Source of the DNA: Methanogenium sp.
Lineage (GTDB): Archaea > Halobacteriota > Methanomicrobia > Methanomicrobiales > Methanomicrobiaceae
Direction: 5' to 3'
DNA: 64,000 nucleotides
NCBI GenBank assembly: GCA_030595665.1
Contig: JAUVCV010000008.1
Location: 1 to 64,000, forward strand
The notes beneath the pieces are model-generated. The model saw nothing but the letters and a program-made list of their open reading frames with translations. It was not told where the DNA came from and searched no databases. Made by a program: the position numbers and the translations under genes. Positions 1-64,000 of the stretch are shown piece by piece (position 1 is the first letter of the stretch; each line of letters opens with the position of its first letter).

Positions 1-181
1 TGTTCCGGGCACCAATAAGATCAGCGTGAAGAGCAAATCCACAACATTCACAAACAAATGATTTCCTGTGTCTGTTGTTCTTGCTGATATGTTTACATCG
101 GGGGCATGTTTGTGACGTATAAGCCGGGTCGATGTAGACTGTTGTTATGCCCCTTTCTTTTGCTTTATACTTCCCTTTCGC
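1..181 (-). pseudogene. tnpB: TnpB (IS605 OrfB) C-terminal remnant, runs off window
   Basis: The minus strand reads a typical TnpB C-terminus: AYTSQTCPRCKH, a second Cys pair in FVCECCGF, then HADLIGARN with the final RuvC-type Asp. The four Cys form the usual TnpB zinc ribbon. The frame is closed on its N-terminal side by stop codons at 182-184 and 188-190, so only about 60 residues remain here and the RuvC core is missing. The extreme C-terminus lies beyond position 1. This is a decayed IS200/IS605-type gene rather than an active nuclease, unless an assembly edge hides a second part. Confidence 0.8.
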
Positions 182-817
182 TCATTTCTAATGGCAAATG
201 ATCAAATTGGACATTAAAACCCCCGGTTGTTGTTTATTTCATCATTAGGGCAACGTATGATGAATTCTGCCTGTGTCAGTAATTTGTGAGATTATAGATA
301 ACATTCCTGTTTTGCTTCACACATTGGAAAATATTAGATCTTTTTGGGGCAGATTGTGAGATATTTAAGGGCATTTGCTGTAATCTATGATTTATGATCT
401 CAGATCAGCGAAAGGGAAGACAGAGGAAGAGTGATCTAGAGATGATAATACGGATTTTTTTGACGATTAATAATAAGAAAAGAAAGTGCTCTGAATGGCA
501 GGGAGAAAGAAAAGAAGAATAAAAAATGAAATAAAATGAAAACGAAAAAAAAATTTGGAAATTTGGAAATTTGGAAATAAATTGAATATTGTGACTAAAT
601 ATTTTGTTAGAGAAAGGAATTTAGAGAGACCTTCAGTTCCTGTGGAATTTTTTAAAAAAGGGTCATTATTAAAGAACTATGCTGGAAATTTAAGCTGCAT
701 ACATTGAAATAATCATTATATCTCTTATATTCTGCTCAAAATATGATTTTTGAAAACATTTGTTTTTTATTTTTGTAACAGTTTTGATCCATATTCATTT
801 TTATATAACTAAATGTT

Positions 818-847
818 GGGGGAGACCCCTTAATTTCCACTGGAAAA
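818..847 (-). promoter_or_regulatory. Origin recognition box (ORB), minus orientation
   Basis: The minus strand reads TTCCAGTGGAA, AT, TAAGGGGTC, matching the archaeal ORB pattern (TTCCAGTGGAAAC.AA.GGGGT) with its diagnostic G-run. The dyad core is at 835-845 and the G-run at 826-829. It points away from the two plus-strand boxes at 1085 and 1224, so the boxes bracket the AT-rich stretch between them. Expected ligand: the Orc1/Cdc6 protein encoded at 2220. Confidence 0.87.
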
Positions 848-848
848 G

Positions 849-1084
849 AAAATTGGTGGTAGACCATTTTATCAAAATGTCAGACAAATTGAGACTTTTT
901 TTGGAAAAAAATCCTGTTTTTGCAGATCTGTACTTTTATGATCATTTTTGTTGCTCAACTACCTTTTCCAAACCTTGTTGTACATTATTGAAGTACTTTA
1001 TATATTATGAAAAAGAGATCACTAAATGGCTTTTCTTGTTGTAATTTTAAAAGCATGTCTGCTTTTCTCCCATACAAATTTTTC
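849..1084. other. Candidate duplex unwinding element between inverted ORBs
   Basis: A roughly 235-bp A+T-rich stretch bounded by oppositely oriented ORBs. Archaeal origins usually place the melting region between such boxes. The location and composition are seen; melting is inferred. Confidence 0.6.
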
Positions 1085-1114
1085 AGTTCCAGTGGAAATT
1101 AAGGGGTGGGGCCC
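1085..1114 (+). promoter_or_regulatory. Origin recognition box (ORB), plus orientation
   Basis: TTCCAGTGGAA at 1087-1097 is followed by ATTAAGGGGTGGGG, keeping the spacing between dyad core and G-run (1103-1106) that defines an ORB. The core and following bases equal those of the minus-strand box at 818-847, so the two form a long inverted repeat. Confidence 0.87.
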
Positions 1115-1223
1115 ACAAAATTGAAAAAGAAGGAAAAATTTTTGGAAAACATTCATTTTTTTCGATTCTTTACTGATTTAGAGGGATATTATTACATTTT
1201 TACAAAATCATCAGTTTTTTCAA

Positions 1224-1253
1224 TGTTCCAGTGGAAACAAAGGGGTGTAACCA
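1224..1253 (+). promoter_or_regulatory. Origin recognition box (ORB), plus orientation
   Basis: GTTCCAGTGGAAACAAAGGGG followed by TGT, at 1225-1248, is close to the full archaeal ORB consensus. It lies about 139 bp from the previous plus-strand box and faces the same way, toward orc1. Confidence 0.88.
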
Positions 1254-1454
1254 AATTTTAAGACTATAAAAAAATAAACTTTTTTCTAATAACCGATAAT
1301 TTGAACCTTATTTTTAAATCTAACACAATTTTGATTGTTATGACATTAAAGAAAAAAAATAAAGTGTTTCACTATAAAAAGACAAGAAAGGAATAGAAAA
1401 AAAATGCGGTATGATGAATATCTTCCTCTTCGTGATCTATCTATCATATGTTTG

Positions 1455-1723
1455 GAGGCTGTTGCACGAATGAATTTTGTTACTAAATAAGGGTAATAAG
1501 TTATACTTCGGTGACAATTATAGTTACGAACGCCACTTTTATGAAGTAAGAGAAATCGAAAAACGCGATTTAAGTTAGTTATTTCAAAATTACGTCCGTA
1601 ATTGCATAATCAAGACCAATTATTTCCTAAATGTTTGGTCTTTGACTATAAACACAAAATATAGGTCGTTTTGCAGTCCAATTGTCCTCATTGTCTACAG
1701 CAAACAGATCATGCAACAGCCTC
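1455..1723. mobile_element. MITE-like element with 12-bp perfect terminal inverted repeats
   Basis: GAGGCTGTTGCA at 1455-1466 is exactly inverted at 1712-1723 (TGCAACAGCCTC); similarity continues a few bases inward (CGA against TGA). The enclosed 245 bp has no plausible gene. Ends of the GGCTGTTGCA type are common in DDE-transposase insertion sequences, so this looks like a non-autonomous derivative or an internally deleted IS. No clear target duplication is visible. Confidence 0.55.
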
Positions 1724-2219
1724 TGAACCTGTATTCATTATCTAGCATTTATCAATTCATAATCCATCTGTCCTGTCTCATCAGTTCCTCCTTAAAGTCC
1801 GGGATTTCCTACCGGGGAAAAAGGTGATCCTGAAATAAAATACCCAAACCACAATTTTTTGGTTTAAATAGGCCATTTTGAGTGAAATTTTGTCGGCAAA
1901 TGATAGACAGATGGTTAATAATTGGTTGAAATAATTCCATATAATCCCATATAAATGTCGGTCCCCCTTCCCGTACTTAATGTGGCAGCTGTTGTGTGTT
2001 ATATATCTGATATTGTAGCGGAAAGGCCACACATTTTCAGAATAGCTGGAAAATATCTCAGTATTTGCCGACCTTGGTACGGATCTCACTCTGTTTCCCG
2101 GTTGTTTCTGTCCACCTTCGTACTTTCCGATGACAAACCAATTCAGATACCTTTAGTATAGGTCCCATCCAGATACATATATCCAATGGAAATACCGCAT
2201 GGGGAGGTGACGGATTCAA

Positions 2220-3557
2220 ATGGGGAACGATAATGATACATCCGATCAAATATATGGAAACCGTGAAGGAGTAGAGGATTCATCCGAAGAGGACCAGAAT
2301 TCTTCAATAGGACTTTTTCAGAAATATCTTAAAGATAGGTCAATTTTCAAAAATCGGGAGGTACTCAGACACTCGTACCGCCCACAGATACTGCCACACC
2401 GGCAAGAGCAGATGGATACAATTGCATCCATCCTTGCGCCATCCATCCGGAATGAAACACCGTCAAATATTCTGATTTACGGAAAGACCGGAACCGGAAA
2501 GACGGCCTCTGTCCGTTATGTCGGTGCAGAACTGGAGAAGGCATGTGGCTCGGTGGGTGTGGAATGCAATGTTGTGCATCTCAATTGTGAAATCATCGAT
2601 ACTCAGTACCGGGTATTTGCACAGATAGCGACGCTTCTCGAAGACACCGAAGGGCGCTCGTCTGATCGGCCACGTTCCAGCATCCCGATGACCGGGTGGC
2701 CGACTGACCAGGTATATATGGAACTCAAAAATCTCATTGAGGCAATTGGTGGTGTCCATATCGTCGTACTTGACGAGATTGACAAATTGGTCAAAAAATC
2801 CGGTGATGAGACTCTCTACAACCTCTCGCGTATCAATTCTGAGTTGAAAAACGCGAAGGTCTGTATTGTAGGCATCTCCAATGACCTCCTTTTTACCAGT
2901 TATCTGGATCACCGGGTACTTTCATCTCTTTCAGAAGAGGAGATTGTTTTCCCACCTTATAATGCACCGCAGCTTGTAGATATTCTCCAGCAGCGTGCTG
3001 ATTATGCATTTAATGAAGATGTTCTTGATGAGAATGTCATCCCACTCTGTGCGGCACTGGCGGCCCAGGAACATGGGGATGCCCGGCGGGCGCTGGACCT
3101 CCTGCGGGTCTCCGGTGAACTTACCGAACGCAAGAATGCAGAGATAGTCACAGAAAAGCACGTTCGTGAGGCCCGCAACAAGATTGAAGCCGATAGCCTC
3201 ATTGAATGTGTTAAGACACTGCCCACCCAGTCAAAGGCGGTGCTCTATGCAATGCTGCTCTTTCCAGAAATGAACAAACAGGTCTTCACCTCCGGAGAGG
3301 TGGTTCAGGTCTATCGCGATGTTGCTCTGGCACTCGATCTCGATGTTCTTACCCACCGGCGTATCACTGACCTCATCTCAGAACTCGATATGCTCGGTGT
3401 CATTAAGGCACGCCTTGTTTCGCGCGGGCGCTATGGACGGACAAAAGAGATGTGGTTTGGTGCCGGAACGAAGAAAATTCTTGAGACACTTCAGCAGGAA
3501 GGTCGTTTTACAGATGAACGTCTGAATCAGATTGATATATCTCGCTTTAAAACATAA
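2220..3557 (+). CDS. orc1: Orc1/Cdc6-type replication initiator
   Basis: Initiator AAA+ ATPase that binds ORBs and loads the MCM helicase. The 445-residue protein has Walker A GKTGTGKT at residues 88-95, Walker B VVLDEID with D185/E186, sensor and lid regions, and a C-terminal winged-helix domain (about residues 325-430) used for ORB binding. The length is normal for archaeal Orc1/Cdc6. ATG at 2220 is preceded by GGAGGTGA at 2202-2209, a strong ribosome site, which fixes the start. It sits beside the ORB-rich origin region, the usual place for the cognate initiator, and is followed closely by an Lrp-type gene in the same direction. Confidence 0.97.
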   Translation: MGNDNDTSDQIYGNREGVEDSSEEDQNSSIGLFQKYLKDRSIFKNREVLRHSYRPQILPHRQEQMDTIASILAPSIRNETPSNILIYGKTGTGKTASVRYVGAELEKACGSVGVECNVVHLNCEIIDTQYRVFAQIATLLEDTEGRSSDRPRSSIPMTGWPTDQVYMELKNLIEAIGGVHIVVLDEIDKLVKKSGDETLYNLSRINSELKNAKVCIVGISNDLLFTSYLDHRVLSSLSEEEIVFPPYNAPQLVDILQQRADYAFNEDVLDENVIPLCAALAAQEHGDARRALDLLRVSGELTERKNAEIVTEKHVREARNKIEADSLIECVKTLPTQSKAVLYAMLLFPEMNKQVFTSGEVVQVYRDVALALDLDVLTHRRITDLISELDMLGVIKARLVSRGRYGRTKEMWFGAGTKKILETLQQEGRFTDERLNQIDISRFKT

Positions 3558-3574
3558 TTCAGGTGAATAAAAAC

Positions 3575-4066
3575 ATGGACGCCAAAGACTGGCTGCTCCT
3601 TCGTATTCTCGAAGAGGACAGCACACAGGAGTTGAGTGAGGTGGCTGACCTCGCTGACCTTACTGAAGCTGAGGTTAAAGACCGTGTCAGTGCCATGGAA
3701 GATGACAAGATCATCCGCGGCTACTGTGCGAGTATAGACTGGGAGAAGGCAGGCGAAGGAGTGGCAGCGGCGACCGTGAATCTGAAAGTAAGCCCTGAGC
3801 GCGACGTTGGGTACGATCGTATCGCAGAGCGCATCGCTCGTTTTCCTCAGGTCTGTTCCCTGCGCCTTATCAGTGGTGAATACGATTTTGAAATTCGTGT
3901 GACCGGCAGAAATATCCAGGATATAACCCGTTTTGTCTCAGAACAGATTGCACCGATGGAGCAGATTCGTGAAACCGGTACCATTCTTGTGATGAAGAGC
4001 TACAAGGAGAATGGGAGAATACTATACGACAGAAAAGAGGGAGAACGCCTCCTATTCTCATTTTAG
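3575..4066 (+). CDS. Lrp/AsnC family transcriptional regulator
   Basis: A 163-residue protein with an N-terminal HTH (about residues 5-55, with the phrase LADLTEAEVKDRVSAMEDDKII) and a C-terminal RAM/AsnC ligand domain with LRLISGEYDFEIRVTG. Such proteins are octameric feast/famine regulators that respond to amino acids. I prefer ATG 3575 over GTG 3563: AGGTGA at 3561-3566 then serves as the ribosome site with normal spacing. It lies 6 bp before an aminotransferase gene, an arrangement that suggests it regulates amino acid metabolism through that neighbour. The specific effector is unknown. Confidence 0.9.
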   Translation: MDAKDWLLLRILEEDSTQELSEVADLADLTEAEVKDRVSAMEDDKIIRGYCASIDWEKAGEGVAAATVNLKVSPERDVGYDRIAERIARFPQVCSLRLISGEYDFEIRVTGRNIQDITRFVSEQIAPMEQIRETGTILVMKSYKENGRILYDRKEGERLLFSF

Positions 4067-4072
4067 GGTGTA

Positions 4073-5233
4073 ATGATGAGAGATTTTATTTCAGCACGAA
4101 CCCGCACGATTCCACCATCCGGTATCCGCCGGTTCTTTGATATCGTGCAGGAGATGGACGATGTGATCTCGCTTGGTGTCGGCGAACCCGACTATGCAAC
4201 ACCGTGGGTTGCCTGTGAGGCGGGCATTGCCTCCGTTGAACAGGGCCAGACGTCATACACTTCAAACCGTGGTCTGCCTGAACTGCGCACTGAAACATCG
4301 CGATACCTGGCAAAGCGCTTCGGGGTACACTACCACCCGGAAGATGAGATGCTCATCACAACCGGTGCGTCTGAAGCGCTCGACATTGCCATCCGGGCGG
4401 TCACTGACCCGGGTGATGAGATTCTCATCGCCGATCCTTCTTATGTCTCATACTCTCCTGGTGTCATGCTCTCTGATGGCGTGCCGGTGCGGGTGCCCTG
4501 CCTGATGGAGGATGAATTCCGGCTGACCCCGGATGCCCTGATGGAGAAAATTACCCCGAAGTCAAAGGCTGTCATCTGCAACTTCCCAAACAATCCGACC
4601 GGGGGAGTGATGTCAAGGGAGGACTATCGCGGTATAGCAGAGGTCATATGTGACCATGATCTGCTCTTAATATCAGATGAAATCTACACTGAGATGACCT
4701 ACGATGGTGAGATGACAAGCGCGGTTCAGGCAGATGGTCTCCAGGAACGCACGATTCTCATCAACGGATTTTCGAAGGCATACGCGATGACCGGATGGCG
4801 TGTTGCCTATCTCTGCGCTCCAAAAGAACTCTGTGACGCGGCACTCAAGATTCATCAGTATGTAATGCTCTCGGCACCGACCATGAGCCAGTACGCAGCG
4901 GTTGGTGCCCTGAAGAACGCTGACCTCGACCGCGAGGAGATGGTGACTGAGTATCAGATGCGCCGCAACCTCTTTGTCCGGGGCTTAAATCGCATCGGCC
5001 TCACCTGTCATTTGCCCCGCGGGGCGTTTTATGCCTTCCCGTCTGTTAAGGAATTCGGCATTTCTGACGTTGAATTTGCCGAAAGACTCTTAATGGAGCA
5101 ACATGTGGCAGTGGTGCCGGGCAGTGTCTTTGGGCCATCCGGGGCGGGGCACCTTCGCTGTGCTTATGCGGTCTCGCGCGAAGACCTGCGTGAGGCGATC
5201 AGGCGAATTGAGGCCTTTACCACGTCATTGTGA
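4073..5233 (+). CDS. PLP-dependent aminotransferase, class I/II (aspartate/aromatic type)
   Basis: 386 residues, fold type I. The PLP-binding lysine is K235 in SKAYAMTGWR; other family marks are NFPNNPTGG (substrate and PLP contact), SDEIYTEMTY (Asp to the pyridine nitrogen) and the C-terminal LRCAYA with the carboxylate-binding Arg. The start is at ATGATG (4073 or 4076), only 6 bp after the Lrp-type gene, so the pair is probably one transcript. The exact amino donor (aspartate, aromatic or branched chain) cannot be told from the sequence alone. The gene is followed by an ORB-containing spacer. Confidence 0.93.
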   Translation: MMRDFISARTRTIPPSGIRRFFDIVQEMDDVISLGVGEPDYATPWVACEAGIASVEQGQTSYTSNRGLPELRTETSRYLAKRFGVHYHPEDEMLITTGASEALDIAIRAVTDPGDEILIADPSYVSYSPGVMLSDGVPVRVPCLMEDEFRLTPDALMEKITPKSKAVICNFPNNPTGGVMSREDYRGIAEVICDHDLLLISDEIYTEMTYDGEMTSAVQADGLQERTILINGFSKAYAMTGWRVAYLCAPKELCDAALKIHQYVMLSAPTMSQYAAVGALKNADLDREEMVTEYQMRRNLFVRGLNRIGLTCHLPRGAFYAFPSVKEFGISDVEFAERLLMEQHVAVVPGSVFGPSGAGHLRCAYAVSREDLREAIRRIEAFTTSL

Positions 5234-5320
5234 TGGGGCAACGCCCCCAAATCTGCCCCATTTTTTCCACGGGAAATCATCATTGTGTGAGTACAGGAAT
5301 CAGGGAGAGCATAAGCACTA

Positions 5321-5344
5321 TACCCCCTTACTTCCACTGGAACC
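5321..5344 (-). promoter_or_regulatory. Origin recognition box, second cluster, minus orientation
   Basis: The minus strand reads TTCCAGTGGAAGTAAGGGGG, with dyad core at 5332-5342 and C-run (G-run on the minus strand) at 5323-5327. Apart from G at one core-flanking position it meets the ORB pattern. It lies in the 391-bp gene-free spacer 5234-5624 between the aminotransferase and purA. Confidence 0.8.
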
Positions 5345-5507
5345 CGATTTATCCGGTCTCTGGTACAGGACGGATATTCTGACCTGAATAGTCTTTTTAG
5401 TGCCTGAAGTCCTGCTATGATCCGAGGTGATGACGTGGTGATCCAGGCGGGTGGGACAGGCCCATCGGTACGACGTATCAGGATGTGGCAGATAAAGTAT
5501 TTCGATC

Positions 5508-5537
5508 CGGTCTGACCCCTTCGTTTCCACTGGAAAC
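5508..5537 (-). promoter_or_regulatory. Origin recognition box, second cluster, near-perfect
   Basis: The minus strand reads TTTCCAGTGGAAACGAAGGG followed by GTCAGACC, the closest match to the full archaeal ORB consensus in this window (core 5525-5535, G-run 5516-5519). It faces the same way as the box at 5321-5344, toward orc1. The rest of the spacer is not notably AT rich. Confidence 0.88.
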
Positions 5538-5624
5538 CACTTATGTATCAGTGCTACCGGCTGATTTCCGGATTTGATTGTAAGGTTTATGTTCTCGGTG
5601 TTCCAATGGTTATTTGATTGAATA

Positions 5625-6626
5625 ATGAGCTGCACAATCATCGTCGGTGGGTTTTTTGGAGATGAGGGGAAAGGCAAAATCGTTGCCCATGTTGCCCATA
5701 AGGACAAACCGTCCATCATCTCCCGGGGAGGAGTCGGTCCAAATGCCGGCCACACAGTGAAAGTCGGGGAAAAAGAGTATGGCGTGCGGATGATTCCATC
5801 AGGTTTTGTCTTTCCAGATGCACGTCTCTTTATCGGCACAGGCGTGCTGGTCGATCCAAGAGTCCTGAAACAGGAAATAGAGTACGTCGGGGTTGAAGGG
5901 CGGATATTCATCGACGGGCGTTGCTCAATTATTGAGGAGAAGCATATTGCGCTGGACCGTACTGATGAACACCTTTCTAAGACCATTGGTTCCACCGGAA
6001 CCGGGTGCGGGCCTGCGAATGTCGACCGGGTGCAGCGGGTTGCAACACAGGCAAAGGATGTGCCCGAACTTGCACCGTATATCATCGATGCTGCCCAGGA
6101 GGTCAATAATGCCCTGGACCGTGGTGAGACGGTTCTTCTGGAAGGAACACAAGGGTTTGGCATCTCCCTCTATTTCGGAACCTATCCCTTCGTCACCTCA
6201 AAAGACACCTCGGCGTCTCAGATTGCGGCTGACAATGGTGTCGGGCCGACCCGGATTGACGATGTCATTGTCGTCTTCAAGGCCTATCCAACACGTGTTG
6301 GTGAAGGGCCATTCGGAACCGAGATGACCAAAGAGGAGTCCCACGCACTTGGTATCGAAGAGTTTGGAACCGTCACCCACCGCGAACGCCGTATCGGCTG
6401 CTGGGATGGGAAGATGGCGCGCTACTCTGCGATGATCAACGGATGCACCATCGGTGCTATCACTGGTATTGACAATGTCGATGAGGCATGTTACGGCGCA
6501 ACCGAGTACAGCCAGCTGACCGAGAAGGCGCTCGCTTTCATCCGGCAGGCAGAAGAAGATATAGGGGTTCCCGTAAAACTCATTTCAACAGGGCCTGAGA
6601 TGACCCAGATCATCGATATACGGTGA
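5625..6626 (+). CDS. purA: Adenylosuccinate synthetase
   Basis: Makes adenylosuccinate from IMP, aspartate and GTP, the first step from IMP to AMP. The 333-residue protein has the N-terminal GGFFGDEGKGK loop (catalytic Asp13), GGVGPNAGHTV with the catalytic His, ST.GTGCGPA and EGTQGFGISLYFGTYPFVTS, all family marks. Archaeal PurA is shorter than the roughly 430-residue bacterial enzyme, and this length fits. No clear Shine-Dalgarno precedes ATG 5625, while a TATA-like GGTTTATGTT lies about 40 bp upstream, so a short leader is possible. A Trm112-like gene follows 7 bp later. Confidence 0.96.
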   Translation: MSCTIIVGGFFGDEGKGKIVAHVAHKDKPSIISRGGVGPNAGHTVKVGEKEYGVRMIPSGFVFPDARLFIGTGVLVDPRVLKQEIEYVGVEGRIFIDGRCSIIEEKHIALDRTDEHLSKTIGSTGTGCGPANVDRVQRVATQAKDVPELAPYIIDAAQEVNNALDRGETVLLEGTQGFGISLYFGTYPFVTSKDTSASQIAADNGVGPTRIDDVIVVFKAYPTRVGEGPFGTEMTKEESHALGIEEFGTVTHRERRIGCWDGKMARYSAMINGCTIGAITGIDNVDEACYGATEYSQLTEKALAFIRQAEEDIGVPVKLISTGPEMTQIIDIR

Positions 6627-6633
6627 ATATCAT

Positions 6634-6837
6634 ATGAAGACAGAAACAATTGAGATCCTCTGTTGTCCGGTATGCAGGGGAGATCTTGTGCTGACCGCGT
6701 TCAAAACGATGGAAACAGAAGGGAAAACCACCGATATCATCACCGGCGTTCTCCGGTGTGACGCATGTGGCATTAATTATCCTATTGCGGAGGGGATTCC
6801 AAATCTCCTCCCGCAGGAAAAGAAATTGGACCAGTAA
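6634..6837 (+). CDS. Trm112-like zinc-ribbon protein
   Basis: A 67-residue protein with two Cys pairs (CCPVCRG near residue 10 and CDACG near residue 48) and the C-terminal NYPIAEGIPNLLP signature of the Trm112/UPF0434 family. Trm112 is a small zinc protein that activates SAM-dependent methyltransferases acting on tRNA, rRNA or release factors in archaea and eukaryotes. It is 7 bp downstream of purA and likely cotranscribed with it. Assignment to the family is firm; which methyltransferases it partners is not visible here. Confidence 0.85.
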   Translation: MKTETIEILCCPVCRGDLVLTAFKTMETEGKTTDIITGVLRCDACGINYPIAEGIPNLLPQEKKLDQ

Positions 6838-6864
6838 TATTCATTATGGGGAGAGTGGCACTGT

Positions 6865-7407
6865 ATGGCAGGTATCTGTGAAATCCATCTGAACAGGCGG
6901 CAGATAAACGCGGTTGATGCACCGCAAAAGACAATTGTTGATCCCGGGACTAACCTTATCATCCGGTTTATCAACCATGGTTCACCGATTCATCTGACAC
7001 TGAAGGCCATTAACGCCTCCTCGTTCGCTGATTTTTTTCATGCAAACATCTATGTCCCGGATTCTGAAGAGTTTTCCATCCCCATCCGGGAGTATGCACC
7101 TTCGGGGGAATTCTTCCTGCAGGTGATCGTTGGCTATGGGACAAAGTGTGAAGAAACGCTCATAGAAGTCGTGAGGCCTGATGTGGAAGAGACCTTCACC
7201 GATAGTCCGGATCTTCCCGATCCGGACGATGGCAGAGGTGGTATGTCTTCCTTCTCAATAGGCAATATCCTCCCGGTAGTTGTTACGATCGGGCTCTCCC
7301 TGCTTCTCTATATTCTCTGGTTTATTGAGGAGTCAATCGTCTATAATTACAGTGCCTTCGTGCTTCTTTTCCTCGGTGTCATTGTTGCATGGTTCTCGAA
7401 CCGGTAA
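6865..7407 (+). CDS. Conserved membrane-anchored protein of unknown function
   Basis: 180 residues. The first 120 or so look like a soluble beta-rich domain (NLIIRFINHGSPIHLTLKA, VIVGYGTKCEETLIEVV), followed by an acidic linker (PDLPDPDDGRGG) and two hydrophobic segments at about residues 130-153 and 160-177. There is no signal peptide, so the domain is probably cytoplasmic, or the protein is a tail-anchored hairpin. It resembles archaeal families of two-TM C-terminal proteins of unknown function; I do not assign a role. Its 3' end overlaps the start of cbiB by 19 bp, indicating translational coupling. Confidence 0.8.
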   Translation: MAGICEIHLNRRQINAVDAPQKTIVDPGTNLIIRFINHGSPIHLTLKAINASSFADFFHANIYVPDSEEFSIPIREYAPSGEFFLQVIVGYGTKCEETLIEVVRPDVEETFTDSPDLPDPDDGRGGMSSFSIGNILPVVVTIGLSLLLYILWFIEESIVYNYSAFVLLFLGVIVAWFSNR

Positions 7408-8309
7408 TACTCTGGGTGGCTCTTGGGGCTGATCGTGCCGCAGGTGACCCCCAAAATAGGTGGCACCCAACCGCCTGGCTGGGACGGTTCATCGGGTGGT
7501 GGGGAGTACCCGGGCGTTTTTCTCCGGCAGGAGAACAGATGTACGGTGCGCTCTGCTGCCTGTGTACCGTTTTTCTCTTTTCACTACCATTCTATCTGGT
7601 ATCGCGCTTTTTGCCACCCATGTTCTATCTCATTGTAGGTGCAGCCCTCCTTTCCCTGACTGTGGGGTGGCGATCTCTTGAGGAACATGTTGCAGCCGTG
7701 GAACGCGGGCTTTCCTGCGGTGGTGGCCGGGATGAGGTGCGGATGCTTGTCTCGCGCAGCACAGGCACCCTCAGTGATGAGGAAGTCCTCTCTGCTGCCT
7801 ATGAGTCAATGGCGGAGAACCTCACGGATGCGATTATAGGCCCGCTCTTTTGGTTTACCCTGACAGGTCTCACCGGGGCCGCTGCCTTTCGTGCTGCGAA
7901 TACGATGGACGCGATGCTTGGGTATCGTGACCACCGTCAGTATATTGGCTGGTTCCCGGCCCGTCTGGACGATGTGCTCTGTTACCTCCCCGCACGGTTT
8001 GCCGGTCTCTGTCTTCTTCTCTGGTTTCTTCCCTTTGGACGTGCCGGTGCGGCCTGGCGGTGTATGCGCCGTGATGCACACCTTCGCCCGGGGTATAATG
8101 GTGGCATTACGATGGCGCTCATTACCGGGGGAACGGGGACTGCCTTTGTGAAACCGGGTGTCTATACCATCGGTGATGGTGAAAAGAGCCTTCAGGAAGG
8201 TGGGCCGGCCATTGTCTCTGCGGTTCGTGGGGCAACGGTTATTAGCGCCATCATCTGCACCGGGTTCCTCTTTATGGGCGGCGCTCTTCTCTCTCTCTTT
8301 TTTCCTTAA
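7389..8309 (+). CDS. cbiB: Adenosylcobinamide-phosphate synthase (CbiB/CobD)
   Basis: A membrane enzyme that joins adenosylcobyric acid with aminopropanol phosphate in cobamide synthesis. The 306-residue sequence has the family opening ALGADRAAGDPQNRWHPTAWLGR, then several membrane segments, YESMAENLTDAIIGPLFW, ANTMDAMLGY, and DDVLCYLPAR near the C-terminal third. ATG 7389 lies inside the upstream gene, giving a 19-bp overlap. Methanogens need corrinoids for methyl transfer; together with the cbiMNOQ importer at 28-31 kb this supports cobalt use, though the two loci are not adjacent. Confidence 0.93.
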   Translation: MVLEPVILWVALGADRAAGDPQNRWHPTAWLGRFIGWWGVPGRFSPAGEQMYGALCCLCTVFLFSLPFYLVSRFLPPMFYLIVGAALLSLTVGWRSLEEHVAAVERGLSCGGGRDEVRMLVSRSTGTLSDEEVLSAAYESMAENLTDAIIGPLFWFTLTGLTGAAAFRAANTMDAMLGYRDHRQYIGWFPARLDDVLCYLPARFAGLCLLLWFLPFGRAGAAWRCMRRDAHLRPGYNGGITMALITGGTGTAFVKPGVYTIGDGEKSLQEGGPAIVSAVRGATVISAIICTGFLFMGGALLSLFFP

Positions 8310-8386
8310 AGAGAGACCCCCCACAGAGAGACGGGGATGTCCCTGACCATGTATTTATTGCGGTTTCATGACAAGACGTACAGACA

Positions 8387-9283
8387 ATGAAACTTGAAGA
8401 GCTCAGGTTCGGGACTGAACTTGTGAAGCGAGGCTTTGTAGCAATGCAGAAAGGCGGCGTCATCATGGATGTTGTAAATGCAGAACAGGCAATGATCGCA
8501 GAAGAGGCAGGCGCTGTTGCAGTGATGTCACTTGAGCGTGTTCCGTCTGATATCCGCAAGGCTGGCGGAGTTGCCCGTATGGCAGATCCGGCAAAGGTCC
8601 TGGAAATAATTGATTCCGTATCTATCCCGGTGATGGGGAAGACACGTATCGGACACTTTGTCGAGGCACAGGTGCTTGAGGCACTGGGCGTTGACATGAT
8701 CGATGAGTCTGAAGTGCTGACACCGGCAGATGAGGACTACCATATTGTGAAGACCGCATTCACGGTACCCTTCGTCTGCGGTGCACGCAATCTTGGTGAG
8801 GCGTGCCGTCGTATCAACGAGGGTGCTGCGATGATCCGGACCAAAGGTGAGGCCGGCACCGGCAATGTGGTGGAGGCAGTACGGCACATGCGTGCGATCA
8901 CATCCGGGATTCACGAACTGCAGGGCATGGACGATATTGAGATTGCCGCCCGGGCACGGGCCATTGAGGCACCGTTCGAGATCCTGAAGGATTGCGCTGT
9001 CCGTGGCCGTCTGCCTGTCGTAAATTTCTCTGCAGGTGGCATTGCAACACCCTGTGATGCGGCGATGATGATGCAGCTCGGCTGTGACGGCGTTTTTGTG
9101 GGCTCAGGCATCTTCAAGTCAGAAACACCCGCAGAGATGGCGTTAGCCATCGTTGAGGCGGTAAATCACTATGACGATGCATCTGTCATTGCAGAGGTCT
9201 CCCGCGGCCTTGGTAATGCGATGCCGGGCCTCGATATCCACAAAATACCGGAAAGCGAGGTGCTCCGGTTCCGTGGGAATTAA
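8387..9283 (+). CDS. pdxS: Pyridoxal 5'-phosphate synthase lyase subunit PdxS
   Basis: Makes PLP from ribose 5-phosphate, glyceraldehyde 3-phosphate and ammonia supplied by PdxT. 298 residues, TIM barrel. Visible active-site features: [13 protein letters not shown] (catalytic Asp), [14 protein letters not shown] (Schiff-base Lys), [11 protein letters not shown] (second Lys and phosphate loop) and [14 protein letters not shown]. The length and motifs are normal. ATG 8387 follows a 77-bp spacer with a TATA-like TATTTATTG near 8350. pdxT overlaps its 3' end. Confidence 0.97.
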
Positions 9284-9866
9284 TATCGGTGTCTGTGCCC
9301 TGCAGGGCGACGTCTCTGAGCATATCATGGCATTTAAGGCTGCGCTCTCCGCATCAGGGCAGGAAGGAGAGGTCTTCTCCTTCCGTCGGGCAATGGATAT
9401 CCCACGCTGTGATGTGATTGTACTTCCGGGTGGGGAGTCTACCACCATTTCCCGTCTGCTCCGAAAAAATGAAATGTATGGCCCGCTCCGTGCATTCAAA
9501 GGAGGCATCTTTGCAACCTGTGCGGGGATGGTTCTTATCGGCCGGGAAGTCGATGATCCACGGGTCGAACCGCTTGGTATCATGGACATCACGGTCGGGA
9601 GGAATGCATTCGGCCGCCAACGTGACTCCTGTGAAATGGCAGTCACGATAATCGGTGATGAGAGGCCCTTCTGTGGTTACTTCATCCGGGCGCCTGTCAT
9701 TACCTCAGTCGGACCGGAGGCAGTGCCGCTCTGTTATGCCGACCGTGTCGTGGGTGCCGTCCAGGGCCCGCATATGGCACTATCTTTTCACCCCGAATTG
9801 GGTGGAGACCTCCGTCTCCATCTGCTCTTTCTGAAACGCCTTGGTGCAGACACAACTGCACCATAG
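9273..9866 (+). CDS. pdxT: Pyridoxal 5'-phosphate synthase glutaminase subunit PdxT
   Basis: Class I glutamine amidotransferase that feeds ammonia to PdxS. Starting at GTG 9273 it has 197 residues: [12 protein letters not shown], oxyanion strand PGGESTTI, nucleophile Cys in ATCAGM, and the C-terminal SFHPEL with catalytic His/Glu. I chose GTG 9273 because [12 protein letters not shown] is the true N-terminus of the family and GAGGTG at 9256-9261 is a ribosome site 11 bp upstream; longer in-frame starts lie inside pdxS. The 11-bp overlap with pdxS implies coupling and balanced synthesis. Confidence 0.95.
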
Positions 9867-9956
9867 GCAATGCCCGGCAAGGGGTGTGCTGCAGCAATCT
9901 ATTTTTTGCACGTACAATAGGTGAAAGGTGTGAGTGTGTGGGAGGAGGTAACAGTG

Positions 9957-12086
9957 TTACGCCTGATCAGTCTTGGGGATATGGAAGATAAACGAACCGC
10001 CCGGATCCCCTATCTCTATTTCTATCGTTCCCCGCATCTGCCGGGTGAGGACATTTATGAGTTTGATGCCCAGGGATTCGAGAATGGTGATATCAAAGTC
10101 AGCAGGCAGCCCGCACCCGTCATCGCGGACTGAGAGGATATACTCGCCATCGGTTTCGTCCAGTCCGATGGTAATTATTCCCTCTGTTCTTCCTTTAAAT
10201 CCGTGCTTCAGGGAATTAGATATGAGTTCGTTCACGATGAGGCCGCAGGGGAGGGCAGTGTTGAGATCCATTGCGTGAACCATGATGGAGAACTCTACGG
10301 TGATGGTGGTTTCCAAAGAGTATGAGGATATCACCTCTGATGCCAGGTTTCTGAGGTATCCTGCCGGATCGACGGATGCGAGGTTTTCAGACTGGTAGAG
10401 GGATTCATGCACCAGTGCCATCGATTTGATCCGGTTCTGGCTTTCCCGAAGGCGCTCCAGGCTCTCCGGATCAGTAATTGAGTCTGACTGCAGGGAGAGG
10501 AGAGAGGAGATGACCTGCATATTGTTCTTGACACGGTGGTGCACCTCCTTTAAGAGCACCTCCTTTTCCTGCAGGGATCGCCGCAGTTCATCCTCTGCCT
10601 GTTTGCGTGAAGTGATGTCCAGAATAGAGGCGAGATATTGGTCAGTTCCGGGAATGGATGAGGTCCAGCAGATCACGTCACGGTATGTCCCGTCCCGAAC
10701 CATGAACTGTACTTCATATTCCCGTGGCTGCATTGCGGGCATCCGGCCAGCTTCGATTTCCGGAGGCCACTGTATGTCAGGGGACTCCGGTGTTTCTTCT
10801 CCTCCCTCTCCTCCGGTCTCACCAGGGATAAAATCCCACCATTGCATCCGGGCCTCCACCTCCGCTTTGGTATAACCACTGAGGCGTTCAAATCGGGTAT
10901 TGATGAGAGTCAGAACCCCCTCCCGGGTCAGAATAGCGGTAGCTGCACCACCAATCTCAAAGAGGGTGCGGTAGTTTGCCTCCGAGAGGCGTATCTCCTC
11001 CTGCATTCTCCGTGCCTCGGTGACGTCATCTGCAGAGTAGAGCACAGCGTTGGCAAGCATGTTGTCGTCCCGGAGAACCGTAAAATGGCCGGCAATAATC
11101 CGTTCTCCTCTTGGGGTCAGGACAGGGTATTCAAATGAATCATTTAATATCGGTTTTCCGGAGAGTATCTGGTTGAATCGGTGGCTTTCATCGTCACGAA
11201 TATCTTCTGACAGGAAGGTGGAGAACCAGTCGTGGCCGGTGATCATGGATTCATTTTTCCCGAGCACTTCAGCTGCCCGTCGGTTTGCAAGTCCGATGGT
11301 GTGGTTTGCCCGTATCACAAAGAGCATCACCCCTGCAGTGTTGAGGTAGGTCTGGGAACGCAGACGCTCCTGTTCACGTTCCTTCTCAGCGATTTTTCGG
11401 GCGGTGATATCACTCACGGTGAGTACTAAAGATTTGCCATATCCATTGCCGACAGAGAGCAGCACTACAACCTCGTCTCCGTTTTTGCGGAGGAACCGTG
11501 TCTCCACATCTGTTGCAGACCGGACATCTGAGATGGCGGAGAAGAATATCTCCATCTCATCTGTGTCCTTCCAGATGCGGGCGAGGTGTGCTCCCTGTAG
11601 TTCACCCGGAGAGTAGGCAAGCATCCGTTCAAGACGGCTGTTCACTTCACTGATGATGAGGGGGGGGTGTTCAAGGAGAAGAATACCTGCCTGTGAGGTG
11701 GTAAAAATTGCTTCATACCATGCTTTCTCCTTGTTTACCTCCCCTGAGAGAAGGGATATTGCAACACCCGCTCCTACGAGCACAATGGAATTGACAAAGA
11801 TGAGATAGGGCTCTGCAAGGATCGCGATGAACGGGTAGTGCAGGAGCATATTGAGAATCCCAACAATAAGTGAGAAGGAAATGCCCCGTTCAGGAAAACG
11901 GTAGGCGACAAAGATGATGGGAATAAGAAAAAGATATGGTGTCAGGTTTGTGATCCCGATAGATATGCCATAGAGAATAATGACAACTGAGATGATACTG
12001 AATGTGAGGATAACTGCGATCCAGAAATTAAGGTGCCAGTTATTATCGGTTTCGGTGGACCTTTCGGTTCTCCATATACCCTCCAT
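9957..12086 (-). CDS. Membrane-bound multi-PAS sensor histidine kinase (HisKA_2 type)
   Basis: 709 residues. The N-terminus has four to five membrane segments (about residues 20-125), followed by three PAS domains (roughly 130-250, 260-375 and 380-495), a HisKA_2 dimerisation domain with the phospho-His in LLKEVHHRVKNNMQVISSLL, and a HATPase_c domain (N-box VNELISNSLKHGF, G-box VRDDGCGLP). The HisKA_2 class is shared with the next kinase. It is transcribed divergently from the HTH-kinase at 12282 across a 195-bp AT-rich spacer, and converges on pdxT. No response regulator is attached; the receiver protein at 13513 is a possible partner. The signal sensed is unknown. Confidence 0.92.
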   Translation of the reverse strand: MEGIWRTERSTETDNNWHLNFWIAVILTFSIISVVIILYGISIGITNLTPYLFLIPIIFVAYRFPERGISFSLIVGILNMLLHYPFIAILAEPYLIFVNSIVLVGAGVAISLLSGEVNKEKAWYEAIFTTSQAGILLLEHPPLIISEVNSRLERMLAYSPGELQGAHLARIWKDTDEMEIFFSAISDVRSATDVETRFLRKNGDEVVVLLSVGNGYGKSLVLTVSDITARKIAEKEREQERLRSQTYLNTAGVMLFVIRANHTIGLANRRAAEVLGKNESMITGHDWFSTFLSEDIRDDESHRFNQILSGKPILNDSFEYPVLTPRGERIIAGHFTVLRDDNMLANAVLYSADDVTEARRMQEEIRLSEANYRTLFEIGGAATAILTREGVLTLINTRFERLSGYTKAEVEARMQWWDFIPGETGGEGGEETPESPDIQWPPEIEAGRMPAMQPREYEVQFMVRDGTYRDVICWTSSIPGTDQYLASILDITSRKQAEDELRRSLQEKEVLLKEVHHRVKNNMQVISSLLSLQSDSITDPESLERLRESQNRIKSMALVHESLYQSENLASVDPAGYLRNLASEVISSYSLETTITVEFSIMVHAMDLNTALPCGLIVNELISNSLKHGFKGRTEGIITIGLDETDGEYILSVRDDGCGLPADFDITILESLGIKLINVLTRQMRGTIEIEIGDPGGSFIFHIPKTDQA

Positions 12087-12281
12087 ATATATCCATTGTT
12101 TCTTTCATATTAAATGCACGTGATATTTTCAGATAATCCTGGTCAATACTATATGGGGAGAATATTCTGTAGTATTTACTGCAGTTGATAACAAATACGA
12201 TATATATTTAGTATTGCATATCAAATGAGGGCAGCATTATATAGCAGGAACTGATATATTTATCCGTACAGAGGGTTTGGT
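12087..12281. promoter_or_regulatory. Divergent promoter region between two kinases
   Basis: 195 bp, AT rich, with several TATA-like tracts (ATATATATCC at 12084-12093 facing left; ATATATATTTAG near 12200, ATTATATAG near 12236 and GATATATTTATCC near 12253 facing right). It separates divergent kinase genes and must hold both promoters. Which tract is used cannot be told by eye. Confidence 0.5.
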
Positions 12282-13511
12282 ATGGCACTGGAAATTGACG
12301 AGAGTAAACGGGAGCTTTCACGGGTAAAAGAGCTTCTGAAGAATGAACCACGGGGGCTTTCCATCACGGATATCTCCCGGATTCTCAATATGAACCGGAA
12401 TTCGGTTTCAAAATACCTGAATATGCTTCTCGTTTCCGGGCATGTTGATATGCGGTCGGTGGGGGTCGCCAAGGTATATTTCCTTTCCCAGCGGGTGCCC
12501 ATCTCTGCAATGCTTGACTTTTCTTCTGACTGTATCATTGTCCTTGATGCAAATCTGAAGATTGTGCAGCTTAATGACAATTATGTTGATTTCTCCGGTT
12601 ACCCGCGGGAGGAACTTCTCGGCATCTCAGTTCAGGACCGTGAACTTCCGGTGCTGACCGATGCCATAGATCCGCATATCTTTGAGGAGGTGCTCCGTGG
12701 TCAGGATCTCTCCCGTGAACTCTGGTGGGAAGCAGATGGAGAGGACTTCTCGTTTTTAATCAAGATGATTCCCACGGTCTTTGATGATGGGCAACCGGGT
12801 GCTACGGTTATTCTCGAGAATATCACAGACCTAAAACGTACAGAACAGGATCTTAAATACGCACTTGCAGAGAAAGAACAGCTCTTAACTGAGATTCACC
12901 AGCGTATCAGAAATAACCTGCAGGTGATTTCAAGCCTTATTAACCTTCAGACATCAGAAGTGCAGGATCCGGATGCACAACGGATTGTGCAGCAGACGCA
13001 GAGCAGAATCGAGGCCCTTGCACTGGTTCACGATAACCTGCATAACTCTCCTGACCATATGCATATTGCAGTGGAGGAGTATGTGAACGAACTGGTGGAG
13101 TCACTCTTTGTCACCTACCGGGTTCCGGAGGACCAGATCCACTACTCTGTGAACGCTCCGGGTGTCCTGATAGGTCTCGATACCGCAGTTTCTTTTGGGC
13201 TTATCATTTCTGAACTGGTCACGAATGCGATAAAACATGCTTTCCCGGATGGGCGTGAGGGATATATTGCACTAACTATTGTGAAAGATGACGGGAACCG
13301 TGTTGTTGTTTCGGTAAAGGACAATGGTATCGGCATCGGGGACAAATACCGCGCAGGTGATGAGCAGTCCATCGGGCTGATGCTGGTTTCCACGTTGGTT
13401 GACCGCCAGTTGAACGGGACAATGGAGATCACAAATACAAACGGGACTAGTTATATGATCCAGTTTATTGAACGGGATGAGAAACCGGGCTCATTGACAA
13501 AGGAGTACTGA
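12282..13511 (+). CDS. HTH-PAS histidine kinase (cytoplasmic, HisKA_2 type)
   Basis: 409 residues without membrane segments. Order: winged-HTH domain at residues 1-75 (ELLKNEPRGLSITDISRILNMN, then RNSVSKYLNMLL), one PAS domain (about 78-190), HisKA_2 with His in LLTEIHQRIRNNLQVISSLI, and HATPase_c (SELVTNAIKHAFPDG, VKDNGIGIG). A kinase carrying its own DNA-binding domain is unusual outside methanogenic archaea, and suggests that it acts at a promoter or couples phosphorylation to DNA binding. The receiver gene starts 1 bp after its stop, so the two are one unit. Confidence 0.92.
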   Translation: MALEIDESKRELSRVKELLKNEPRGLSITDISRILNMNRNSVSKYLNMLLVSGHVDMRSVGVAKVYFLSQRVPISAMLDFSSDCIIVLDANLKIVQLNDNYVDFSGYPREELLGISVQDRELPVLTDAIDPHIFEEVLRGQDLSRELWWEADGEDFSFLIKMIPTVFDDGQPGATVILENITDLKRTEQDLKYALAEKEQLLTEIHQRIRNNLQVISSLINLQTSEVQDPDAQRIVQQTQSRIEALALVHDNLHNSPDHMHIAVEEYVNELVESLFVTYRVPEDQIHYSVNAPGVLIGLDTAVSFGLIISELVTNAIKHAFPDGREGYIALTIVKDDGNRVVVSVKDNGIGIGDKYRAGDEQSIGLMLVSTLVDRQLNGTMEITNTNGTSYMIQFIERDEKPGSLTKEY

Positions 13512-13512
13512 T

Positions 13513-13896
13513 ATGGAAGAAAACATGCGGGTACTGGTTGTTGAAGATGATGCAATAATCGGGATGGATATTGAGCACCGGGTAAAGAAGCTTGGGTATG
13601 AGGTATGCGGTGTTGCAGATTCCGCAGAAGAGGCGCTTGACATTGCCTCCCGCACGCACCCTGACATCGCACTCATGGATATCCGTCTGAGAGGAGAGGT
13701 GGATGGGATTGAGGCAGCCGGGATGCTCAGGGATCAGTTCTCAGTACCGGTTATTTTTATCACTGCCTACTCGGATATGAAGATGCGGTCGCGGGCACTG
13801 GATATGGATCCACTGGGCTATATCATAAAACCACTTCGTGAAGTTGAACTGAAAAATACGCTGGAAGCAGCAGAAGAGAAGATCCGGAACGGTTAG
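13513..13896 (+). CDS. Stand-alone response regulator receiver protein
   Basis: 127 residues, a single REC domain: acidic pair D12/D13, phospho-acceptor D56 in IALMDIRL, the Thr of FITAYSD and the Lys of YIIKPL. No output domain is present, so it must signal by protein contact, possibly back to the HTH domain of the kinase encoded just upstream. The start may be ATG 13513 or Met5 (13525). It is cotranscribed with the HTH-PAS kinase. Confidence 0.93.
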   Translation: MEENMRVLVVEDDAIIGMDIEHRVKKLGYEVCGVADSAEEALDIASRTHPDIALMDIRLRGEVDGIEAAGMLRDQFSVPVIFITAYSDMKMRSRALDMDPLGYIIKPLREVELKNTLEAAEEKIRNG

Positions 13897-14388
13897 GTTC
13901 ACAGGTGTATTATTTTTTTACCAATGGTGGCCGGAGCCACCGGCAGGTGTCTGTGGTCTACCCTGAAATCCTGTTTTGATACCTGTTGTTTTTGTTTATC
14001 AGACCGGAGATTTATCAGAGGTAGTGCCCCTTCATATTCATTAGTGCCATCAGGGGGAAATAACGATTGATACCCCGTTCAGGTGCACAGATGGGAGTTG
14101 ATAACAGATTGATTTTCCCCCGCCGGTGGTGATTACGGCGAGCACATCCTTTTTCCTGATTACTTTTTGCTGATAATATCAGTGATGATCTCTTTTTGGT
14201 ACTACAAAAACGAAGAATTGCTAAAATATCTCTGCAAATCTTCGTATATATCGGGCGGATTTTAAAATTACGAGTAAATCGCTATATATATTTGTATTTA
14301 ATCTTAATTTAAAGCAGGAATACAGATTTATTGTGCATTATTTGTTCTATTTATAATTAACTACAGTTCTGGGATATGAGGAGATAAA
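13897..14388. other. Gene-free spacer: putative terminator and helicase promoter
   Basis: 492 bp with no credible gene. After the receiver gene there is a T-tract (13908-13919) and a short perfect hairpin GGTGGC-CGGA-GCCACC at 13926-13941. The right part becomes very AT rich and holds a TATA-like CGCTATATATATTTG near 14280, about 110 bp before the helicase start, implying a longish leader. The junction marks a change to the less GC-rich helicase gene. Confidence 0.5.
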
Positions 14389-17300
14389 ATGGTTCAGAAG
14401 TATATCGGATGGAGAGGAACCACAGGTTCTCCGGATAAATCAGTTCAGATTAATGCATTCATCGCTGCCCTGACAGAAGAGATTGAAGAGGCAGCAGGGT
14501 CAAATCGTTCTGAAATTGTTTTAAAGAACGGAAAATTGCTATTTGAATCTGGAATGAATCGGATATACCGGTTTGTTCTGGATAAAGAGACTCATCTTGA
14601 AGCGAATGTAATTTGTGAATGTCGGATTGGACGTGCTGATTGTGAGGCCGAAATTGTCGGTGTCACAGAGGATTCAGCAGATATTAGTCTGGAGGGAGAT
14701 TTTGGGGAGAGAATCCGGGAAATTGGGCTGAGTCCAAAGAAGAATCAGCTGGCAGAAATGCTCATTAAAAGACTCGAATCCCTCTTATCCGATGATAATA
14801 GATCCCTTGCGTTCAATCAAGAGGGATGCAGCAAAATCTTCGGATTTGTTGAACCGGGGAATCTGGAAGAGCCAATACATCTGGATATCTCTATGGTTAG
14901 TGGGTTTCCACCGAATGCCTGTCAGATGGATGCAATCAGGCACTCTCTCTCAAAGGAAGTCACCTTCATCTGGGGTCCCCCGGGAACAGGAAAGACCCGT
15001 ACGCTGACCGTGATTCTTCAGCACCTGGTCTCTGCAGGCAAGCGAGTACTGCTGACCTCCCATACCAACCTTGCAGTTGATGAAGTTCTATCAAAATATA
15101 TCGAAGACCCTTTCTCGCAGCGGTATGTAGAGGATGGTAAGATTGTCCGGTATGGCAAGTCGTCAAAAAATGATCTGGCCTTTTTGGATCTGAGTATTGA
15201 GCGTATCACGGAGAAAAAGGCAAAAGTTTACCTTGATGAAATTGCCCGGATAGAATCTAAAATTTCGGATCTACAGAATAATCTTGATTTTTTTGAACGG
15301 ACTTCGTTTAAAGGATCTGTCCGCCAGCTTGAGACCAGGAAGCAGGCCATGGAAAAGAAAAAAACTGAAGTAACACGTCTGGAAAAGGAACTGAAAACGA
15401 TAAAGGGGAAAGAATCAAATCAGCTGAAAAGAACTGAAGAACTTAAAAGAGATCTCACTGATGCGAAAAATGCCGGATTTTTCTCCCGTCTGTTATCCGG
15501 TGATAAAACAGAGAGGATTCAGACAGATATTGATGCCAGTGTCCAGCAGCACACGGCATACAAAGAAAAACAGAGAACACTTAACGTCGCGTATGCACAA
15601 TCCAAAAATGATATTGCCTTGTCCACAATGAGATTAAATACGGCTGTATCTGCTATCCGAGAGGAGGCAAAAGAGAAGAATATTACCCTTCCTGCAACCA
15701 TCAGCTCTACGTTGCTTCGCGCCCATATGCGCCCATTAGAGGAGAAAATCTCGGTTCATAAGAACGAAATCAGGGGACTGGAAAAAAAGATTGATGACGT
15801 TCATGAATCTATTCTGCCGAATGCTGCGGTTGTCGGATGCACACTTTCAAAAGTGTTTGCCGATTCCCACCTTCACTCTGATGCATTTGATGTCATGATT
15901 CTTGATGAGGCAAGCATGGCACAGCTGCCTGCGGTGTATTTTGCAGCCGGGCTCACCAAAGAGACCCATTATATCGTATCCGGTGATTTTCGCCAGTTAT
16001 CTCCGATATCACAGTGTAAGGGGGAGATCGCCAAAAAATGGCTTTCGCGGAGTATCTTTGACCAGGCGGGCATCCAGGAAGCGGCAAACAATGGAATACC
16101 TGATACACGTCTTGTCATGTTGGATGAGCAGTTCAGGATGCATCCAAATATTGCAGCACTTATAAACGGCCCGATGTATCGCGGGATGCTGAAGACAGGA
16201 AATCTAATCATTCCGCAAAAGGAGCTCATTGCCTCCTATCTACCCTTTGCAGATGAACCTGCTGTGCTCATCGATACATCATCTCTGAATCCCTGGTCTA
16301 AACGTCCCGGTTCGTCGAAGATCAATCTCTATCATGCGATGATTGCGACTGAACTCACCAGACAGATTCTGGAGGGTGGCACTGCCTCCGTTGGAATTAT
16401 TGCACCTTATAAACCACAGAGTGAACTGATCACAACGATGCTGGAAAGTGCTGGCATTCCCCATGAGAAGGCGATGGCTGCTACCGTTCATAAATTCCAG
16501 GGGAATGAGCGTGAATGTATTATTTATGATACTGTGGAAGGAGAAGGCACCGGCACACGGTTTATGCAGGGCAAATGGACAAACTCGGGAGCGGGACGTC
16601 TCCTGAATGTTGCCATATCACGTGCGGAAGGGAAGTTCATTATGATCGCGAACAGCAGGTTTTGCTTTAAAAAATTCGGGCCTGATGATGCAGTGATCAG
16701 ACTGATTCAGGATCTGCAGGATTCAGGTTTCGTCACTGGACCTGAAGATATACTACCCCTGAGTGGTGGTGCCCTCACTCCGGATACTGGCACAGAGTTA
16801 TCCCTTGCGAATGCCTCTGAATGTTCATTATGGGATGAACAGTCGTTTTATCCACTTTTTGCAGAGGAAGTGAGGAACGCAAAAGAGCATATTGTGATCT
16901 TCAGTCCGTTCATGACCCGGTACCGTATATCTCAGCTCATGGACGATTTCCGTCAGGCGATATCCCGTGAGGTGCGTATTGTATGTATTGTAAGGGAACC
17001 AAAGGATCAGGGTTCTCTTGCCAAAGTAGAGGGAACATATGCTCTTGCAGAAGAGTGCCGGCGGGTGGGTATTGAGATGGTCACCCCGACACAAAATAAC
17101 GGTCTGTCACAAAATTTCCATGAAAAAATTGCGTTCTTTGACAATTCACTTGTTTTTTATGGAAGCCTGAATATTCTCTCACAGAATGATTCCACCGAAT
17201 CGATGATGGCAATGCGCAAACCGGAGATCGTTGAAGAGATGCGAAAGAAATTCATGGTTGATGCGTTCCTTCCAAAGAGAGCGAAATCCAGTGCCAAAGA

Positions 17301-17766
17301 GAGTCTTTCATCGAATGTGCCCCAGAATACTCCGGCATCTCCCGGGCAGAAGAATATGTCAGAAAAATCTTCCACAAAGACCCCTGGAAAAGTGCCCCCA
17401 ACCTCTTCTTCAGAACCACCTTGGCTGAAATATGCACAGAAGAGGAGTTCAACCGGTGAGAACGATGAGATTCTCTCCCTGATTGAGAAACACCTCTCAC
17501 ACTCCGGGCCATGCCCGGTCTGTGACAGTCCCATGCATCTTCAGAAAAAGAATGACCGGTTTTTCCTGTTCTGCGAGAATGAAACATCCGGATGCAGGGG
17601 AAAGAGGGAACTCACATTTTCTGAAGTACAGGTGGCATCTTTGGAAGCACGGATTCCCTGTCCGAAATGCAGCAAGGGAATAATGACGCTCAGAGAAGGA
17701 AAGTATGGCCCGTTTCTGGGATGTTCCGCTTTTCCTGAGTGCAGAAATAGTGTAAACATCCGTTAA
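14389..17766 (+). CDS. SF1 helicase fused to PLD-like domain and topoisomerase zinc ribbons
   Basis: 1125 residues. An N-terminal region (1-170) is unassigned. The helicase (UPF1/DNA2-like SF1B) begins with Walker A GPPGTGKT at residues 196-203, a coiled-coil insertion at about 280-480, motif II ILDEASMAQLP near 505, DEQFRMHP near 580, TVHKFQGNE and NVAISRAEGKF. A phospholipase D-like domain follows (about 815-945) with NFHEKIAFFDN and YGSLNILSQN, the H-x-K and G-S-x-N elements of one HKD motif; a single HKD suggests dimeric action. The C-terminus carries two Cys4 ribbons (CPVCDSPM..., CPKCSKG...FLGCSAFPEC) as in topoisomerase IA. ATGAGGAGATAAA precedes ATG 14389. It stands alone and by eye is less GC rich than its neighbours. 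A nucleic-acid processing or anti-phage role is inferred, not shown. Confidence 0.9.
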   Translation: MVQKYIGWRGTTGSPDKSVQINAFIAALTEEIEEAAGSNRSEIVLKNGKLLFESGMNRIYRFVLDKETHLEANVICECRIGRADCEAEIVGVTEDSADISLEGDFGERIREIGLSPKKNQLAEMLIKRLESLLSDDNRSLAFNQEGCSKIFGFVEPGNLEEPIHLDISMVSGFPPNACQMDAIRHSLSKEVTFIWGPPGTGKTRTLTVILQHLVSAGKRVLLTSHTNLAVDEVLSKYIEDPFSQRYVEDGKIVRYGKSSKNDLAFLDLSIERITEKKAKVYLDEIARIESKISDLQNNLDFFERTSFKGSVRQLETRKQAMEKKKTEVTRLEKELKTIKGKESNQLKRTEELKRDLTDAKNAGFFSRLLSGDKTERIQTDIDASVQQHTAYKEKQRTLNVAYAQSKNDIALSTMRLNTAVSAIREEAKEKNITLPATISSTLLRAHMRPLEEKISVHKNEIRGLEKKIDDVHESILPNAAVVGCTLSKVFADSHLHSDAFDVMILDEASMAQLPAVYFAAGLTKETHYIVSGDFRQLSPISQCKGEIAKKWLSRSIFDQAGIQEAANNGIPDTRLVMLDEQFRMHPNIAALINGPMYRGMLKTGNLIIPQKELIASYLPFADEPAVLIDTSSLNPWSKRPGSSKINLYHAMIATELTRQILEGGTASVGIIAPYKPQSELITTMLESAGIPHEKAMAATVHKFQGNERECIIYDTVEGEGTGTRFMQGKWTNSGAGRLLNVAISRAEGKFIMIANSRFCFKKFGPDDAVIRLIQDLQDSGFVTGPEDILPLSGGALTPDTGTELSLANASECSLWDEQSFYPLFAEEVRNAKEHIVIFSPFMTRYRISQLMDDFRQAISREVRIVCIVREPKDQGSLAKVEGTYALAEECRRVGIEMVTPTQNNGLSQNFHEKIAFFDNSLVFYGSLNILSQNDSTESMMAMRKPEIVEEMRKKFMVDAFLPKRAKSSAKESLSSNVPQNTPASPGQKNMSEKSSTKTPGKVPPTSSSEPPWLKYAQKRSSTGENDEILSLIEKHLSHSGPCPVCDSPMHLQKKNDRFFLFCENETSGCRGKRELTFSEVQVASLEARIPCPKCSKGIMTLREGKYGPFLGCSAFPECRNSVNIR

Positions 17767-17802
17767 AACCCGGAAAATATTCAATTATTCATCTTTTTCC
17801 CA

Positions 17803-18888
17803 TCAGTGCGTATGCCGATGATGCAGATCCGGCCGATGTGCATGCTCATGCTCCAGCGGTTTGTGCCAGTGCGGGTGAGAATGATACCCGTCCTTATCCA
17901 CCGGCGGGGTCTCGGGCCCGTGGATATGCTCGTCATGGTGGAGATCGTCATGTGAATGCCGGTGGGAATGGCGCAGAGCATCATGTGTGTGGCGATGGGA
18001 GTGCTTCTCAGATATAAGGAGCCAGGTGCCCATTCCCATAAAAAAGAATGCGATGATAAACCCTGCATCCGGGAGTTCATGGAATATCAAAAGGGAGACA
18101 ATGACCCCGAATATCGGGTTTGTGGAGAAGAGTGCTCCGGCCCGGGCTGCCCCCAAAACCCGGAGAGACTTGAGGAAACATATAGTCATAATCCCGCCGA
18201 AACCGAGAATGCCCACAGCCATCCCTGCGAGAATGAGGGGCAGTTCGGGATAGGGCTGCCCGAGGATGAGTGCAATAGCTGTGAGGGTAATTCCCCCGGA
18301 GAGGCCCTTGACAGAGACCAGTTGTATTGGGTCTTTGCCTGAAACATGGCGGGAGATATTGGTGTCAGCACCCCAGAAAAAGCAGGCGAGGATGATACCA
18401 AGTGCACCAAGGGAAAACCCGAACGGGCTTGCTGGATCCCATGTAAGAACCACACAGGAGACAGTGATACAGGCGAGGGCCATCCATATCCGGCGGCCCA
18501 CCGGTTCATGAAAGATGAGGGCGGCTACAAGTGTCGTTGCAACAGCTTCAAATCCCAGGAGTACTGCCGCAGTTGCAGCGGAGGTATACTGCAGAGAGAC
18601 CATCAGGACGATGGTGGCAAGGATGGAACCGAAGAGGGCAGACCCCGCCATCCACGGCAGGTCACGCCGTTCGACCGGAGCCTCGCGGGTATGACTTGTG
18701 GTAAAAAATGTACGCCGCACAATCCAGAATCCGGCGAAAAAAAGGCCGCTTCCCATATATAACAAAGAAGCAAGAGTGACAGGTGCAACACTGGTGAGGA
18801 GCAGTTTGGCGAGAGGTGCAGTGGATCCGAAAAAAAAAGCGGCTGCAAGAATATACAGCACGCCCCGGGTGCTTTCACTCGCCTTCAT
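17803..18888 (-). CDS. DMT/EamA-family permease with histidine-rich C-terminal tail
   Basis: 361 residues from Met at 18888 (MKASESTRG); a longer reading from 19017 exists but adds a hydrophilic extension unlike the family. Two EamA repeats give ten membrane segments up to about residue 290. The last 65 or so residues are dominated by His (SHRHTH, RHSHRHSH, HHDEHIHG, HSHPHWHKP, HHRHTH), a pattern typical of metal-binding tails of Zn/Ni/Co transport proteins. EamA proteins export metabolites; the tail suggests a metal link. Convergent with the helicase gene. The substrate is uncertain. Confidence 0.88.
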   Translation of the reverse strand: MKASESTRGVLYILAAAFFFGSTAPLAKLLLTSVAPVTLASLLYMGSGLFFAGFWIVRRTFFTTSHTREAPVERRDLPWMAGSALFGSILATIVLMVSLQYTSAATAAVLLGFEAVATTLVAALIFHEPVGRRIWMALACITVSCVVLTWDPASPFGFSLGALGIILACFFWGADTNISRHVSGKDPIQLVSVKGLSGGITLTAIALILGQPYPELPLILAGMAVGILGFGGIMTICFLKSLRVLGAARAGALFSTNPIFGVIVSLLIFHELPDAGFIIAFFFMGMGTWLLISEKHSHRHTHDALRHSHRHSHDDLHHDEHIHGPETPPVDKDGYHSHPHWHKPLEHEHAHRPDLHHRHTH

Positions 18889-19142
18889 ACCAGTAGATCG
18901 TTGTACCTGCTGCACGAAAAATACCGGTGCACAGGACGTATCCGGCAGATGGAGGGTGGAAATGGGATGCAGTGGTTTATTATCAGAGGGTCCTCTCATC
19001 CGCGCATGAATATGCATGGCATTACCTGCCCATCATTTTGCAGTCATATATATACCTGATTCTTATTCCTGCAATATATTATATTGGTGTTTATCTCACT
19101 GTATGGATAGGCATATAATGTCCCCAGAACAGATTTCACTGT

Positions 19143-21800
19143 ATGGAACTATCTCAGGTCTTAGATTCCCCCATCTCGGTTCTCTATGTAGAGGATGAAC
19201 CGGCACTACTGGAGATAGGGATGATATACCTGGAACGGGAGGATGGCATCTGTGTTACGACAGTGGATACACCGGAAAGCGCTATTCGGTTGCTTGTGAG
19301 GGGTGAATTTGATGCCATCGTCTCTGATTATCAGATGCCGGGAATGGATGGTATTTTATTCCTCAAGTACATCCGCAGAACATATGGGGATCTGCCTTTC
19401 TTACTCTTAACCGGGAAGGGGCGTGAGGAGATTGTCATTGAGGCGCTCAACAATGGCGTCGACTACTATGTGCAAAAGTCAGGCGTTCCTGAACTGCAGT
19501 TTGCCGATCTGGTGCACAAGATCCGCCTCGCCGTCTCGCGCTGTCGTACAGAGAAAGTTCTGCGCAGCACCTATGATAAACTTCAGTCCTCCTCTGAACA
19601 ACTGGCGGTTTATTCTGAGGAACTGAACATCCGGGAAGATAAAATTTATGAAATGGAGTTGGCCCTCCAGGAGTCTGAACGGATATATGAGGGAATATTT
19701 GCATACACCGGGTCTGCGACGATAATTATCGAGGAGGATATGACAATATCTCTTGCAAATCCTGCGTTTGCGGAGCTTTCCGGATTTACCCGCGAGGAGC
19801 TTGAGGGCTGCATGCAATGGAATTCCTTTGTCCACCCGGATGATCTCGCCCGCCTGCAGAAGTATCACTGGTCACGCAGACTCTCTCCGGGGAGTGCCCC
19901 GGAACACTATGAATTCCGGTTGGTTGACCGGTTGGGAAATGTGCGTTCAATTTACATGACGATTGGTCTCATTCCGGGAACCTGCCGTTCGGTTGCCTCA
20001 CACACTGACATCACCGAAATGAAAAAGATCCGTGACCGTCTGACACTCATCGGCAATATTCTGGATGATTCCCTGAATGAGATCTATATTTTTGATGCCA
20101 CTACCCTCCGGTTTACGCAGGTGAACCGTGGCGGCAGGGAAAATCTGGGGTATTCAACAGAGGAATTCATGTCACTCACCCCGGTTGACCTGAAACCAAA
20201 GTGTACTGAGGAATCCTTCAGGGCACTGGTTGCACCCCTCATTTCCGGGGAGAAGGATATTGTTAGCTTCACAACGATACACCGCCGCAAAGATGGCACA
20301 GAGTATCCGGTTGAGGTGCACGTTCACCTTTCCCATGTGGTTTCACATCCGGTCTTTGTTGCAATTATCATCGATATCACCATCCGGCAGGAGGCAGAAG
20401 AGGAGACCCGGATCCTTCGGCACATGGTAGATGGTGCCCCTTCTGCGATTACCATCCATGACTATGACGGCCGGTTCATTTATGCAAACAAGAGCACGCT
20501 TGAAATGTATGGGTACACCCGTGATGAGTTTATTTCCCTCCGACTGCAGGACATAGTTCTGCCTGTTTCTCCAACCTGGGTTGAAGATCAATTTCAGGAA
20601 GTGAAAAAAGAGGGGTATGCCAAATTTGAAGCAGAACGAATCCACAAAGATAGAACTGTCTTCCCGGTCTTTGTGCATCTCTCACAGGCAAAATGGGGAG
20701 ACAGAGCAGTGATTCTGAGTATCGCAGAAGACATAACCGAATGGAAAGAGATAGAAGATGCTCTCATGGAGAGCAAAAAACAGCTTAAATTTGCCCTTGA
20801 TGCCTCAAAAGATGGAATTTGGGACTGGGACATTGTCCGTGAAAAGGCATACTTCAACCCGCAGTACCTGAGGATGCTTGGCTATGAACCTGATGAGTTT
20901 GCGGTAACCTATGATGCATGGTGGGAGTATGTTCACCCGGATGACCGTGGTGATGCAAAATCCGCCGTTGAAGAGAGTATTGCAAAACAGGGAGACTTTT
21001 CCCGGGAATTCCGGATGCGCAAAAAAGACCGTCAGTACCTCTGGATTCTCTCTCGTGGTAGGGTGATGGAAACTGACAGTGATGGGCGGCCGCTACGGAT
21101 GGTGGGCACGCATACGGATATCAGTGAACGAAAACAGATCGAAGAATCCCTGCGCCAGGCAAACCGAAAACTTCAGCTCTTGTCAGGAATAACCCGCCAT
21201 GATATTCTTAACCAGGTGATGGCCCTGGATGGGTATCTCTCAATTGTTAAAGAGATTAATTCTGATCCTGATCCCTCTCTTCACCTGCAGGAGATGGAGA
21301 AGGCGGTACACTCAATTGAGCGAACAATCGAATTTACCCGTGAGTATGAGCGAATAGGAAAAGATGAACCGGCATGGATTACTCTTCAGGATGTTTTCAG
21401 AGAGATCAGTATAGATCAGGATATGATCGTCACGTCGTCCTGTGAAAAAGTAGAGGTATTCGCTGACACCCTGTTTGGAACGGTTTTCTCCAACCTGATG
21501 GACAACAGCCTCCGTCATGGTAATAGCACTGCCCCCTTGGTATCTATCTCCTGCTCTTATGAAGAGGCAGGGGTGCTCATCATTGCATGGGAAGACGATG
21601 GGCCCGGGGTTCCGGATTCACTGGAAGAGAGTATTTTTGGGCGGGGATATGGGAAAAATACGGGTCTGGGGCTCTTTTTTGTACGGGAAATTCTTTCGAT
21701 AACCAGCATTATGATCTGCGAATGCGGGACAGAAGGTGAGGGTGCCCGGTTTGAACTATCTGTACCTCCCGGTGGGTGGCGTACAGCGGGAGATCCCTGA
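19143..21800 (+). CDS. Receiver-PAS hybrid sensor histidine kinase
   Basis: 885 residues without membrane segments. An N-terminal receiver domain (1-125: VLYVEDEP, phospho-Asp in IVSDYQMPGMDG, Lys near VQKSG) is followed by a coiled linker (140-180), four PAS domains (about 185-295, 298-415, 420-540, 548-675), an archaeal-type dimerisation helix LSGITRHDILNQVMALDGYL with the candidate phospho-His, and HATPase_c (NLMDNSLRHGN, DDGPGVP, GYGKNTGLGLFF). Receiver-first order is common in methanogen kinases and means the protein receives as well as sends phosphate. The upstream region has TATA-like ATATATTATATTGG near 19075. Confidence 0.92.
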   Translation: MELSQVLDSPISVLYVEDEPALLEIGMIYLEREDGICVTTVDTPESAIRLLVRGEFDAIVSDYQMPGMDGILFLKYIRRTYGDLPFLLLTGKGREEIVIEALNNGVDYYVQKSGVPELQFADLVHKIRLAVSRCRTEKVLRSTYDKLQSSSEQLAVYSEELNIREDKIYEMELALQESERIYEGIFAYTGSATIIIEEDMTISLANPAFAELSGFTREELEGCMQWNSFVHPDDLARLQKYHWSRRLSPGSAPEHYEFRLVDRLGNVRSIYMTIGLIPGTCRSVASHTDITEMKKIRDRLTLIGNILDDSLNEIYIFDATTLRFTQVNRGGRENLGYSTEEFMSLTPVDLKPKCTEESFRALVAPLISGEKDIVSFTTIHRRKDGTEYPVEVHVHLSHVVSHPVFVAIIIDITIRQEAEEETRILRHMVDGAPSAITIHDYDGRFIYANKSTLEMYGYTRDEFISLRLQDIVLPVSPTWVEDQFQEVKKEGYAKFEAERIHKDRTVFPVFVHLSQAKWGDRAVILSIAEDITEWKEIEDALMESKKQLKFALDASKDGIWDWDIVREKAYFNPQYLRMLGYEPDEFAVTYDAWWEYVHPDDRGDAKSAVEESIAKQGDFSREFRMRKKDRQYLWILSRGRVMETDSDGRPLRMVGTHTDISERKQIEESLRQANRKLQLLSGITRHDILNQVMALDGYLSIVKEINSDPDPSLHLQEMEKAVHSIERTIEFTREYERIGKDEPAWITLQDVFREISIDQDMIVTSSCEKVEVFADTLFGTVFSNLMDNSLRHGNSTAPLVSISCSYEEAGVLIIAWEDDGPGVPDSLEESIFGRGYGKNTGLGLFFVREILSITSIMICECGTEGEGARFELSVPPGGWRTAGDP

Positions 21801-22080
21801 CAAAAGATCAAATGATGTTTGACTTCTGGTTATTCCTCACTATGGACGTTTCAAAAGGCACTAAAACACATCAAAAATCCAGTCCCCTCATTATTTTTTA
21901 GATTTATATCTGGGAATTCTTATGATGGCGAGAATCTTTGCCATCAAAAAGAGTCCATATCCACTATTTGACCCATACTCTTGTTGGAATATCTTCTCCT
22001 TTTTTATTGAGGGAACTCCCTCCCCGTTATTGGTTGCCATAATACGCGTGCCTATTTTGCCTTACCTTTGAATTTGGGTT

Positions 22081-22758
22081 TTATGGGATTGTGCCGCGTT
22101 GTACGCTTTCTAATGGGATGGCCCCCCGGTGAACTGCGGTTGCAACCAGTGCCCCGTCATACCCTTCTTCAGCCACCTGGTCAAGGTCTGCAACAGACGC
22201 CAGCCCTCCACCATAAAAGAGGGTTCCTTCGTACGCCGAACGCATCTCAGCAAGATAGTCGGGCAGTCCCCGTTCTGTTCCCACCGAGCCGAGGTTGATA
22301 ACAATGCAGACATCATAATCCCAGGCGTTTGCGTTTTTCAGGAATGTCGCCGGTGCCTCACCGGTTGGGTAGATACGGTCAGCCTTCAGGTCTACTGTGA
22401 GGGCCCCCCCGTGATATGCTGCGAGTTTGTTTCCGCCGGTTTCTGTGGAGATGACTGGAAATATGCCGGCCTGCCGGTCTTCTTCACTCACCGTATACGC
22501 ACGGTGCCCGCGGTTGACATAGCTTTTTTTGAGGATATGACAGCAGGCCCGGACGCCCTCTTCATTGTCGTGGCCGGTCTGTTCAACCCCGTCCAGGTCG
22601 GCCACATACCCATAGACAGGTTTCATCGCTGTGGTATATGCAGCGGGTGTGGCATCCGGGACCAGTCCCCAGTCAAGAGGCCGGTAGCTCTCCCGGTTAC
22701 CGGACTGTCCCTGGACGACAAATCCTCCCATGATATCGATTGCAAGCAGAATGTCCAT
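22081..22758 (-). CDS. HisA/HisF-related TIM-barrel protein
   Basis: 225 residues starting at Met 22758 (MDILLAIDIMGG), which matches the family N-terminus; a 27-residue upstream extension in frame looks spurious. The opening D.MGG.VV.G.SG..E.Y.P, YVADLDGVEQTG and the late FYGGGLASVADL are HisA-like. It differs from true HisA in length and in the middle region, as in the archaeal HisA/HisF-like family of unsettled function found in methanogens. Monocistronic on the minus strand. I assign the fold with confidence, not the reaction. Confidence 0.85.
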   Translation of the reverse strand: MDILLAIDIMGGFVVQGQSGNRESYRPLDWGLVPDATPAAYTTAMKPVYGYVADLDGVEQTGHDNEEGVRACCHILKKSYVNRGHRAYTVSEEDRQAGIFPVISTETGGNKLAAYHGGALTVDLKADRIYPTGEAPATFLKNANAWDYDVCIVINLGSVGTERGLPDYLAEMRSAYEGTLFYGGGLASVADLDQVAEEGYDGALVATAVHRGAIPLESVQRGTIP

Positions 22759-23023
22759 AGAAATTCTGTTTAAAAAAGGTGCCCGTGGGGCAAAAAACTG
22801 TGCCTGTTCCGAATGAATAGTGTGGTCTTGGTGTGGCACCCTCCCTGTTCTTCAGTTCCGTTTCGTGCAGAGTAGGGATAGAATGACGGTTAAGTATACT
22901 ATATTAAATTAACTGGATGTGGTTATACCTCCTAAAAACTATCTTTGAATTTCAAAATAACGTCAAAATGGAAATAGAAACCAGAAGGGTTATCTATTTA
23001 TTTTTAATAGTTACAGATAAGGG

Positions 23024-25210
23024 GTGGCGGACAGCCTGAAGAGTCAGCATTCATTATCCAGAATAGTTTCACTGACCATTATCATAGTGCTGGCTGTTTC
23101 AATTGCTATTTCCTGTATATTTTCCTATACCGCTGCCATTGAGAATATTGAAGATGCGTTTTATGAGAGCCAGCAGGCGGCTGAAAAACAGATCACCACA
23201 TCTTCAAACCTGATTGACCGGGGCAAACGAATCTATGGGGCAACCTTCAACAACCGGCTGGAAAATGGCTTGGATCAGTTTCATGCCGCATATGTGACAT
23301 CCGGAGGAGATCCGGCCGTAATCGATCTGTCCGTCCTGAAAGATGAGATGGAACAGTATACCGCAGCAGAGGTGGATCTTTATATCATCAATGCGAGCGG
23401 TGTGATTGAGTATGCCACCTATAAGCCGGACATAGGCATTGATTTCAGCATATATCCGGAATATTTCGAGGAATTCACAAAAATACGTCAGGGAGACGCA
23501 TTCGTGCCGGACCGCAGTGGGAATGGGGTGGACCATACCGAAGCACTGCGGAAGTTTGGCTACCTACCGACTCATGACCACCAGTATCTCCTTGAGATGA
23601 GCCTGAACATGGAGACTCTGCCGGATGAGCAGCGTATCTTCACCTACGGTGAGATCATCCCCTCTGTCACTGACAGCCACCCGGTGGTGACCAGCATCCA
23701 TTTTTACACTTCTTCCTTCACCCCATTCGCTGTGAACACTGGAGTCGGAAAGAAAAAACCGGATGATGCAAAAATCACCATTCTGCGTCAGGTACAGGAA
23801 ACAGGTGAATCGATTGTGGTTTCTGACCCCGAGAACCAGAGCGAAACACGCTATATCATTGTTGATATTGATGATACTACCTCACCCATCAATTCGCTCC
23901 TGGACTTCTATGCAGATGTTACCTACAGCACAGAGGCATGTGATGCAGCGGCTTTTCAGGCGCTCGTCACGTACGGCATTATTATGCTGCTCGGGCTTGG
24001 GATTGCTGCCCTCTCGGGCATTTTTATCTCCCGTCATGTTGCCCGGCCGGTTACGAATATTGTCGACGACATCGATATCATCGCCTCCGGGGATCTCGAC
24101 CATGTGATACGACCGGCGCGAATTCCTGAATTCTCCCGGATTGCCGACAGCACCACCATTCTTGTCACAGAGCTGAAAGGGAAGATCAACGAAATTAACC
24201 GGAAAAACCGGGAACTAGTTGTATCTGAGGAAGAGAAGACCCTGATTTTAAATGCGGTCACAGAATCGGTATTCTTCCTTGACACTGACTATCATATTAT
24301 CTGGGCGAATGCCACGGGCAGGCGGAACACGTCTGTAACAGAAGACTGTCCTGAGGGATGCGCCTGTTATGGAGTGGTTCAAGGCGAGCCGCATGTTTGT
24401 GGTGGTTGTCCGATACCGGAGGCTCTGGAACGGCACCACCCTGTGCATGGGACGGTTGAGACAGCTGATGGTCGAATCACCGAGGTGACTGCGAGTCCGG
24501 TAATGGATGAGAACAATGTTCCCACCGGCATTGTGGTGACTGCTCTTGACGTGACCGATCGTGAAGTGGCAGCAGCCGCCCTGCGGACCAGTGAACGGCA
24601 GTACAGGGATCTCTTCACCTGTATGAATTCTGGGTTTGCCCTGATTCGCAGGGATGAGAATGGCGACATCCGGTTCCTCACGGTTAACCCGGCTTTTGCA
24701 AAGATAACAGAGATCTACCCGGAGGATGTGGCCAATATGCCGGTTGACGCCGTTTTCCCCGGACAGGGGCAGACTGCACAGGAGATCCTCCGGCGGGTCC
24801 ACGAGAACCGTGCCGACGAACCCCTGGAGTTCCACTTGGATAAATTGGATAAAGACCTGCGTATCATTGCTTTTCCCACTGCAAAGGAGAATGAGGCGGG
24901 TGTTCTCCTGGAGGATGTAACCACCATGGTTGAACTCAGGAAACAGCAGCGCGAGACGCTTGGACAGATTGAACGGAATCTAGAACACTTCGCCATTCTC
25001 AATGATGAGATCAGAAACCCCCTGATGGTGATCCTCGGATATACGGAACTTGACGAGGGCATCTATGCTGACAGGATCTATCAACAGATTGCCACCATCA
25101 ACGAACTGGTGCAACGGCTGGATCAGCGCTGGCTGGAGTCGGAGAAGGTCCGCGAATTCCTACGCAAACACCATGACTGGGATCCAAAAGAACCTGGTGA
25201 GAAGTTCTGA
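23024..25210 (+). CDS. Cache-HAMP-PAS sensor protein with kinase-like H-box but no ATPase domain
   Basis: 728 residues from GTG 23024. TM1 at about 14-36, an extracellular dCache-like sensor (40-300), TM2 at about 308-330, HAMP (332-385), a Cys-rich PAS domain (CPEGCACYGVV...CGGCPI; 405-520), a second PAS (525-640), then a C-terminal ILNDEIRNPLMVILGYTEL helix. That segment resembles a histidine-kinase dimerisation helix, but the protein ends about 80 residues later with LESEKVREFLRKHHDW and has no HATPase_c domain. The ending is intact, so this is an architecture rather than a truncation. It could act as a dimerising sensor partner or decoy. Confidence 0.88.
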   Translation: MADSLKSQHSLSRIVSLTIIIVLAVSIAISCIFSYTAAIENIEDAFYESQQAAEKQITTSSNLIDRGKRIYGATFNNRLENGLDQFHAAYVTSGGDPAVIDLSVLKDEMEQYTAAEVDLYIINASGVIEYATYKPDIGIDFSIYPEYFEEFTKIRQGDAFVPDRSGNGVDHTEALRKFGYLPTHDHQYLLEMSLNMETLPDEQRIFTYGEIIPSVTDSHPVVTSIHFYTSSFTPFAVNTGVGKKKPDDAKITILRQVQETGESIVVSDPENQSETRYIIVDIDDTTSPINSLLDFYADVTYSTEACDAAAFQALVTYGIIMLLGLGIAALSGIFISRHVARPVTNIVDDIDIIASGDLDHVIRPARIPEFSRIADSTTILVTELKGKINEINRKNRELVVSEEEKTLILNAVTESVFFLDTDYHIIWANATGRRNTSVTEDCPEGCACYGVVQGEPHVCGGCPIPEALERHHPVHGTVETADGRITEVTASPVMDENNVPTGIVVTALDVTDREVAAAALRTSERQYRDLFTCMNSGFALIRRDENGDIRFLTVNPAFAKITEIYPEDVANMPVDAVFPGQGQTAQEILRRVHENRADEPLEFHLDKLDKDLRIIAFPTAKENEAGVLLEDVTTMVELRKQQRETLGQIERNLEHFAILNDEIRNPLMVILGYTELDEGIYADRIYQQIATINELVQRLDQRWLESEKVREFLRKHHDWDPKEPGEKF

Positions 25211-25384
25211 TTTTTTTTGTTTTTTGGTCTATTTTTATTGTCCATATTTTCTGAAAGACAGACAGAATGCAGGAGATAATGGACAGGAATAATGGGGGAA
25301 AAAGTGAAAATGTCTCTCTTAACATGAAGATGGGAGTGGATCTTCATTAAACAGAGCTCGATACATTCGTTTCGTGCTCGTTTT

Positions 25385-25792
25385 TTAAAAGAAGGCATCA
25401 GAGTAGGTGCCGACAACTGTTGTCTCCGGGAGTGTTCCGTTCACAAGCAGGGCATACGTCTCTTCTCCCACGGCGAGAGTGGTGGTATCCGTGCGTGTTG
25501 TCTCAACTCCCTTTGCAAGACGCCCGATCGGGAAGATGAGATCTACCTGTTGCCACTCAGGCGCATCGGGGGGTGTCTTTAGGTAGACGGATACGACCGT
25601 ATTGTCGCTTGCGGCTGTTCCAATGTTGGTCACGGTCAGGGTGACTGAGTAGGTGACGGTGAGGTTTTCGGGGTCAGTTTCTGCAACAGAGGTCACCACC
25701 CCGTAGCTAAGAGCCGGGATGCCGGGTTCTCCGAATATGGCAAAGAGAATCAAAAAACTACCGACGATGATAAGGGGGATATACCATTTCAT
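25385..25792 (-). CDS. Secreted or membrane-anchored protein of unknown function
   Basis: 135 residues from Met 25792 (MKWYIPLIIVGSFLILFAIFG), an N-terminal membrane anchor or signal followed by a beta-rich domain with TVTYSVTLTVTNIGTAASDNTVVSVYLK, the look of a CARDB-like or archaeal flagellin-G-type Ig fold facing outward. The longer in-frame start at 25855 adds 21 residues without family support. Convergent with the kinase-like sensor; divergent from the cyclophilin gene. No specific function assigned. Confidence 0.7.
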   Translation of the reverse strand: MKWYIPLIIVGSFLILFAIFGEPGIPALSYGVVTSVAETDPENLTVTYSVTLTVTNIGTAASDNTVVSVYLKTPPDAPEWQQVDLIFPIGRLAKGVETTRTDTTTLAVGEETYALLVNGTLPETTVVGTYSDAFF

Positions 25793-25938
25793 CTGGCGAT
25801 AGATTAGGGAGTAGATGGATATCTCTGTTGCGGCACAGGACAACCCGAAACCCATGATTATTTATCTGCAGGGATGTAAAAAGATTGAGAATACAGGTGC
25901 GGAATATGTACCTGCATATCAGAAAGGAGTAATCCCCG

Positions 25939-26418
25939 ATGCCAACCAAAGTAAAATTAGAAACCACCAAGGGCGATATTATCATCGAACTCTATGATGA
26001 TATGCCAATCACTGCAGGGAATTTTAAAAAACTCGTTGAGGACAAATTCTATGATGGAATCATCTTTCACCGTGTGATCCGCAATTTCATGGTTCAGGGT
26101 GGCTGCCCCAAGGGCACCGGCACTGGTGGACCTGGCTATACCATCAAAGATGAGTTTGTCAAGGGACACTCAAACAGCCGTGGCACCCTCTCGATGGCAA
26201 ATACCGGTCAGCCAAACACCGGCGGTTCACAGTTTTTCATTAACCTGGTGAACAACACGTTCCTGGACTTTGATGACCACCAATCGCCATCAAAACACCC
26301 TGTCTTTGGTGAAGTGGCGGAGGGTATGGACGTCGTCGATGCTATTGCTTTCTCAAAAATCGACAGGAGCGACCGCCCGAAAGAGGATGTTGTCATCACA
26401 AAGGCAACAGTTATCTAA
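25939..26418 (+). CDS. Peptidyl-prolyl cis-trans isomerase, cyclophilin type
   Basis: 159 residues, a compact single-domain cytoplasmic cyclophilin. Family marks: FHRVIRNFMVQGGCPKGTGTGGPGY contains the catalytic Arg and Phe/Met/Gln, followed by RGTLSMANTG and GSQFFIN. AAAGGAGT at 25921-25928 is a good ribosome site for ATG 25939. It accelerates proline isomerisation during protein folding. Monocistronic, with a T-tract (TCTTTTTTTATT at 26423) just after the stop that may end transcription. Confidence 0.95.
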   Translation: MPTKVKLETTKGDIIIELYDDMPITAGNFKKLVEDKFYDGIIFHRVIRNFMVQGGCPKGTGTGGPGYTIKDEFVKGHSNSRGTLSMANTGQPNTGGSQFFINLVNNTFLDFDDHQSPSKHPVFGEVAEGMDVVDAIAFSKIDRSDRPKEDVVITKATVI

Positions 26419-26429
26419 AATATCTTTTT

Positions 26430-27220
26430 TTATTCATTTTGTCTTCTGAGTCCATATGCGAAAGCAAGTGCACTGATTCCTGCTGCAGCGAGTGCTGTCG
26501 CCATACCGGCGGGTGATGTGGTTGGTTCCTGTGGAATGGTGAGAGTCGCGACTTCCTCTGGTGAAGTGTTTGTCATTGGGGTGAGATCAGGCGGGGTGGT
26601 GGTGGTGGTGGCAGACACTGGTGTCCTTCCGGAGGAGCAGCAATGATAAATGTCTGCATCAGCACCGCTGAAGAGCCGTACGGGTACTCTCCTGATTTCG
26701 GGAGCTGAATTTTATAAATTAAGTGTAAAACCCCTTGGTCTTTAGCCAAGGGGATGTAAGCGTAGTTACCGATAGAGTTAAATCATTAAACACTGGCACG
26801 GTATTACCCAATTGCGATAACCAAGCAATTGTTTCACCCTTGGGACGAGGGGTAGGGCCTGTGGACTGATGAACATTAGTTTGGGGTATGAAGCAGGAAG
26901 CCACTAAGTCTTTAGCTTAGGGGTAGTTCACACGTTGCGGGAGAGAATCCGGTGGTGTCGATGACAATTCCCCAGTTACCTCCCTTTGTTACCGTAAATG
27001 GGTAACGGCCCGCCTCTTTTGGAAGGAAATTTTGAACCCGACGGTAAATCACCGCTTCGTCTTTCTATCCGGCCGGAATAATACTTGTGCCGGTGACAGT
27101 CACACTCTCCCCTGCCATTGCCTCCTCAGGATTTATGGTAAATGCTATGGTATATCCGGCGGCAGTTCCCGTGAGGAGGACGCAGCAGGCAACAAAGATG
27201 CATATCTGCAGGATTTTCAT
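26430..27220 (-). pseudogene. Broken secreted-protein gene, paralogue of the upstream gene, split by an IS605-type insert
   Basis: From ATG 27220 the minus strand reads a signal peptide (MKILQICIFVACCVLLTGTA), then AGYTIAFTINPEEAMAGESV and VTGTSIIPAG, an in-frame stop at 27065-27067, then KDEAVIYRRV...NWGIVIDTTGFSPATCEL up to the insert. Beyond the insert the reading resumes as YKIQLPKSGEYPYGSSAV, matching YKLEIGKNSNYPLGSSSV of the neighbouring paralogue at the expected point. A GGT-repeat (about 26590-26612) then marks a frame change into a Pro/Thr-rich stalk and C-terminal membrane anchor ending RRQNE at 26430. So the gene has a stop, an insertion and a likely frameshift. Its ATG overlaps the stop of the intact upstream paralogue (ATGA), showing a former operon of two duplicates. 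Confidence 0.85.
26716..26931 (+). mobile_element. IS200/IS605-type remnant (both end hairpins, no transposase)
   Basis: About 216 bp with a hairpin at each end: CCCCTTGG-TCTTTAG-CCAAGGGG at 26731-26753 and CCACTAAG-TCTTTAG-CTTAGGGG at 26901-26923 (one A.G mismatch), sharing the same 7-nt loop. The right end finishes GGTAGTTCAC, the typical last bases of IS605-family elements and of the TnpB guide RNA scaffold. No tnpA or tnpB is present, so it is a non-autonomous derivative. It sits exactly inside the pseudogene at 26430-27220. Exact left border uncertain by a few bases. Confidence 0.82.
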
Positions 27221-27999
27221 GACTGTTCTTCCCCCGTTCCCCGTGCACCCCAGTATGCTGCACAGAGCGCCGCTCCAAGGAGGCCTGCAAGAGGCGCCGG
27301 GGTTGATTCTACCGGTGTCTCAGTTGCTCCCACAGGCGGAACCGGTGTTACAGCTGGTGCAGGGATGACGATCACCTCATCTGTTGTCAGAAGGCCTTTT
27401 TCATCAGAATACCGGACAGTGTAGGTGCCGGGCCCGGGTACTGAACAGCTGAAGGCAAAGGAACCATCTGCTGCAATCGGGGCAGTGATGGTTCCGCAGA
27501 TATCCTGGCCTGCACTGTCAGAAATATCCACAAGGATATGTTCACCCTCGGGGGAGTGGGCGACCCCGGAGATAGCGATGTTCCCCTGCCAGTATTGCGT
27601 CGCAGGGGTCGTCACCACACAATCCTTTGACCGGTCAATCACTTCGACGTACTGGTAGGTGACAGAGGATGAGCCGAGAGGGTAGTTACTGTTTTTTCCG
27701 ATTTCAAGTTTGTAGGAGGTTGCCATCCATTCGTCTGTATCGAAAGAGACCGCCCAGGTACTATCCGGTCCTGTGGAAAATATCTGATAGTCTACAGACA
27801 CAGGCAAATTACCAGGCATTGCCCGATAGGCAATGATGGAGCCCTGTGCGCCTGGCGGGAAGGTGCTGGTGCCTGTCACCGGGATGGGTTCTCCAGAACT
27901 CACCCAGGATGGCGCTTCAAACGATATCAGGTATCCTGAGGCCGTTCCGGAGAGGATGCCAACCGCAAGGATGATCAGGATAAGTACAGATATTCTCAT
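27217..27999 (-). CDS. Secreted surface protein with C-terminal anchor
   Basis: 260 residues: signal peptide (about 1-22, ILIILAVGILSGTASGY), two beta-rich Ig-like modules (about 23-125 and 130-215), a Pro/Thr stalk (VTPVPPVGATETPVESTP) and a C-terminal hydrophobic segment with a charged end. This is the usual layout of methanogen cell-surface proteins held by a C-terminal membrane segment. Its stop overlaps the start of a decayed paralogue (ATGA at 27217-27220), so the two arose by tandem duplication. Function unknown. Confidence 0.8.
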   Translation of the reverse strand: MRISVLILIILAVGILSGTASGYLISFEAPSWVSSGEPIPVTGTSTFPPGAQGSIIAYRAMPGNLPVSVDYQIFSTGPDSTWAVSFDTDEWMATSYKLEIGKNSNYPLGSSSVTYQYVEVIDRSKDCVVTTPATQYWQGNIAISGVAHSPEGEHILVDISDSAGQDICGTITAPIAADGSFAFSCSVPGPGTYTVRYSDEKGLLTTDEVIVIPAPAVTPVPPVGATETPVESTPAPLAGLLGAALCAAYWGARGTGEEQS

Positions 28000-28070
28000 G
28001 TCAGTCGCCTCTTATCATATATCTGAAGAGAGGAGATGCCGGAAGATAATCTTTTCTTCCGGGGATGTGA

Positions 28071-28889
28071 TCAGGCCCAGAAGAGATAGGTAGAGGTGGA
28101 TGCTGTACAGAAGATGACTATCATTGACACGATTAGGGCGTATTCCCTGCCATTGAGTGCCTTTTTTTCCAGGTGCTCATAGGCATCTTTTCCATATCCC
28201 CGGCAGAGCATTGCGGTGTAGGTGCGTTCCCCCTGTTCATAACTGCGCAGAAACATCGTTCCAATAGTGTAGGCAAGGATCTTTATCCGGTAGCGGTAAG
28301 GGAGGGCCCGCGAAAAGGCGCTAAAGTGACGGACGGCGAGAGCATCATTGATGTCTGCATACATCTCTGCAAAAACGAAGAGGTAACGGATCATCATCCC
28401 AAGGGATAGGGCCATCACTGAAGGAAAACCCAGACGTCGTGCTCCCTGCAGCAGGTCTTCCATGGGAGTTGTTGATGACAAAAGAATCACCCAGATGATA
28501 CAGGCCGTGAATTTCAGGGCAAGAATGGTAGCAAATTCCACAGACTGGGCGTAAATTGATATCCCGAACGGGAATGTGACTATTGGTGTGAATACGTCAT
28601 AATACGGGTTTTCAAAGAATATCTGGAAGATAATGATGAACAGTCCGAAGGGTAGGGTCATCAGGTAGCGCCAGAGAAAGACCCGTGGTGAGAGGTCGGT
28701 GAGGCTCCACCAGATGACAAAGAGGACAAACCAGCAGAGAGCGAGTGGGTATACTGCGGTAGAGTAGGGCATCGCCACCATCGAGATGATGGCAGCGAAG
28801 GTGATGATTATTTTTACCCGTGCATCCAGGCAGTGGACACGACTTGTGCCCTGTGCGTCACGTTCGATGGTGGCGAGATGCTCAATCAT
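28071..28889 (-). CDS. cbiQ: ECF-type cobalt/nickel transporter T component CbiQ
   Basis: 272 residues with about six membrane segments. The cytoplasmic coupling motifs that touch the ATPase are visible: LLQGARRLGFP and the later AVRHFSAFSRALPY region; MFLRSYEQGERTYTAMLCRGY is the family signature before the last segments. It couples ATP hydrolysis in CbiO to the CbiM/CbiN substrate unit. ATG 28889 overlaps the cbiO stop (ATGA), so the genes are translationally coupled. Order here is M-N-O-Q, not the commoner M-N-Q-O. Confidence 0.95.
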   Translation of the reverse strand: MIEHLATIERDAQGTSRVHCLDARVKIIITFAAIISMVAMPYSTAVYPLALCWFVLFVIWWSLTDLSPRVFLWRYLMTLPFGLFIIIFQIFFENPYYDVFTPIVTFPFGISIYAQSVEFATILALKFTACIIWVILLSSTTPMEDLLQGARRLGFPSVMALSLGMMIRYLFVFAEMYADINDALAVRHFSAFSRALPYRYRIKILAYTIGTMFLRSYEQGERTYTAMLCRGYGKDAYEHLEKKALNGREYALIVSMIVIFCTASTSTYLFWA

Positions 28890-29719
28890 GCCCGGTCCGC
28901 CAGCATGCGGAGGAGTTCAGTCTCCACATCGTGATAGGAGGAACCTGCATCAATCTTAATACCGTTCTCTCTGAGGGATCGCAGGAGACGTGCCAGGATG
29001 GGGATGTCCAGACGTGCCCCACGGAGCAGGTCCTCACGCAGGAAGATTTCATCTGGTGTGCCTTCTCCTGCGATCATGCCGTCCTGCATCACATAGACGT
29101 AGTCTGCAATCTCAGGGACCAGGTCAACCTGGTGCGTGGAGAAGATGACCGTCATCCCATAAGTGTCGGGGAGTGTCTGGAGAAACCCCGTAAGTTCCCG
29201 GACGCCCTGGGGGTCAAGGCCGGACGATGGCTCGTCCAGCACAATCACCTGTGGTTCCATTGCAAGAACGCCCGCGATGGCGACCCGTTTCTTTTCTCCG
29301 CCGGAGAGTTTGTGGGGGGTGCGTTTGCGGAGGTGTTCTGCATCCATCAGGCGGAGGGCTTCATCGACCCGGTGTACCACGGTCTCCTCATCGAGGCCCA
29401 GATTCACCGGACCGAATGCCACATCCTGTTCTACGGTGGGTGAGAATATCTGGTCGTCGGGGTTTTGGAACACAATACCCACGGTTTTTCTCACCTCCCT
29501 GATATTCTTCTTTGTTACCGGTTCTCCGTGCACGAGTACCTGCCCGGAGGTTGGCGTGAGAATTCCACAGAAATGGCTAAAAAGAGTGCTTTTCCCTGCC
29601 CCGTTCGATCCGAGAACGGCGATACGTGCATGCCGGTGGATATGCATATTAACCGACCGCAGGGCATCGATTCCTCCCGGATAGGAGTAGGTGAGGTCAC
29701 GTGTCTCAATGATGTGCAT
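28886..29719 (-). CDS. cbiO: ECF-type cobalt/nickel transporter ATPase CbiO
   Basis: 277 residues from Met 29719 (MHIIETRDLTYSYPGG); an upstream extension in frame to 29803 lacks family support. Walker A GSNGAGKST, Q-loop FQNPDDQIF, signature LSGGEKKRVAIAGVLA, Walker B VIVLDEPSSGLDP and switch His in FSTHQVD are all intact. Powers metal uptake through CbiQ. Separated from cbiN by 190 bp containing a GC-rich hairpin, and overlapped by cbiQ downstream. Confidence 0.95.
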   Translation of the reverse strand: MHIIETRDLTYSYPGGIDALRSVNMHIHRHARIAVLGSNGAGKSTLFSHFCGILTPTSGQVLVHGEPVTKKNIREVRKTVGIVFQNPDDQIFSPTVEQDVAFGPVNLGLDEETVVHRVDEALRLMDAEHLRKRTPHKLSGGEKKRVAIAGVLAMEPQVIVLDEPSSGLDPQGVRELTGFLQTLPDTYGMTVIFSTHQVDLVPEIADYVYVMQDGMIAGEGTPDEIFLREDLLRGARLDIPILARLLRSLRENGIKIDAGSSYHDVETELLRMLADRA

Positions 29720-29820
29720 GGATAGATTCCGTAGAGAAGTCTCTGCAGGGATGGGTAATAAAATTTTCATATTGCGTGTAAAAAAATAGTTATTCTGTTC
29801 CAACTGGTATGTCAGGGGCC

Positions 29821-29846
29821 GGGGGAGGGAATGATCCCCCCTCCCC
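29821..29846 (-). terminator. GC-rich hairpin between cbiN and cbiO
   Basis: GGGGAGGG (29822-29829) pairs with CCCTCCCC (29839-29846) around a 9-nt loop. It lies between cbiN and cbiO in an operon read on the minus strand, so it could attenuate transcription or protect the upstream mRNA half. No T-tract directly follows, so full termination is doubtful. Confidence 0.4.
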
Positions 29847-29909
29847 GGGGATGGGATAGCGGGAAATTTTGGGGGTAATTTTCAGGTACGTGTGTCTGGT
29901 ATGGGTTGC

Positions 29910-30251
29910 TCAGCTCTTTTTTGCAGCGACGATACGAGTGGCACCGAATGCCAGTGCAAAGACGATGACGATGCCTGCAAAGACGGCAATGAGATCTCCC
30001 ACCTTTCCTCCTTCTCCGCCCATGGAGTAGTCAGGAAGTGGTGCTTCATACTCGACAGCATCGTTTACCCCGACTGCTTCCGGGTCTCCGTCTTTGGGGG
30101 AATCGCCGGTGAGGGTCTTTTCACCCTGTACATAGAGGGCGGTGGACTCCAGTCCGTCCGGGTCACCGGATGCGAGGAATACCGCAAGACCGCCAATGAT
30201 AATTGCGATCACAAGGCCGCCGATCAGAAACTGGGTATTGGAGATATTCAT
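29910..30251 (-). CDS. cbiN: ECF-type cobalt/nickel transporter accessory protein CbiN (PDGLE domain)
   Basis: 113 residues with membrane segments near both ends (about 9-27 and 85-105) and an outward loop that contains GDPDGLE, the PDGLE-domain signature, and the late YEAPLPDY motif. CbiN helps CbiM load metal. ATG 30251 overlaps the cbiM stop by 4 bp (ATGA), giving coupled translation. Confidence 0.92.
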
Positions 30252-30892
30252 GCTGCGGCCTCCGCAGCGTCATTCTCTGTTATCATATCGGGGCGTGCCG
30301 TTGCAATGAAGTAGATGGCAGCAGCAGTGATGATACCTTCAATGATCCCGATTGCTGCGTGATAGGTGCCCATCGCAATGAGGCCTGGCACGAGCGGGAA
30401 TGTGCCCGCGATGGCCATTTCAACAGATGCGGCTATGGCGGCAATCACACAGGCAAGCCATGCTGCAACGCCTGCGGATGCATAGCGGTTTAGCCCGACT
30501 GCTTTCAGGGTCTGGAATCCATAGAATCCGACAAATCCACCGATGACACCCATATTGAGAATATTGACTCCCATGGTGGTGAGGCCACCGTCCCCGAAGA
30601 TAATGCCCTGGACGATGAGGACCAGAGTCAGGATGAAGACTGCTGCATACGGTGATCCGAGCACAATAGCTGCAAGTGCACCACCGACGAGATGGCCGGA
30701 GGTGCCCATGGCAACTGGGAGGTTAAATGCCTGGATGGCAAATATCCCCGCTGCAAGGACCGCCACGAGCGGAATTTTATCTTCAGACAATTCATGTTTC
30801 GCCCATTTCAGTGCCAGGGCGATAAAGACGAGTGCCACTATCCAATAGATGGCACTCTGCCAGAGTGGTAGAAACGCATCAGGTATATGCAT
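30248..30892 (-). CDS. cbiM: ECF-type cobalt/nickel transporter substrate-binding component CbiM
   Basis: 214 residues from Met 30892 (MHIPDAFLP). That start is decisive: the N-terminal Met-His is part of the metal site in this family, and the longer frame to 30907 would lie at or before the probable transcription start. [13 protein letters not shown] supplies further metal-site residues; six to seven membrane segments. Binds Co2+ or Ni2+; both are heavily used by methanogens, and sequence alone does not decide. First gene of cbiMNOQ. Confidence 0.94.
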
Positions 30893-30908
30893 GGTAATCC
30901 ACATCAAA

Positions 30909-30936
30909 GTATTACGTTTTTGTTTATATGTATTAC
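30909..30936 (-). promoter_or_regulatory. cbiM promoter flanked by GTAATAC direct repeats
   Basis: On the minus strand two GTAATAC copies (30936-30930 and 30915-30909) flank a TATA-like CATATAAAC. Their centres are 21 bp apart, two helical turns, so a dimeric or tandem regulator would bind one face and cover the TATA box. The ATG at 30892 lies about 30 bp after the TATA box, implying a very short leader. A metal-responsive repressor such as NikR is a reasonable guess but not shown. Confidence 0.5.
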
Positions 30937-31057
30937 TAAATCACTCGAATGCAATTATTGTGTAACACATTCTGAAAAAGTTTCTTTATCTATGTGATGG
31001 TAAAGGAGCAAAAGAAGGAGTTATCTCTTCCCTCTCTCCAGATAGACTATACCATTC

Positions 31058-31519
31058 ATGAATCCGTTGTATAATGAACTGGAGGATGCACTGGGGTATA
31101 AATTCCGTGATCGTGCCCTTCTTGCCCGTGCCATGACCCGGTTTGCGGCTGCAAAAGAAGAAGAACAGGGCGATGACCGTTCGATGGACGCCCTTGCTAC
31201 CCTCGGTGACGCGGTCATCGACGTAGTGGTGCTGGAGCATCTCATTGCGGGGGGGATGGAGAGCAAGGGTGAGCTCTCTTTAACCAAGATGAATCTGGTC
31301 AATATGACGGTTCTTCGCCGCCTGGCTGAGTCCTTTGGTCTGCATCAGTATGTGATGTGGGGGAAGGGGGAGTCCGGTCAGGAGATCTGGCGGTCGGGGC
31401 GGGTGCTTGCCGAGTGTATGGAAGCAGTCTGCGGGGCTGCGTACCTTGACGGCGGTACGGAGGCTGTTCAGAGAATTCTTGTAAATCTCGGCTTCTTTGT
31501 CTCTGATGGAATATTATAA
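31058..31519 (+). CDS. RNase III-like domain protein without dsRNA-binding domain
   Basis: 153 residues covering one RNase III endonuclease domain: ALGYKFRDRALLARAMTR, DALATLGDAVIDVVV and VLAECMEAVCGAAYLDGG align with the family's YxFxDxxLLxxALTH, ERLEFLGDAVLD and LADVFEALIGAIYLD. The first catalytic Glu (LEFLGD) is Ala here and the Asp of LADVFEA is Glu, while GD and the last Glu remain; activity is therefore doubtful or altered. There is no dsRNA-binding domain. It is divergent from cbiM and monocistronic. RNase III proteins are uncommon in archaea. Confidence 0.8.
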   Translation: MNPLYNELEDALGYKFRDRALLARAMTRFAAAKEEEQGDDRSMDALATLGDAVIDVVVLEHLIAGGMESKGELSLTKMNLVNMTVLRRLAESFGLHQYVMWGKGESGQEIWRSGRVLAECMEAVCGAAYLDGGTEAVQRILVNLGFFVSDGIL

Positions 31520-32217
31520 ACCGGGCGTTTTTTTGTTCTTTTTTTGATTATTGACAAGTAGCATATAGTTTGTGTGTGAAGTACCTTTTTTATATTGGGA
31601 AGAGTTGTCTGACAGGTTATTGTCTGACGGAATCTCACAAAATAGGGTTATTAATGCAGTATGCTGACATTTTTACCTGATTTTTGTCTAATTGCGGTGT
31701 GATCATATGGCATGCAGAATTACATGCGCATTTTCCTGGTAAATAGTGCCATAAAGTGGATCTGTGGTGGTGCCCGTTGTCAGTGGCACAGGCAGCACTG
31801 CTGTTTCTCCTGACCTTACCTGACATGTGTTCCTGTCAGTCTGGGAATCCAATAACAGATTTGCGGGCAGTTCCGGTTAACCTCCTTTCTGCCCGTCATG
31901 AGTCTGGATATGTTTTTTCCTCCCCTCCCGATTTTTAAGATATTTGTTTTCCTCTATACTCAGAGTTAACAGAATAAATCGATGGGCTGGTTTTTGTTCT
32001 CTGTCGGAATGGAGAAATTTGAGGTGTGCTGGCCCATGATTTCCTCTGGTCTTGTTTCTGATATATACCGGGAGGAATGGAGGATGGCCCGGATCTTTTC
32101 ATGGTTGCGGGGATGTGCACGGAATGTATTTGATGGCATTGTCAACCTGATTTCCGGGTTTTTTAGATTGTCTGGAAAAATGAGCGTTTTTGGGATCGAT
32201 TCTCTGGTTTGGCTGGT
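31520..32217. other. Gene-free spacer
   Basis: About 700 bp between convergently arranged genes with no convincing coding region; the open frame over 31982-32599 lies antisense to the PEGA gene and has no family look. A short direct repeat TTGTCTGAC is seen at 31606-31614 and 31620-31628. I see nothing else that stands out. Confidence 0.5.
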
Positions 32218-33549
32218 TCATCTGGTGTACCGGTGTCGGGCGAGAAGAATGGCTGCAAGCGCTGCTGCCGGGAAAAATAGGGGTGCCGGGCTTTTGGTGG
32301 GCACCGGTGTTGCCGCTCCACCCGGGGCGAGTGGCAGGGAGAGTGTGGCTGTCTGGCCGGTGGTGATGGTAACTGTTGCCTCAGCGGGTGCATATCCGGC
32401 AAGCTGGAAGTGGACGGTATGGGTGCCTGCGGGAATCCCTGTGATAGTGGCAGGTGTCACACGGCCCGCGATACTTCCATCAATAGAGATCTCTGCACCC
32501 GGCGGGCTGGTGCTCACGGAGAGTTTACCGGTTCCCACAGAAGGGGTGGGCGTGGTCGTTGAGGTGGTGCTGCCGGTTCCCTCCTCAAGGTCGGCATAGA
32601 CGGTCATGGTTTGTCCTTCGGAAAGGGAGACTCTCTCCTCATAATTATCATATCCACTGAGCCTGAGGAGAACGGTGTGTTGTCCGGTCCTGAGGTCAGT
32701 TATGGGGAAATATCCGTTTTCCATCGTCTCCCCCTGATAAATGCCGTTGAGGTATATCGCGGCGCCAGCCGGGACAGAACGGATGCGGATGTCATTATCC
32801 GGAGTAATAGGGCTGAGGGTAGCATAGACATGCCGGGTGCCGCCGCTGGTCATGTCAATTGTCTCACGCCAGTTAAAATAGCCGTTTTTTGTGATGACAA
32901 TCTGGTGTTCTCTGGGTTTGATATCGGTTGCTGTGTAGGGAGTTGTGCCGATGATGGTGCCATCGAGTTTAACAAATGCGCCTGATGGATCTGAGGTAAA
33001 CGAGATATCGCCGGTGCCGCCCAGATCGAGGGTGACAGTTCGGTACTCACTGCCGGTGATGGTGATGGTCTCTGTCACACTCCCGGCACCTGACATCTCT
33101 GCGATGATGGTGTATGTGCCCGGCCGGATGCCATTGACGGTCACGGGTGCGGTTCCCTGATAGATGCCGTTGATATATACCGAGGCGCCTGAAGGCGCGG
33201 TATGCACCGCAAGCGTACCCGTGGTGGTGTCGCTGTCTGCTGCAAGGGTGAAGTAGAGGTCGGTGGATGCCCCGTCCGGGACGTATGGCAGGTTTTGTGA
33301 GACGGTGTAATATCCTGCTTTCCTGATTTCAACCGTGCTGTATTCCGTCCCTGTGGTGGAAATGCTGACGGTCAGAACCCCCCCGGATGTCTGGCCACGG
33401 TAGTCGTTGTCAAAATACACCTGTGCGTAATCTACATTGGTGTGGATGCGGTACTGTGCCAGTCCTGCTGCAGCAGGGCAGAGGAGAAGGGCACCTGTAA
33501 TGAGGATCAAAATGGCGGTACAGAGACGCTGGTATGCACGACCTGTCAT
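32218..33549 (-). CDS. Secreted PEGA-repeat protein with C-terminal anchor
   Basis: 443 residues from Met 33549 (MTGRAYQRLCTAILILITGA), a good signal peptide; the frame to 33666 adds a non-signal extension. At least four PEGA modules of about 70 residues are visible (for example LAVHTAPSGASVYINGIYQG, IRIRSVPAGAAIYLNGIYQG, LSVSTSPPGAEISIDGSIAG). A Thr/Pro linker and a C-terminal hydrophobic segment with HRYTR anchor it. PEGA domains are cell-surface beta folds. It is divergent from the Yip1-type gene. Confidence 0.88.
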   Translation of the reverse strand: MTGRAYQRLCTAILILITGALLLCPAAAGLAQYRIHTNVDYAQVYFDNDYRGQTSGGVLTVSISTTGTEYSTVEIRKAGYYTVSQNLPYVPDGASTDLYFTLAADSDTTTGTLAVHTAPSGASVYINGIYQGTAPVTVNGIRPGTYTIIAEMSGAGSVTETITITGSEYRTVTLDLGGTGDISFTSDPSGAFVKLDGTIIGTTPYTATDIKPREHQIVITKNGYFNWRETIDMTSGGTRHVYATLSPITPDNDIRIRSVPAGAAIYLNGIYQGETMENGYFPITDLRTGQHTVLLRLSGYDNYEERVSLSEGQTMTVYADLEEGTGSTTSTTTPTPSVGTGKLSVSTSPPGAEISIDGSIAGRVTPATITGIPAGTHTVHFQLAGYAPAEATVTITTGQTATLSLPLAPGGAATPVPTKSPAPLFFPAAALAAILLARHRYTR

Positions 33550-33717
33550 ATCTGAATATTCAATGGATGCTGTGATATAGCTGACTGGTATGGAATGAAG
33601 GTGTCCGGGTATGTGGCACTTGGTGTGTAAATAGGCGATACTATATTTTAATCGTAGGAAAAACATTATTCAGGTGATTATACGATATATCCTGACCTCG
33701 GCGATGACGAAAAACTG

Positions 33718-35442
33718 GTGACGACTTCACCTTCTGTCAGGGTCAAATCTCATTTTTTTGATCTCTTCCTCACACAGAAGCGTCTCATTCTTACCCAGCC
33801 CGATTATCCGGATGCACCTCCGGTGAATATTGTATTTAGTACGGTGCTGCAATTCTCCCGCGGTGAGACCGGAGAGGGTGACCCATCCCTCTCCCTCATC
33901 GTCACGACCAGGGGGGATGAACGGACGATGGTCCTTGTGTTTGACGGGGACGGCGGGTTTAAGCCGGCTGATGAACGGGACAGGGTAGCAGAACTGGTGG
34001 CTGGTATGGTAGCAGAACTTGCGGTTCCTCTCCCCACTGCTCCTGTACCATCCACACCGGAGGTTACAGGTGACGAAGTCCCATCCTCTGTAAACCCACC
34101 GGAGGATGTAGAATCTGTTTCGAACCTTCCTGTTTCTGTTCCACAGGCATCTGACGAAATGGATGTGCCTGCACCGGAACAATCCCCTGCGCGGACACCT
34201 TCCCCTGTTGTCTCCGGGATGGAAGCAGATCATATTATTGTGAAAGGCCATGAGTTCACCGCCTCTCTTACACAGGAGGCCATCTCCCTCGTTCGCCAGG
34301 AGGATCCAAAGGCACCTCCGCTCACGGTGCTGCGGGCAGATATTTCCGGATTGGTCACGAAGGAATCGCCGGGGGGCGATCCCTCCATCCATATCCGTGT
34401 GCGATCCGCAACCGACAATGAGCGGACCATGGTGCTGGTCTTCTCGGAGTGGTATTCAGGGGGCAGAGCAGCGGAACGCGATGAGTGGGAGAAGGCCCTC
34501 GCAGAGACCTGCAGTGTGTCGGTGACGCCACGTCCGTCTACCCCTGCCTCTGGTCAAAGGGTGGCCCGGACCACGCCGTCTCCTGCCGGGCCATCCGGCA
34601 CCGCGGCCCCCCATGGGACAATGTTCTGCACTGATTGTGGTGCACCGCTTGTGGGCGGCCCCCGCTTCTGCCCGAACTGTGGTATGCCGGTTGCAGGCGG
34701 TTCATCGTCAGTTGAGAGCACCGGGGGTATGCGTGACCTGCCCTTTGATACAGCGGAGGATGAACGCCCTGCAAAGAAACGGAAAACCCGGCCAAAACGC
34801 GAGAAGCCGGAACGGAGTCCACGGCAGCCACGGACACGCCGAAAGGCATCGTTCCGGTTCCACAGTCAGGAGATGGGTCTTTCCGAATTACCGTTCATTG
34901 AGAAGTTCATTGGTTTTCTCGCCGCACCGGAGGATGCATTCCGGTATACCAAAAACGACAGTTTTGGGCAGGCGGCGGTCTATCTTGCAGCGGTGCTTGC
35001 CATATTTGCGGCGGTGTCATCCATTGTTCTGCACCTCTTTGCAGGCACCCTTGATGTGGTGGAGTATCCGCAGATGGCGGCCCTGGGTGCAGATATTGTA
35101 GGAGCAGTCCTTCTCATCCCCAAACTTGTCATACTGGGCTTTGTGTTCATCCTCATCTGGTCAGTTATCATGCATGTCCTGCTGCGTATTTTTGGCCAGA
35201 GCGATGATGTAACAGAGACCTTCCGGACCTGTGCATATGCAGCGACGCCATTTGGTACGGTTGGGCTCATCCCCTTCTTCGGCCCACCGGCGGCAGCACT
35301 CTGGATGCTTTTCCTGCAGTACAAAGGGCTTGTTGCAGCGGATGACGTGGAGAACCGGTTTGCGATGCTTGCTGTTGTGGTACCGATCATTCTCTTTGCC
35401 GCGATATTCTATATTTTCCTCTCAGCAGGAGGTTCACAGTAA
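33718..35442 (+). CDS. Zinc-ribbon Yip1-type membrane protein with duplicated N-terminal module
   Basis: 574 residues from GTG 33718 (no strong ribosome site, so the start is less sure). Two related N-terminal modules of about 90 residues (VKSHFFDLFLTQKRLILTQ... and VKGHEFTASLTQEAISLVR..., each ending ERTMVLVF) look PH-like. A Cys4 ribbon FCTDCGAPL...FCPNCGMPV lies near 303-325, then a basic linker (KKRKTRPKREK), and a Yip1-type domain with five membrane segments (about 390-570). Its stop overlaps the next ATG (TAATG). A role in membrane organisation is a guess from the domain. Confidence 0.82.
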   Translation: MTTSPSVRVKSHFFDLFLTQKRLILTQPDYPDAPPVNIVFSTVLQFSRGETGEGDPSLSLIVTTRGDERTMVLVFDGDGGFKPADERDRVAELVAGMVAELAVPLPTAPVPSTPEVTGDEVPSSVNPPEDVESVSNLPVSVPQASDEMDVPAPEQSPARTPSPVVSGMEADHIIVKGHEFTASLTQEAISLVRQEDPKAPPLTVLRADISGLVTKESPGGDPSIHIRVRSATDNERTMVLVFSEWYSGGRAAERDEWEKALAETCSVSVTPRPSTPASGQRVARTTPSPAGPSGTAAPHGTMFCTDCGAPLVGGPRFCPNCGMPVAGGSSSVESTGGMRDLPFDTAEDERPAKKRKTRPKREKPERSPRQPRTRRKASFRFHSQEMGLSELPFIEKFIGFLAAPEDAFRYTKNDSFGQAAVYLAAVLAIFAAVSSIVLHLFAGTLDVVEYPQMAALGADIVGAVLLIPKLVILGFVFILIWSVIMHVLLRIFGQSDDVTETFRTCAYAATPFGTVGLIPFFGPPAAALWMLFLQYKGLVAADDVENRFAMLAVVVPIILFAAIFYIFLSAGGSQ

Positions 35443-37337
35443 TGAAAAAATCTAATATTCCTTGTTCAGAAAAGAGTCTGAAACGTCCGAAAGGTATGAT
35501 GCCGGGGCTTATGGGTGGATTTCTGATCGCAGTCATCATCTGTGTCATCGCTGTTCCGGCGGTGAGTGCGGGTGAAACACTGGGGGCATCCATCACTGTT
35601 TCCTCCACGAGCTTGGAGGTGGGAGAAACCTTCACCTTCACCGGGTCAGCCACCGGAACCAACATCACTGGATGGGCATGGACTTTTGGTGACGGGGATT
35701 CGGCATCCATCCAGAGTACCACACACAGCTATGAAAGTGCGGGAACATTCTCAGTGTCCCTTACCATCACCGATGCAGCAGGGGAAACTGACACCGACAC
35801 CCAGTCGGTTATCGTTACAGAAGCGGCTGTTCCTCTGGAGGCGTCATTCAGTGGCACGCCACTCTCTGGTGAGGCACCACTGACAGTTTCCTTCACTGAT
35901 GAATCAGAAGGTGAACCGACCGGTTGGGAATGGAACTTTGGTGATGGAAGTGCCCTCTCAACAGATCCGAAACCGTCTCACGAGTACACCAGTCAGGGTG
36001 ACTACACCGTCACCCTGACTGTCAAAAACGATGATGGGCCTGACACAAAAATACAGGAAGACTACATCACTGTCATAGCCCCTGTCACTGAAAAGCCACC
36101 TGTTGCCTCGTTTAACACCAATGGGGCGACAGGTGATGCCCCCCTGACCGTGAAATTCACTGATATCTCACCGGCGTTTAACGGTGCAAGCATCGCCATC
36201 CGGAAATGGGATTTTGGTGATGGAAGTGGCATTATAATTATAACTGAACCGAATACTGAACACACCTTCGAGTCTGTTAAAAGCTATACCGTTCGTCTGA
36301 CCGTTACTGATAGTGCCGGGCTGTCGTCTTCTACCACCGAGACAATAACGGCCGAAAATCCCCTAATGGCAGACTTCAAATTCTCCCGGGAAAATCCGAA
36401 AGCAGATGAAAAGGTCACCTTCATCGACCAGTCTGATGGATATCCTGATAAATGGGTATGGGATTTTGATGACACCACGGGTTCCGAGAGTGAAGATCCT
36501 ACCCATACCTTCACCAAAGATGGTGAGTACGACGTAAAACTCATCATAAGAAAGGATGGATTTCCATCAGACTCAGTCACTAAAACAATCACCGTTGGGG
36601 AAGGCACCACAACTGTAACCGGTGATAAACCGGACGCCGATTTTAAATGGTCCTCCGGCCCTGTTGTGGGACAGGCTGTCTCCTTCACCGACACCTCAAC
36701 AGGTACAGGCATCAATCAGTGGAAGTGGGACTTTGATGATTCGATGGACTTCACCGGAAATCGTGAGAGCACGCTCAAAAGTCCTAAGCATACCTACCAG
36801 AACACAGGCAGTTACTATGTGACGCTCACCGTCTGGAATAGCGGCGGCAATGACATCATTGGAAAGACAGTCAACGTAGGCACAGTCCGGCTCAATGCCA
36901 ACTTCAATACCTACCCGTCAAGTGGCACAGCACCACTCTCGGTGCGATTTGTGGATAGTTCCACCGGCGCTGACATCGACTCCTGGTACTGGGATTTTGG
37001 CAATGGCCAGACCTATACCGGCAAATCCCCGTCAAATATTGTATACTCGTCCCCCGGAACCTACACGGTCTCCCTTGAGGTGAAAGACGGCAGCAAGACA
37101 GATGAATATACAAAGAGAATCTCCGTCAGTCCGCAGGCAACAGCTGCAACAGCGAAACCGACCTCCGTTTCCACGGTCACTCCGACGCCTGCCGCCACGG
37201 ATGCCGGGTTTATCGATGGGGAATACCGGAAGATGGTCGGTCTCTATAACGAATATATCAGAATTATCTTCGGGTTCTTTGGCATCGACGATGAACCTGA
37301 CTTCCTCATTATTGCGGTTGACAACAGCCGGGTATGA
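35442..37337 (+). CDS. Secreted multi-PKD-domain surface protein
   Basis: 631 residues: an N-terminal basic stretch and membrane segment or signal (about 20-43), then six PKD domains, each with the W.FGDG/WDFDD core (GWAWTFGDGDS, GWEWNFGDGS, KWDFGDGS, WVWDFDDTT, WKWDFDDSM, WYWDFGNGQ), a Thr-rich linker and a short C-terminal end without a membrane anchor. PKD repeats are typical of archaeal surface layers and adhesins. It overlaps the preceding Yip1-type gene by 1 bp, so the two are probably coexpressed. Confidence 0.9.
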   Translation: MKKSNIPCSEKSLKRPKGMMPGLMGGFLIAVIICVIAVPAVSAGETLGASITVSSTSLEVGETFTFTGSATGTNITGWAWTFGDGDSASIQSTTHSYESAGTFSVSLTITDAAGETDTDTQSVIVTEAAVPLEASFSGTPLSGEAPLTVSFTDESEGEPTGWEWNFGDGSALSTDPKPSHEYTSQGDYTVTLTVKNDDGPDTKIQEDYITVIAPVTEKPPVASFNTNGATGDAPLTVKFTDISPAFNGASIAIRKWDFGDGSGIIIITEPNTEHTFESVKSYTVRLTVTDSAGLSSSTTETITAENPLMADFKFSRENPKADEKVTFIDQSDGYPDKWVWDFDDTTGSESEDPTHTFTKDGEYDVKLIIRKDGFPSDSVTKTITVGEGTTTVTGDKPDADFKWSSGPVVGQAVSFTDTSTGTGINQWKWDFDDSMDFTGNRESTLKSPKHTYQNTGSYYVTLTVWNSGGNDIIGKTVNVGTVRLNANFNTYPSSGTAPLSVRFVDSSTGADIDSWYWDFGNGQTYTGKSPSNIVYSSPGTYTVSLEVKDGSKTDEYTKRISVSPQATAATAKPTSVSTVTPTPAATDAGFIDGEYRKMVGLYNEYIRIIFGFFGIDDEPDFLIIAVDNSRV

Positions 37338-38752
37338 GCCCATTTATTTTTTTGCTCTATTGAATTTCTCATATATCACTGGATGTGCACTGATTCCGGG
37401 CTCTGTTGAAATGGTGTCGGAATAAATACCCCCGACAATGAAGAGGTGGCAATTTAGGCCGGCCTGTCCTTTTGAACCTTTTCTTCCTGAACCATGCAAA
37501 GGTCAAAAGTATATCACATCCCGTTTGCCTGGTTTCTGCAGGGGGCTCGCGGTGAAGGAGTCTTTGCACCATTTCTTGGCTACCGATGTTTTCACCTTTT
37601 TACCCGGTTTACACCAGCAAAGTGTAAACAAAGAGACTCAATAAAATGTCTGTATTGGAGCTTATTCTTCTAAATATGTATAGTATATAGAGAAGTGTAT
37701 AGAGAGTAAGGGAAGTTTACATGCACCCGGGAGAACACACAGCATGTCTGATTATTTTGCAGTGGTACTGGCTTGTGTCTCTGTGAATCCGGCGCGAGTG
37801 TAAATGAAACGATGAGTCGTACATGCACGCAGGAATTGTATAATCATGGCCATAATGGACATTATTTCAAATTTAAACACGAAAATTATACAAATAATTC
37901 GTGTGTAAAAGTGATAAACAACCATCTGAATAGCATAAACGGGGTACTGCATCTCACCTGTTTTTGTAACCCTTCATCCACCCTTTTGGACCCTCTGCGT
38001 TGAGGAATCGGGGGGTGAAACGGACGTATTTTCTGCTCGTTTTTATTGCCGGAAAAATACCGCTTTAATGCCCGCCATTTGCTTAAAATACGGTTTATTG
38101 CGAACTACTAAGGGGTTGCTATTGGCGGATATTTTAGGAAGATGTTATGGGTCGTCTCAACTGAGAACGGCCCGTTACGGACATCTGTGTGGACACGTTT
38201 TTCCGGGGTGCGGGTCTGGAGGGTCTGCTATTTTTTTGAGCGTTATATGGTCCCCGATTCAGGGGTTTTGCCTAAATTGATGAGATTATTTGTTGGCAAC
38301 TGCAGGATTTCTATTGTGCTTTAAAGAGTCTGGCAATTTTGAAATGCCTGTTTGTCTGTGATGAGATATTTTTGGGAATTGGAAAGGTACACGAGACATT
38401 GTCTCTTATGAATTCAGGAAATGTTTTCATAAGATTGAGGCACCTGTTCTCATGTATTTATTGAGAAACTCCGGTTTGTTTTTGGTCAAATGAATCCAGA
38501 GCTCCAGTACGGTTTATTTTTCCTGTCGTTATTTTTTTAGAAGATTTCTACAAGGCTTTTTTTCGTTATCTCAATACACATCCTGCCCCGTGCCATATTC
38601 AATTGATTATTAGTCTGGAAGAACCTAAATTTAGGCAGAGCCCGGAAATACTCCGGTTTATATGTCCGAACAGGCCTGTTTCTCTCCTCCAGGTTATGTA
38701 TGTATACAATCGGGTACACGCCTTTGCAGGCGAATGAAATCCGTGCAGAGGT
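37338..38752. other. Gene-free spacer with a dispersed repeat and an inverted repeat
   Basis: About 1.4 kb lacking any credible gene; the short open frames have no family resemblance and no ribosome sites. It contains one copy of the dispersed repeat (37955-38240) and an inverted repeat CACGAA ... TTCGTG at 37879-37904. The part from 38241 to 38752 is AT rich and contains the promoter for the kinase at 38759. Confidence 0.55.
37955..38240 (+). repeat. Dispersed non-coding repeat, copy A
   Basis: Shares an ordered series of words with the tandem copies at 56697-57225: CGGACGTATTTT, GCCGGAAAA, TAATGC, AAATACGG, CTA(A)GGGGT.GCTATTG.CGGAT, and GTGTGGA.. followed by GTTTTTCC. Divergence is moderate (clearly alignable by eye with small gaps). 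No open frame is conserved among the copies, so it is not a gene. Confidence 0.7.
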
Positions 38753-38758
38753 ATGCAT

Positions 38759-40654
38759 ATGAACAAACAATATTCTCTTTCTGTTCAGGAAGCTCTTGAC
38801 GCACTGCCGGCGCAGGTGTTCTCCCTCACTCCCGATCTAAGGTATATTACTGCCAATAATGCTCATGCCGCATTCATCGACAGGGACCTGTCTCTCATCA
38901 TAGACCAGCCGGTGGATGCAGTCATACCCGGAGGAGTTGATACCGGTATCCCTGACCTCTGCCGTCGGGTCCTTGCCGAAAAACGCAGGATAAGCGGGAT
39001 GATTCATATGGCAGACCGATTAGCCCGTCCCGGCACTTTTGTTTTGACGGTATCGCCACTGGAGGAGACAGATGGCACCATCGGTGCTCTCATCTGTCAT
39101 GTGTTTGAGGTCGGACCGGGGGGTATGCCGCAGTCCATGCCCATGGCAGCCGTTCAGGCTGGTGCACCAGGGCTTTCAAAGTCGGACATTCTCGCCCGGA
39201 ATGACCGGGTGACCCTCCCTGACATCCTAAATGACTTCTCCGTTCCTACATTCAAATACATCCTGAATTCCATTCCGTATGGGATTGTCATCATTGATAT
39301 GAACAAGCGTATCCGGTTCATCAATAACATGGCCCTTGAACTTTCGGGGTACCGCTCGGATGATGATCTGCTGGGGAGAATCTGCCACCGGCTCCTCTGC
39401 CCAACAGAGATGGACCAGTGTCCTATTCTGGACTTTGGAATGTCTTTTGACCGGACAGAGCGCAAACTTCTCACTGAATCCGGTATTGAGATCCCGGTCC
39501 TGAAAACCGGGTTGCGGATCAATCTCGGGGGAGAAGATCTCCTTTTAGAGACGTTCATTGATCTCAGGAACACAAAAGATCTCGCGGTGGCCTACCAGAG
39601 AAGTGAGGAGCGCTATCAAACCATATTTGAAAACACCGGGTCGGGGATGCTTATCTATGATGAGGATGGGAGAATTCTTCTTGCAAACGAAGAGATGCGG
39701 CATATCTCCGGAAGGAACAGTGCCTTCTTCCAGGATCATCCGTCGGTTTTCAGCCTGGTGGCAGCGGAGGATTTTGACCGGATGCGGGAGGAACACGTCC
39801 GGATAACTTCCTGCCCGAATCAGAGCAGAGCCTCGGTGGAGACGGAGTTCAGGCTGGTTTCAGCGGACTTGTCCTCCAATCATATCCATGCAACCATCGT
39901 TGTCATCCCCGGCACCACCATATCGGTTGCCTCATTGATCGACATCACTGACCTTAGAAAGACCGAAGCAGCCCTGATGCTTGCGAATAAAAAACTCAAG
40001 ACACTCTCCCGGATTACCCGTCATGACATCAGCAACCAGTTGACTGCGCTTCTGCTCATTCTGGACATCATCCAGCATCAGCTTGACGAACCGGTTGGCA
40101 TCGAGGGTGAGGAGGATCTGCTGGCACGGGCAGTCTCTCTGGTCTACTCCGTTCAGTCACAGACGGATTTTGCGAGTGAATATGAGAGAGTGGGAGTAGA
40201 TAAACCAGTCTGGATCAACCTGAAGGATGCAGTGAAGGAGAGTGCCGGAGACCCGGCATTCAGCGGTATCCGGTTCCGGTGCACGATTCCCCCCACACTT
40301 TTGGTATTCTGTGATGCAATGATCGCAAAGGTGTTCTACAATCTCTTTGAAAACGCTGTCCGGCACGGCGGGGGTGTCACCGGGATCTCCCTCTCCTTCG
40401 AGGAGAAGGAGGATACCGGGGTGTTCACTATTCGGGATAATGGCACTGGTGTCCCTGACGAGAAGAAGTCCTCCATTTTTGCGGAAGGATATGGGGAACA
40501 TACCGGCCTTGGTCTCTACGTAATCCAGTCCATCCTCGCTATTACCGGGCTCACCATTGAGGAGACAGGTGTCTATACCGAAGGAGCTGCCTTTGCAATA
40601 ACAATATCAAAGGGGAACTACCGATTCGATGAACCAGCCCTTATCAGGGGATAA
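38759..40654 (+). CDS. Cytoplasmic PAS sensor histidine kinase
   Basis: 631 residues from ATG 38759 (ATG 38753 is in frame 6 bp earlier; GAGGT at 38748 fits 38759 better). There are no membrane segments. Three PAS domains: 8-125, 165-280 (with a Cys set CHRLLCPTEMDQCPI) and 285-400, then the archaeal-type dimerisation helix LSRITRHDISNQLTALLLIL and HATPase_c (NLFENAVRHGG, RDNGTGVP, GYGEHTGLGLYV). The kinase core is the same subtype as the protein at 19143. It is orphan: no regulator gene nearby. Confidence 0.92.
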   Translation: MNKQYSLSVQEALDALPAQVFSLTPDLRYITANNAHAAFIDRDLSLIIDQPVDAVIPGGVDTGIPDLCRRVLAEKRRISGMIHMADRLARPGTFVLTVSPLEETDGTIGALICHVFEVGPGGMPQSMPMAAVQAGAPGLSKSDILARNDRVTLPDILNDFSVPTFKYILNSIPYGIVIIDMNKRIRFINNMALELSGYRSDDDLLGRICHRLLCPTEMDQCPILDFGMSFDRTERKLLTESGIEIPVLKTGLRINLGGEDLLLETFIDLRNTKDLAVAYQRSEERYQTIFENTGSGMLIYDEDGRILLANEEMRHISGRNSAFFQDHPSVFSLVAAEDFDRMREEHVRITSCPNQSRASVETEFRLVSADLSSNHIHATIVVIPGTTISVASLIDITDLRKTEAALMLANKKLKTLSRITRHDISNQLTALLLILDIIQHQLDEPVGIEGEEDLLARAVSLVYSVQSQTDFASEYERVGVDKPVWINLKDAVKESAGDPAFSGIRFRCTIPPTLLVFCDAMIAKVFYNLFENAVRHGGGVTGISLSFEEKEDTGVFTIRDNGTGVPDEKKSSIFAEGYGEHTGLGLYVIQSILAITGLTIEETGVYTEGAAFAITISKGNYRFDEPALIRG

Positions 40655-40850
40655 GTGAGTTGCCTGTCTGGGGCAGGAACCGGAAATGCCCTTTCTATGA
40701 TGGTTTTTCTCTTTTGAAAAGCAGAAGCATGATCTCTATCAGGCGAAGTCCAGAAGAGGCTCTCAGATGCCGGGCATAGAATAACCGCATGCTGCGCAGA
40801 TGGTTCCGGACAGGCACGGGTGAGGGTATGTGCCAATAAAAAAATATGAA

Positions 40851-41600
40851 TTATTTTTTCGCTTTTCCCTGGTTCGCAACGGCCTGCATCGCTGCATTAA
40901 CCGCATCTTTGTCACCGAGGAAATATGAACGGATGGGCGTTAATTCCTCATCAAGTTCATAAACAAGTGGCATGCCGGTCGGGATATTGAGCTGTGAGAT
41001 GTCTTCGTCTGAGATGCCTTCAAGATTTTTTATGAGCGCCCGCAGACTGTTCCCGTGGGCGGTGATGAGAACATTCTTCCCTGATTTTATCGCCGGGGCA
41101 ATCTCATCGTTCCAGATGGGAAGGAAGCGGGAAACGGTGTCCTTCAGGCATTCAGTGAGAGGAATTTCATCCGGCAAAAGGGTGGCATATCGTGGGTCAT
41201 TTACCGGTGAGCGTTCATCATCCGCTGCAAGGGGTTGGGGTGGAATAGTGTAACTTCTCCGCCAGATGAATACCTGTTCATCACCATATTCAGCGGCGGT
41301 TTCTGCCTTGTTTAATCCCTGCAGGGCGCCGTAGTGGCGTTCGTTCAGACGCCAGGAGCGGTGCACAGGAATCCACATCCGGTCAAGTTCATCAAGCGTG
41401 ATCCAGAGAGTCCGTATGGCCCGTTTCAGAACTGAGGTATAGGCGATATCGAAAGTGAATCCTTTCTGGCTAAGCAGTTTTCCTGCTGCATGTGCCTCTG
41501 TCAGCCCTTTTTCTGAGAGGTCAACATCGGTCCACCCGGTAAACCGGTTCTCCCGGTTCCATTCGCTCTCCCCGTGGCGCAGTAATACCAGTCTGTACAT
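40851..41600 (-). CDS. gpmA: 2,3-bisphosphoglycerate-dependent phosphoglycerate mutase
   Basis: 249 residues from Met 41600 ([15 protein letters not shown]), preceded by GGAG six bases upstream. The LLRHGE phospho-His motif, [29 protein letters not shown] and [16 protein letters not shown] are full dPGM signatures. It interconverts 3- and 2-phosphoglycerate in gluconeogenesis/glycolysis. Most archaea use the unrelated cofactor-independent enzyme, so this is likely of bacterial origin. Monocistronic, convergent with the kinase gene. Confidence 0.95.
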
Positions 41601-41715
41601 GTATGTCTCCTGCATACCTCTTGCCGGGACAAAAAAAATACCTTGCCATCCTGCCCGTTCCCTCTGGGGTATTATTTCCCACGCGTTCGGGAGAAATGCA
41701 CAATTTTCCCGCCTT

Positions 41716-42633
41716 TCAGGTGATCAAAAACGTGATGAGGGGGAGGGAAACAAGCGAGAGGATGGTTGTGAGGAATACTCCTTTGGAGGCGATGGTGGAG
41801 TCCACATGATACTCTTCTGCAAGCATCACTGCGTTTGCTGCAACCGGCATTGCGGCAAGAAGCACCGGCACACCCAAAAGGAATGGCCCCGAGACGAAAG
41901 GCCGGAGGATGAGGAAAACTGCGAGCGGGATGACACAGAGGCGCAGCAGGGTGATGACCCAGATTCTTTTGTCCGTAAAGAGCCCCTCAAAAGGCAGAGT
42001 TGCAAGAAGTGCTCCTACGACGACCATTGCAAGCGGGGTGGTGGTGCTGCCAAGGAGGGTGAATACGTCAGCAAACGGTGACGGAATATGAACCTGGAGT
42101 ACGAAGAGAATGAGCCCTGCCACCGATGCGATGAGGCCCGTGTTTAAGAAGAGTTTTGGATCCAGGTACTGGCCCATGTCAGGTCTGAGCATCAGAACAC
42201 CCACTGAGAAAAGCAGGATACTGAATGTAAGGTTGAATATGGATACATAGAAGATAGCTTCAGGTCCGAATACCGCTCCTGCAACCGGGATGCCCATGAA
42301 CCCGAGGTTTGAGAAGACAAGCATAAACTTCATGACGCCCTCCTCCAGATCAGAGTCTGCAATGAATCGTGGCACAGTGAAGGCGAGTGCAAAGGAGATC
42401 CCATAAAATACGCCCAGTCCGAGCAGGATGCCACCTGCATTGGCCACCAGTTCTTCAGTGATGGGAACTTGCATTGCCATAACAATCAGGGCCGGAAGGC
42501 TCACATTCACGACGAATGAGGAGAGTCCACGGGCACCGTCCGGGCCAATAACGCCAGTACGCCTGCAGAGAAAACCGACACCCATCAGAAGAAAAAGAAT
42601 GATGATACTCTCTGCGATCACCGCGATACTCAT
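41716..42633 (-). CDS. AEC (auxin efflux carrier) family transporter
   Basis: 305 residues with about ten membrane segments in the two-half arrangement of the AEC/BART superfamily. It has [33 protein letters not shown] at the start and [17 protein letters not shown] and [13 protein letters not shown] in the second half. Family members carry organic acids such as malate or malonate; the substrate is unknown here. Monocistronic on the minus strand. Confidence 0.9.
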
Positions 42634-42702
42634 ATGTCCTATACAATTAGTGACCTGATAAAATACGTTTTACGGAAGTGGCGTGAACAAAAAAAAGAGA
42701 GA

Positions 42703-43605
42703 TTACCGGCGAATAACCACCAGTGCTGCGGCACACCCGAGAATTGCCACCATTATCCCGAATCCGGGAGTTGGTGTGGCCGTCGGTGCGGATGTGGTTG
42801 GGGCTGTTGTCTCAGGCACAGGGGTCTCTGTTTCCGGCATTGTTGCAGGCACAGCAGTTGTTTCTTCCACGACTGGCGGGGTTGTTGCAACAGGTGACTC
42901 TGTTCTTGTGGCCGGGGGTGCAGACGCTACACTCACGGATTTTATGAAGAAGTCAGAGACCGGCTGTGGACCCATAATCATTTCACTCTCAGGGCAGGCT
43001 GATGCGGGTGCCTCACCTTTGATGAAGAGGATCTTCAGGTACTGCTGGTTTCCTGTCTCCACTGCATCCCAGTTTTCTGCCGGTCTTAGTGTCTCCGTCC
43101 CAACGTCTGATACTATATATTCCTTACCGTTTGAATCATATCCGACAGTCTTCGTGGTCACGTCCACCGAATTAGCGTAGCAGACTGACCCTACACAAGA
43201 GTCACACTTTGGGTCTGCGGTATATGTTACCTTGTAGTTGCCAACAAATGGTGCCACCATGGCGTTCGGGTCGCCGACCATCCAGAGCAGTTGTTTCTGG
43301 GTGGACTGTTTTGACCCGACAAGCCCGATTGCAATCCACTTTTCGCCGCCCATCAGGGTGCCGACAACTTCATCCCCCTGTTTGATGTTTTCAAAGAGTG
43401 CGTCAAATGTCGAGGTGCCCTGGATAGTCACCGGGTCAAGGGGTGCGAACTGCTTTCCGTCCCACTGTGCAGATACCTTCACGTCAAGTGCGCCTGACAC
43501 CTGATCTGCCTTTGTTACTTTTCCCAGATATGTCTCTTCCAGTTCAACTGCCGCTGCGGGCATCACAATACACATTGCAATGAGAAGGATGATCGAAAAT
43601 TTCAT
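42703..43605 (-). CDS. Secreted protein with PGF-CTERM-like sorting signal
   Basis: 300 residues from Met 43605 (MKFSIILLIAMCIVMPAAA), a clear signal peptide; the longer frame to 43677 lacks one. The mature domain (about 20-225) contains two Cys pairs (CDSCVGSVCY and a later single Cys) and is of unknown fold. A Thr/Pro stalk follows, then TPTPGFGIMVAILGCAAALVVIRR, which matches the PGF-CTERM pattern recognised by archaeosortase A: PGF, hydrophobic helix, Arg cluster. So the protein is probably lipid-anchored after cleavage. Function unknown. Confidence 0.85.
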   Translation of the reverse strand: MKFSIILLIAMCIVMPAAAVELEETYLGKVTKADQVSGALDVKVSAQWDGKQFAPLDPVTIQGTSTFDALFENIKQGDEVVGTLMGGEKWIAIGLVGSKQSTQKQLLWMVGDPNAMVAPFVGNYKVTYTADPKCDSCVGSVCYANSVDVTTKTVGYDSNGKEYIVSDVGTETLRPAENWDAVETGNQQYLKILFIKGEAPASACPESEMIMGPQPVSDFFIKSVSVASAPPATRTESPVATTPPVVEETTAVPATMPETETPVPETTAPTTSAPTATPTPGFGIMVAILGCAAALVVIRR

Positions 43606-43868
43606 TATGTGTCGTCTTGTCAATAGAACACACCTCCACCGGGGCGTGCGTTGCCTCCGGTCTGTGTTATTCTTCAAATACTACCCCTCTCTATAATAAT
43701 CTTAGGTACTGATTTGGGCCTGAAAGGATATGGTGGTACATTTCGGGCCGTCCGTGGGGGACCGGTTGTTCGACCGAACGAATATTTTACCGGCAGTGGT
43801 GCATATCCGGCATTCAGACGGACACCCCTCTGGTGGCGTATCTGCCGGGAGTTCAGGAACAAAAACAA

Positions 43869-44162
43869 TTATTCTGTCTTTTTCATTTTCTTTCGGGCGT
43901 CATCGATGGCCTCGTTTATGGCCTTCTCCATCTTCTTTCCAGCTTTTTTTGCCTCTTTTTCCACGTGTTCCCGTCCTTTTTTGGTGCCGAAGAGCGTCTT
44001 TCCAAGGCTTGTTACATCGTCCACTGCACTGGAGACCGATTTCCTGGCTGTACTGATGATCTCTTCAATATTAACCTCGGGTTCGACGTTCTCTTTCTCC
44101 GCGCCGGGTATTGGTTCTTCCACCCATACCCCTTTCTCAAAGTGTCCTCGTGTTCCTGCCAT
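43869..44162 (-). CDS. Small charged helical protein of unknown function
   Basis: 97 residues, hydrophilic, with a Glu/Lys-rich C-terminal half (KKGREHVEKEAKKAGKKMEK) predicted to be a long amphipathic helix. No membrane segment or motif. The Val/Glu-rich start (MAGTRGHFEKGVWVEE) resembles short proteins seen in other methanogens. It precedes the Yip1-type pseudogene on the opposite side of a 170-bp spacer. Confidence 0.6.
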   Translation of the reverse strand: MAGTRGHFEKGVWVEEPIPGAEKENVEPEVNIEEIISTARKSVSSAVDDVTSLGKTLFGTKKGREHVEKEAKKAGKKMEKAINEAIDDARKKMKKTE

Positions 44163-44628
44163 CGTATATCAGGGAAATATTCTCATTTGTCTTTAATAAT
44201 GGCACGGGTTGTTTCAACATTGGCCTCAGGATTCCTGTTACTCTGTATTGATATGGGGATCTTCTGTGGATTTTCAAAGAAAACAGTCTGCCTGTCCTGT
44301 GGTACTCTTTCCTTTCCCCTTTCCTGTCGTTATTTATTGGCATGGGAGTGAGAAAAACTGCGTATAATTATAGCCAAAGAAGAGAGGGGCAATAACGAAT
44401 CCGCAGACTCCGGTGAGGAAAAGAGCAGGGATGAAGACAGCAGCAACTGCCCGGGCAGTGGAGAGTGCAGTTCCCTGATTCCAATTATGGTGACGACAAG
44501 ACTCCAGAGACTGGCGATGATGACTGCCAGTGGTACCCATCCGATGAGAAGAGCAGGTGTTGCACCATAGATGAGGGCCTGGACCATTTCTGAAACGCCA
44601 TATTTTGCACCGCAAATCACGGGTGTAA

Positions 44629-45219
44629 CCTATGTTTGCCCGTTTGGATTCACTCACCTGAGGAGACTATCCACCAGGGCGATCAAAATTTCCCCATTTT
44701 TGTCACTGATGCAGTGTGCGACGTTTGCAGCATTGCAGCAGGTTTGCAGCAACATTGCAGCACCTGCTGCAAAGATAAAAATGGGGTTTCCGGCTGAATG
44801 AGACTATTCTAATAGAGAATAGAGAGACGCTTCTTCTATGGTATAGTAAGTTGCAGCAAAACGCGACCACACAGCCCCTGGACATTTTCTGTACGGGTGT
44901 GTCCCCCTGTCTGTGTGTTCCGGCAGATGCTGCAAACAAAAATGCTTCCCCCGCAATTATGGATGGAAATGCAGAAAAAAACAATATTATCGCCTGGTAT
45001 GGTTGCAGCACATGCTGCAACCCCGCTGCAACCTGCTGTATGTGCTGCAAACAGGGGTGTATCCTGCTCCTCTCCGGCATCCCTGATCAACCGGGTATTC
45101 CTCAGCGCTTGCCGGTTTCTCCGGGGCACTGTTCTCTCCTGCAGTGGAGGGTGTTGGTCTCCCAGTCGCAACACCATATGCGATATCGCTGTGCCGGTCG
45201 TGTCAATGTCGGGCTGTAA
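44629..45219. mobile_element. Insertion of about 590 bp within the Yip1-type pseudogene
   Basis: Sequence lying between the two gene halves. An inverted pair GACTATCCA (44665-44673) and TGGATAGTC (45222-45230) is near the ends, and an imperfect direct repeat CGGGTGTAA (44620-44628) / CGGGCTGTAA (45210-45219) could be a target duplication. No transposase-like frame is present; a Cys-rich open frame at 44851-45219 has no support. Inside are a stem formed by TTTCCCCATTTTTGTC (44689-44704) with its near-complement at 44775-44791, and many TTGCAGCA/TGCTGCAA octamers. Borders are approximate. Confidence 0.5.
44725..45050. repeat. Cluster of nine TTGCAGCA/TGCTGCAA octamers
   Basis: Exact octamers start at 44725, 44733, 44744, 44755, 44851 and 45003 (TTGCAGCA) and at 44765, 44928, 45013 and 45043 (TGCTGCAA), ten in all counting both orientations. 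The first five start 8, 11, 11 and 10 bp apart, about one helical turn. GGTTGCAGCA-CA-TGCTGCAACC at 45001-45022 is a perfect palindrome. This looks like an array of protein-binding sites. Confidence 0.65.
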
Positions 45220-45569
45220 GATGGATAGTCGCACTTGCCACAACCATGGTGAAGATCCCGAAGAGAAAACTGCCAGCAATGGCAGCGATGATTGAATGTG
45301 CCCCCACGGGTGTGGTGCTTATGAAGGGGACGCTACAGGAGAAGGCCCCCACACCTCCCCGTATAATCACGCCGGAGAGAATGCTGTGAATACAGAGGGC
45401 CGTGATAAAGAAGAGGACTACCTTTATGGGGGTGCCTTCATGTGCCTGGTGAAAGAATGGTGCAGGTTTCAGGAAAATATATCCTGCCTCCAAGATGAAT
45501 CCCTCTCTCATATGGAGCGGGTATCCTTTCCCTGAGAATAAAAACTATGTATGACGGGAATACAGGACG

Positions 45570-45974
45570 TTACCTTGCCAGGAGGGACGGCAGGGTGACA
45601 ACTTCATCAAATGGAATGATGATTTCGGAGAAATAGGCGTCTATCTTTGCCGTACCCCGGACGCGGGCGTCCATGTCACGGGTCAGGGCACTGGTGATAA
45701 AGCGGACAGCCTCTGCTGAGGTGACGGTAACCGGCACGGGCACCTCGGTTGTGGTATAGGCACCCAGACGGACATTCTCTGCCCAGCCGTGGATGATAGA
45801 CCGTTCCGGCGTCCCTTCAACCGGGATGACGTCAAACCTGACTTCCGAAAGGGTCAGGTGGGCCGGTGCATGGGAGGTGACAGCGACCGTTACGGTCCCT
45901 CCGATGGATGCGAACGAGACGTTTTTGATGGAGATGGCCCGCACAGCCACTGAGCAGAGACGGGAAAGATCCAT
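45570..45974 (-). CDS. LEA14-like (LEA_2/WHy domain) protein
   Basis: 134 residues. VSFASIGGTVTVAVTSHAPAHLTLSEVRFDV, a GWAENVRLGAYTTTEVPVPVTV stretch and DARVRGTAKIDAYFSEIIIPFDE fit the LEA_2/WHy beta-sandwich, found in archaeal desiccation/stress-related proteins. There is no signal peptide, so it is cytoplasmic. Function in archaea is not established. It is transcribed toward the Yip1-type pseudogene and lies 50 bp after the cgi121 gene on the same strand. Confidence 0.75.
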   Translation of the reverse strand: MDLSRLCSVAVRAISIKNVSFASIGGTVTVAVTSHAPAHLTLSEVRFDVIPVEGTPERSIIHGWAENVRLGAYTTTEVPVPVTVTSAEAVRFITSALTRDMDARVRGTAKIDAYFSEIIIPFDEVVTLPSLLAR

Positions 45975-46024
45975 GAATAATGGTGATTAGGGGTGCCTGG
46001 TTAAAAAAAATACCGTTCGTGCAC

Positions 46025-46576
46025 CTAACGGTACACTGCAGAGAGGGCGACCCGTTCAGCAACAAGTTCCGGGAGCCGTTCACACCCGACGGTTGAAAGT
46101 TCCATCTCACTGACGGAGAATTCCTGCATCAGGCGTACCTTCTTCTCTGCATTTGTCTCCTCTGCAGTTGCAGGAGGGGTGGGATACAGGGTGAGGCCCG
46201 GCAGGCGGGCAATCTCATTGGTGGTGTTATCCTTTGCAGGCACCACCACAACCCAGAGTGGTATTGTCCCTTTCTGTGCTCCAAACCGGGCGGCAACACT
46301 TGTCTGCCGGGTTGCCGCCACCCAGAGGAGCACCTCCATCTCAAAAGACCGGGCTATGGGGTTTTTATCCGTAAACCATGTCCGGGAGGCATGGGCAAGT
46401 GCTGTCTTTATGTGTAGACGGCCGGCGACTTTGTCCGCATTAATACAGATGATATGGGCGTCGAGATGGTCGGCTGCGGTATGCACGGCTGCAAGAAAGT
46501 CCCTGATGTCTGTTATCTCTGCATTGGCGTAAAGGAGGGTGTAGGTGGGCATGAGGGGGCTGGTTGTGTTATTCAT
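46025..46576 (-). CDS. cgi121: KEOPS complex subunit Cgi121
   Basis: 183 residues from Met 46576, inside the last codons of hel308 (ATGAATAA; 8-bp overlap), with GGGGAG as ribosome site. The family features are NADKVAGRLHIKTALAHASRTWFTDKNPIARSFEMEVLLWVAATRQ followed by FGAQKG: the HA..HA segment, the N-I-A-like stretch and RQ. Cgi121 binds the Bud32 kinase and the tRNA 3' end, supporting t6A37 formation by KEOPS. Overlap with hel308 gives coupled expression. Confidence 0.88.
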   Translation of the reverse strand: MNNTTSPLMPTYTLLYANAEITDIRDFLAAVHTAADHLDAHIICINADKVAGRLHIKTALAHASRTWFTDKNPIARSFEMEVLLWVAATRQTSVAARFGAQKGTIPLWVVVVPAKDNTTNEIARLPGLTLYPTPPATAEETNAEKKVRLMQEFSVSEMELSTVGCERLPELVAERVALSAVYR

Positions 46577-48848
46577 CGGTCTTCTCCCCGAACGAGAACA
46601 GGGACTTCTGGGCTCCTGAGTCCCCTTCTCTTTTTTTCTCTGTCTTTTCGTCTGTGTTTCTGGCGTTTGTCCCGTCATTATGTAATTCTGACGGGCCACT
46701 GTCCCCCGCCCGTGCAGCCATCCGTTCGGATGCGATATCCCTGCGGCTGCTTCCCCGTCTCACTGCTTTTGCTGCCCGGATGATGCTCTCTGCGGTCTTG
46801 CCACCCACAATGTGGCCAACAACGGAGGGGTCTGCTGCTGCGAGCAATTCGGGGCCGGTGATGCCACTGTTAAAGAGCCGCCGTGCCCGGACCCGGCCAA
46901 TGCCTTTGACCCGGACCAGGGGAATCAGCTCACGCCGGATGCCGTGGCGTACCCGGAGGGTGGTCTCCTCCACCGCGTCACAATGTTCAGGTGCCACAAG
47001 GCGTGCCAACCTCCCGGAGGCATGCAACAGCCAGCCGATACCCTGGACGGCATTGAAGATATCGCCCGGCCCGACTCCAAAGCGGGTACATATGGTATCA
47101 TCACCGATTTCGTCCGTCCAGTCAGAGAGGAGCATCGCTGTTTTGAGGCTGCGGAAGAAATCTTCCATCTCGTCATAGGAGAACTCTGTCCTGAACTCGT
47201 CTTCATGTTCAAAGAAGAACTTTTCAAGCGTGCCGAGGTCATTTTTCTTCACATAGAGGGTAAACATGTCAGGCGTCATGCAGAGCAGCTGAAGGAGGGC
47301 GAGATCGGTGAGTTCCCCTTCTTCCCGGAGGGCTTTCGTGATAATTTCGGCTGAATGTGGGTCGATATAGAGTCTGCTTGTCAGATCACCGTATTCAGTT
47401 GCATGCAGCATCCCGGAGAGATCCGTCACCATCCCGGCTTCGGTGAGAAACCCGAGGGCATCGTCCAGAGTGCGGGTGAGTGCTTTTCTGCCAGTGTGCT
47501 GATACGCAAAGAGGGTCTTCTCCAGAAATGCCATCAGTTCATCGTGGGACCGGGCATATCCGGTTGCGATAAGCGAGAGTATGTGTGCGGTGAGGACGCC
47601 CTTTTCTCCACAGCGGGATGTAACGTCCTCATCCGGTGCCTCGACATATTCTTCGTGGAGATCATTCACTGCATATTCGGTTTTTGCAATGAGAATTGCC
47701 TCGCCATAGGGATCCAGGTGTGGTCGCCCGGCCCTCCCTGCCATCTGGCGGTATTCCCGCACCGGAATCGGTCGCATCCCTTCACCGCCTGAGTAACGGA
47801 GGTAGTCGCGGATTATTACCCGGCGGGCCGGGAGGTTCAGGCCGGCTGCGAGCGTGGGGGTTGAGGAGATAGACTTGATGAACCCATCCCTGAACCCCCC
47901 TTCTACGAGCGTCCGCTGCGTCCGGTTCATACCGGCGTGGTGGAATGCTGCACCCTTTTTCACACAGGCGGCAAGCACCCGCCCCATATCTGTTTCAGCG
48001 GCTGCTTCCAGTTTCTCTGCAATACTGTCCAGTGCTGCATGGGAACATTTCAGGGCTGTTGCTGCCCTTTTTGCATAGCCCTCCGCATTGCGCCGTGATG
48101 AGACGAAGACGAGGCACTGCCCTCCGTCTGCGACACAATCAAGAAGCAGATTGATATCTTCGGTCTTTGCAGGAGCGGGAATTTCCTTGTCCTCATTGTC
48201 AAAGTAGATGGTATTGTGGTAGCAGATACCTTCCCTGAGGTCCACCGGACGCCAGTCTGAGGTGATGAGGTCAGCACCCAGCCACCCGGCGAGTTCCTTT
48301 GGGTTGCCGATGGTGGCAGAGAGGCCAATCACCTGCATGTCGGGGGAGGCATGACGCAGTTTGGTGATTACCATCTCAAGAGTGGGCCCGCGGGATTCGT
48401 CATCGATGAGATGCACCTCATCGACCACGAGGCAGGTAACCTGGGAAAGCCAGGGAACACCATTTCTGAGGAGGGAATCCACCTTCTCTGAGGTTGCGAT
48501 GACAATGTCATTTGCGCCAAGGCGTTTCTCCTTCTGGTCATAATCTCCGGTGGAGACACCGATTTCAGCACCTTTGCCTGCAAATTCCCGGGCCTTCTCG
48601 GTTGCAAGTGCTTTCAGAGGTACGATATAGAGGCACATGCCGCCCCGTGCGATAGCAGCATGCATCGCCATCTCAGCAATCAGTGTCTTGCCGGATGCAG
48701 TGGGGATGGCGACCAGCAGATCTGCGCCGTCCAGAAGGCCATTCTCTATGCACTCGCTTTGAGGCGGGTACAGGGATTCAATTCCTTTATCCTTATAATA
48801 ATGAATAAAAGCTTTAGGCAGGGATAAATCAGAGAAGTCCAAAGGCAC
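46569..48848 (-). CDS. hel308: Ski2-type DNA helicase Hel308 (Hjm)
   Basis: 759 residues from GTG 48848. SF2 3'-5' helicase that unwinds lagging strands at stalled forks and acts with recombination proteins. Seen: YPPQ Q-motif, Walker A IPTASGKT, DEVHLID box, SATIGNPKELAGWLGA, STPTLAAGLNLPAR, QMAGRAGRP, then winged-helix, ratchet and HhH domains (RVKGIGRVRARRLFNSGI). The last 40 residues are a polar tail ending in a KSLFSF-type PIP-like motif, which could bind PCNA. It overlaps cgi121. Confidence 0.97.
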   Translation of the reverse strand: MPLDFSDLSLPKAFIHYYKDKGIESLYPPQSECIENGLLDGADLLVAIPTASGKTLIAEMAMHAAIARGGMCLYIVPLKALATEKAREFAGKGAEIGVSTGDYDQKEKRLGANDIVIATSEKVDSLLRNGVPWLSQVTCLVVDEVHLIDDESRGPTLEMVITKLRHASPDMQVIGLSATIGNPKELAGWLGADLITSDWRPVDLREGICYHNTIYFDNEDKEIPAPAKTEDINLLLDCVADGGQCLVFVSSRRNAEGYAKRAATALKCSHAALDSIAEKLEAAAETDMGRVLAACVKKGAAFHHAGMNRTQRTLVEGGFRDGFIKSISSTPTLAAGLNLPARRVIIRDYLRYSGGEGMRPIPVREYRQMAGRAGRPHLDPYGEAILIAKTEYAVNDLHEEYVEAPDEDVTSRCGEKGVLTAHILSLIATGYARSHDELMAFLEKTLFAYQHTGRKALTRTLDDALGFLTEAGMVTDLSGMLHATEYGDLTSRLYIDPHSAEIITKALREEGELTDLALLQLLCMTPDMFTLYVKKNDLGTLEKFFFEHEDEFRTEFSYDEMEDFFRSLKTAMLLSDWTDEIGDDTICTRFGVGPGDIFNAVQGIGWLLHASGRLARLVAPEHCDAVEETTLRVRHGIRRELIPLVRVKGIGRVRARRLFNSGITGPELLAAADPSVVGHIVGGKTAESIIRAAKAVRRGSSRRDIASERMAARAGDSGPSELHNDGTNARNTDEKTEKKREGDSGAQKSLFSFGEKTDE

Positions 48849-49024
48849 CCCTTCTTTTCCTGTGTAAACCTGATTTAATTACTTTAATCGCCCAAAACGG
48901 GCAGAAAACAGCCATGTGCATTCCAGTGGAAATCATCCATATAATCCTGTATTTTCCAGATTTCAGGGATTCATATATCCTTTACGGGATGTGCCATCCT
49001 CAAAAATATTTGTGATGGAGGGGT
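48849..49024. promoter_or_regulatory. hel308 upstream region with an ORB-core dyad
   Basis: 176 bp between the KH-protein stop and hel308 on the minus strand. It contains TTCCAGTGGAA at 48921-48931, identical to the ORB core of the origin, but followed by ATCATCC rather than the G-run. It may be a mini-ORB-like Orc1 site or chance. The rest is an ordinary AT-rich promoter region. Confidence 0.4.
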
Positions 49025-49567
49025 TCAGTAATAATAATCGAGCATGTCGAACTTGGCTTCTTTCTTCTTGCGGTCCAGGAAGGAGAAGACCGTTGCATGC
49101 GGCAGACCTTCCACCAGCATCTCAACTGCTGTCCGGGCATTCTTCACCTGATCAATCATGCCGATGACGGCAACCGTTTTGCCCTGAACCGAGAGGATGG
49201 CGCCGGACATATCTTCGATCTGTTCACGTGCCCGCCCTTCCTTACCGATGATCCTGCCCCGGAGACGTTCCATCTGCTTCGGTGTGTTGCAGACATTGGA
49301 GAGATCCAGAATGTCAAGCATCATATCCTCATCCTCAAAGATTGTGGCAGCCCGCTCGGGTGAGAAACCCCGGTTGATGGCACGCACCATCTCTGTCGTT
49401 CGAAGAACCGCGATTGCGTCCTCTCCTTCAATTCCGACAAGTCCGTCATCAGAATCAATGGTGAGTTTGGTGCCGGTCTTCTTTTCAATACTGTATTTTG
49501 TTTTTCCGCCTTTCCCGATGAGAACCGGGATGCGGTTGGCGGTGATTTTTATCTCAGTGGTGGTCAT
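49025..49567 (-). CDS. KH-domain RNA-binding protein (Dim2/Pno1-like)
   Basis: 180 residues from Met 49567 (MTTTEIKITANRIPVLIG). There are two KH domains: VLIGKGGKTKYSIEKKTGTK near residue 15 and GRIIGKEGRAREQIEDMSGA near residue 105, both with the GxxG loop. This is the archaeal homologue of the small-subunit assembly factor Dim2/Pno1. Its usual partner, a RIO kinase, is elsewhere in this window (57356). It is divergent from the osmoprotectant transporter genes. The ribosomal role comes from family knowledge. Confidence 0.93.
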   Translation of the reverse strand: MTTTEIKITANRIPVLIGKGGKTKYSIEKKTGTKLTIDSDDGLVGIEGEDAIAVLRTTEMVRAINRGFSPERAATIFEDEDMMLDILDLSNVCNTPKQMERLRGRIIGKEGRAREQIEDMSGAILSVQGKTVAVIGMIDQVKNARTAVEMLVEGLPHATVFSFLDRKKKEAKFDMLDYYY

Positions 49568-49832
49568 GGTGGGTATTCTCCCCGTGTTATAGAGTATACA
49601 TGGTGGGGGAAAGGGGATAATGGTTAGCGGTGGGATAATTCTGCGCGCCATGTCGAAGGTGAATGGGCTGGTTTTTGTAATATTCCAGATGTGGACCGCA
49701 ATGCATATATTGATTCGATACATTAGTCGCCCCCCGGTCAGAACCTAATCTTTCATGTAAGCTGAATACAAAAAGGTTTATGTATTCGGAATTGATCTAG
49801 AAATTACCCGAATGTCCCGGAGTTGCCATTTT

Positions 49833-51053
49833 ATGGAAGAAACCCAGGAAGAAGAAACAGATAAAAATATCAAAGTCAGTGTCAGGAACCTTACGAAAAT
49901 TTTCGGTAAGCATCCTGATGAAGCCCTCCGTCTTGTTGAGCAGGGAAAGAAAAAACAGGAGATTTTTGAGGAGACACAGCAGAACGTTGCGCTCCGTTCT
50001 CTCTCTTTTGATGTCTACGAGGGCGAACTGTTCGTACTTATGGGACTTTCCGGCTGTGGGAAGTCAACCCTTCTGAGGTGCATCAACCGACTTATCGAAC
50101 CAACCAGCGGGGTTGTTGAGATAGACGGAGCGAATATCGTTACGATGAGTGAGGACAAGCTCAGGCAGGTGCGGCGCACGAAGATTGGGATGATCTTCCA
50201 GAGTTTTGCCCTCCTGCCACACCGGACAGTTCTCGAAAATGTGGGTTTTGGCCTTGAAATTCAGGACATGTCGGTTGCAGAGCGTGAAGAAAAGGCACGG
50301 GAGGCAATTGACCTTGTCGGGCTTTCCGGGTATGAGGAGAGTTATCCCTCGGGTCTCTCCGGTGGGATGCAGCAGCGGGTCGGCCTTGCCCGGGCTCTTG
50401 CAAGTGATGCGGATATTCTCCTGATGGATGAGGCGTTCAGTGCACTTGATCCCATGATCCGCCGTGATATGCAGGATGAACTCATTGAACTTCAGGCACG
50501 GCTGAACAAGACGATCATCTTCGTCAGTCACGATCTGGATGAGGCCCTCAAGCTCGGTGACCGGATCGCACTTATGAAGGACGGGGTCATCGCCCAGATC
50601 GGGACCGCAGAAGATCTTCTCCAGAACCCCAGCTGTGATTATGTGGAACGGTTTGTTGAAGATGTCAACCTCTCCCGTGTGCTTGTCTCAAAGGATGTGA
50701 TGAAGCGTCCTGAACCACTTCTGCCTCCTGATTCGGGGCCAAGAAACGCGCTTCGTCTGATGGAGGAGTATGGTATCTCCAGCCTGTTCGTTGCAGGAAA
50801 AGACAGGATGTTCCGTGGCCTTGTGACTGTGGACGGTGCTGTTGAAGCCAAGAAGCGTGAAATACCTCTTCGGGATGTGATGGTGACTGACAGTCCCACG
50901 GTTCTGCTGGACACTCCGGCGCAGGAACTGATGCCGATCATGGCGGAGACTGCCTATCCGGTGGCTGTTCTTGACACAGAGGGAAGAATAAAGGGGTTCA
51001 TTGTGCGGGGTTCGCTTCTTGCAGGCCTTGCCCGGCTGGAGATTGAGGTATAA
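49833..51053 (+). CDS. Glycine betaine/proline-type ABC transporter ATPase with CBS domains
   Basis: 406 residues from ATG 49833 (ATG 49812 is in frame; CGGAG at 49818 suits 49833). ProV/OpuAA family: KIFGKHPDEALRL lead segment, Walker A GLSGCGKST, signature LSGGMQQRVGLARALA, Walker B LLMDEAFSALDP and H-loop VSHDLDEA. Two CBS domains (about 280-400) are present; in this family they sense ionic strength and gate transport. Overlaps the permease gene by 1 bp. First gene of the osmoprotectant uptake operon, with TATA-like GGTTTATGTATTC near 49776. Confidence 0.95.
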   Translation: MEETQEEETDKNIKVSVRNLTKIFGKHPDEALRLVEQGKKKQEIFEETQQNVALRSLSFDVYEGELFVLMGLSGCGKSTLLRCINRLIEPTSGVVEIDGANIVTMSEDKLRQVRRTKIGMIFQSFALLPHRTVLENVGFGLEIQDMSVAEREEKAREAIDLVGLSGYEESYPSGLSGGMQQRVGLARALASDADILLMDEAFSALDPMIRRDMQDELIELQARLNKTIIFVSHDLDEALKLGDRIALMKDGVIAQIGTAEDLLQNPSCDYVERFVEDVNLSRVLVSKDVMKRPEPLLPPDSGPRNALRLMEEYGISSLFVAGKDRMFRGLVTVDGAVEAKKREIPLRDVMVTDSPTVLLDTPAQELMPIMAETAYPVAVLDTEGRIKGFIVRGSLLAGLARLEIEV

Positions 51054-51892
51054 TGTCTGATATACTTCCGGTCGGCGAGGTGGCTGAAGCAGTCGTCGCG
51101 TGGATTAATGAAACCTTTGGGTGGCTGCTGGACTGGATCACTATGGCCCTGGATATGCTGATCAGCGGCTTTCAGGACGGGATGGCGGCGATTCCTCCGC
51201 TCATTCTCATTGTGATTTTAGCGGTTCTTGCATGGGTTTTAACCAGGAGGAATCTCAAAATTGGGCTTTTGACACTCTTTGGTCTGATCTTTATCTATCT
51301 ATTGGACCTCTGGCCCGAGACCGTACTGACTCTCGCCCTCGTCCTCACCTCCACCTTTGTGACACTTGCGATAGCCATCCCCCTGGGTATTCTTGCCTCA
51401 CGGTATGTCTCAGTCAATACGGCACTTCGGCCTTTACTCGACCTGATGCAGACGATGCCATCGTTTGTGTATCTGATTCCTGCGGTCATCTTCTTCGGTC
51501 TTGGGAATGTGCCGGGGATGATTGCAACTATCATCTTTGCGATGCCACCTGCCATCCGGCTTACTAATCTTGGTATCCGGCAGGTTCCGATTGAGCTCAT
51601 AGAGGTGAGTGAGGCGTTTGGAGCGACGGAGTGGCAGAAACTCATCAAAGTCCAGCTCCCGGTTGCATTGCCTACGATTATGGCAGGCGTCAATCAGTGT
51701 ATCATGCTTGCTCTCTCGATGACCGTCATTGCAGCAATGATCGGGGCCGCAGGTCTCGGGCTCAATGTCCTGATTGGTATCCAGCGGGTTGATATCGGTG
51801 GTGGGTTTGAGGCGGGTCTGTGCATCGTCATTATTGCGATCATCCTCGACCGGATCACACAGAATGTGATCAGCTCAGGTCCGGACAAATAA
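51053..51892 (+). CDS. Glycine betaine/proline-type ABC transporter permease
   Basis: 279 residues with six or seven membrane segments. ProW/OpuAB family. The EAA loop that contacts the ATPase is EVSEAFGATEWQKLIKVQLP, followed by VALPTIMAGVNQCIMLALSM. Parts of this gene recur as decayed copies at 52915-53130 and 54225-54440. It overlaps the ATPase gene (TAATG) and is followed after 99 bp by the first binding-protein gene. Confidence 0.95.
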   Translation: MSDILPVGEVAEAVVAWINETFGWLLDWITMALDMLISGFQDGMAAIPPLILIVILAVLAWVLTRRNLKIGLLTLFGLIFIYLLDLWPETVLTLALVLTSTFVTLAIAIPLGILASRYVSVNTALRPLLDLMQTMPSFVYLIPAVIFFGLGNVPGMIATIIFAMPPAIRLTNLGIRQVPIELIEVSEAFGATEWQKLIKVQLPVALPTIMAGVNQCIMLALSMTVIAAMIGAAGLGLNVLIGIQRVDIGGGFEAGLCIVIIAIILDRITQNVISSGPDK

Positions 51893-51936
51893 TTTTAACT
51901 ATTCTTATATAGACAAAAATCATACTTTTTCATTGA

Positions 51937-51991
51937 GTCAGTTCTTAACCAGTTCCTGACGGTTTTGTTCTGACGTAATGGATGTGATTAT
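51937..51991 (+). promoter_or_regulatory. Conserved leader, binding-protein gene 1
   Basis: GTCAGTTCTTAACC...CTGACGTAATGGATGTG: the GGATGTG at 51980-51986 acts as the Shine-Dalgarno, 5 nt before GTG 51992. AACC and GGTT (about 51957-51964) form a weak hairpin. TATA-like TTCTTATATAG lies at 51902. Confidence 0.6.
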
Positions 51992-52882
51992 GTGGTAAAC
52001 CCGAAAATGAAAGGATTTTTACTTGTTTTGTTAGTGTTATTCAGTGTAATTTTTGTTGCTGGCTGCACGGATGAAGCCGGTTCTCCAACGACCGAATCCG
52101 GAGCAGAAGCCACAGATGAGGTCTCCATCGGCTATGTTCTCTGGGATTCAGAGATCGCAAGTACCAACGTATTAAAGACCGTATATGAGCAGGCAGGCTA
52201 CGATGTGGAGCTCAAGGCCGTTGACGCCGGCCCCCTGTATCAGGCACTTGCTGATGGCAAGGTTGACATGAGTATCTCGGCATGGCTGCCCGCCACGCAG
52301 GCAAGCTACTGGGATACCTATGGTGACTCCATTGACTTGGTCGGTCAGAACCTTCAGGGAGCAAAGATTGGTCTTGCCGTCCCGACATACGTGACCATCG
52401 ACTCTATAGACGAAATGAACGGTGTTGCAGACAAATTTGATGGCACCATCACCGGCATTGAGCCGGGTGCAGGTATCATGGGTACAACCGAGACTGCAAT
52501 TGAGAACTACAGTCTTAATTACACGCTTCTTGCGTCATCGAGTGCCGGCATGGCCGCCGAGCTCAGTGGTGCATACGCAGCTGGTGACTGGGTTGTTGTC
52601 ACCGGCTGGACACCCCACTGGATGTTTTCCCGCTTTGACATGAAGTACCTCGACGACCCTCAGGGTGTGTACGGTGGTGAAGAGTATATCGGAAGTCTTG
52701 CACGCATGGGCTTTAAGGAAGACAATCCTGATGCATATGCCATCCTTAAACGTTTTTCCTGGAATTCCTCTGACATGGAATCTATCATGCTTGCAGTCGA
52801 AGGCGGCGAAACCCCTGAAGCTGCTGCACAGGTATGGGTGGATGCAAACCAGGACACCGTTCTGTCCTGGATCAACGGATAA
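51992..52882 (+). CDS. Osmoprotectant-binding lipoprotein 1 (OpuAC/ProX-like)
   Basis: 296 residues. Signal and lipobox VAGCTDEA with lipid-anchor Cys at about residue 25, Ser/Thr linker, then the type II periplasmic-binding fold. The aromatic cage for quaternary amines is seen in IGYVLWDSEIAS and GWTPHWMFSRFD, which recur in all four paralogues. Start GTG 51992 is fixed by the conserved leader. It supplies glycine betaine or a related solute to the permease upstream. First of four tandem copies. Confidence 0.95.
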   Translation: MVNPKMKGFLLVLLVLFSVIFVAGCTDEAGSPTTESGAEATDEVSIGYVLWDSEIASTNVLKTVYEQAGYDVELKAVDAGPLYQALADGKVDMSISAWLPATQASYWDTYGDSIDLVGQNLQGAKIGLAVPTYVTIDSIDEMNGVADKFDGTITGIEPGAGIMGTTETAIENYSLNYTLLASSSAGMAAELSGAYAAGDWVVVTGWTPHWMFSRFDMKYLDDPQGVYGGEEYIGSLARMGFKEDNPDAYAILKRFSWNSSDMESIMLAVEGGETPEAAAQVWVDANQDTVLSWING

Positions 52883-52914
52883 TTACCCCATTTTTTTTAG
52901 ATGCCTCCTGCCGG

Positions 52915-53130
52915 GTGTGCTGTGATCAAAGTATTTGGGACAGCGGGGTAGTGGTACGGCATCTCGTTATCAGAATTTAGCTGCTGGCTGCATTGCCCAC
53001 AATTATGGCAGGTGTCAGCCAGTACATCCCATCGCCTATCCTGATATGACCCTCGCTCCTGTATGGCCTGTCACATGCGTGGTGTGGGGCTGCATGGGGG
53101 GATCGGTCCACACCACCTTGCTCGCAATCA
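52915..53130 (+). pseudogene. Decayed relic of the permease gene, copy 1
   Basis: TTTGG.AC.GCGG..TAGTGGTAC and CTGCATTGCCCACAATTATG GCAGG read as the permease segment FGATEWQ...LPVALPTIMAG, at the same order and spacing as 51615-51700 in the intact gene. Stops and frameshifts break it (for example TAG within the FGATEWQ equivalent). It lies between binding-protein genes 1 and 2 and shows that a permease once stood here. Confidence 0.7.
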
Positions 53131-53267
53131 GATAAGATAATCGTGAAATACGGGGTCTTTCAGGACAATGGCCTTGAGTGAGAGTCTGATTTAGCTCCCG
53201 TTATACATACGCCCTGAAACGGTGATGGACCATATGTCTATATAGACTCCAGTCATATTTTTTTAAT

Positions 53268-53317
53268 CAATCCAGAATCGTTATCCGACGATTTTTTGAC
53301 TTAATGGATGTGTAGAT
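53268..53317 (+). promoter_or_regulatory. Conserved leader, binding-protein gene 2
   Basis: Perfect inverted repeat AATCGT-TATCCG-ACGATT (53276-53293), then TTGACTTAATGGATGTG; GGATGTG at 53306-53312 lies 5 nt before TTG 53318. TATA-like GTCTATATAGAC near 53234. Confidence 0.65.
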
Positions 53318-54184
53318 TTGCTAAATTTAAAACCGAAAGAAATTTTTCTTGTTTTGTTAGTTTTACTCAGTGCAATTCTGGTTGCCGGTTGCACAAATAA
53401 TGCCGCTGAACCCACAAAAGAGGTGTCCATCGGCTATATACTCTGGGATACGGAGATTGCAAGTGTCAATGTATTAAAGAACGTATATGAACAGGCGGGC
53501 TACGATGTCGAGCTCGATGCCGTTGATGTTGGTCCTCTGTACCAGGCACTTGCTGATGGGAAGGTTGACATGACTATCTCGTCATGGATGCCTACCGCGC
53601 ATGCAAGCTACTGGGATACCTACGGTGACTCGATTGATCTGGTTGGTACAAACCTTGAGGGAGTAAAGATTGGTCTTGTGGTTCCGTCGTATGTGACCAT
53701 TGACTCGATAGACGAGTTGAACAGTGTTGCAGACAAGTTTGATAACGAGATCACTGGCGTCGAGCCGGGTGCGGGCATGATGGGACTGACCGAGAAGGCA
53801 ATTAAGGACTATAGTCTTGACTACACACTTCTTTCATCATCGTGCTATGGTATGGAAGCAGAACTCACTGATGCATACGCAAAAGAAGAGTGGATCGTTA
53901 TCATCGGCTGGACACCCCACTGGATGTTTGTCCGCTTTGACCTGAAGTTCCTTGAAGACCCCTGGGGTCTCTATGGTGGTGATGAGCATCTCGAAAGTCT
54001 TGCCCGTCTGGGCTTTAAGGAAGATGATCCTGAGGCATACGCCATTCTTGAGCGTTTCCACTGGACGATCGATGATATGGAATCTGTGTTATTTGCAGTT
54101 GAGGACGGCGCAACCCCGGAGGATGCTGCACAGGCATGGGTGGATGCAAATCCGGAAACCGTTAACTACTGGATCAACGGTTAA
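53318..54184 (+). CDS. Osmoprotectant-binding lipoprotein 2 (OpuAC/ProX-like)
   Basis: 288 residues starting at TTG 53318. Lipobox VAGCTNNA, cage residues IGYILWDTEIAS and GWTPHWMFVRFD intact. Shorter linker than copy 1. Very close to copy 3 in sequence, including the same lipoprotein leader, so they diverged recently. It has a YGMEAELTDAYAKEEW stretch where copies 1 and 3 have different residues, which may shift ligand preference. No permease gene of its own. Confidence 0.94.
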   Translation: MLNLKPKEIFLVLLVLLSAILVAGCTNNAAEPTKEVSIGYILWDTEIASVNVLKNVYEQAGYDVELDAVDVGPLYQALADGKVDMTISSWMPTAHASYWDTYGDSIDLVGTNLEGVKIGLVVPSYVTIDSIDELNSVADKFDNEITGVEPGAGMMGLTEKAIKDYSLDYTLLSSSCYGMEAELTDAYAKEEWIVIIGWTPHWMFVRFDLKFLEDPWGLYGGDEHLESLARLGFKEDDPEAYAILERFHWTIDDMESVLFAVEDGATPEDAAQAWVDANPETVNYWING

Positions 54185-54224
54185 TTACCCCAAACCTTTT
54201 TTTTAGATGCCTCCCGCCGGGTGT

Positions 54225-54440
54225 GCTGTGATCAAAGTCTTTAGAACGGTGGGGTAGTGGTACGGCAGATCGTCATCAGAATTCAGCTGCCGGTTGCATT
54301 ACCCACAATTATGGCAGGTGTTTAGCCAGTACATCCCATCGCCATCCCGATATATCTCTCTCTCTCCTGTATGGCCTGCCACATGCGGGGTGAGGGCTGC
54401 ATGGAGGGATGGCCCCCCACCCCCTTGCTCGCAATCAGAT
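54225..54440 (+). pseudogene. Decayed relic of the permease gene, copy 2
   Basis: CAGCTGCCGGTTGCATTACC and CACAATTATGGCAGGTG reproduce the QLPVALPTIMAG segment of the permease, followed by a stop (TAG) where the gene has Asn. The surrounding bases match relic 1 closely, so both derive from one duplicated unit. No open frame remains. Confidence 0.7.
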
Positions 54441-54576
54441 GGGATATTAGTGAAATACGGGGTCTTTCATGGTAAAGACCTTGAGTGAGAGTCTGATTTA
54501 GCTCTCGTTATACATACCACCTGAAACAGTGGTGAACCATATGCATATATATACTCAAATCCTATTTTTTTAATCA

Positions 54577-54623
54577 ATTCAGAATCGTTATACGGCGATT
54601 TTCTGACTTATGGATGTGTATAT
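54577..54623 (+). promoter_or_regulatory. Conserved leader, binding-protein gene 3
   Basis: Hairpin AATCG-TTATACGG-CGATT (about 54586-54603), then TCTGACTTATGGATGTG; GGATGTG at 54612-54618 lies 5 nt before TTG 54624. TATA-like GCATATATATAC near 54543. Compared with copy 2 the stem base changes on one side only. Confidence 0.65.
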
Positions 54624-55505
54624 TTGCTAAATTTAAAATCGAAAGAAATTTTACTTGTTTTGTTAGTTTTACTCAGTGCAATTCTGGTTGCCGGTTGCAC
54701 AAATAATGCAGCTGGCCCTTCGACAACTGAACCCACAAAAGAGGTTTCCATCGGCTATATGCTTTGGGATACGGAGATTGCAAGTGCCAATGTATTAAAG
54801 ACAGTGCTTGAACAGGAAGGTTACGATGTCGAACTCAAGGTCGTTGCCGTTGGCCCTCTCTACCAGGGGCTTGCTGATGGTAAGGTTGATATGACCATCT
54901 CGTCATGGATGCCTACATCGCATGCAAGCTACTGGGATACCTACGGTGACTCGATTGATGTGGTTGGTACAAACCTTGAGGGAGCAAAGATTGGTCTTGT
55001 GGTTCCGTCGTATGTGACCATTGACTCGATAGACGAGATGAACAGTGTTGCAGACAAGTTTGATGGCGAGATCACTGGCATCGAGCCGGGTGCAGGTGTC
55101 ATGGGACTGACTGAGAAGGCAATTGAGGACTATAGTCTTGACTACACACTTCTTACATCATCGTGCTCTGCTATGGCAGCTCAGCTCACCGGTGCATACG
55201 CAGATGGCGACTGGATTGTGATCACCGGCTGGACACCCCACTGGATGTTTGTCCGCTTTGACCTGAAGTATCTTGAAGACCCCAAAGGTATCTACGGTGA
55301 TGAGGAGCATCTCGAAAGTCTTGCCCGTCTGGGCTTTAAGGAAGATGATCCTGAGGCATACGCCATTCTTGAGCGTTTCCACTGGACTATTGATGATATG
55401 GAATCTGTGATATTTGCAGTTGAAGGCGGCGCAACCGCAGAGGATGCCGCACAGGCATGGGTGGATGCAAACCCGGAGACTGTTAACTACTGGATCAACG
55501 GGTAA
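54624..55505 (+). CDS. Osmoprotectant-binding lipoprotein 3 (OpuAC/ProX-like)
   Basis: 293 residues from TTG 54624. Lipobox VAGCTNNA, linker AGPSTTEPTKE, cage IGYMLWDTEIAS and GWTPHWMFVRFD, and the same C-terminal AWVDANPETVNYWING as copy 2. Nearest relative is copy 2; the DVVGTNLEG and QLTGAYADGDW regions differ. A complete gene with intact reading frame, so probably functional alongside the others. Confidence 0.94.
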   Translation: MLNLKSKEILLVLLVLLSAILVAGCTNNAAGPSTTEPTKEVSIGYMLWDTEIASANVLKTVLEQEGYDVELKVVAVGPLYQGLADGKVDMTISSWMPTSHASYWDTYGDSIDVVGTNLEGAKIGLVVPSYVTIDSIDEMNSVADKFDGEITGIEPGAGVMGLTEKAIEDYSLDYTLLTSSCSAMAAQLTGAYADGDWIVITGWTPHWMFVRFDLKYLEDPKGIYGDEEHLESLARLGFKEDDPEAYAILERFHWTIDDMESVIFAVEGGATAEDAAQAWVDANPETVNYWING

Positions 55506-55682
55506 TTATCCCCGGTCCTTTTTTTGAGCCACCTGATGCATCTGCAATGAAAACAGTGTATCCCGGGGCACGGTAATAATCACCAGCATTTCTGGCTGTG
55601 ATGTACAGAGTTTGGATCATTTTCAGGCGAAATAGATATAAAAACAAATATATAGAATTCAATCAAATTTTCCATCACGTCA

Positions 55683-55733
55683 GTTTTCAAACGTTTCCGA
55701 ACGATTTCTTTCTGACTTAATGGATGTGTTTAT
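55683..55733 (+). promoter_or_regulatory. Conserved leader, binding-protein gene 4
   Basis: GTTTTCAAACGTTTCCGAAC... then TTCTGACTTAATGGATGTG; GGATGTG at 55722-55728 lies 5 nt before TTG 55734. TATA-like AAATATATAGAA near 55646. The inverted repeat is weaker than in copies 2 and 3 (ACGTT against AACGAT). Confidence 0.6.
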
Positions 55734-56627
55734 TTGGTATGTTCAAAAACGAAAGGACTTTTTCTTGTTTTGTTAGTGTTATTCAGTGTTATTTTTGTTG
55801 CCGGCTGCACAAGTAATGCAGCTGATTCTCAGACCCCCGATTCCGGAGCCGAAACTGCAAAAGAGGTTTCTATCGGCTATGTTCTCTGGGATTCTGAGAT
55901 CGCCAGTACCAATGTATTAAAGACCGTATACGAGCAGGCTGGCTATGACGTCGAGCTCATGGCGGTAGACGTCGGTCCCCTGTTTCAGGGCATTGCGGAC
56001 GGCCAGATTGATATGAGCGTCTCGTTATGGATGCCTGAGACCCATGCTGCCTACTGGGAGACCTATGGCGATGACATCGTAATGGTTGGCAGGAACCTCG
56101 ATGGTGGAAAGATCGGTCTTGTGGTCCCGGAGTATGTGACCATCGATTCGATTGAAGAGATGAACAGTGTCGCAGACAAGTTCGACGGCAAGATCATCGG
56201 CATTGATCCGGGTTCAGGTACGATGGCGATGACCGAGAGGGTGGTTGAGAACTACAGTCTTGACTACACACTTGTTGCATCATCGAGTGCCGGCATGGCC
56301 GCCGAGCTCAGTGATGCATATTCAAAAAGCGAATGGATTGTCGTCACCGGATGGGTTCCGCACTGGAAGTTCGTCCGCTTTGACCTCAAGTTCCTTGATG
56401 ACCCACAGGGTATCTATGGCGGCGAGGAGTACATCGGCAGTATGACCCGTAATGGGTTTAAAGAAGAGAACCCTGAAGCCTATACAATTCTTGAGCGCTT
56501 CTACTGGGATGCCTCCGACATGGAATCCGTCATGCTCGCAGTTGAGGGTGGTGCAACCGCAGAGGATGCCGCACAGGCATGGGTGGATGCAAACCCGGAG
56601 TCTGTTAACTACTGGATCAACGGTTAA
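55734..56627 (+). CDS. Osmoprotectant-binding lipoprotein 4 (OpuAC/ProX-like)
   Basis: 297 residues from TTG 55734. Lipobox VAGCTSNA; cage segment IGYVLWDSEIAS kept, but the second cage reads GWVPHWKFVRFD in place of GWTPHWMF (Thr to Val, Met to Lys). Middle region DMSVSLWMPETHAAYWETYG also differs most from the others. It is the most divergent copy and may prefer another solute. The spacer before it (55506-55733) shows no permease relic. Confidence 0.94.
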   Translation: MVCSKTKGLFLVLLVLFSVIFVAGCTSNAADSQTPDSGAETAKEVSIGYVLWDSEIASTNVLKTVYEQAGYDVELMAVDVGPLFQGIADGQIDMSVSLWMPETHAAYWETYGDDIVMVGRNLDGGKIGLVVPEYVTIDSIEEMNSVADKFDGKIIGIDPGSGTMAMTERVVENYSLDYTLVASSSAGMAAELSDAYSKSEWIVVTGWVPHWKFVRFDLKFLDDPQGIYGGEEYIGSMTRNGFKEENPEAYTILERFYWDASDMESVMLAVEGGATAEDAAQAWVDANPESVNYWING

Positions 56628-56696
56628 TTTCCCCAATTGTTTTTCTTTTTTTGTAGTATTTTATGCGGGAGCTACAGCACTGCTCCGGTGTTTTCA

Positions 56697-56965
56697 TTCA
56701 CTGTTTTTCCCTCTTTCCACCCTTTTTTTCCTCTCTGTTTGGGGATTAATGGACAGAATGAACGTATATTTTGTGCCATTGATTCTGCCGGAAAATAACG
56801 ACCCTAATACGGGTTATTTGTTCAAAGAACGATTTATTACAGACCATTAAGGGGTCACTATTGACGGATATTTTGAGAGGAAGTATGGCATGTCCTGATG
56901 GAGATCTGCCTGCACCGGGCTGCTGTGTGGATGTGTTTTTCTCCGTTTTTTTCACGATATGCCGG
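56697..56965 (+). repeat. Dispersed non-coding repeat, copy B
   Basis: First of two tandem copies in the 728-bp gene-free spacer 56628-57355. Words shared with copy C in order: ATTAATGGACAGAATG, ACGTAT, TTCTGCCGGAAAA, CGGGTTATTT, TTAAGGGGTC.CTATTGAC, GTGTGGATGTGTTTTTC. No conserved reading frame. Confidence 0.75.
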
Positions 56966-57225
56966 GTCTGACCACCCTCTGTGACCTCCTGCATTCAGGA
57001 ATTAATGGACAGAATGGACGTATTTTTGACACCTGTTTTCTGCCGGAAAACGGCAGCCATAATGCGGGTTATTTACCGAAAATACGGAGGATTGTGGACT
57101 ATTTTAAGGGGTCGCTATTGACAGATGATAGTGAAAGGATGTATCGGCATGCCTCAGCCGGGAACCGCCCGCTCCGGGTTGATGTGTGGATGTGTTTTTC
57201 CGGGGCAATAATCCGCAGAATTTGG
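56966..57225 (+). repeat. Dispersed non-coding repeat, copy C
   Basis: Second tandem copy, directly after copy B. ATTAATGGACAGAATGG at about 57000, TTCTGCCGGAAAACGG near 57044, GCGGGTTATTTACC near 57062, TTAAGGGGTCGCTATTGACA near 57104 and GTGTGGATGTGTTTTTCC near 57183. Together with copy A at 37955 it defines a family. Confidence 0.75.
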
Positions 57226-57355
57226 TATTCAGGCATTATCGGGCTGTCGCTGTCATAACATTGCCCGGAATAGCGCAAATCACCGGCACCAGTGCCCGGA
57301 TGGGAGTGGATAAAACAGCAGATCCAGAAAAAACCATATCCGGAGAGCTGGATAC

Positions 57356-58138
57356 TCAGATCTGCATCCGGTGTTCGCCGACGATGTCGCGGAAGAGTTC
57401 TTCCTCTTCTCTTATTGTGCACCGTTTGTCGAAGTAGCGGTTGATGTTTTTGATATCCCTTACGAGGAATTTGATGGCCCTCGGGTGGTTGGGGGTCACT
57501 GCCTGCCCGATATCGATGATGATTGGGTGCTCCCCGTCCCAGAGGATATTGAACTCAGAGAGGTCGGCGTGGACGAGTTCCGCCTCATTAAAGAGAGTCT
57601 TCATCGCGGCTGTGATTTCGTCATAGACGGCCTGGTAGTCATCCGGCCGGGCAATCCGCAGCTGGGGGTAGGCTACCTCGTCTTCGCCCATGAACTCCAT
57701 AATGAGGATGTTGCGGTCAAAGTGAATTGGGAGGGGCACCCGGAGGCCCGCATCGTGGGCACGGGCCAGGTTGGAGTACTCCTTCTTGGTCCATGCAAAG
57801 ATCATATCCTTTTTGGCCCGTTTCACCGAGGAGAAGCGGGGGTCGCCGACAATGTACTCGCTCATTGACCGGAAACTTGCCGACTGGATACGGTAGATTT
57901 TGATGGCGACAGGCATCTCCTCTCCTTCACCATAGAAGACGTTTGCCTCCTTTCCGGTGGAAATCGGTCCTCCCATTTCCTTAATCTTCTTCTTGTGCAC
58001 CAGACGGTAGAGGGAGAGGAGGGTTATGTCATCAAAGACGTTTTCGGAAACCTTCATCTGGTCGGCATCCCGTATCCGGACTCCCATCCGTTCGGTTTCG
58101 CGGTCAAAGCGTTCGATGAGTTCGTCTCTCTTTCCCAT
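57356..58138 (-). CDS. rio1: RIO1-type serine/threonine protein kinase
   Basis: 260 residues. STGKEANVF (RIO-specific nucleotide loop), AIKIYR (Lys), the FxxKREY-like WTKKEYSNL, catalytic LVHADLSEFNIL and metal-binding IIDIGQAV all identify Rio1. It assists late small-ribosomal-subunit maturation and links to the KH protein at 49025. Same strand as tyrS, 38 bp after it, probably cotranscribed. Confidence 0.95.
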   Translation of the reverse strand: MGKRDELIERFDRETERMGVRIRDADQMKVSENVFDDITLLSLYRLVHKKKIKEMGGPISTGKEANVFYGEGEEMPVAIKIYRIQSASFRSMSEYIVGDPRFSSVKRAKKDMIFAWTKKEYSNLARAHDAGLRVPLPIHFDRNILIMEFMGEDEVAYPQLRIARPDDYQAVYDEITAAMKTLFNEAELVHADLSEFNILWDGEHPIIIDIGQAVTPNHPRAIKFLVRDIKNINRYFDKRCTIREEEELFRDIVGEHRMQI

Positions 58139-58176
58139 GGTGTATGTATTCTCCGATATTTTTAGTATGAATTCGC

Positions 58177-59124
58177 TTACTCACCGTTCATAAATGCACG
58201 GGCATCTGCCAGTGCTTCGATGAGTCCGTTGGAAACCGCGGCCTTCAGGTCTGCCGGGTGGATGTTTCCTGCTGCGTATGCCCCTTCCATCTCTTCATAG
58301 GAGGAGAAGGCAACGTCGCCGCCGAACTTCTCCGGGCGATGTATGCTGACGGTGCCAAGGCGGGGGAAGACGTGGTACTTCAGGGTCTGAAGAACCGGGT
58401 TTTCCTCAATCTCCGGCGGGCAGAATGCCTTCTTCATCTTCTTTGCGATGGTCTCCTCTGAGTCTGCAACCGAGATATAGTTCCCGGAAGACGAGGCCAT
58501 CTTCTTCCCGTCAAGACCGTTTATGATCGGCGTGTGGATGCAGAGCGGCGCTTTTACGCCGATGGACGGGAGGTATTCACGTGCCAGCATGTGAATCTTG
58601 CGCTGGTCGATGCCGCCAAGGGCCACATCCACGTTGAGGTGGGCGATGTCGACCATCTGCATGATGGGGTAGACCATCTGGGAGACGGTCGGGTTCTCCA
58701 TCTGGCGTCCTACCTCGTTCATGGACCGGGTGGCCCGGTTGAGTGTGATGCGCTGTGAGAGCATCAGTACATCAAGCTGATACTCAGGGGAGAGCTGGAA
58801 GTCACTGCCCATTACAAATTCTGCGTCTTTGAGGCCGACTGCCTCAAAACAGCGGCGGTTATATTCTGCCAGTTCCCTGACTTCTTCCATTGTGCCCTTG
58901 CGGTTCAGATACGCGTGGAGGTCTGCCAGGAGGACAACGACCTCGAACCCTGCATTCTGCAGGTCAATGAGTTTATTGATGGTGACGAGGTGGCCGAGAT
59001 GAATCTCACCGGATGGTTCGTATCCGGCGTACACCCGCTTTTTGTCCTGTGAGAGGACAGAGCGAAGTTCTTCATCAGTGACAACTTCAACAGTATTTCG
59101 CGTTGCAAGCGCGTATGAGTCCAT
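58177..59124 (-). CDS. tyrS: Tyrosyl-tRNA synthetase
   Basis: 315 residues, archaeal/eukaryal TyrRS type. AGYEPSGEIHLGHLVTINKL holds the HIGH-like motif, YNRRCFEAVGLKDAEFVMGSDFQ the tyrosine pocket region, and DGKKMASSSGNY the KMSKS-like motif. The short C-terminal anticodon part is normal for archaea. Charges tRNA-Tyr. Followed by rio1 on the same strand. Confidence 0.95.
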   Translation of the reverse strand: MDSYALATRNTVEVVTDEELRSVLSQDKKRVYAGYEPSGEIHLGHLVTINKLIDLQNAGFEVVVLLADLHAYLNRKGTMEEVRELAEYNRRCFEAVGLKDAEFVMGSDFQLSPEYQLDVLMLSQRITLNRATRSMNEVGRQMENPTVSQMVYPIMQMVDIAHLNVDVALGGIDQRKIHMLAREYLPSIGVKAPLCIHTPIINGLDGKKMASSSGNYISVADSEETIAKKMKKAFCPPEIEENPVLQTLKYHVFPRLGTVSIHRPEKFGGDVAFSSYEEMEGAYAAGNIHPADLKAAVSNGLIEALADARAFMNGE

Positions 59125-59294
59125 TGTCAGTACTGTGGTGTGCAGCGCATTAATGGTTGCTTCGGAGGTAGTGATGGATCAGCAGCACAGGTGCCTGTTT
59201 CCCGTGAGGTATAGTGATTTTAACTGCTTCATGGATGTCTCTCTCAGGTGTTCATACCGAATGTTTATCAGGAAATGTGAGACAAAGGTGGAGT

Positions 59295-60554
59295 ATGTCT
59301 CTCAATGACCGATGGATAGGTGCAGAATTATCAGGTGTTGAGAGGGAGCTTGCCTGTAATAAAAAATATGAGGATGTTGGATTTGTTGAATATTATCGGA
59401 ATGACCCCCGGTATTTCTATCTTCATCCGTCTCCGTTTCTGAAGGCAAACCTGTCGGTATTGTATGTTGCTGACCCGTCTGTGGTTTCCCGGGGACCCCC
59501 GCCTGAACACCGGTTTATTGAAGCGAGGGTCATTGACGAAGTGAAACATCCTCTGGATAGCAGAGGAAACGAGTGGCTGACTATACGGGATATCGGAGGG
59601 TGGAAGGAGTTTGATGTTGCGCTTCTTGCACGGCAGCGCAAGATCATGGATGGTCGTGAAATTATTGAATATTTCACGTCTCCCTATGACGGGGAAGCGG
59701 ATAGTATTGAAGAGATTGCCGGCTGTTCTGCATTATTTGCATTCTCCGCACCGCCGGTTCATGGTGAGCCGGGTGGGATACATTCAGCAGTTTTTGGAAA
59801 GAAACACCAGTGGGATCTGTTCAAACGCCCGTTTAATATTATCCCGAAGGAATTCAAAAAAGTCAATTCATATTACTACTATCACTTCTCGAATAAGGAT
59901 GTCCGTCTCCGGAAATCAACTGGGGAGATAAATCAGGCAATTCTCAGACCACAAAAATTAGTCGCTGATATCCCGGTTGCAATAGATAATGAATCCCCCA
60001 AAAAAATATCCCCGGAATATCGTGATATTCTCAAAGAAGAGTCGGGAATAATTACCGGACAACTGTTGGATGGTCTTTTCATCACGCCACAATCAAACAA
60101 TGCTATTGAAAAAGCGATGACAGAGGCGGTATATGAGCTGCGTGAGGAGTATTTCGCATCCGGACAACGGCCCTTCCGGCAGAATATCTCCGGTGCCATT
60201 CCTAAGCTCGCGTCATCATATGCCAGATTGCAGTCAAATACTGCCATCAGAAAAGAGGATATCAAATATGTCATGGACTTGTGGTCTTCCATGTCACATA
60301 AGACAGAGAAGATTCAGTCCTCATCACTGAAGGTACGTGACGCCTTCACACTGACAGGGGATGCGAGAATTCTGTATTACCGGTTATATGATGTCTATGG
60401 CCCTGATTATCCGATTCCATTGACTGATGCTGTCGAAACCGCAGCTCTTGCCTCGATTGATTTTGCCCTGGCAGGCGAATCTCTCGAAGAACGCGGGTAT
60501 TGTCTTATGGGAACAAATGCTCTGACACTGCTTGAACCATATACAAAAGAGTAG
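59295..60554 (+). CDS. Protein of unknown function (possible MCM-lid-like C-terminus)
   Basis: About 420 residues from ATG 59295, preceded by GGTGGAG; an in-frame upstream extension to 59214 has no support. No signal peptide or membrane segment. The N-terminal half has no motif I know. Residues about 315-360 (EYFASGQRPFRQNISGAIPK, then LASSYARLQSNTAIRKEDIK) resemble the helical lid that follows the AAA+ domain in MCM helicases, but no Walker motifs are present. Divergent from tyrS. It faces the tubulin-like cluster 270 bp downstream; a functional link is only a guess. Confidence 0.75.
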   Translation: MSLNDRWIGAELSGVERELACNKKYEDVGFVEYYRNDPRYFYLHPSPFLKANLSVLYVADPSVVSRGPPPEHRFIEARVIDEVKHPLDSRGNEWLTIRDIGGWKEFDVALLARQRKIMDGREIIEYFTSPYDGEADSIEEIAGCSALFAFSAPPVHGEPGGIHSAVFGKKHQWDLFKRPFNIIPKEFKKVNSYYYYHFSNKDVRLRKSTGEINQAILRPQKLVADIPVAIDNESPKKISPEYRDILKEESGIITGQLLDGLFITPQSNNAIEKAMTEAVYELREEYFASGQRPFRQNISGAIPKLASSYARLQSNTAIRKEDIKYVMDLWSSMSHKTEKIQSSSLKVRDAFTLTGDARILYYRLYDVYGPDYPIPLTDAVETAALASIDFALAGESLEERGYCLMGTNALTLLEPYTKE

Positions 60555-60825
60555 ACCGGATTTTTTGTGGTGGGATCTGAATAAAATCATAACCCGGGCT
60601 CCCACTACAGAACAGGACGTATGAAAATTCCCTGGTTCACATGGTCCGGTACAACAAAGAGCCGGTACATGACCAGTGAAAAATAACAATCCTCTGAAAA
60701 ACCTGTGGAATGACCGTGCTCGTGCCAGCTCTAATACCAGACAAGAGTAGTGCCCTTGTGGACAACACAAATTCTTGATGTTCCCAGGAGATATATTTAA
60801 TTGTTTTCAAAGAAACCTTCTCAGT

Positions 60826-61611
60826 ATGCGAATAAGGAATCGGGCATCCGTATGCATATCACTGGCACTGACGCTGTCATTTCTGTTGATATGCATGCCT
60901 TCCGCTGCCATTGTTGCGGAATTAACGAATGGAACGCTTTCTGAATCCCAGAATGAGGGGGAATCAATACAATACACAATAGAAGTGAGCGCAATCCCCA
61001 AGCAGACACAGATTATAGAGATAAATACTGATCTCATGCCGGTAGCGGGCACCAACCTCTGGCAGATAGACGGGAGCGGTTTTAATGTATCCGGGGGGGA
61101 CGAGGCATTAAACGACCATAAGATTGAGCTTACTGAAGTCGGCGAATTCCCGGACAAAATTACCGTCAGTGTATATGGCAGGATGCCTGTCCTTACATCG
61201 GTCGAGATTGTTGACGGTGTTGTCGTCACAAAAAAAATCACCCAGACAACGGGCTACGTCTACTACCACATCGAGGCACTCGATCAAAACCGGGATATTC
61301 TCGGAACGGGTACAACAGAGACATTTTCCGTCACCATTCCCGATGACGAGGAGTTCATGTCACGGCTGAACGCAGTTACTGATCCCGATATGAGAGTGCT
61401 TATTGACGACCTCTACTCCCGGGGACTCAGGGATGAGGCAGAAGACCTCTTACAATACGCAGAATCACCAAAAGATGCAAGTATCCCGGTTACAACGGCA
61501 GTTCTGATCGCCGTTGTGCTGCTTGTCGCAGGGTTTGCAGCCGGAATGATATTCGGCCAGATGAGAGCGAAGAACATGCAGGATTTCCATGATGAATACA
61601 AGGGGGACTAA
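60826..61611 (+). CDS. Signal-peptide protein with C-terminal transmembrane anchor
   Basis: 261 residues from ATG 60826 (longer in-frame ATG at 60775 is less signal-like). Signal peptide LALTLSFLLICMPSAAI (about 9-27), an extracytoplasmic beta-rich domain (30-205), one TM segment VTTAVLIAVVLLVAGFAAGM near 224-246 and a short polar tail (GQMRAKNMQDFHDEYKGD) in the cytoplasm. The next gene, a tubulin-superfamily GTPase, begins 6 bp after its stop, so the two are very probably cotranscribed. A membrane anchor or receptor for the GTPase filament is a reasonable inference. Confidence 0.82.
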   Translation: MRIRNRASVCISLALTLSFLLICMPSAAIVAELTNGTLSESQNEGESIQYTIEVSAIPKQTQIIEINTDLMPVAGTNLWQIDGSGFNVSGGDEALNDHKIELTEVGEFPDKITVSVYGRMPVLTSVEIVDGVVVTKKITQTTGYVYYHIEALDQNRDILGTGTTETFSVTIPDDEEFMSRLNAVTDPDMRVLIDDLYSRGLRDEAEDLLQYAESPKDASIPVTTAVLIAVVLLVAGFAAGMIFGQMRAKNMQDFHDEYKGD

Positions 61612-61616
61612 ACACA

Positions 61617-64000
61617 ATGGCTCATGACGATATTATCGAGGGAAAAGCCTTCCAGATGCCGGATGAACTGACCGTCGTTGCAATAGGCGGATGTGGAAAA
61701 AAACTCATAAACAACCTTTATGACCACGAATGGTTCTTAAAGCACTATCTTTCAGACGGAAAGCGACTCACTCTCTACACCATAGACACCGACTCAAACC
61801 AGAGAAAGGACGACATCAGACGGTCAGAAGAGGTTGAGGCAAAGGTCGGCGCGATTCAGAGGACAAACAGTCAGATGGGGGGGAGCGTAAAGAGCTATCA
61901 TTACCATCTCCCCGACCTTGCCAATGTCGAGCGGGTGTCATCCCTGACCTCAAAGGGGATTGCCGAACAGATCAAAAACCGGCGGGAACGCCCGCTTGTT
62001 GATGTATGGTGGATGAACGATCCCGAATACGGATTTGACTACCAGATGCTCAAACAGATCGACAAAAACATCGTCGACGACTTCGGCGGGGGGGTGCACC
62101 GCAGACGTGCCATATCCAAAGCGGTGTTCTACAAGGCAATCACCCAGGGCGGGGAACAATTCCCGTCGTTCCAGGGCCATGGGCCCGTTGCCATCGTTGT
62201 CGGTCTCGGAGGCGGTACCGGCTCCGGGATGTTTATTGATCTTGCGCGCTACATCAAGGAAAAACGTGGACAGGAGTCAAAAATATGGCTCTTTGTGGTG
62301 CTTCCGGCGGCGAGTGAGGGAGAGAAGGAACAGTTGAACGCGGCCATCGCCCTCTCGGAAATAGAATATCTCAACATGAAGGACGATAAGCTCTTCAACT
62401 ATATCATCGTCTCATCCCTGAGCCCCACCGGATATGTGGACGGAGGGGACCGGAAACAGGAGGTCATCGAGTTTGACTCCTCCTTCCCCTATATGTTCAT
62501 CAACTCCTTCTACCTCCCGACAGCTGACATATCCGCCATCGTCGATGCAAAAAAGGACTATTCCGGGTTTATCTTCGCGGATTCCCATGTGATTGAATAC
62601 CCTGTGGAAAACCTGCGGTCGCTGAAGAAGGGTTTTGAGGATGTCATCGAGAGTCTCTCGGGGATTTCACAGAACCGGGGGAGAATCCTAAAAGAGGTCA
62701 CGGACTTTATCGCGACCAATGAAACCCTCTACCCCGAGGAGTTTTCAAAGATGGATACCGAGATCACCCACGATGATGTCAACCTCTACCGGAAGGAGAT
62801 TGAAAAGGTAAAGAAAGTCTGGGAGAACGAGATTATCGATCTTTTGAACTTCAAGACGCAGTCCATTATCGAATCGGCAGTCACAAACAATATGCCCGAG
62901 GAACTCAGGGATATCACCCTGGTAAAGGATTTTGATAAGCTTACTGAGTATGTCACCCGGCTCAGGAGATCCCTTGAAAACGAGAGCAAACCGCATGAGA
63001 ATGCAAAGGATCAGGAGCTCTACGAAGTCATCAAAAAGAATCTCCAGCTCTTAGAGGAGATGTCAGACCTCCAGAAGAAGACACTCTCGGTGCACGGAAA
63101 ATCCGCACGGACTGCACTGGTTAATGTCATCCGTGGCGAGGAGAACTTTGGCAAGGTGTCGGGTATGCTCTCGTCCCGCCAGTCGGCATTGAAAGGTGAA
63201 ATCAGTGAGGCTGATGTCCGGGTCAAAAACAAGCGCTCAGAACTGGCCGATATTACCAAAGAGCAGGACCGGATGCTCAGCCTGGTCAAATCAGAGGTCA
63301 ATGCACTGGCACGGCCTGTCGATGATTATATTGCACTCGGCCACGGCACCGCCGCCGGTCAGGACTCCGTAGAAGTTCTCGAACAGGCATTTCTGGAGAA
63401 GTTCTCCACCCTGCTTATTGTTTTGCAGGAGAAACTGAACCAGTCCGAGAAAAAGAAGGCAAAGCCCATTAAACGTGCGGCATGGCTGGCATCACTTTCG
63501 CTCGGTGACCTTCAGGGGGATATCGAACAGCTGGAGCAGGCGACGTCGACCGACGTCTCCTATCTCAGGGACCTGGCAGAGTCAGTGTCCCTCTACATCT
63601 ACAACGACTACATGCTCAGGATCGCCAAGAAACAAGGCTTCTCTGACAGTCTGCTGGGACGGAAACTGAACCCTGAGATTTTCAGAAGCGAGAAGGCGAC
63701 AAAGGAGGAGAGGATCCGCAAGATATCCCAGATCCACCCGGGAAAGATCGCCATTCGCGACCCCTTCGAGGTCTTCATACAGGATAAGTTCCTGACCCGT
63801 GAGTTTGACACACGTCTTGGCTCTTTGCGGGAAGGGACCATCGCTCCTCTTCTCTCCCAGTTCAACCTTGAATCAGAGGAAAAGGCAGAGCTGATCCGGT
63901 CTTTTTCCGGAAGGAACACCGCATCGGTTCTCACGAGCATCCGGGAGACTCTGACGGGTATCGTAAACAGCCGTGAGGGCTACACCACAAAGATTGGAAA
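61617..64000 (+). CDS. Tubulin/FtsZ-superfamily GTPase with long coiled-coil-like extension (partial)
   Basis: At least 794 residues from ATG 61617, continuing past the window; AGGGGG lies 10 bp upstream. The N-terminus VVAIGGCGKK (residues 20-29) matches the superfamily T1 loop, YTIDTDSN (about 59) the T2/T3 region, and GGGTGSG (198-204) is the tubulin signature (T4 loop). A core of about 330 residues is followed by mostly charged helical sequence (for example SEADVRVKNKRSELADITKE), a coiled-coil-like extension absent from FtsZ and CetZ. It fits the FtsZ-like (FtsZl-type) families proposed to drive membrane remodelling. Not the cell-division FtsZ. Confidence 0.85.
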   Translation, partial: MAHDDIIEGKAFQMPDELTVVAIGGCGKKLINNLYDHEWFLKHYLSDGKRLTLYTIDTDSNQRKDDIRRSEEVEAKVGAIQRTNSQMGGSVKSYHYHLPDLANVERVSSLTSKGIAEQIKNRRERPLVDVWWMNDPEYGFDYQMLKQIDKNIVDDFGGGVHRRRAISKAVFYKAITQGGEQFPSFQGHGPVAIVVGLGGGTGSGMFIDLARYIKEKRGQESKIWLFVVLPAASEGEKEQLNAAIALSEIEYLNMKDDKLFNYIIVSSLSPTGYVDGGDRKQEVIEFDSSFPYMFINSFYLPTADISAIVDAKKDYSGFIFADSHVIEYPVENLRSLKKGFEDVIESLSGISQNRGRILKEVTDFIATNETLYPEEFSKMDTEITHDDVNLYRKEIEKVKKVWENEIIDLLNFKTQSIIESAVTNNMPEELRDITLVKDFDKLTEYVTRLRRSLENESKPHENAKDQELYEVIKKNLQLLEEMSDLQKKTLSVHGKSARTALVNVIRGEENFGKVSGMLSSRQSALKGEISEADVRVKNKRSELADITKEQDRMLSLVKSEVNALARPVDDYIALGHGTAAGQDSVEVLEQAFLEKFSTLLIVLQEKLNQSEKKKAKPIKRAAWLASLSLGDLQGDIEQLEQATSTDVSYLRDLAESVSLYIYNDYMLRIAKKQGFSDSLLGRKLNPEIFRSEKATKEERIRKISQIHPGKIAIRDPFEVFIQDKFLTREFDTRLGSLREGTIAPLLSQFNLESEEKAELIRSFSGRNTASVLTSIRETLTGIVNSREGYTTKIG

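Follow-up and report, generated by a model that had tools for sequence, protein, structure and literature searches.

A conserved membrane-partner gene beside an FtsZ-like 1 GTPase in a methanogen operon

At the end of a 64,000-nt stretch of archaeal DNA (the whole of which we call the window), a gene for a protein with a signal peptide and one transmembrane (TM) helix is followed directly by a gene for a long GTPase carrying the tubulin-type GGGTGSG loop. The GTPase is almost certainly an archaeal member of FtsZ-like family 1 (FtsZl1; Pfam Tubulin_2), and the two genes are inherited together in a range of Halobacteriota. Here they open a five-gene operon whose remaining products are all predicted to be membrane proteins. 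We describe this locus, compare it with known tubulin-superfamily systems, and consider what the operon may do.

Locus and gene layout

The window comprises the first 64,000 bases of contig C28, which runs to 68621 in a draft archaeal genome of 2.23 Mb. Judged by its named close relatives, the genome falls near Methanogenium. Both ORFs named in the original prediction, the signal-peptide/one-TM gene and the GGGTGSG GTPase, were found, with 5 bases between the partner stop and the tubulin start and with the expected loop in the second (Table 1). The window end cuts the tubulin ORF at about 73% of its length, leaving residues 1-794 inside. Three further genes with the same orientation follow on the contig, the first of which, for a 521-aa GTPase, overlaps the tubulin gene by 4 bases. 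The operon order is thus partner, FtsZl1 tubulin, six-TM GTPase, 476-aa TM protein and PEGA-repeat protein. A TATA-like AT-rich stretch, agatatatttaattgt, about 25-35 bases 5′ of the partner start codon, is a possible operon promoter.

Table 1. Coordinates of the operon genes and of the features within the first two. Base positions refer to the window unless a contig is named; residue positions refer to the protein concerned.
Feature	Position	Strand	Details
TATA-like AT-rich stretch	60790..60805	+	Putative; read by eye
Partner gene	60826..61611	+	261 aa from ATG; ORF
Partner: signal peptide, hydrophobic	Residues about 5-34		Hydropathy
Partner: outer beta-sandwich	Residues 30-170		AlphaFold model
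Partner: three membrane-proximal helices	Residues 172-213		AlphaFold model
Partner: TM helix	Residues 216-248		Hydropathy and model
Partner: cytoplasmic tail	C-terminus, about 15 residues		Hydropathy
FtsZ-like 1 (Tubulin_2) GTPase gene	61617..64000, continuing to C28 base 64871	+	1084 aa
FtsZl1: GTPase domain	Residues 17-327		Rossmann-type; AlphaFold model
FtsZl1: GTP-binding T4 loop GLGGGTGSG	62202..62228 (residues 196-204)	+	Putative, by sequence
FtsZl1: long helix	Residues 330-371		42 residues; AlphaFold model
FtsZl1: helical arm	Residues about 385-853		~470 residues; AlphaFold model
FtsZl1: C-terminal alpha/beta domain	Residues about 860-1082		AlphaFold model
Six-TM and P-loop GTPase gene (DO-GTPase2-like)	C28 64868-66433, outside window	Same direction	521 aa
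TM protein gene	C28 66455-67885, outside window	Same direction	476 aa
PEGA-repeat signal-peptide/TM protein gene, start	C28 67882-about 68220, outside window		Remainder at end of contig C43

On C28 the PEGA gene appears truncated. The last 403 bases of this contig (68219-68621; L003:12220-12622) are not colinear with relatives and carry a peptidase-like minus-strand frame, while contig C43 shares 79 identical bases with C28 and holds the remainder of the PEGA gene intact. Because C43 overlaps C28 and continues the gene, the C28 end is probably chimeric and the truncation most likely an assembly artefact; we therefore rejected a true truncation in this genome.

Full-length homologs of both proteins occur in many archaea at about 30-94% identity, which argues against a chance pattern of ORFs. 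Compared with two near relatives, dN/dS was 0.04-0.06 for the tubulin gene and 0.11-0.22 for the partner gene, and the range over the tubulin, GTPase and partner genes among near relatives was 0.04-0.22. The partner and tubulin genes are coding and under constraint.

The FtsZl1 GTPase

The window tubulin matched Pfam Tubulin_2 (PF13809) with an E-value of 7.6e-13 (48.9 bits, cut-off 27), scoring higher than with the classical Pfam Tubulin model (39 bits); all 21 aligned homologs matched both profiles. Tubulin_2 corresponds to the FtsZl1 family that Makarova & Koonin described in 2010, archaeal members included (Halorhabdus and others), and for which they proposed a role in membrane remodeling (PMC2875224). 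The suggested HMM comparison with FtsZl families, and the suggested link to an FtsZ-like family of this proposed function, thus led to a named family.

The traits given for FtsZl1 are a GGGTG(S/T)G motif in an N-terminal FtsZ-like fold, an extended coiled-coil and a mostly helical C-terminal globular domain, with the T6-H7-T7 elements not recognisable (PMC2875224). The present protein has the N-terminal FtsZ-like domain, GGGTGSG, the long arm and the C-terminal domain, its gene adjoins that of a membrane GTPase, and it has no conserved T7 acidic motif. It departs from the 2010 description in that its C-terminal domain is mixed alpha/beta in our model. The long coiled-coil-like arm of the original prediction appears in that model as helices between about residues 385 and 853; it does not set the protein apart, since such an arm is a defining FtsZl1 trait.

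The AlphaFold model, built from a 43-sequence alignment, has a mean pLDDT of 87.4. Its best solved matches by Foldseek were CetZ2 (E-value 6.6e-5), TubZ, OdinTubulin and FtsZ, and the modest TM-score of 0.50 against CetZ2 is expected because of the large insertions. No membrane segment was found in the protein itself.

Across the 43 homologs, the residues expected to line the nucleotide pocket vary little or not at all. G24, G27, K28 and D57 of T1-T2 are invariant (one sequence is gapped there), as are G159, R162, R164 and K168 of T3, G198-G202, G204 and M205 of T4, where GGGTGxG is kept throughout, and P230, E234, N241, E248 and E250 of T5/H5. GTP binding is therefore strongly implied by the sequence. 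At the H7 position the model places a strand and a 42-residue helix (318-371). A conserved acidic T7 residue or motif was not found among the 43 homologs, the best candidate being D387, which is D in 29/43. Since this residue is not conserved, the sequences do not support FtsZ-like assembly-coupled hydrolysis by a neighboring subunit.

The better Tubulin_2 match, the length of 1084 aa and the lack of a T7 motif rule out identity as FtsZ or CetZ, in agreement with the original prediction. CetZ and FtsZ follow a pattern of 350-450 aa with an N domain, H7, a T7 NxDxxD-like loop and an FtsZ/tubulin C-domain, which this protein does not share. CetZ2 of Haloferax (4b45) is the best solved-structure match of the GTPase domain, but CetZ proteins are about 350-400 aa and lack an arm or partner operon, whereas here both are present and T7 is not recognisable. 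Elsewhere in the genome there are four more genes of the tubulin superfamily, FtsZ-type and CetZ-like ones among them, so FtsZl1 is an additional protein. We also observed in this genome a CetZ-like paralog of 773 aa, encoded on the minus strand at and around G000:C11:24253-24741 (L176, L178). Its GGGTGSG loop has been lost, the sequence reading FAGLGGSVIDA instead, and it carries a long acidic linker and a tail of degenerate tandem repeats (about 18-20 residues, RPDDGALMGNKISVKSSGI-like).

Membrane companions and their conservation

The only hydrophobic segments of the partner are residues 5-34 and 216-248, which bears out the predicted signal-peptide/one-TM topology. In its AlphaFold model (mean pLDDT 83), 13 strands form a beta-sandwich, accompanied by three helices and the TM helix. 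Foldseek matched the model to cohesins and to p53-type and other beta-sandwiches, the TM-scores reaching about 0.5 at most. The description of the outer domain as Ig-like holds as a loose fold class and fails as a family assignment, with no convincing Pfam Ig family match and no fn3 family match either. Searches of solved-structure sequences with the partner and 476-aa protein profiles gave nothing useful. The most conserved partner residues, G200, L201 and E204, sit in the outer helices next to the membrane; the inner tail varies among homologs. Because the cytoplasmic tail is short and variable, the partner is unlikely to anchor the tubulin directly; we infer that it cooperates with TM segments or the other outer domains instead of serving as the hook. 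The arrangement resembles FtsZ with SepF in that a tubulin-superfamily protein has a membrane link, but SepF is a cytoplasmic membrane-binding anchor, whereas this partner is an outside-facing signal-peptide/TM protein.

All four companions of the tubulin have predicted membrane segments by hydropathy, three of them with outer domains. The 521-aa GTPase has six N-terminal hydrophobic segments, a P-loop (GPRSSGKT) and TKTD, with TKxD invariant. By hydropathy, the 476-aa protein consists of a cytoplasmic part of 327 residues, a single TM segment and an outer domain; it gave no convincing Pfam or solved-structure match. The last protein combines a signal peptide, PEGA repeats (14/14 homologs), a TM segment and a cytoplasmic tail domain.

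The FtsZl1 operons described in 2010 include the gene of a P-loop GTPase with Walker A and TxKD motifs, a membrane-associated protein in archaea, and in the majority of cases, though not all, a vWA gene (PMC2875224). When the original prediction was followed beyond position 64000, the GTPase and membrane proteins were found, so that the neighbors there are related to the system; the anticipated vWA gene was not, none being present on the contig past 64000. A vWA domain was absent from every operon protein (Pfam, window and contig beyond), and this operon likewise contains no protein kinase gene. Because its authors call vWA a majority and not a universal feature, its absence here does not exclude FtsZl1 membership. 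A bacterial FtsZl1 relative (L095) has a vWA gene upstream. An apparent further difference from FtsZl1 as described, whose associated families A1-A2 are unlabelled (PMC2875224), is that the beta-sandwich partner and the PEGA protein are constant components here.

We examined distribution in two sets, 60 near-relative genomes (including the window genome) and 394 genomes of the phylum Halobacteriota. Among the near relatives the partner is present in 26/60 genomes and the tubulin in 25 of those 26; the assembly of the remaining one is fragmented and contains just a piece of the partner. None of the 60 has the tubulin without the partner. Joint conservation of the pair had been set beforehand as a refuting test, and the prediction withstood it: at 39/39 strong partner loci (38 genomes of 394) the next gene downstream, on the same strand, is a Tubulin_2 gene. 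Tubulin_2 scores over the cut-off in 100 genomes, and these include all 38 with the partner (hypergeometric P 4e-26, indicative only, as shared ancestry is ignored). Methanosarcina acetivorans has a Tubulin_2 gene. The tubulin and partner distances correlate with r = 0.90; since common descent by itself yields such a correlation, we did not count it as a sign of interaction.

The order partner-tubulin-GTPase is common to Methanomicrobiales, Methanosarcina, Methanolobus and ANME-2, and the partner and tubulin are still adjacent in Syntrophoarchaeum and Geoglobus. Across loci the GTPase gene adjoins in nearly all cases, and 4-base overlaps between operon genes are frequent. A Methanofollis-type genus of a sister family has mostly the partner, tubulin and GTPase only. 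In Haloarchaea the tubulin occurs with membrane GTPase-like and related genes, and no partner was detected beside it. Distribution within the order is patchy, with whole families lacking the system, so it is dispensable.

Genes flanking the loci are mostly housekeeping (ATP synthase subunits, transporters, aminotransferases and signaling, among the 25 commonest Pfam families listed), and defense-model matches around the loci are scattered and low in count. With neighbors of this kind among those 25 families, a list that may miss rarer ones, we rejected a defense-island setting. Viral contigs held no relative, and we rejected a phage or viral origin.

Several other FtsZl1 loci came to our attention. 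A related genome (G049) encodes a second, diverged FtsZl1 (L049:16070-19357, plus strand; 29% identical to the window protein) directly after a PEGA gene, and a further copy on another contig. An acidobacterial locus (L116:2802-11705, plus strand) encodes two adjacent, very long proteins of 1554 and 1412 aa. Both open with a tubulin-like loop, GAGGTGVRVLR, and the second is FtsZl1-like. At a bacterial FtsZl1 locus (L117:10985-14317, plus strand), an HSP70-domain protein lies directly downstream, an echo of the HSP70 theme of DO-GTPase systems.

Proposed function and alternative explanations

From the family, gene order, co-inheritance, hydropathy topology, conserved GTP pocket and predicted folds established here, we propose that the operon encodes a GTP-controlled, envelope-spanning membrane scaffold that shapes or remodels the cell envelope, a reading to which we give about an even chance. 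FtsZl1 would bind GTP and assemble into a filament or patch under the membrane, through contacts not identical to those of FtsZ, given that the T7 catalytic motif is not recognisable. The six-TM DO-GTPase2-like GTPase would gate this assembly, and the single-TM proteins would couple it to the envelope outside. The partner would display its beta-sandwich outside the cell, the 476-aa protein would bring a large cytoplasmic domain, and the PEGA-repeat protein probably touches the S-layer or cell envelope. Such a complex could shape, stabilize or remodel the envelope, for example as curvature, vesicles or a surface structure. This is the 2010 proposal (PMC2875224) with a better-defined archaeal parts list. 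More tentatively, the archaeal operon might be a distinct vWA-less FtsZl1 subtype, an envelope-spanning machine with an obligate outside-facing beta-sandwich partner in which a tubulin lacking FtsZ-type T7 catalysis assembles via its helical arms under control of the membrane GTPase.

The strongest rival is that the operon is an archaeal branch of DO-GTPase-centered conflict (immunity) systems, in which the membrane GTPase would be a switch, the outer beta domains would sense an invader and the tubulin would be a multimerizing effector. Kaur et al. (2020) found tubulins fused to helical or coiled-coil domains in about half of GAP1-N2 DO-GTPase neighborhoods, along with TM-bearing GTPases and with PEGA or beta-sandwich domains; the gene that immediately follows the GTPase encodes GAP1 (PMC7159879). 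The present operon shares a TM-bearing GTPase that may be of the DO-GTPase2 type, the tubulin with a helical extension, the outer beta domains and PEGA, and its 476-aa TM protein occupies the position of the GAP1 gene. The DO-GTPase2 profile was matched by 18/20 homologs of the 521-aa GTPase at E-values below 0.1 (best 1.7e-5), the match of the window genome's own GTPase lying below the cut-off (0.035; 14.2 bits, cut-off 27); the Geoglobus GTPase matched at 5e-4. However, no operon protein has a Pfam GAP1 match, so we rejected a GAP1 identity for the 476-aa protein, and a search for GAP1-N2 proteins in nine bacterial FtsZl1 genomes obtained none. Unlike those systems, the operon yielded no FNIII family match, no zinc ribbon on the GTPase and no variable effector, its gene set being constant across the order with no swapped modules. 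The mainly housekeeping flanks and the lack of copies in viral contigs also speak against a role in conflict, which for the PMC7159879 systems is itself a prediction by its authors. We regard this reading as possible but improbable.

A little less probable still is a transport, secretion or sensing complex, in which the outer domains would bind a ligand or surface structure and the GTPases would relay this state inward without deforming the membrane. This alternative was argued by a reviewer of the 2010 paper (PMC2875224), and membrane segments predicted in four of the five proteins, with outer domains in three of them, would suit it. Against it, none of the operon proteins was assigned by Pfam to a family of transporters, channels or substrate-binding proteins, and the TM region of the 521-aa GTPase matched no transporter family at a convincing score. 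An accessory cell-division protein working with FtsZ is very improbable: FtsZl1 belongs to the same superfamily and FtsZ-type and CetZ-like genes are also in the genome, but FtsZl1 is missing from many relatives, some of them complete genomes within the same order, and the 2010 authors took the same view (PMC2875224).

We found no biochemistry or imaging experiment on any FtsZl1 member in the literature searched. The system is thus uncharacterized experimentally, as originally predicted, but it is not undiscovered, since comparative genomics described the family in 2010 with archaeal members. What the present analysis seems to add is the statistics on the obligate partner, models of the folds and the gene order in full. 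Within the tubulin superfamily, FtsZl1 is one of the most diverged branches, and it is widespread in bacteria and archaea. The operon described here has clear boundaries and an obligate membrane partner, and the fold models place the predicted arm between the GTPase domain and the C-terminal domain. Gene-deletion tools exist for Methanosarcina, a genus with species that carry homologs, so the membrane-remodeling prediction of 2010 and the conflict prediction of 2020 could be separated by deletion and imaging.
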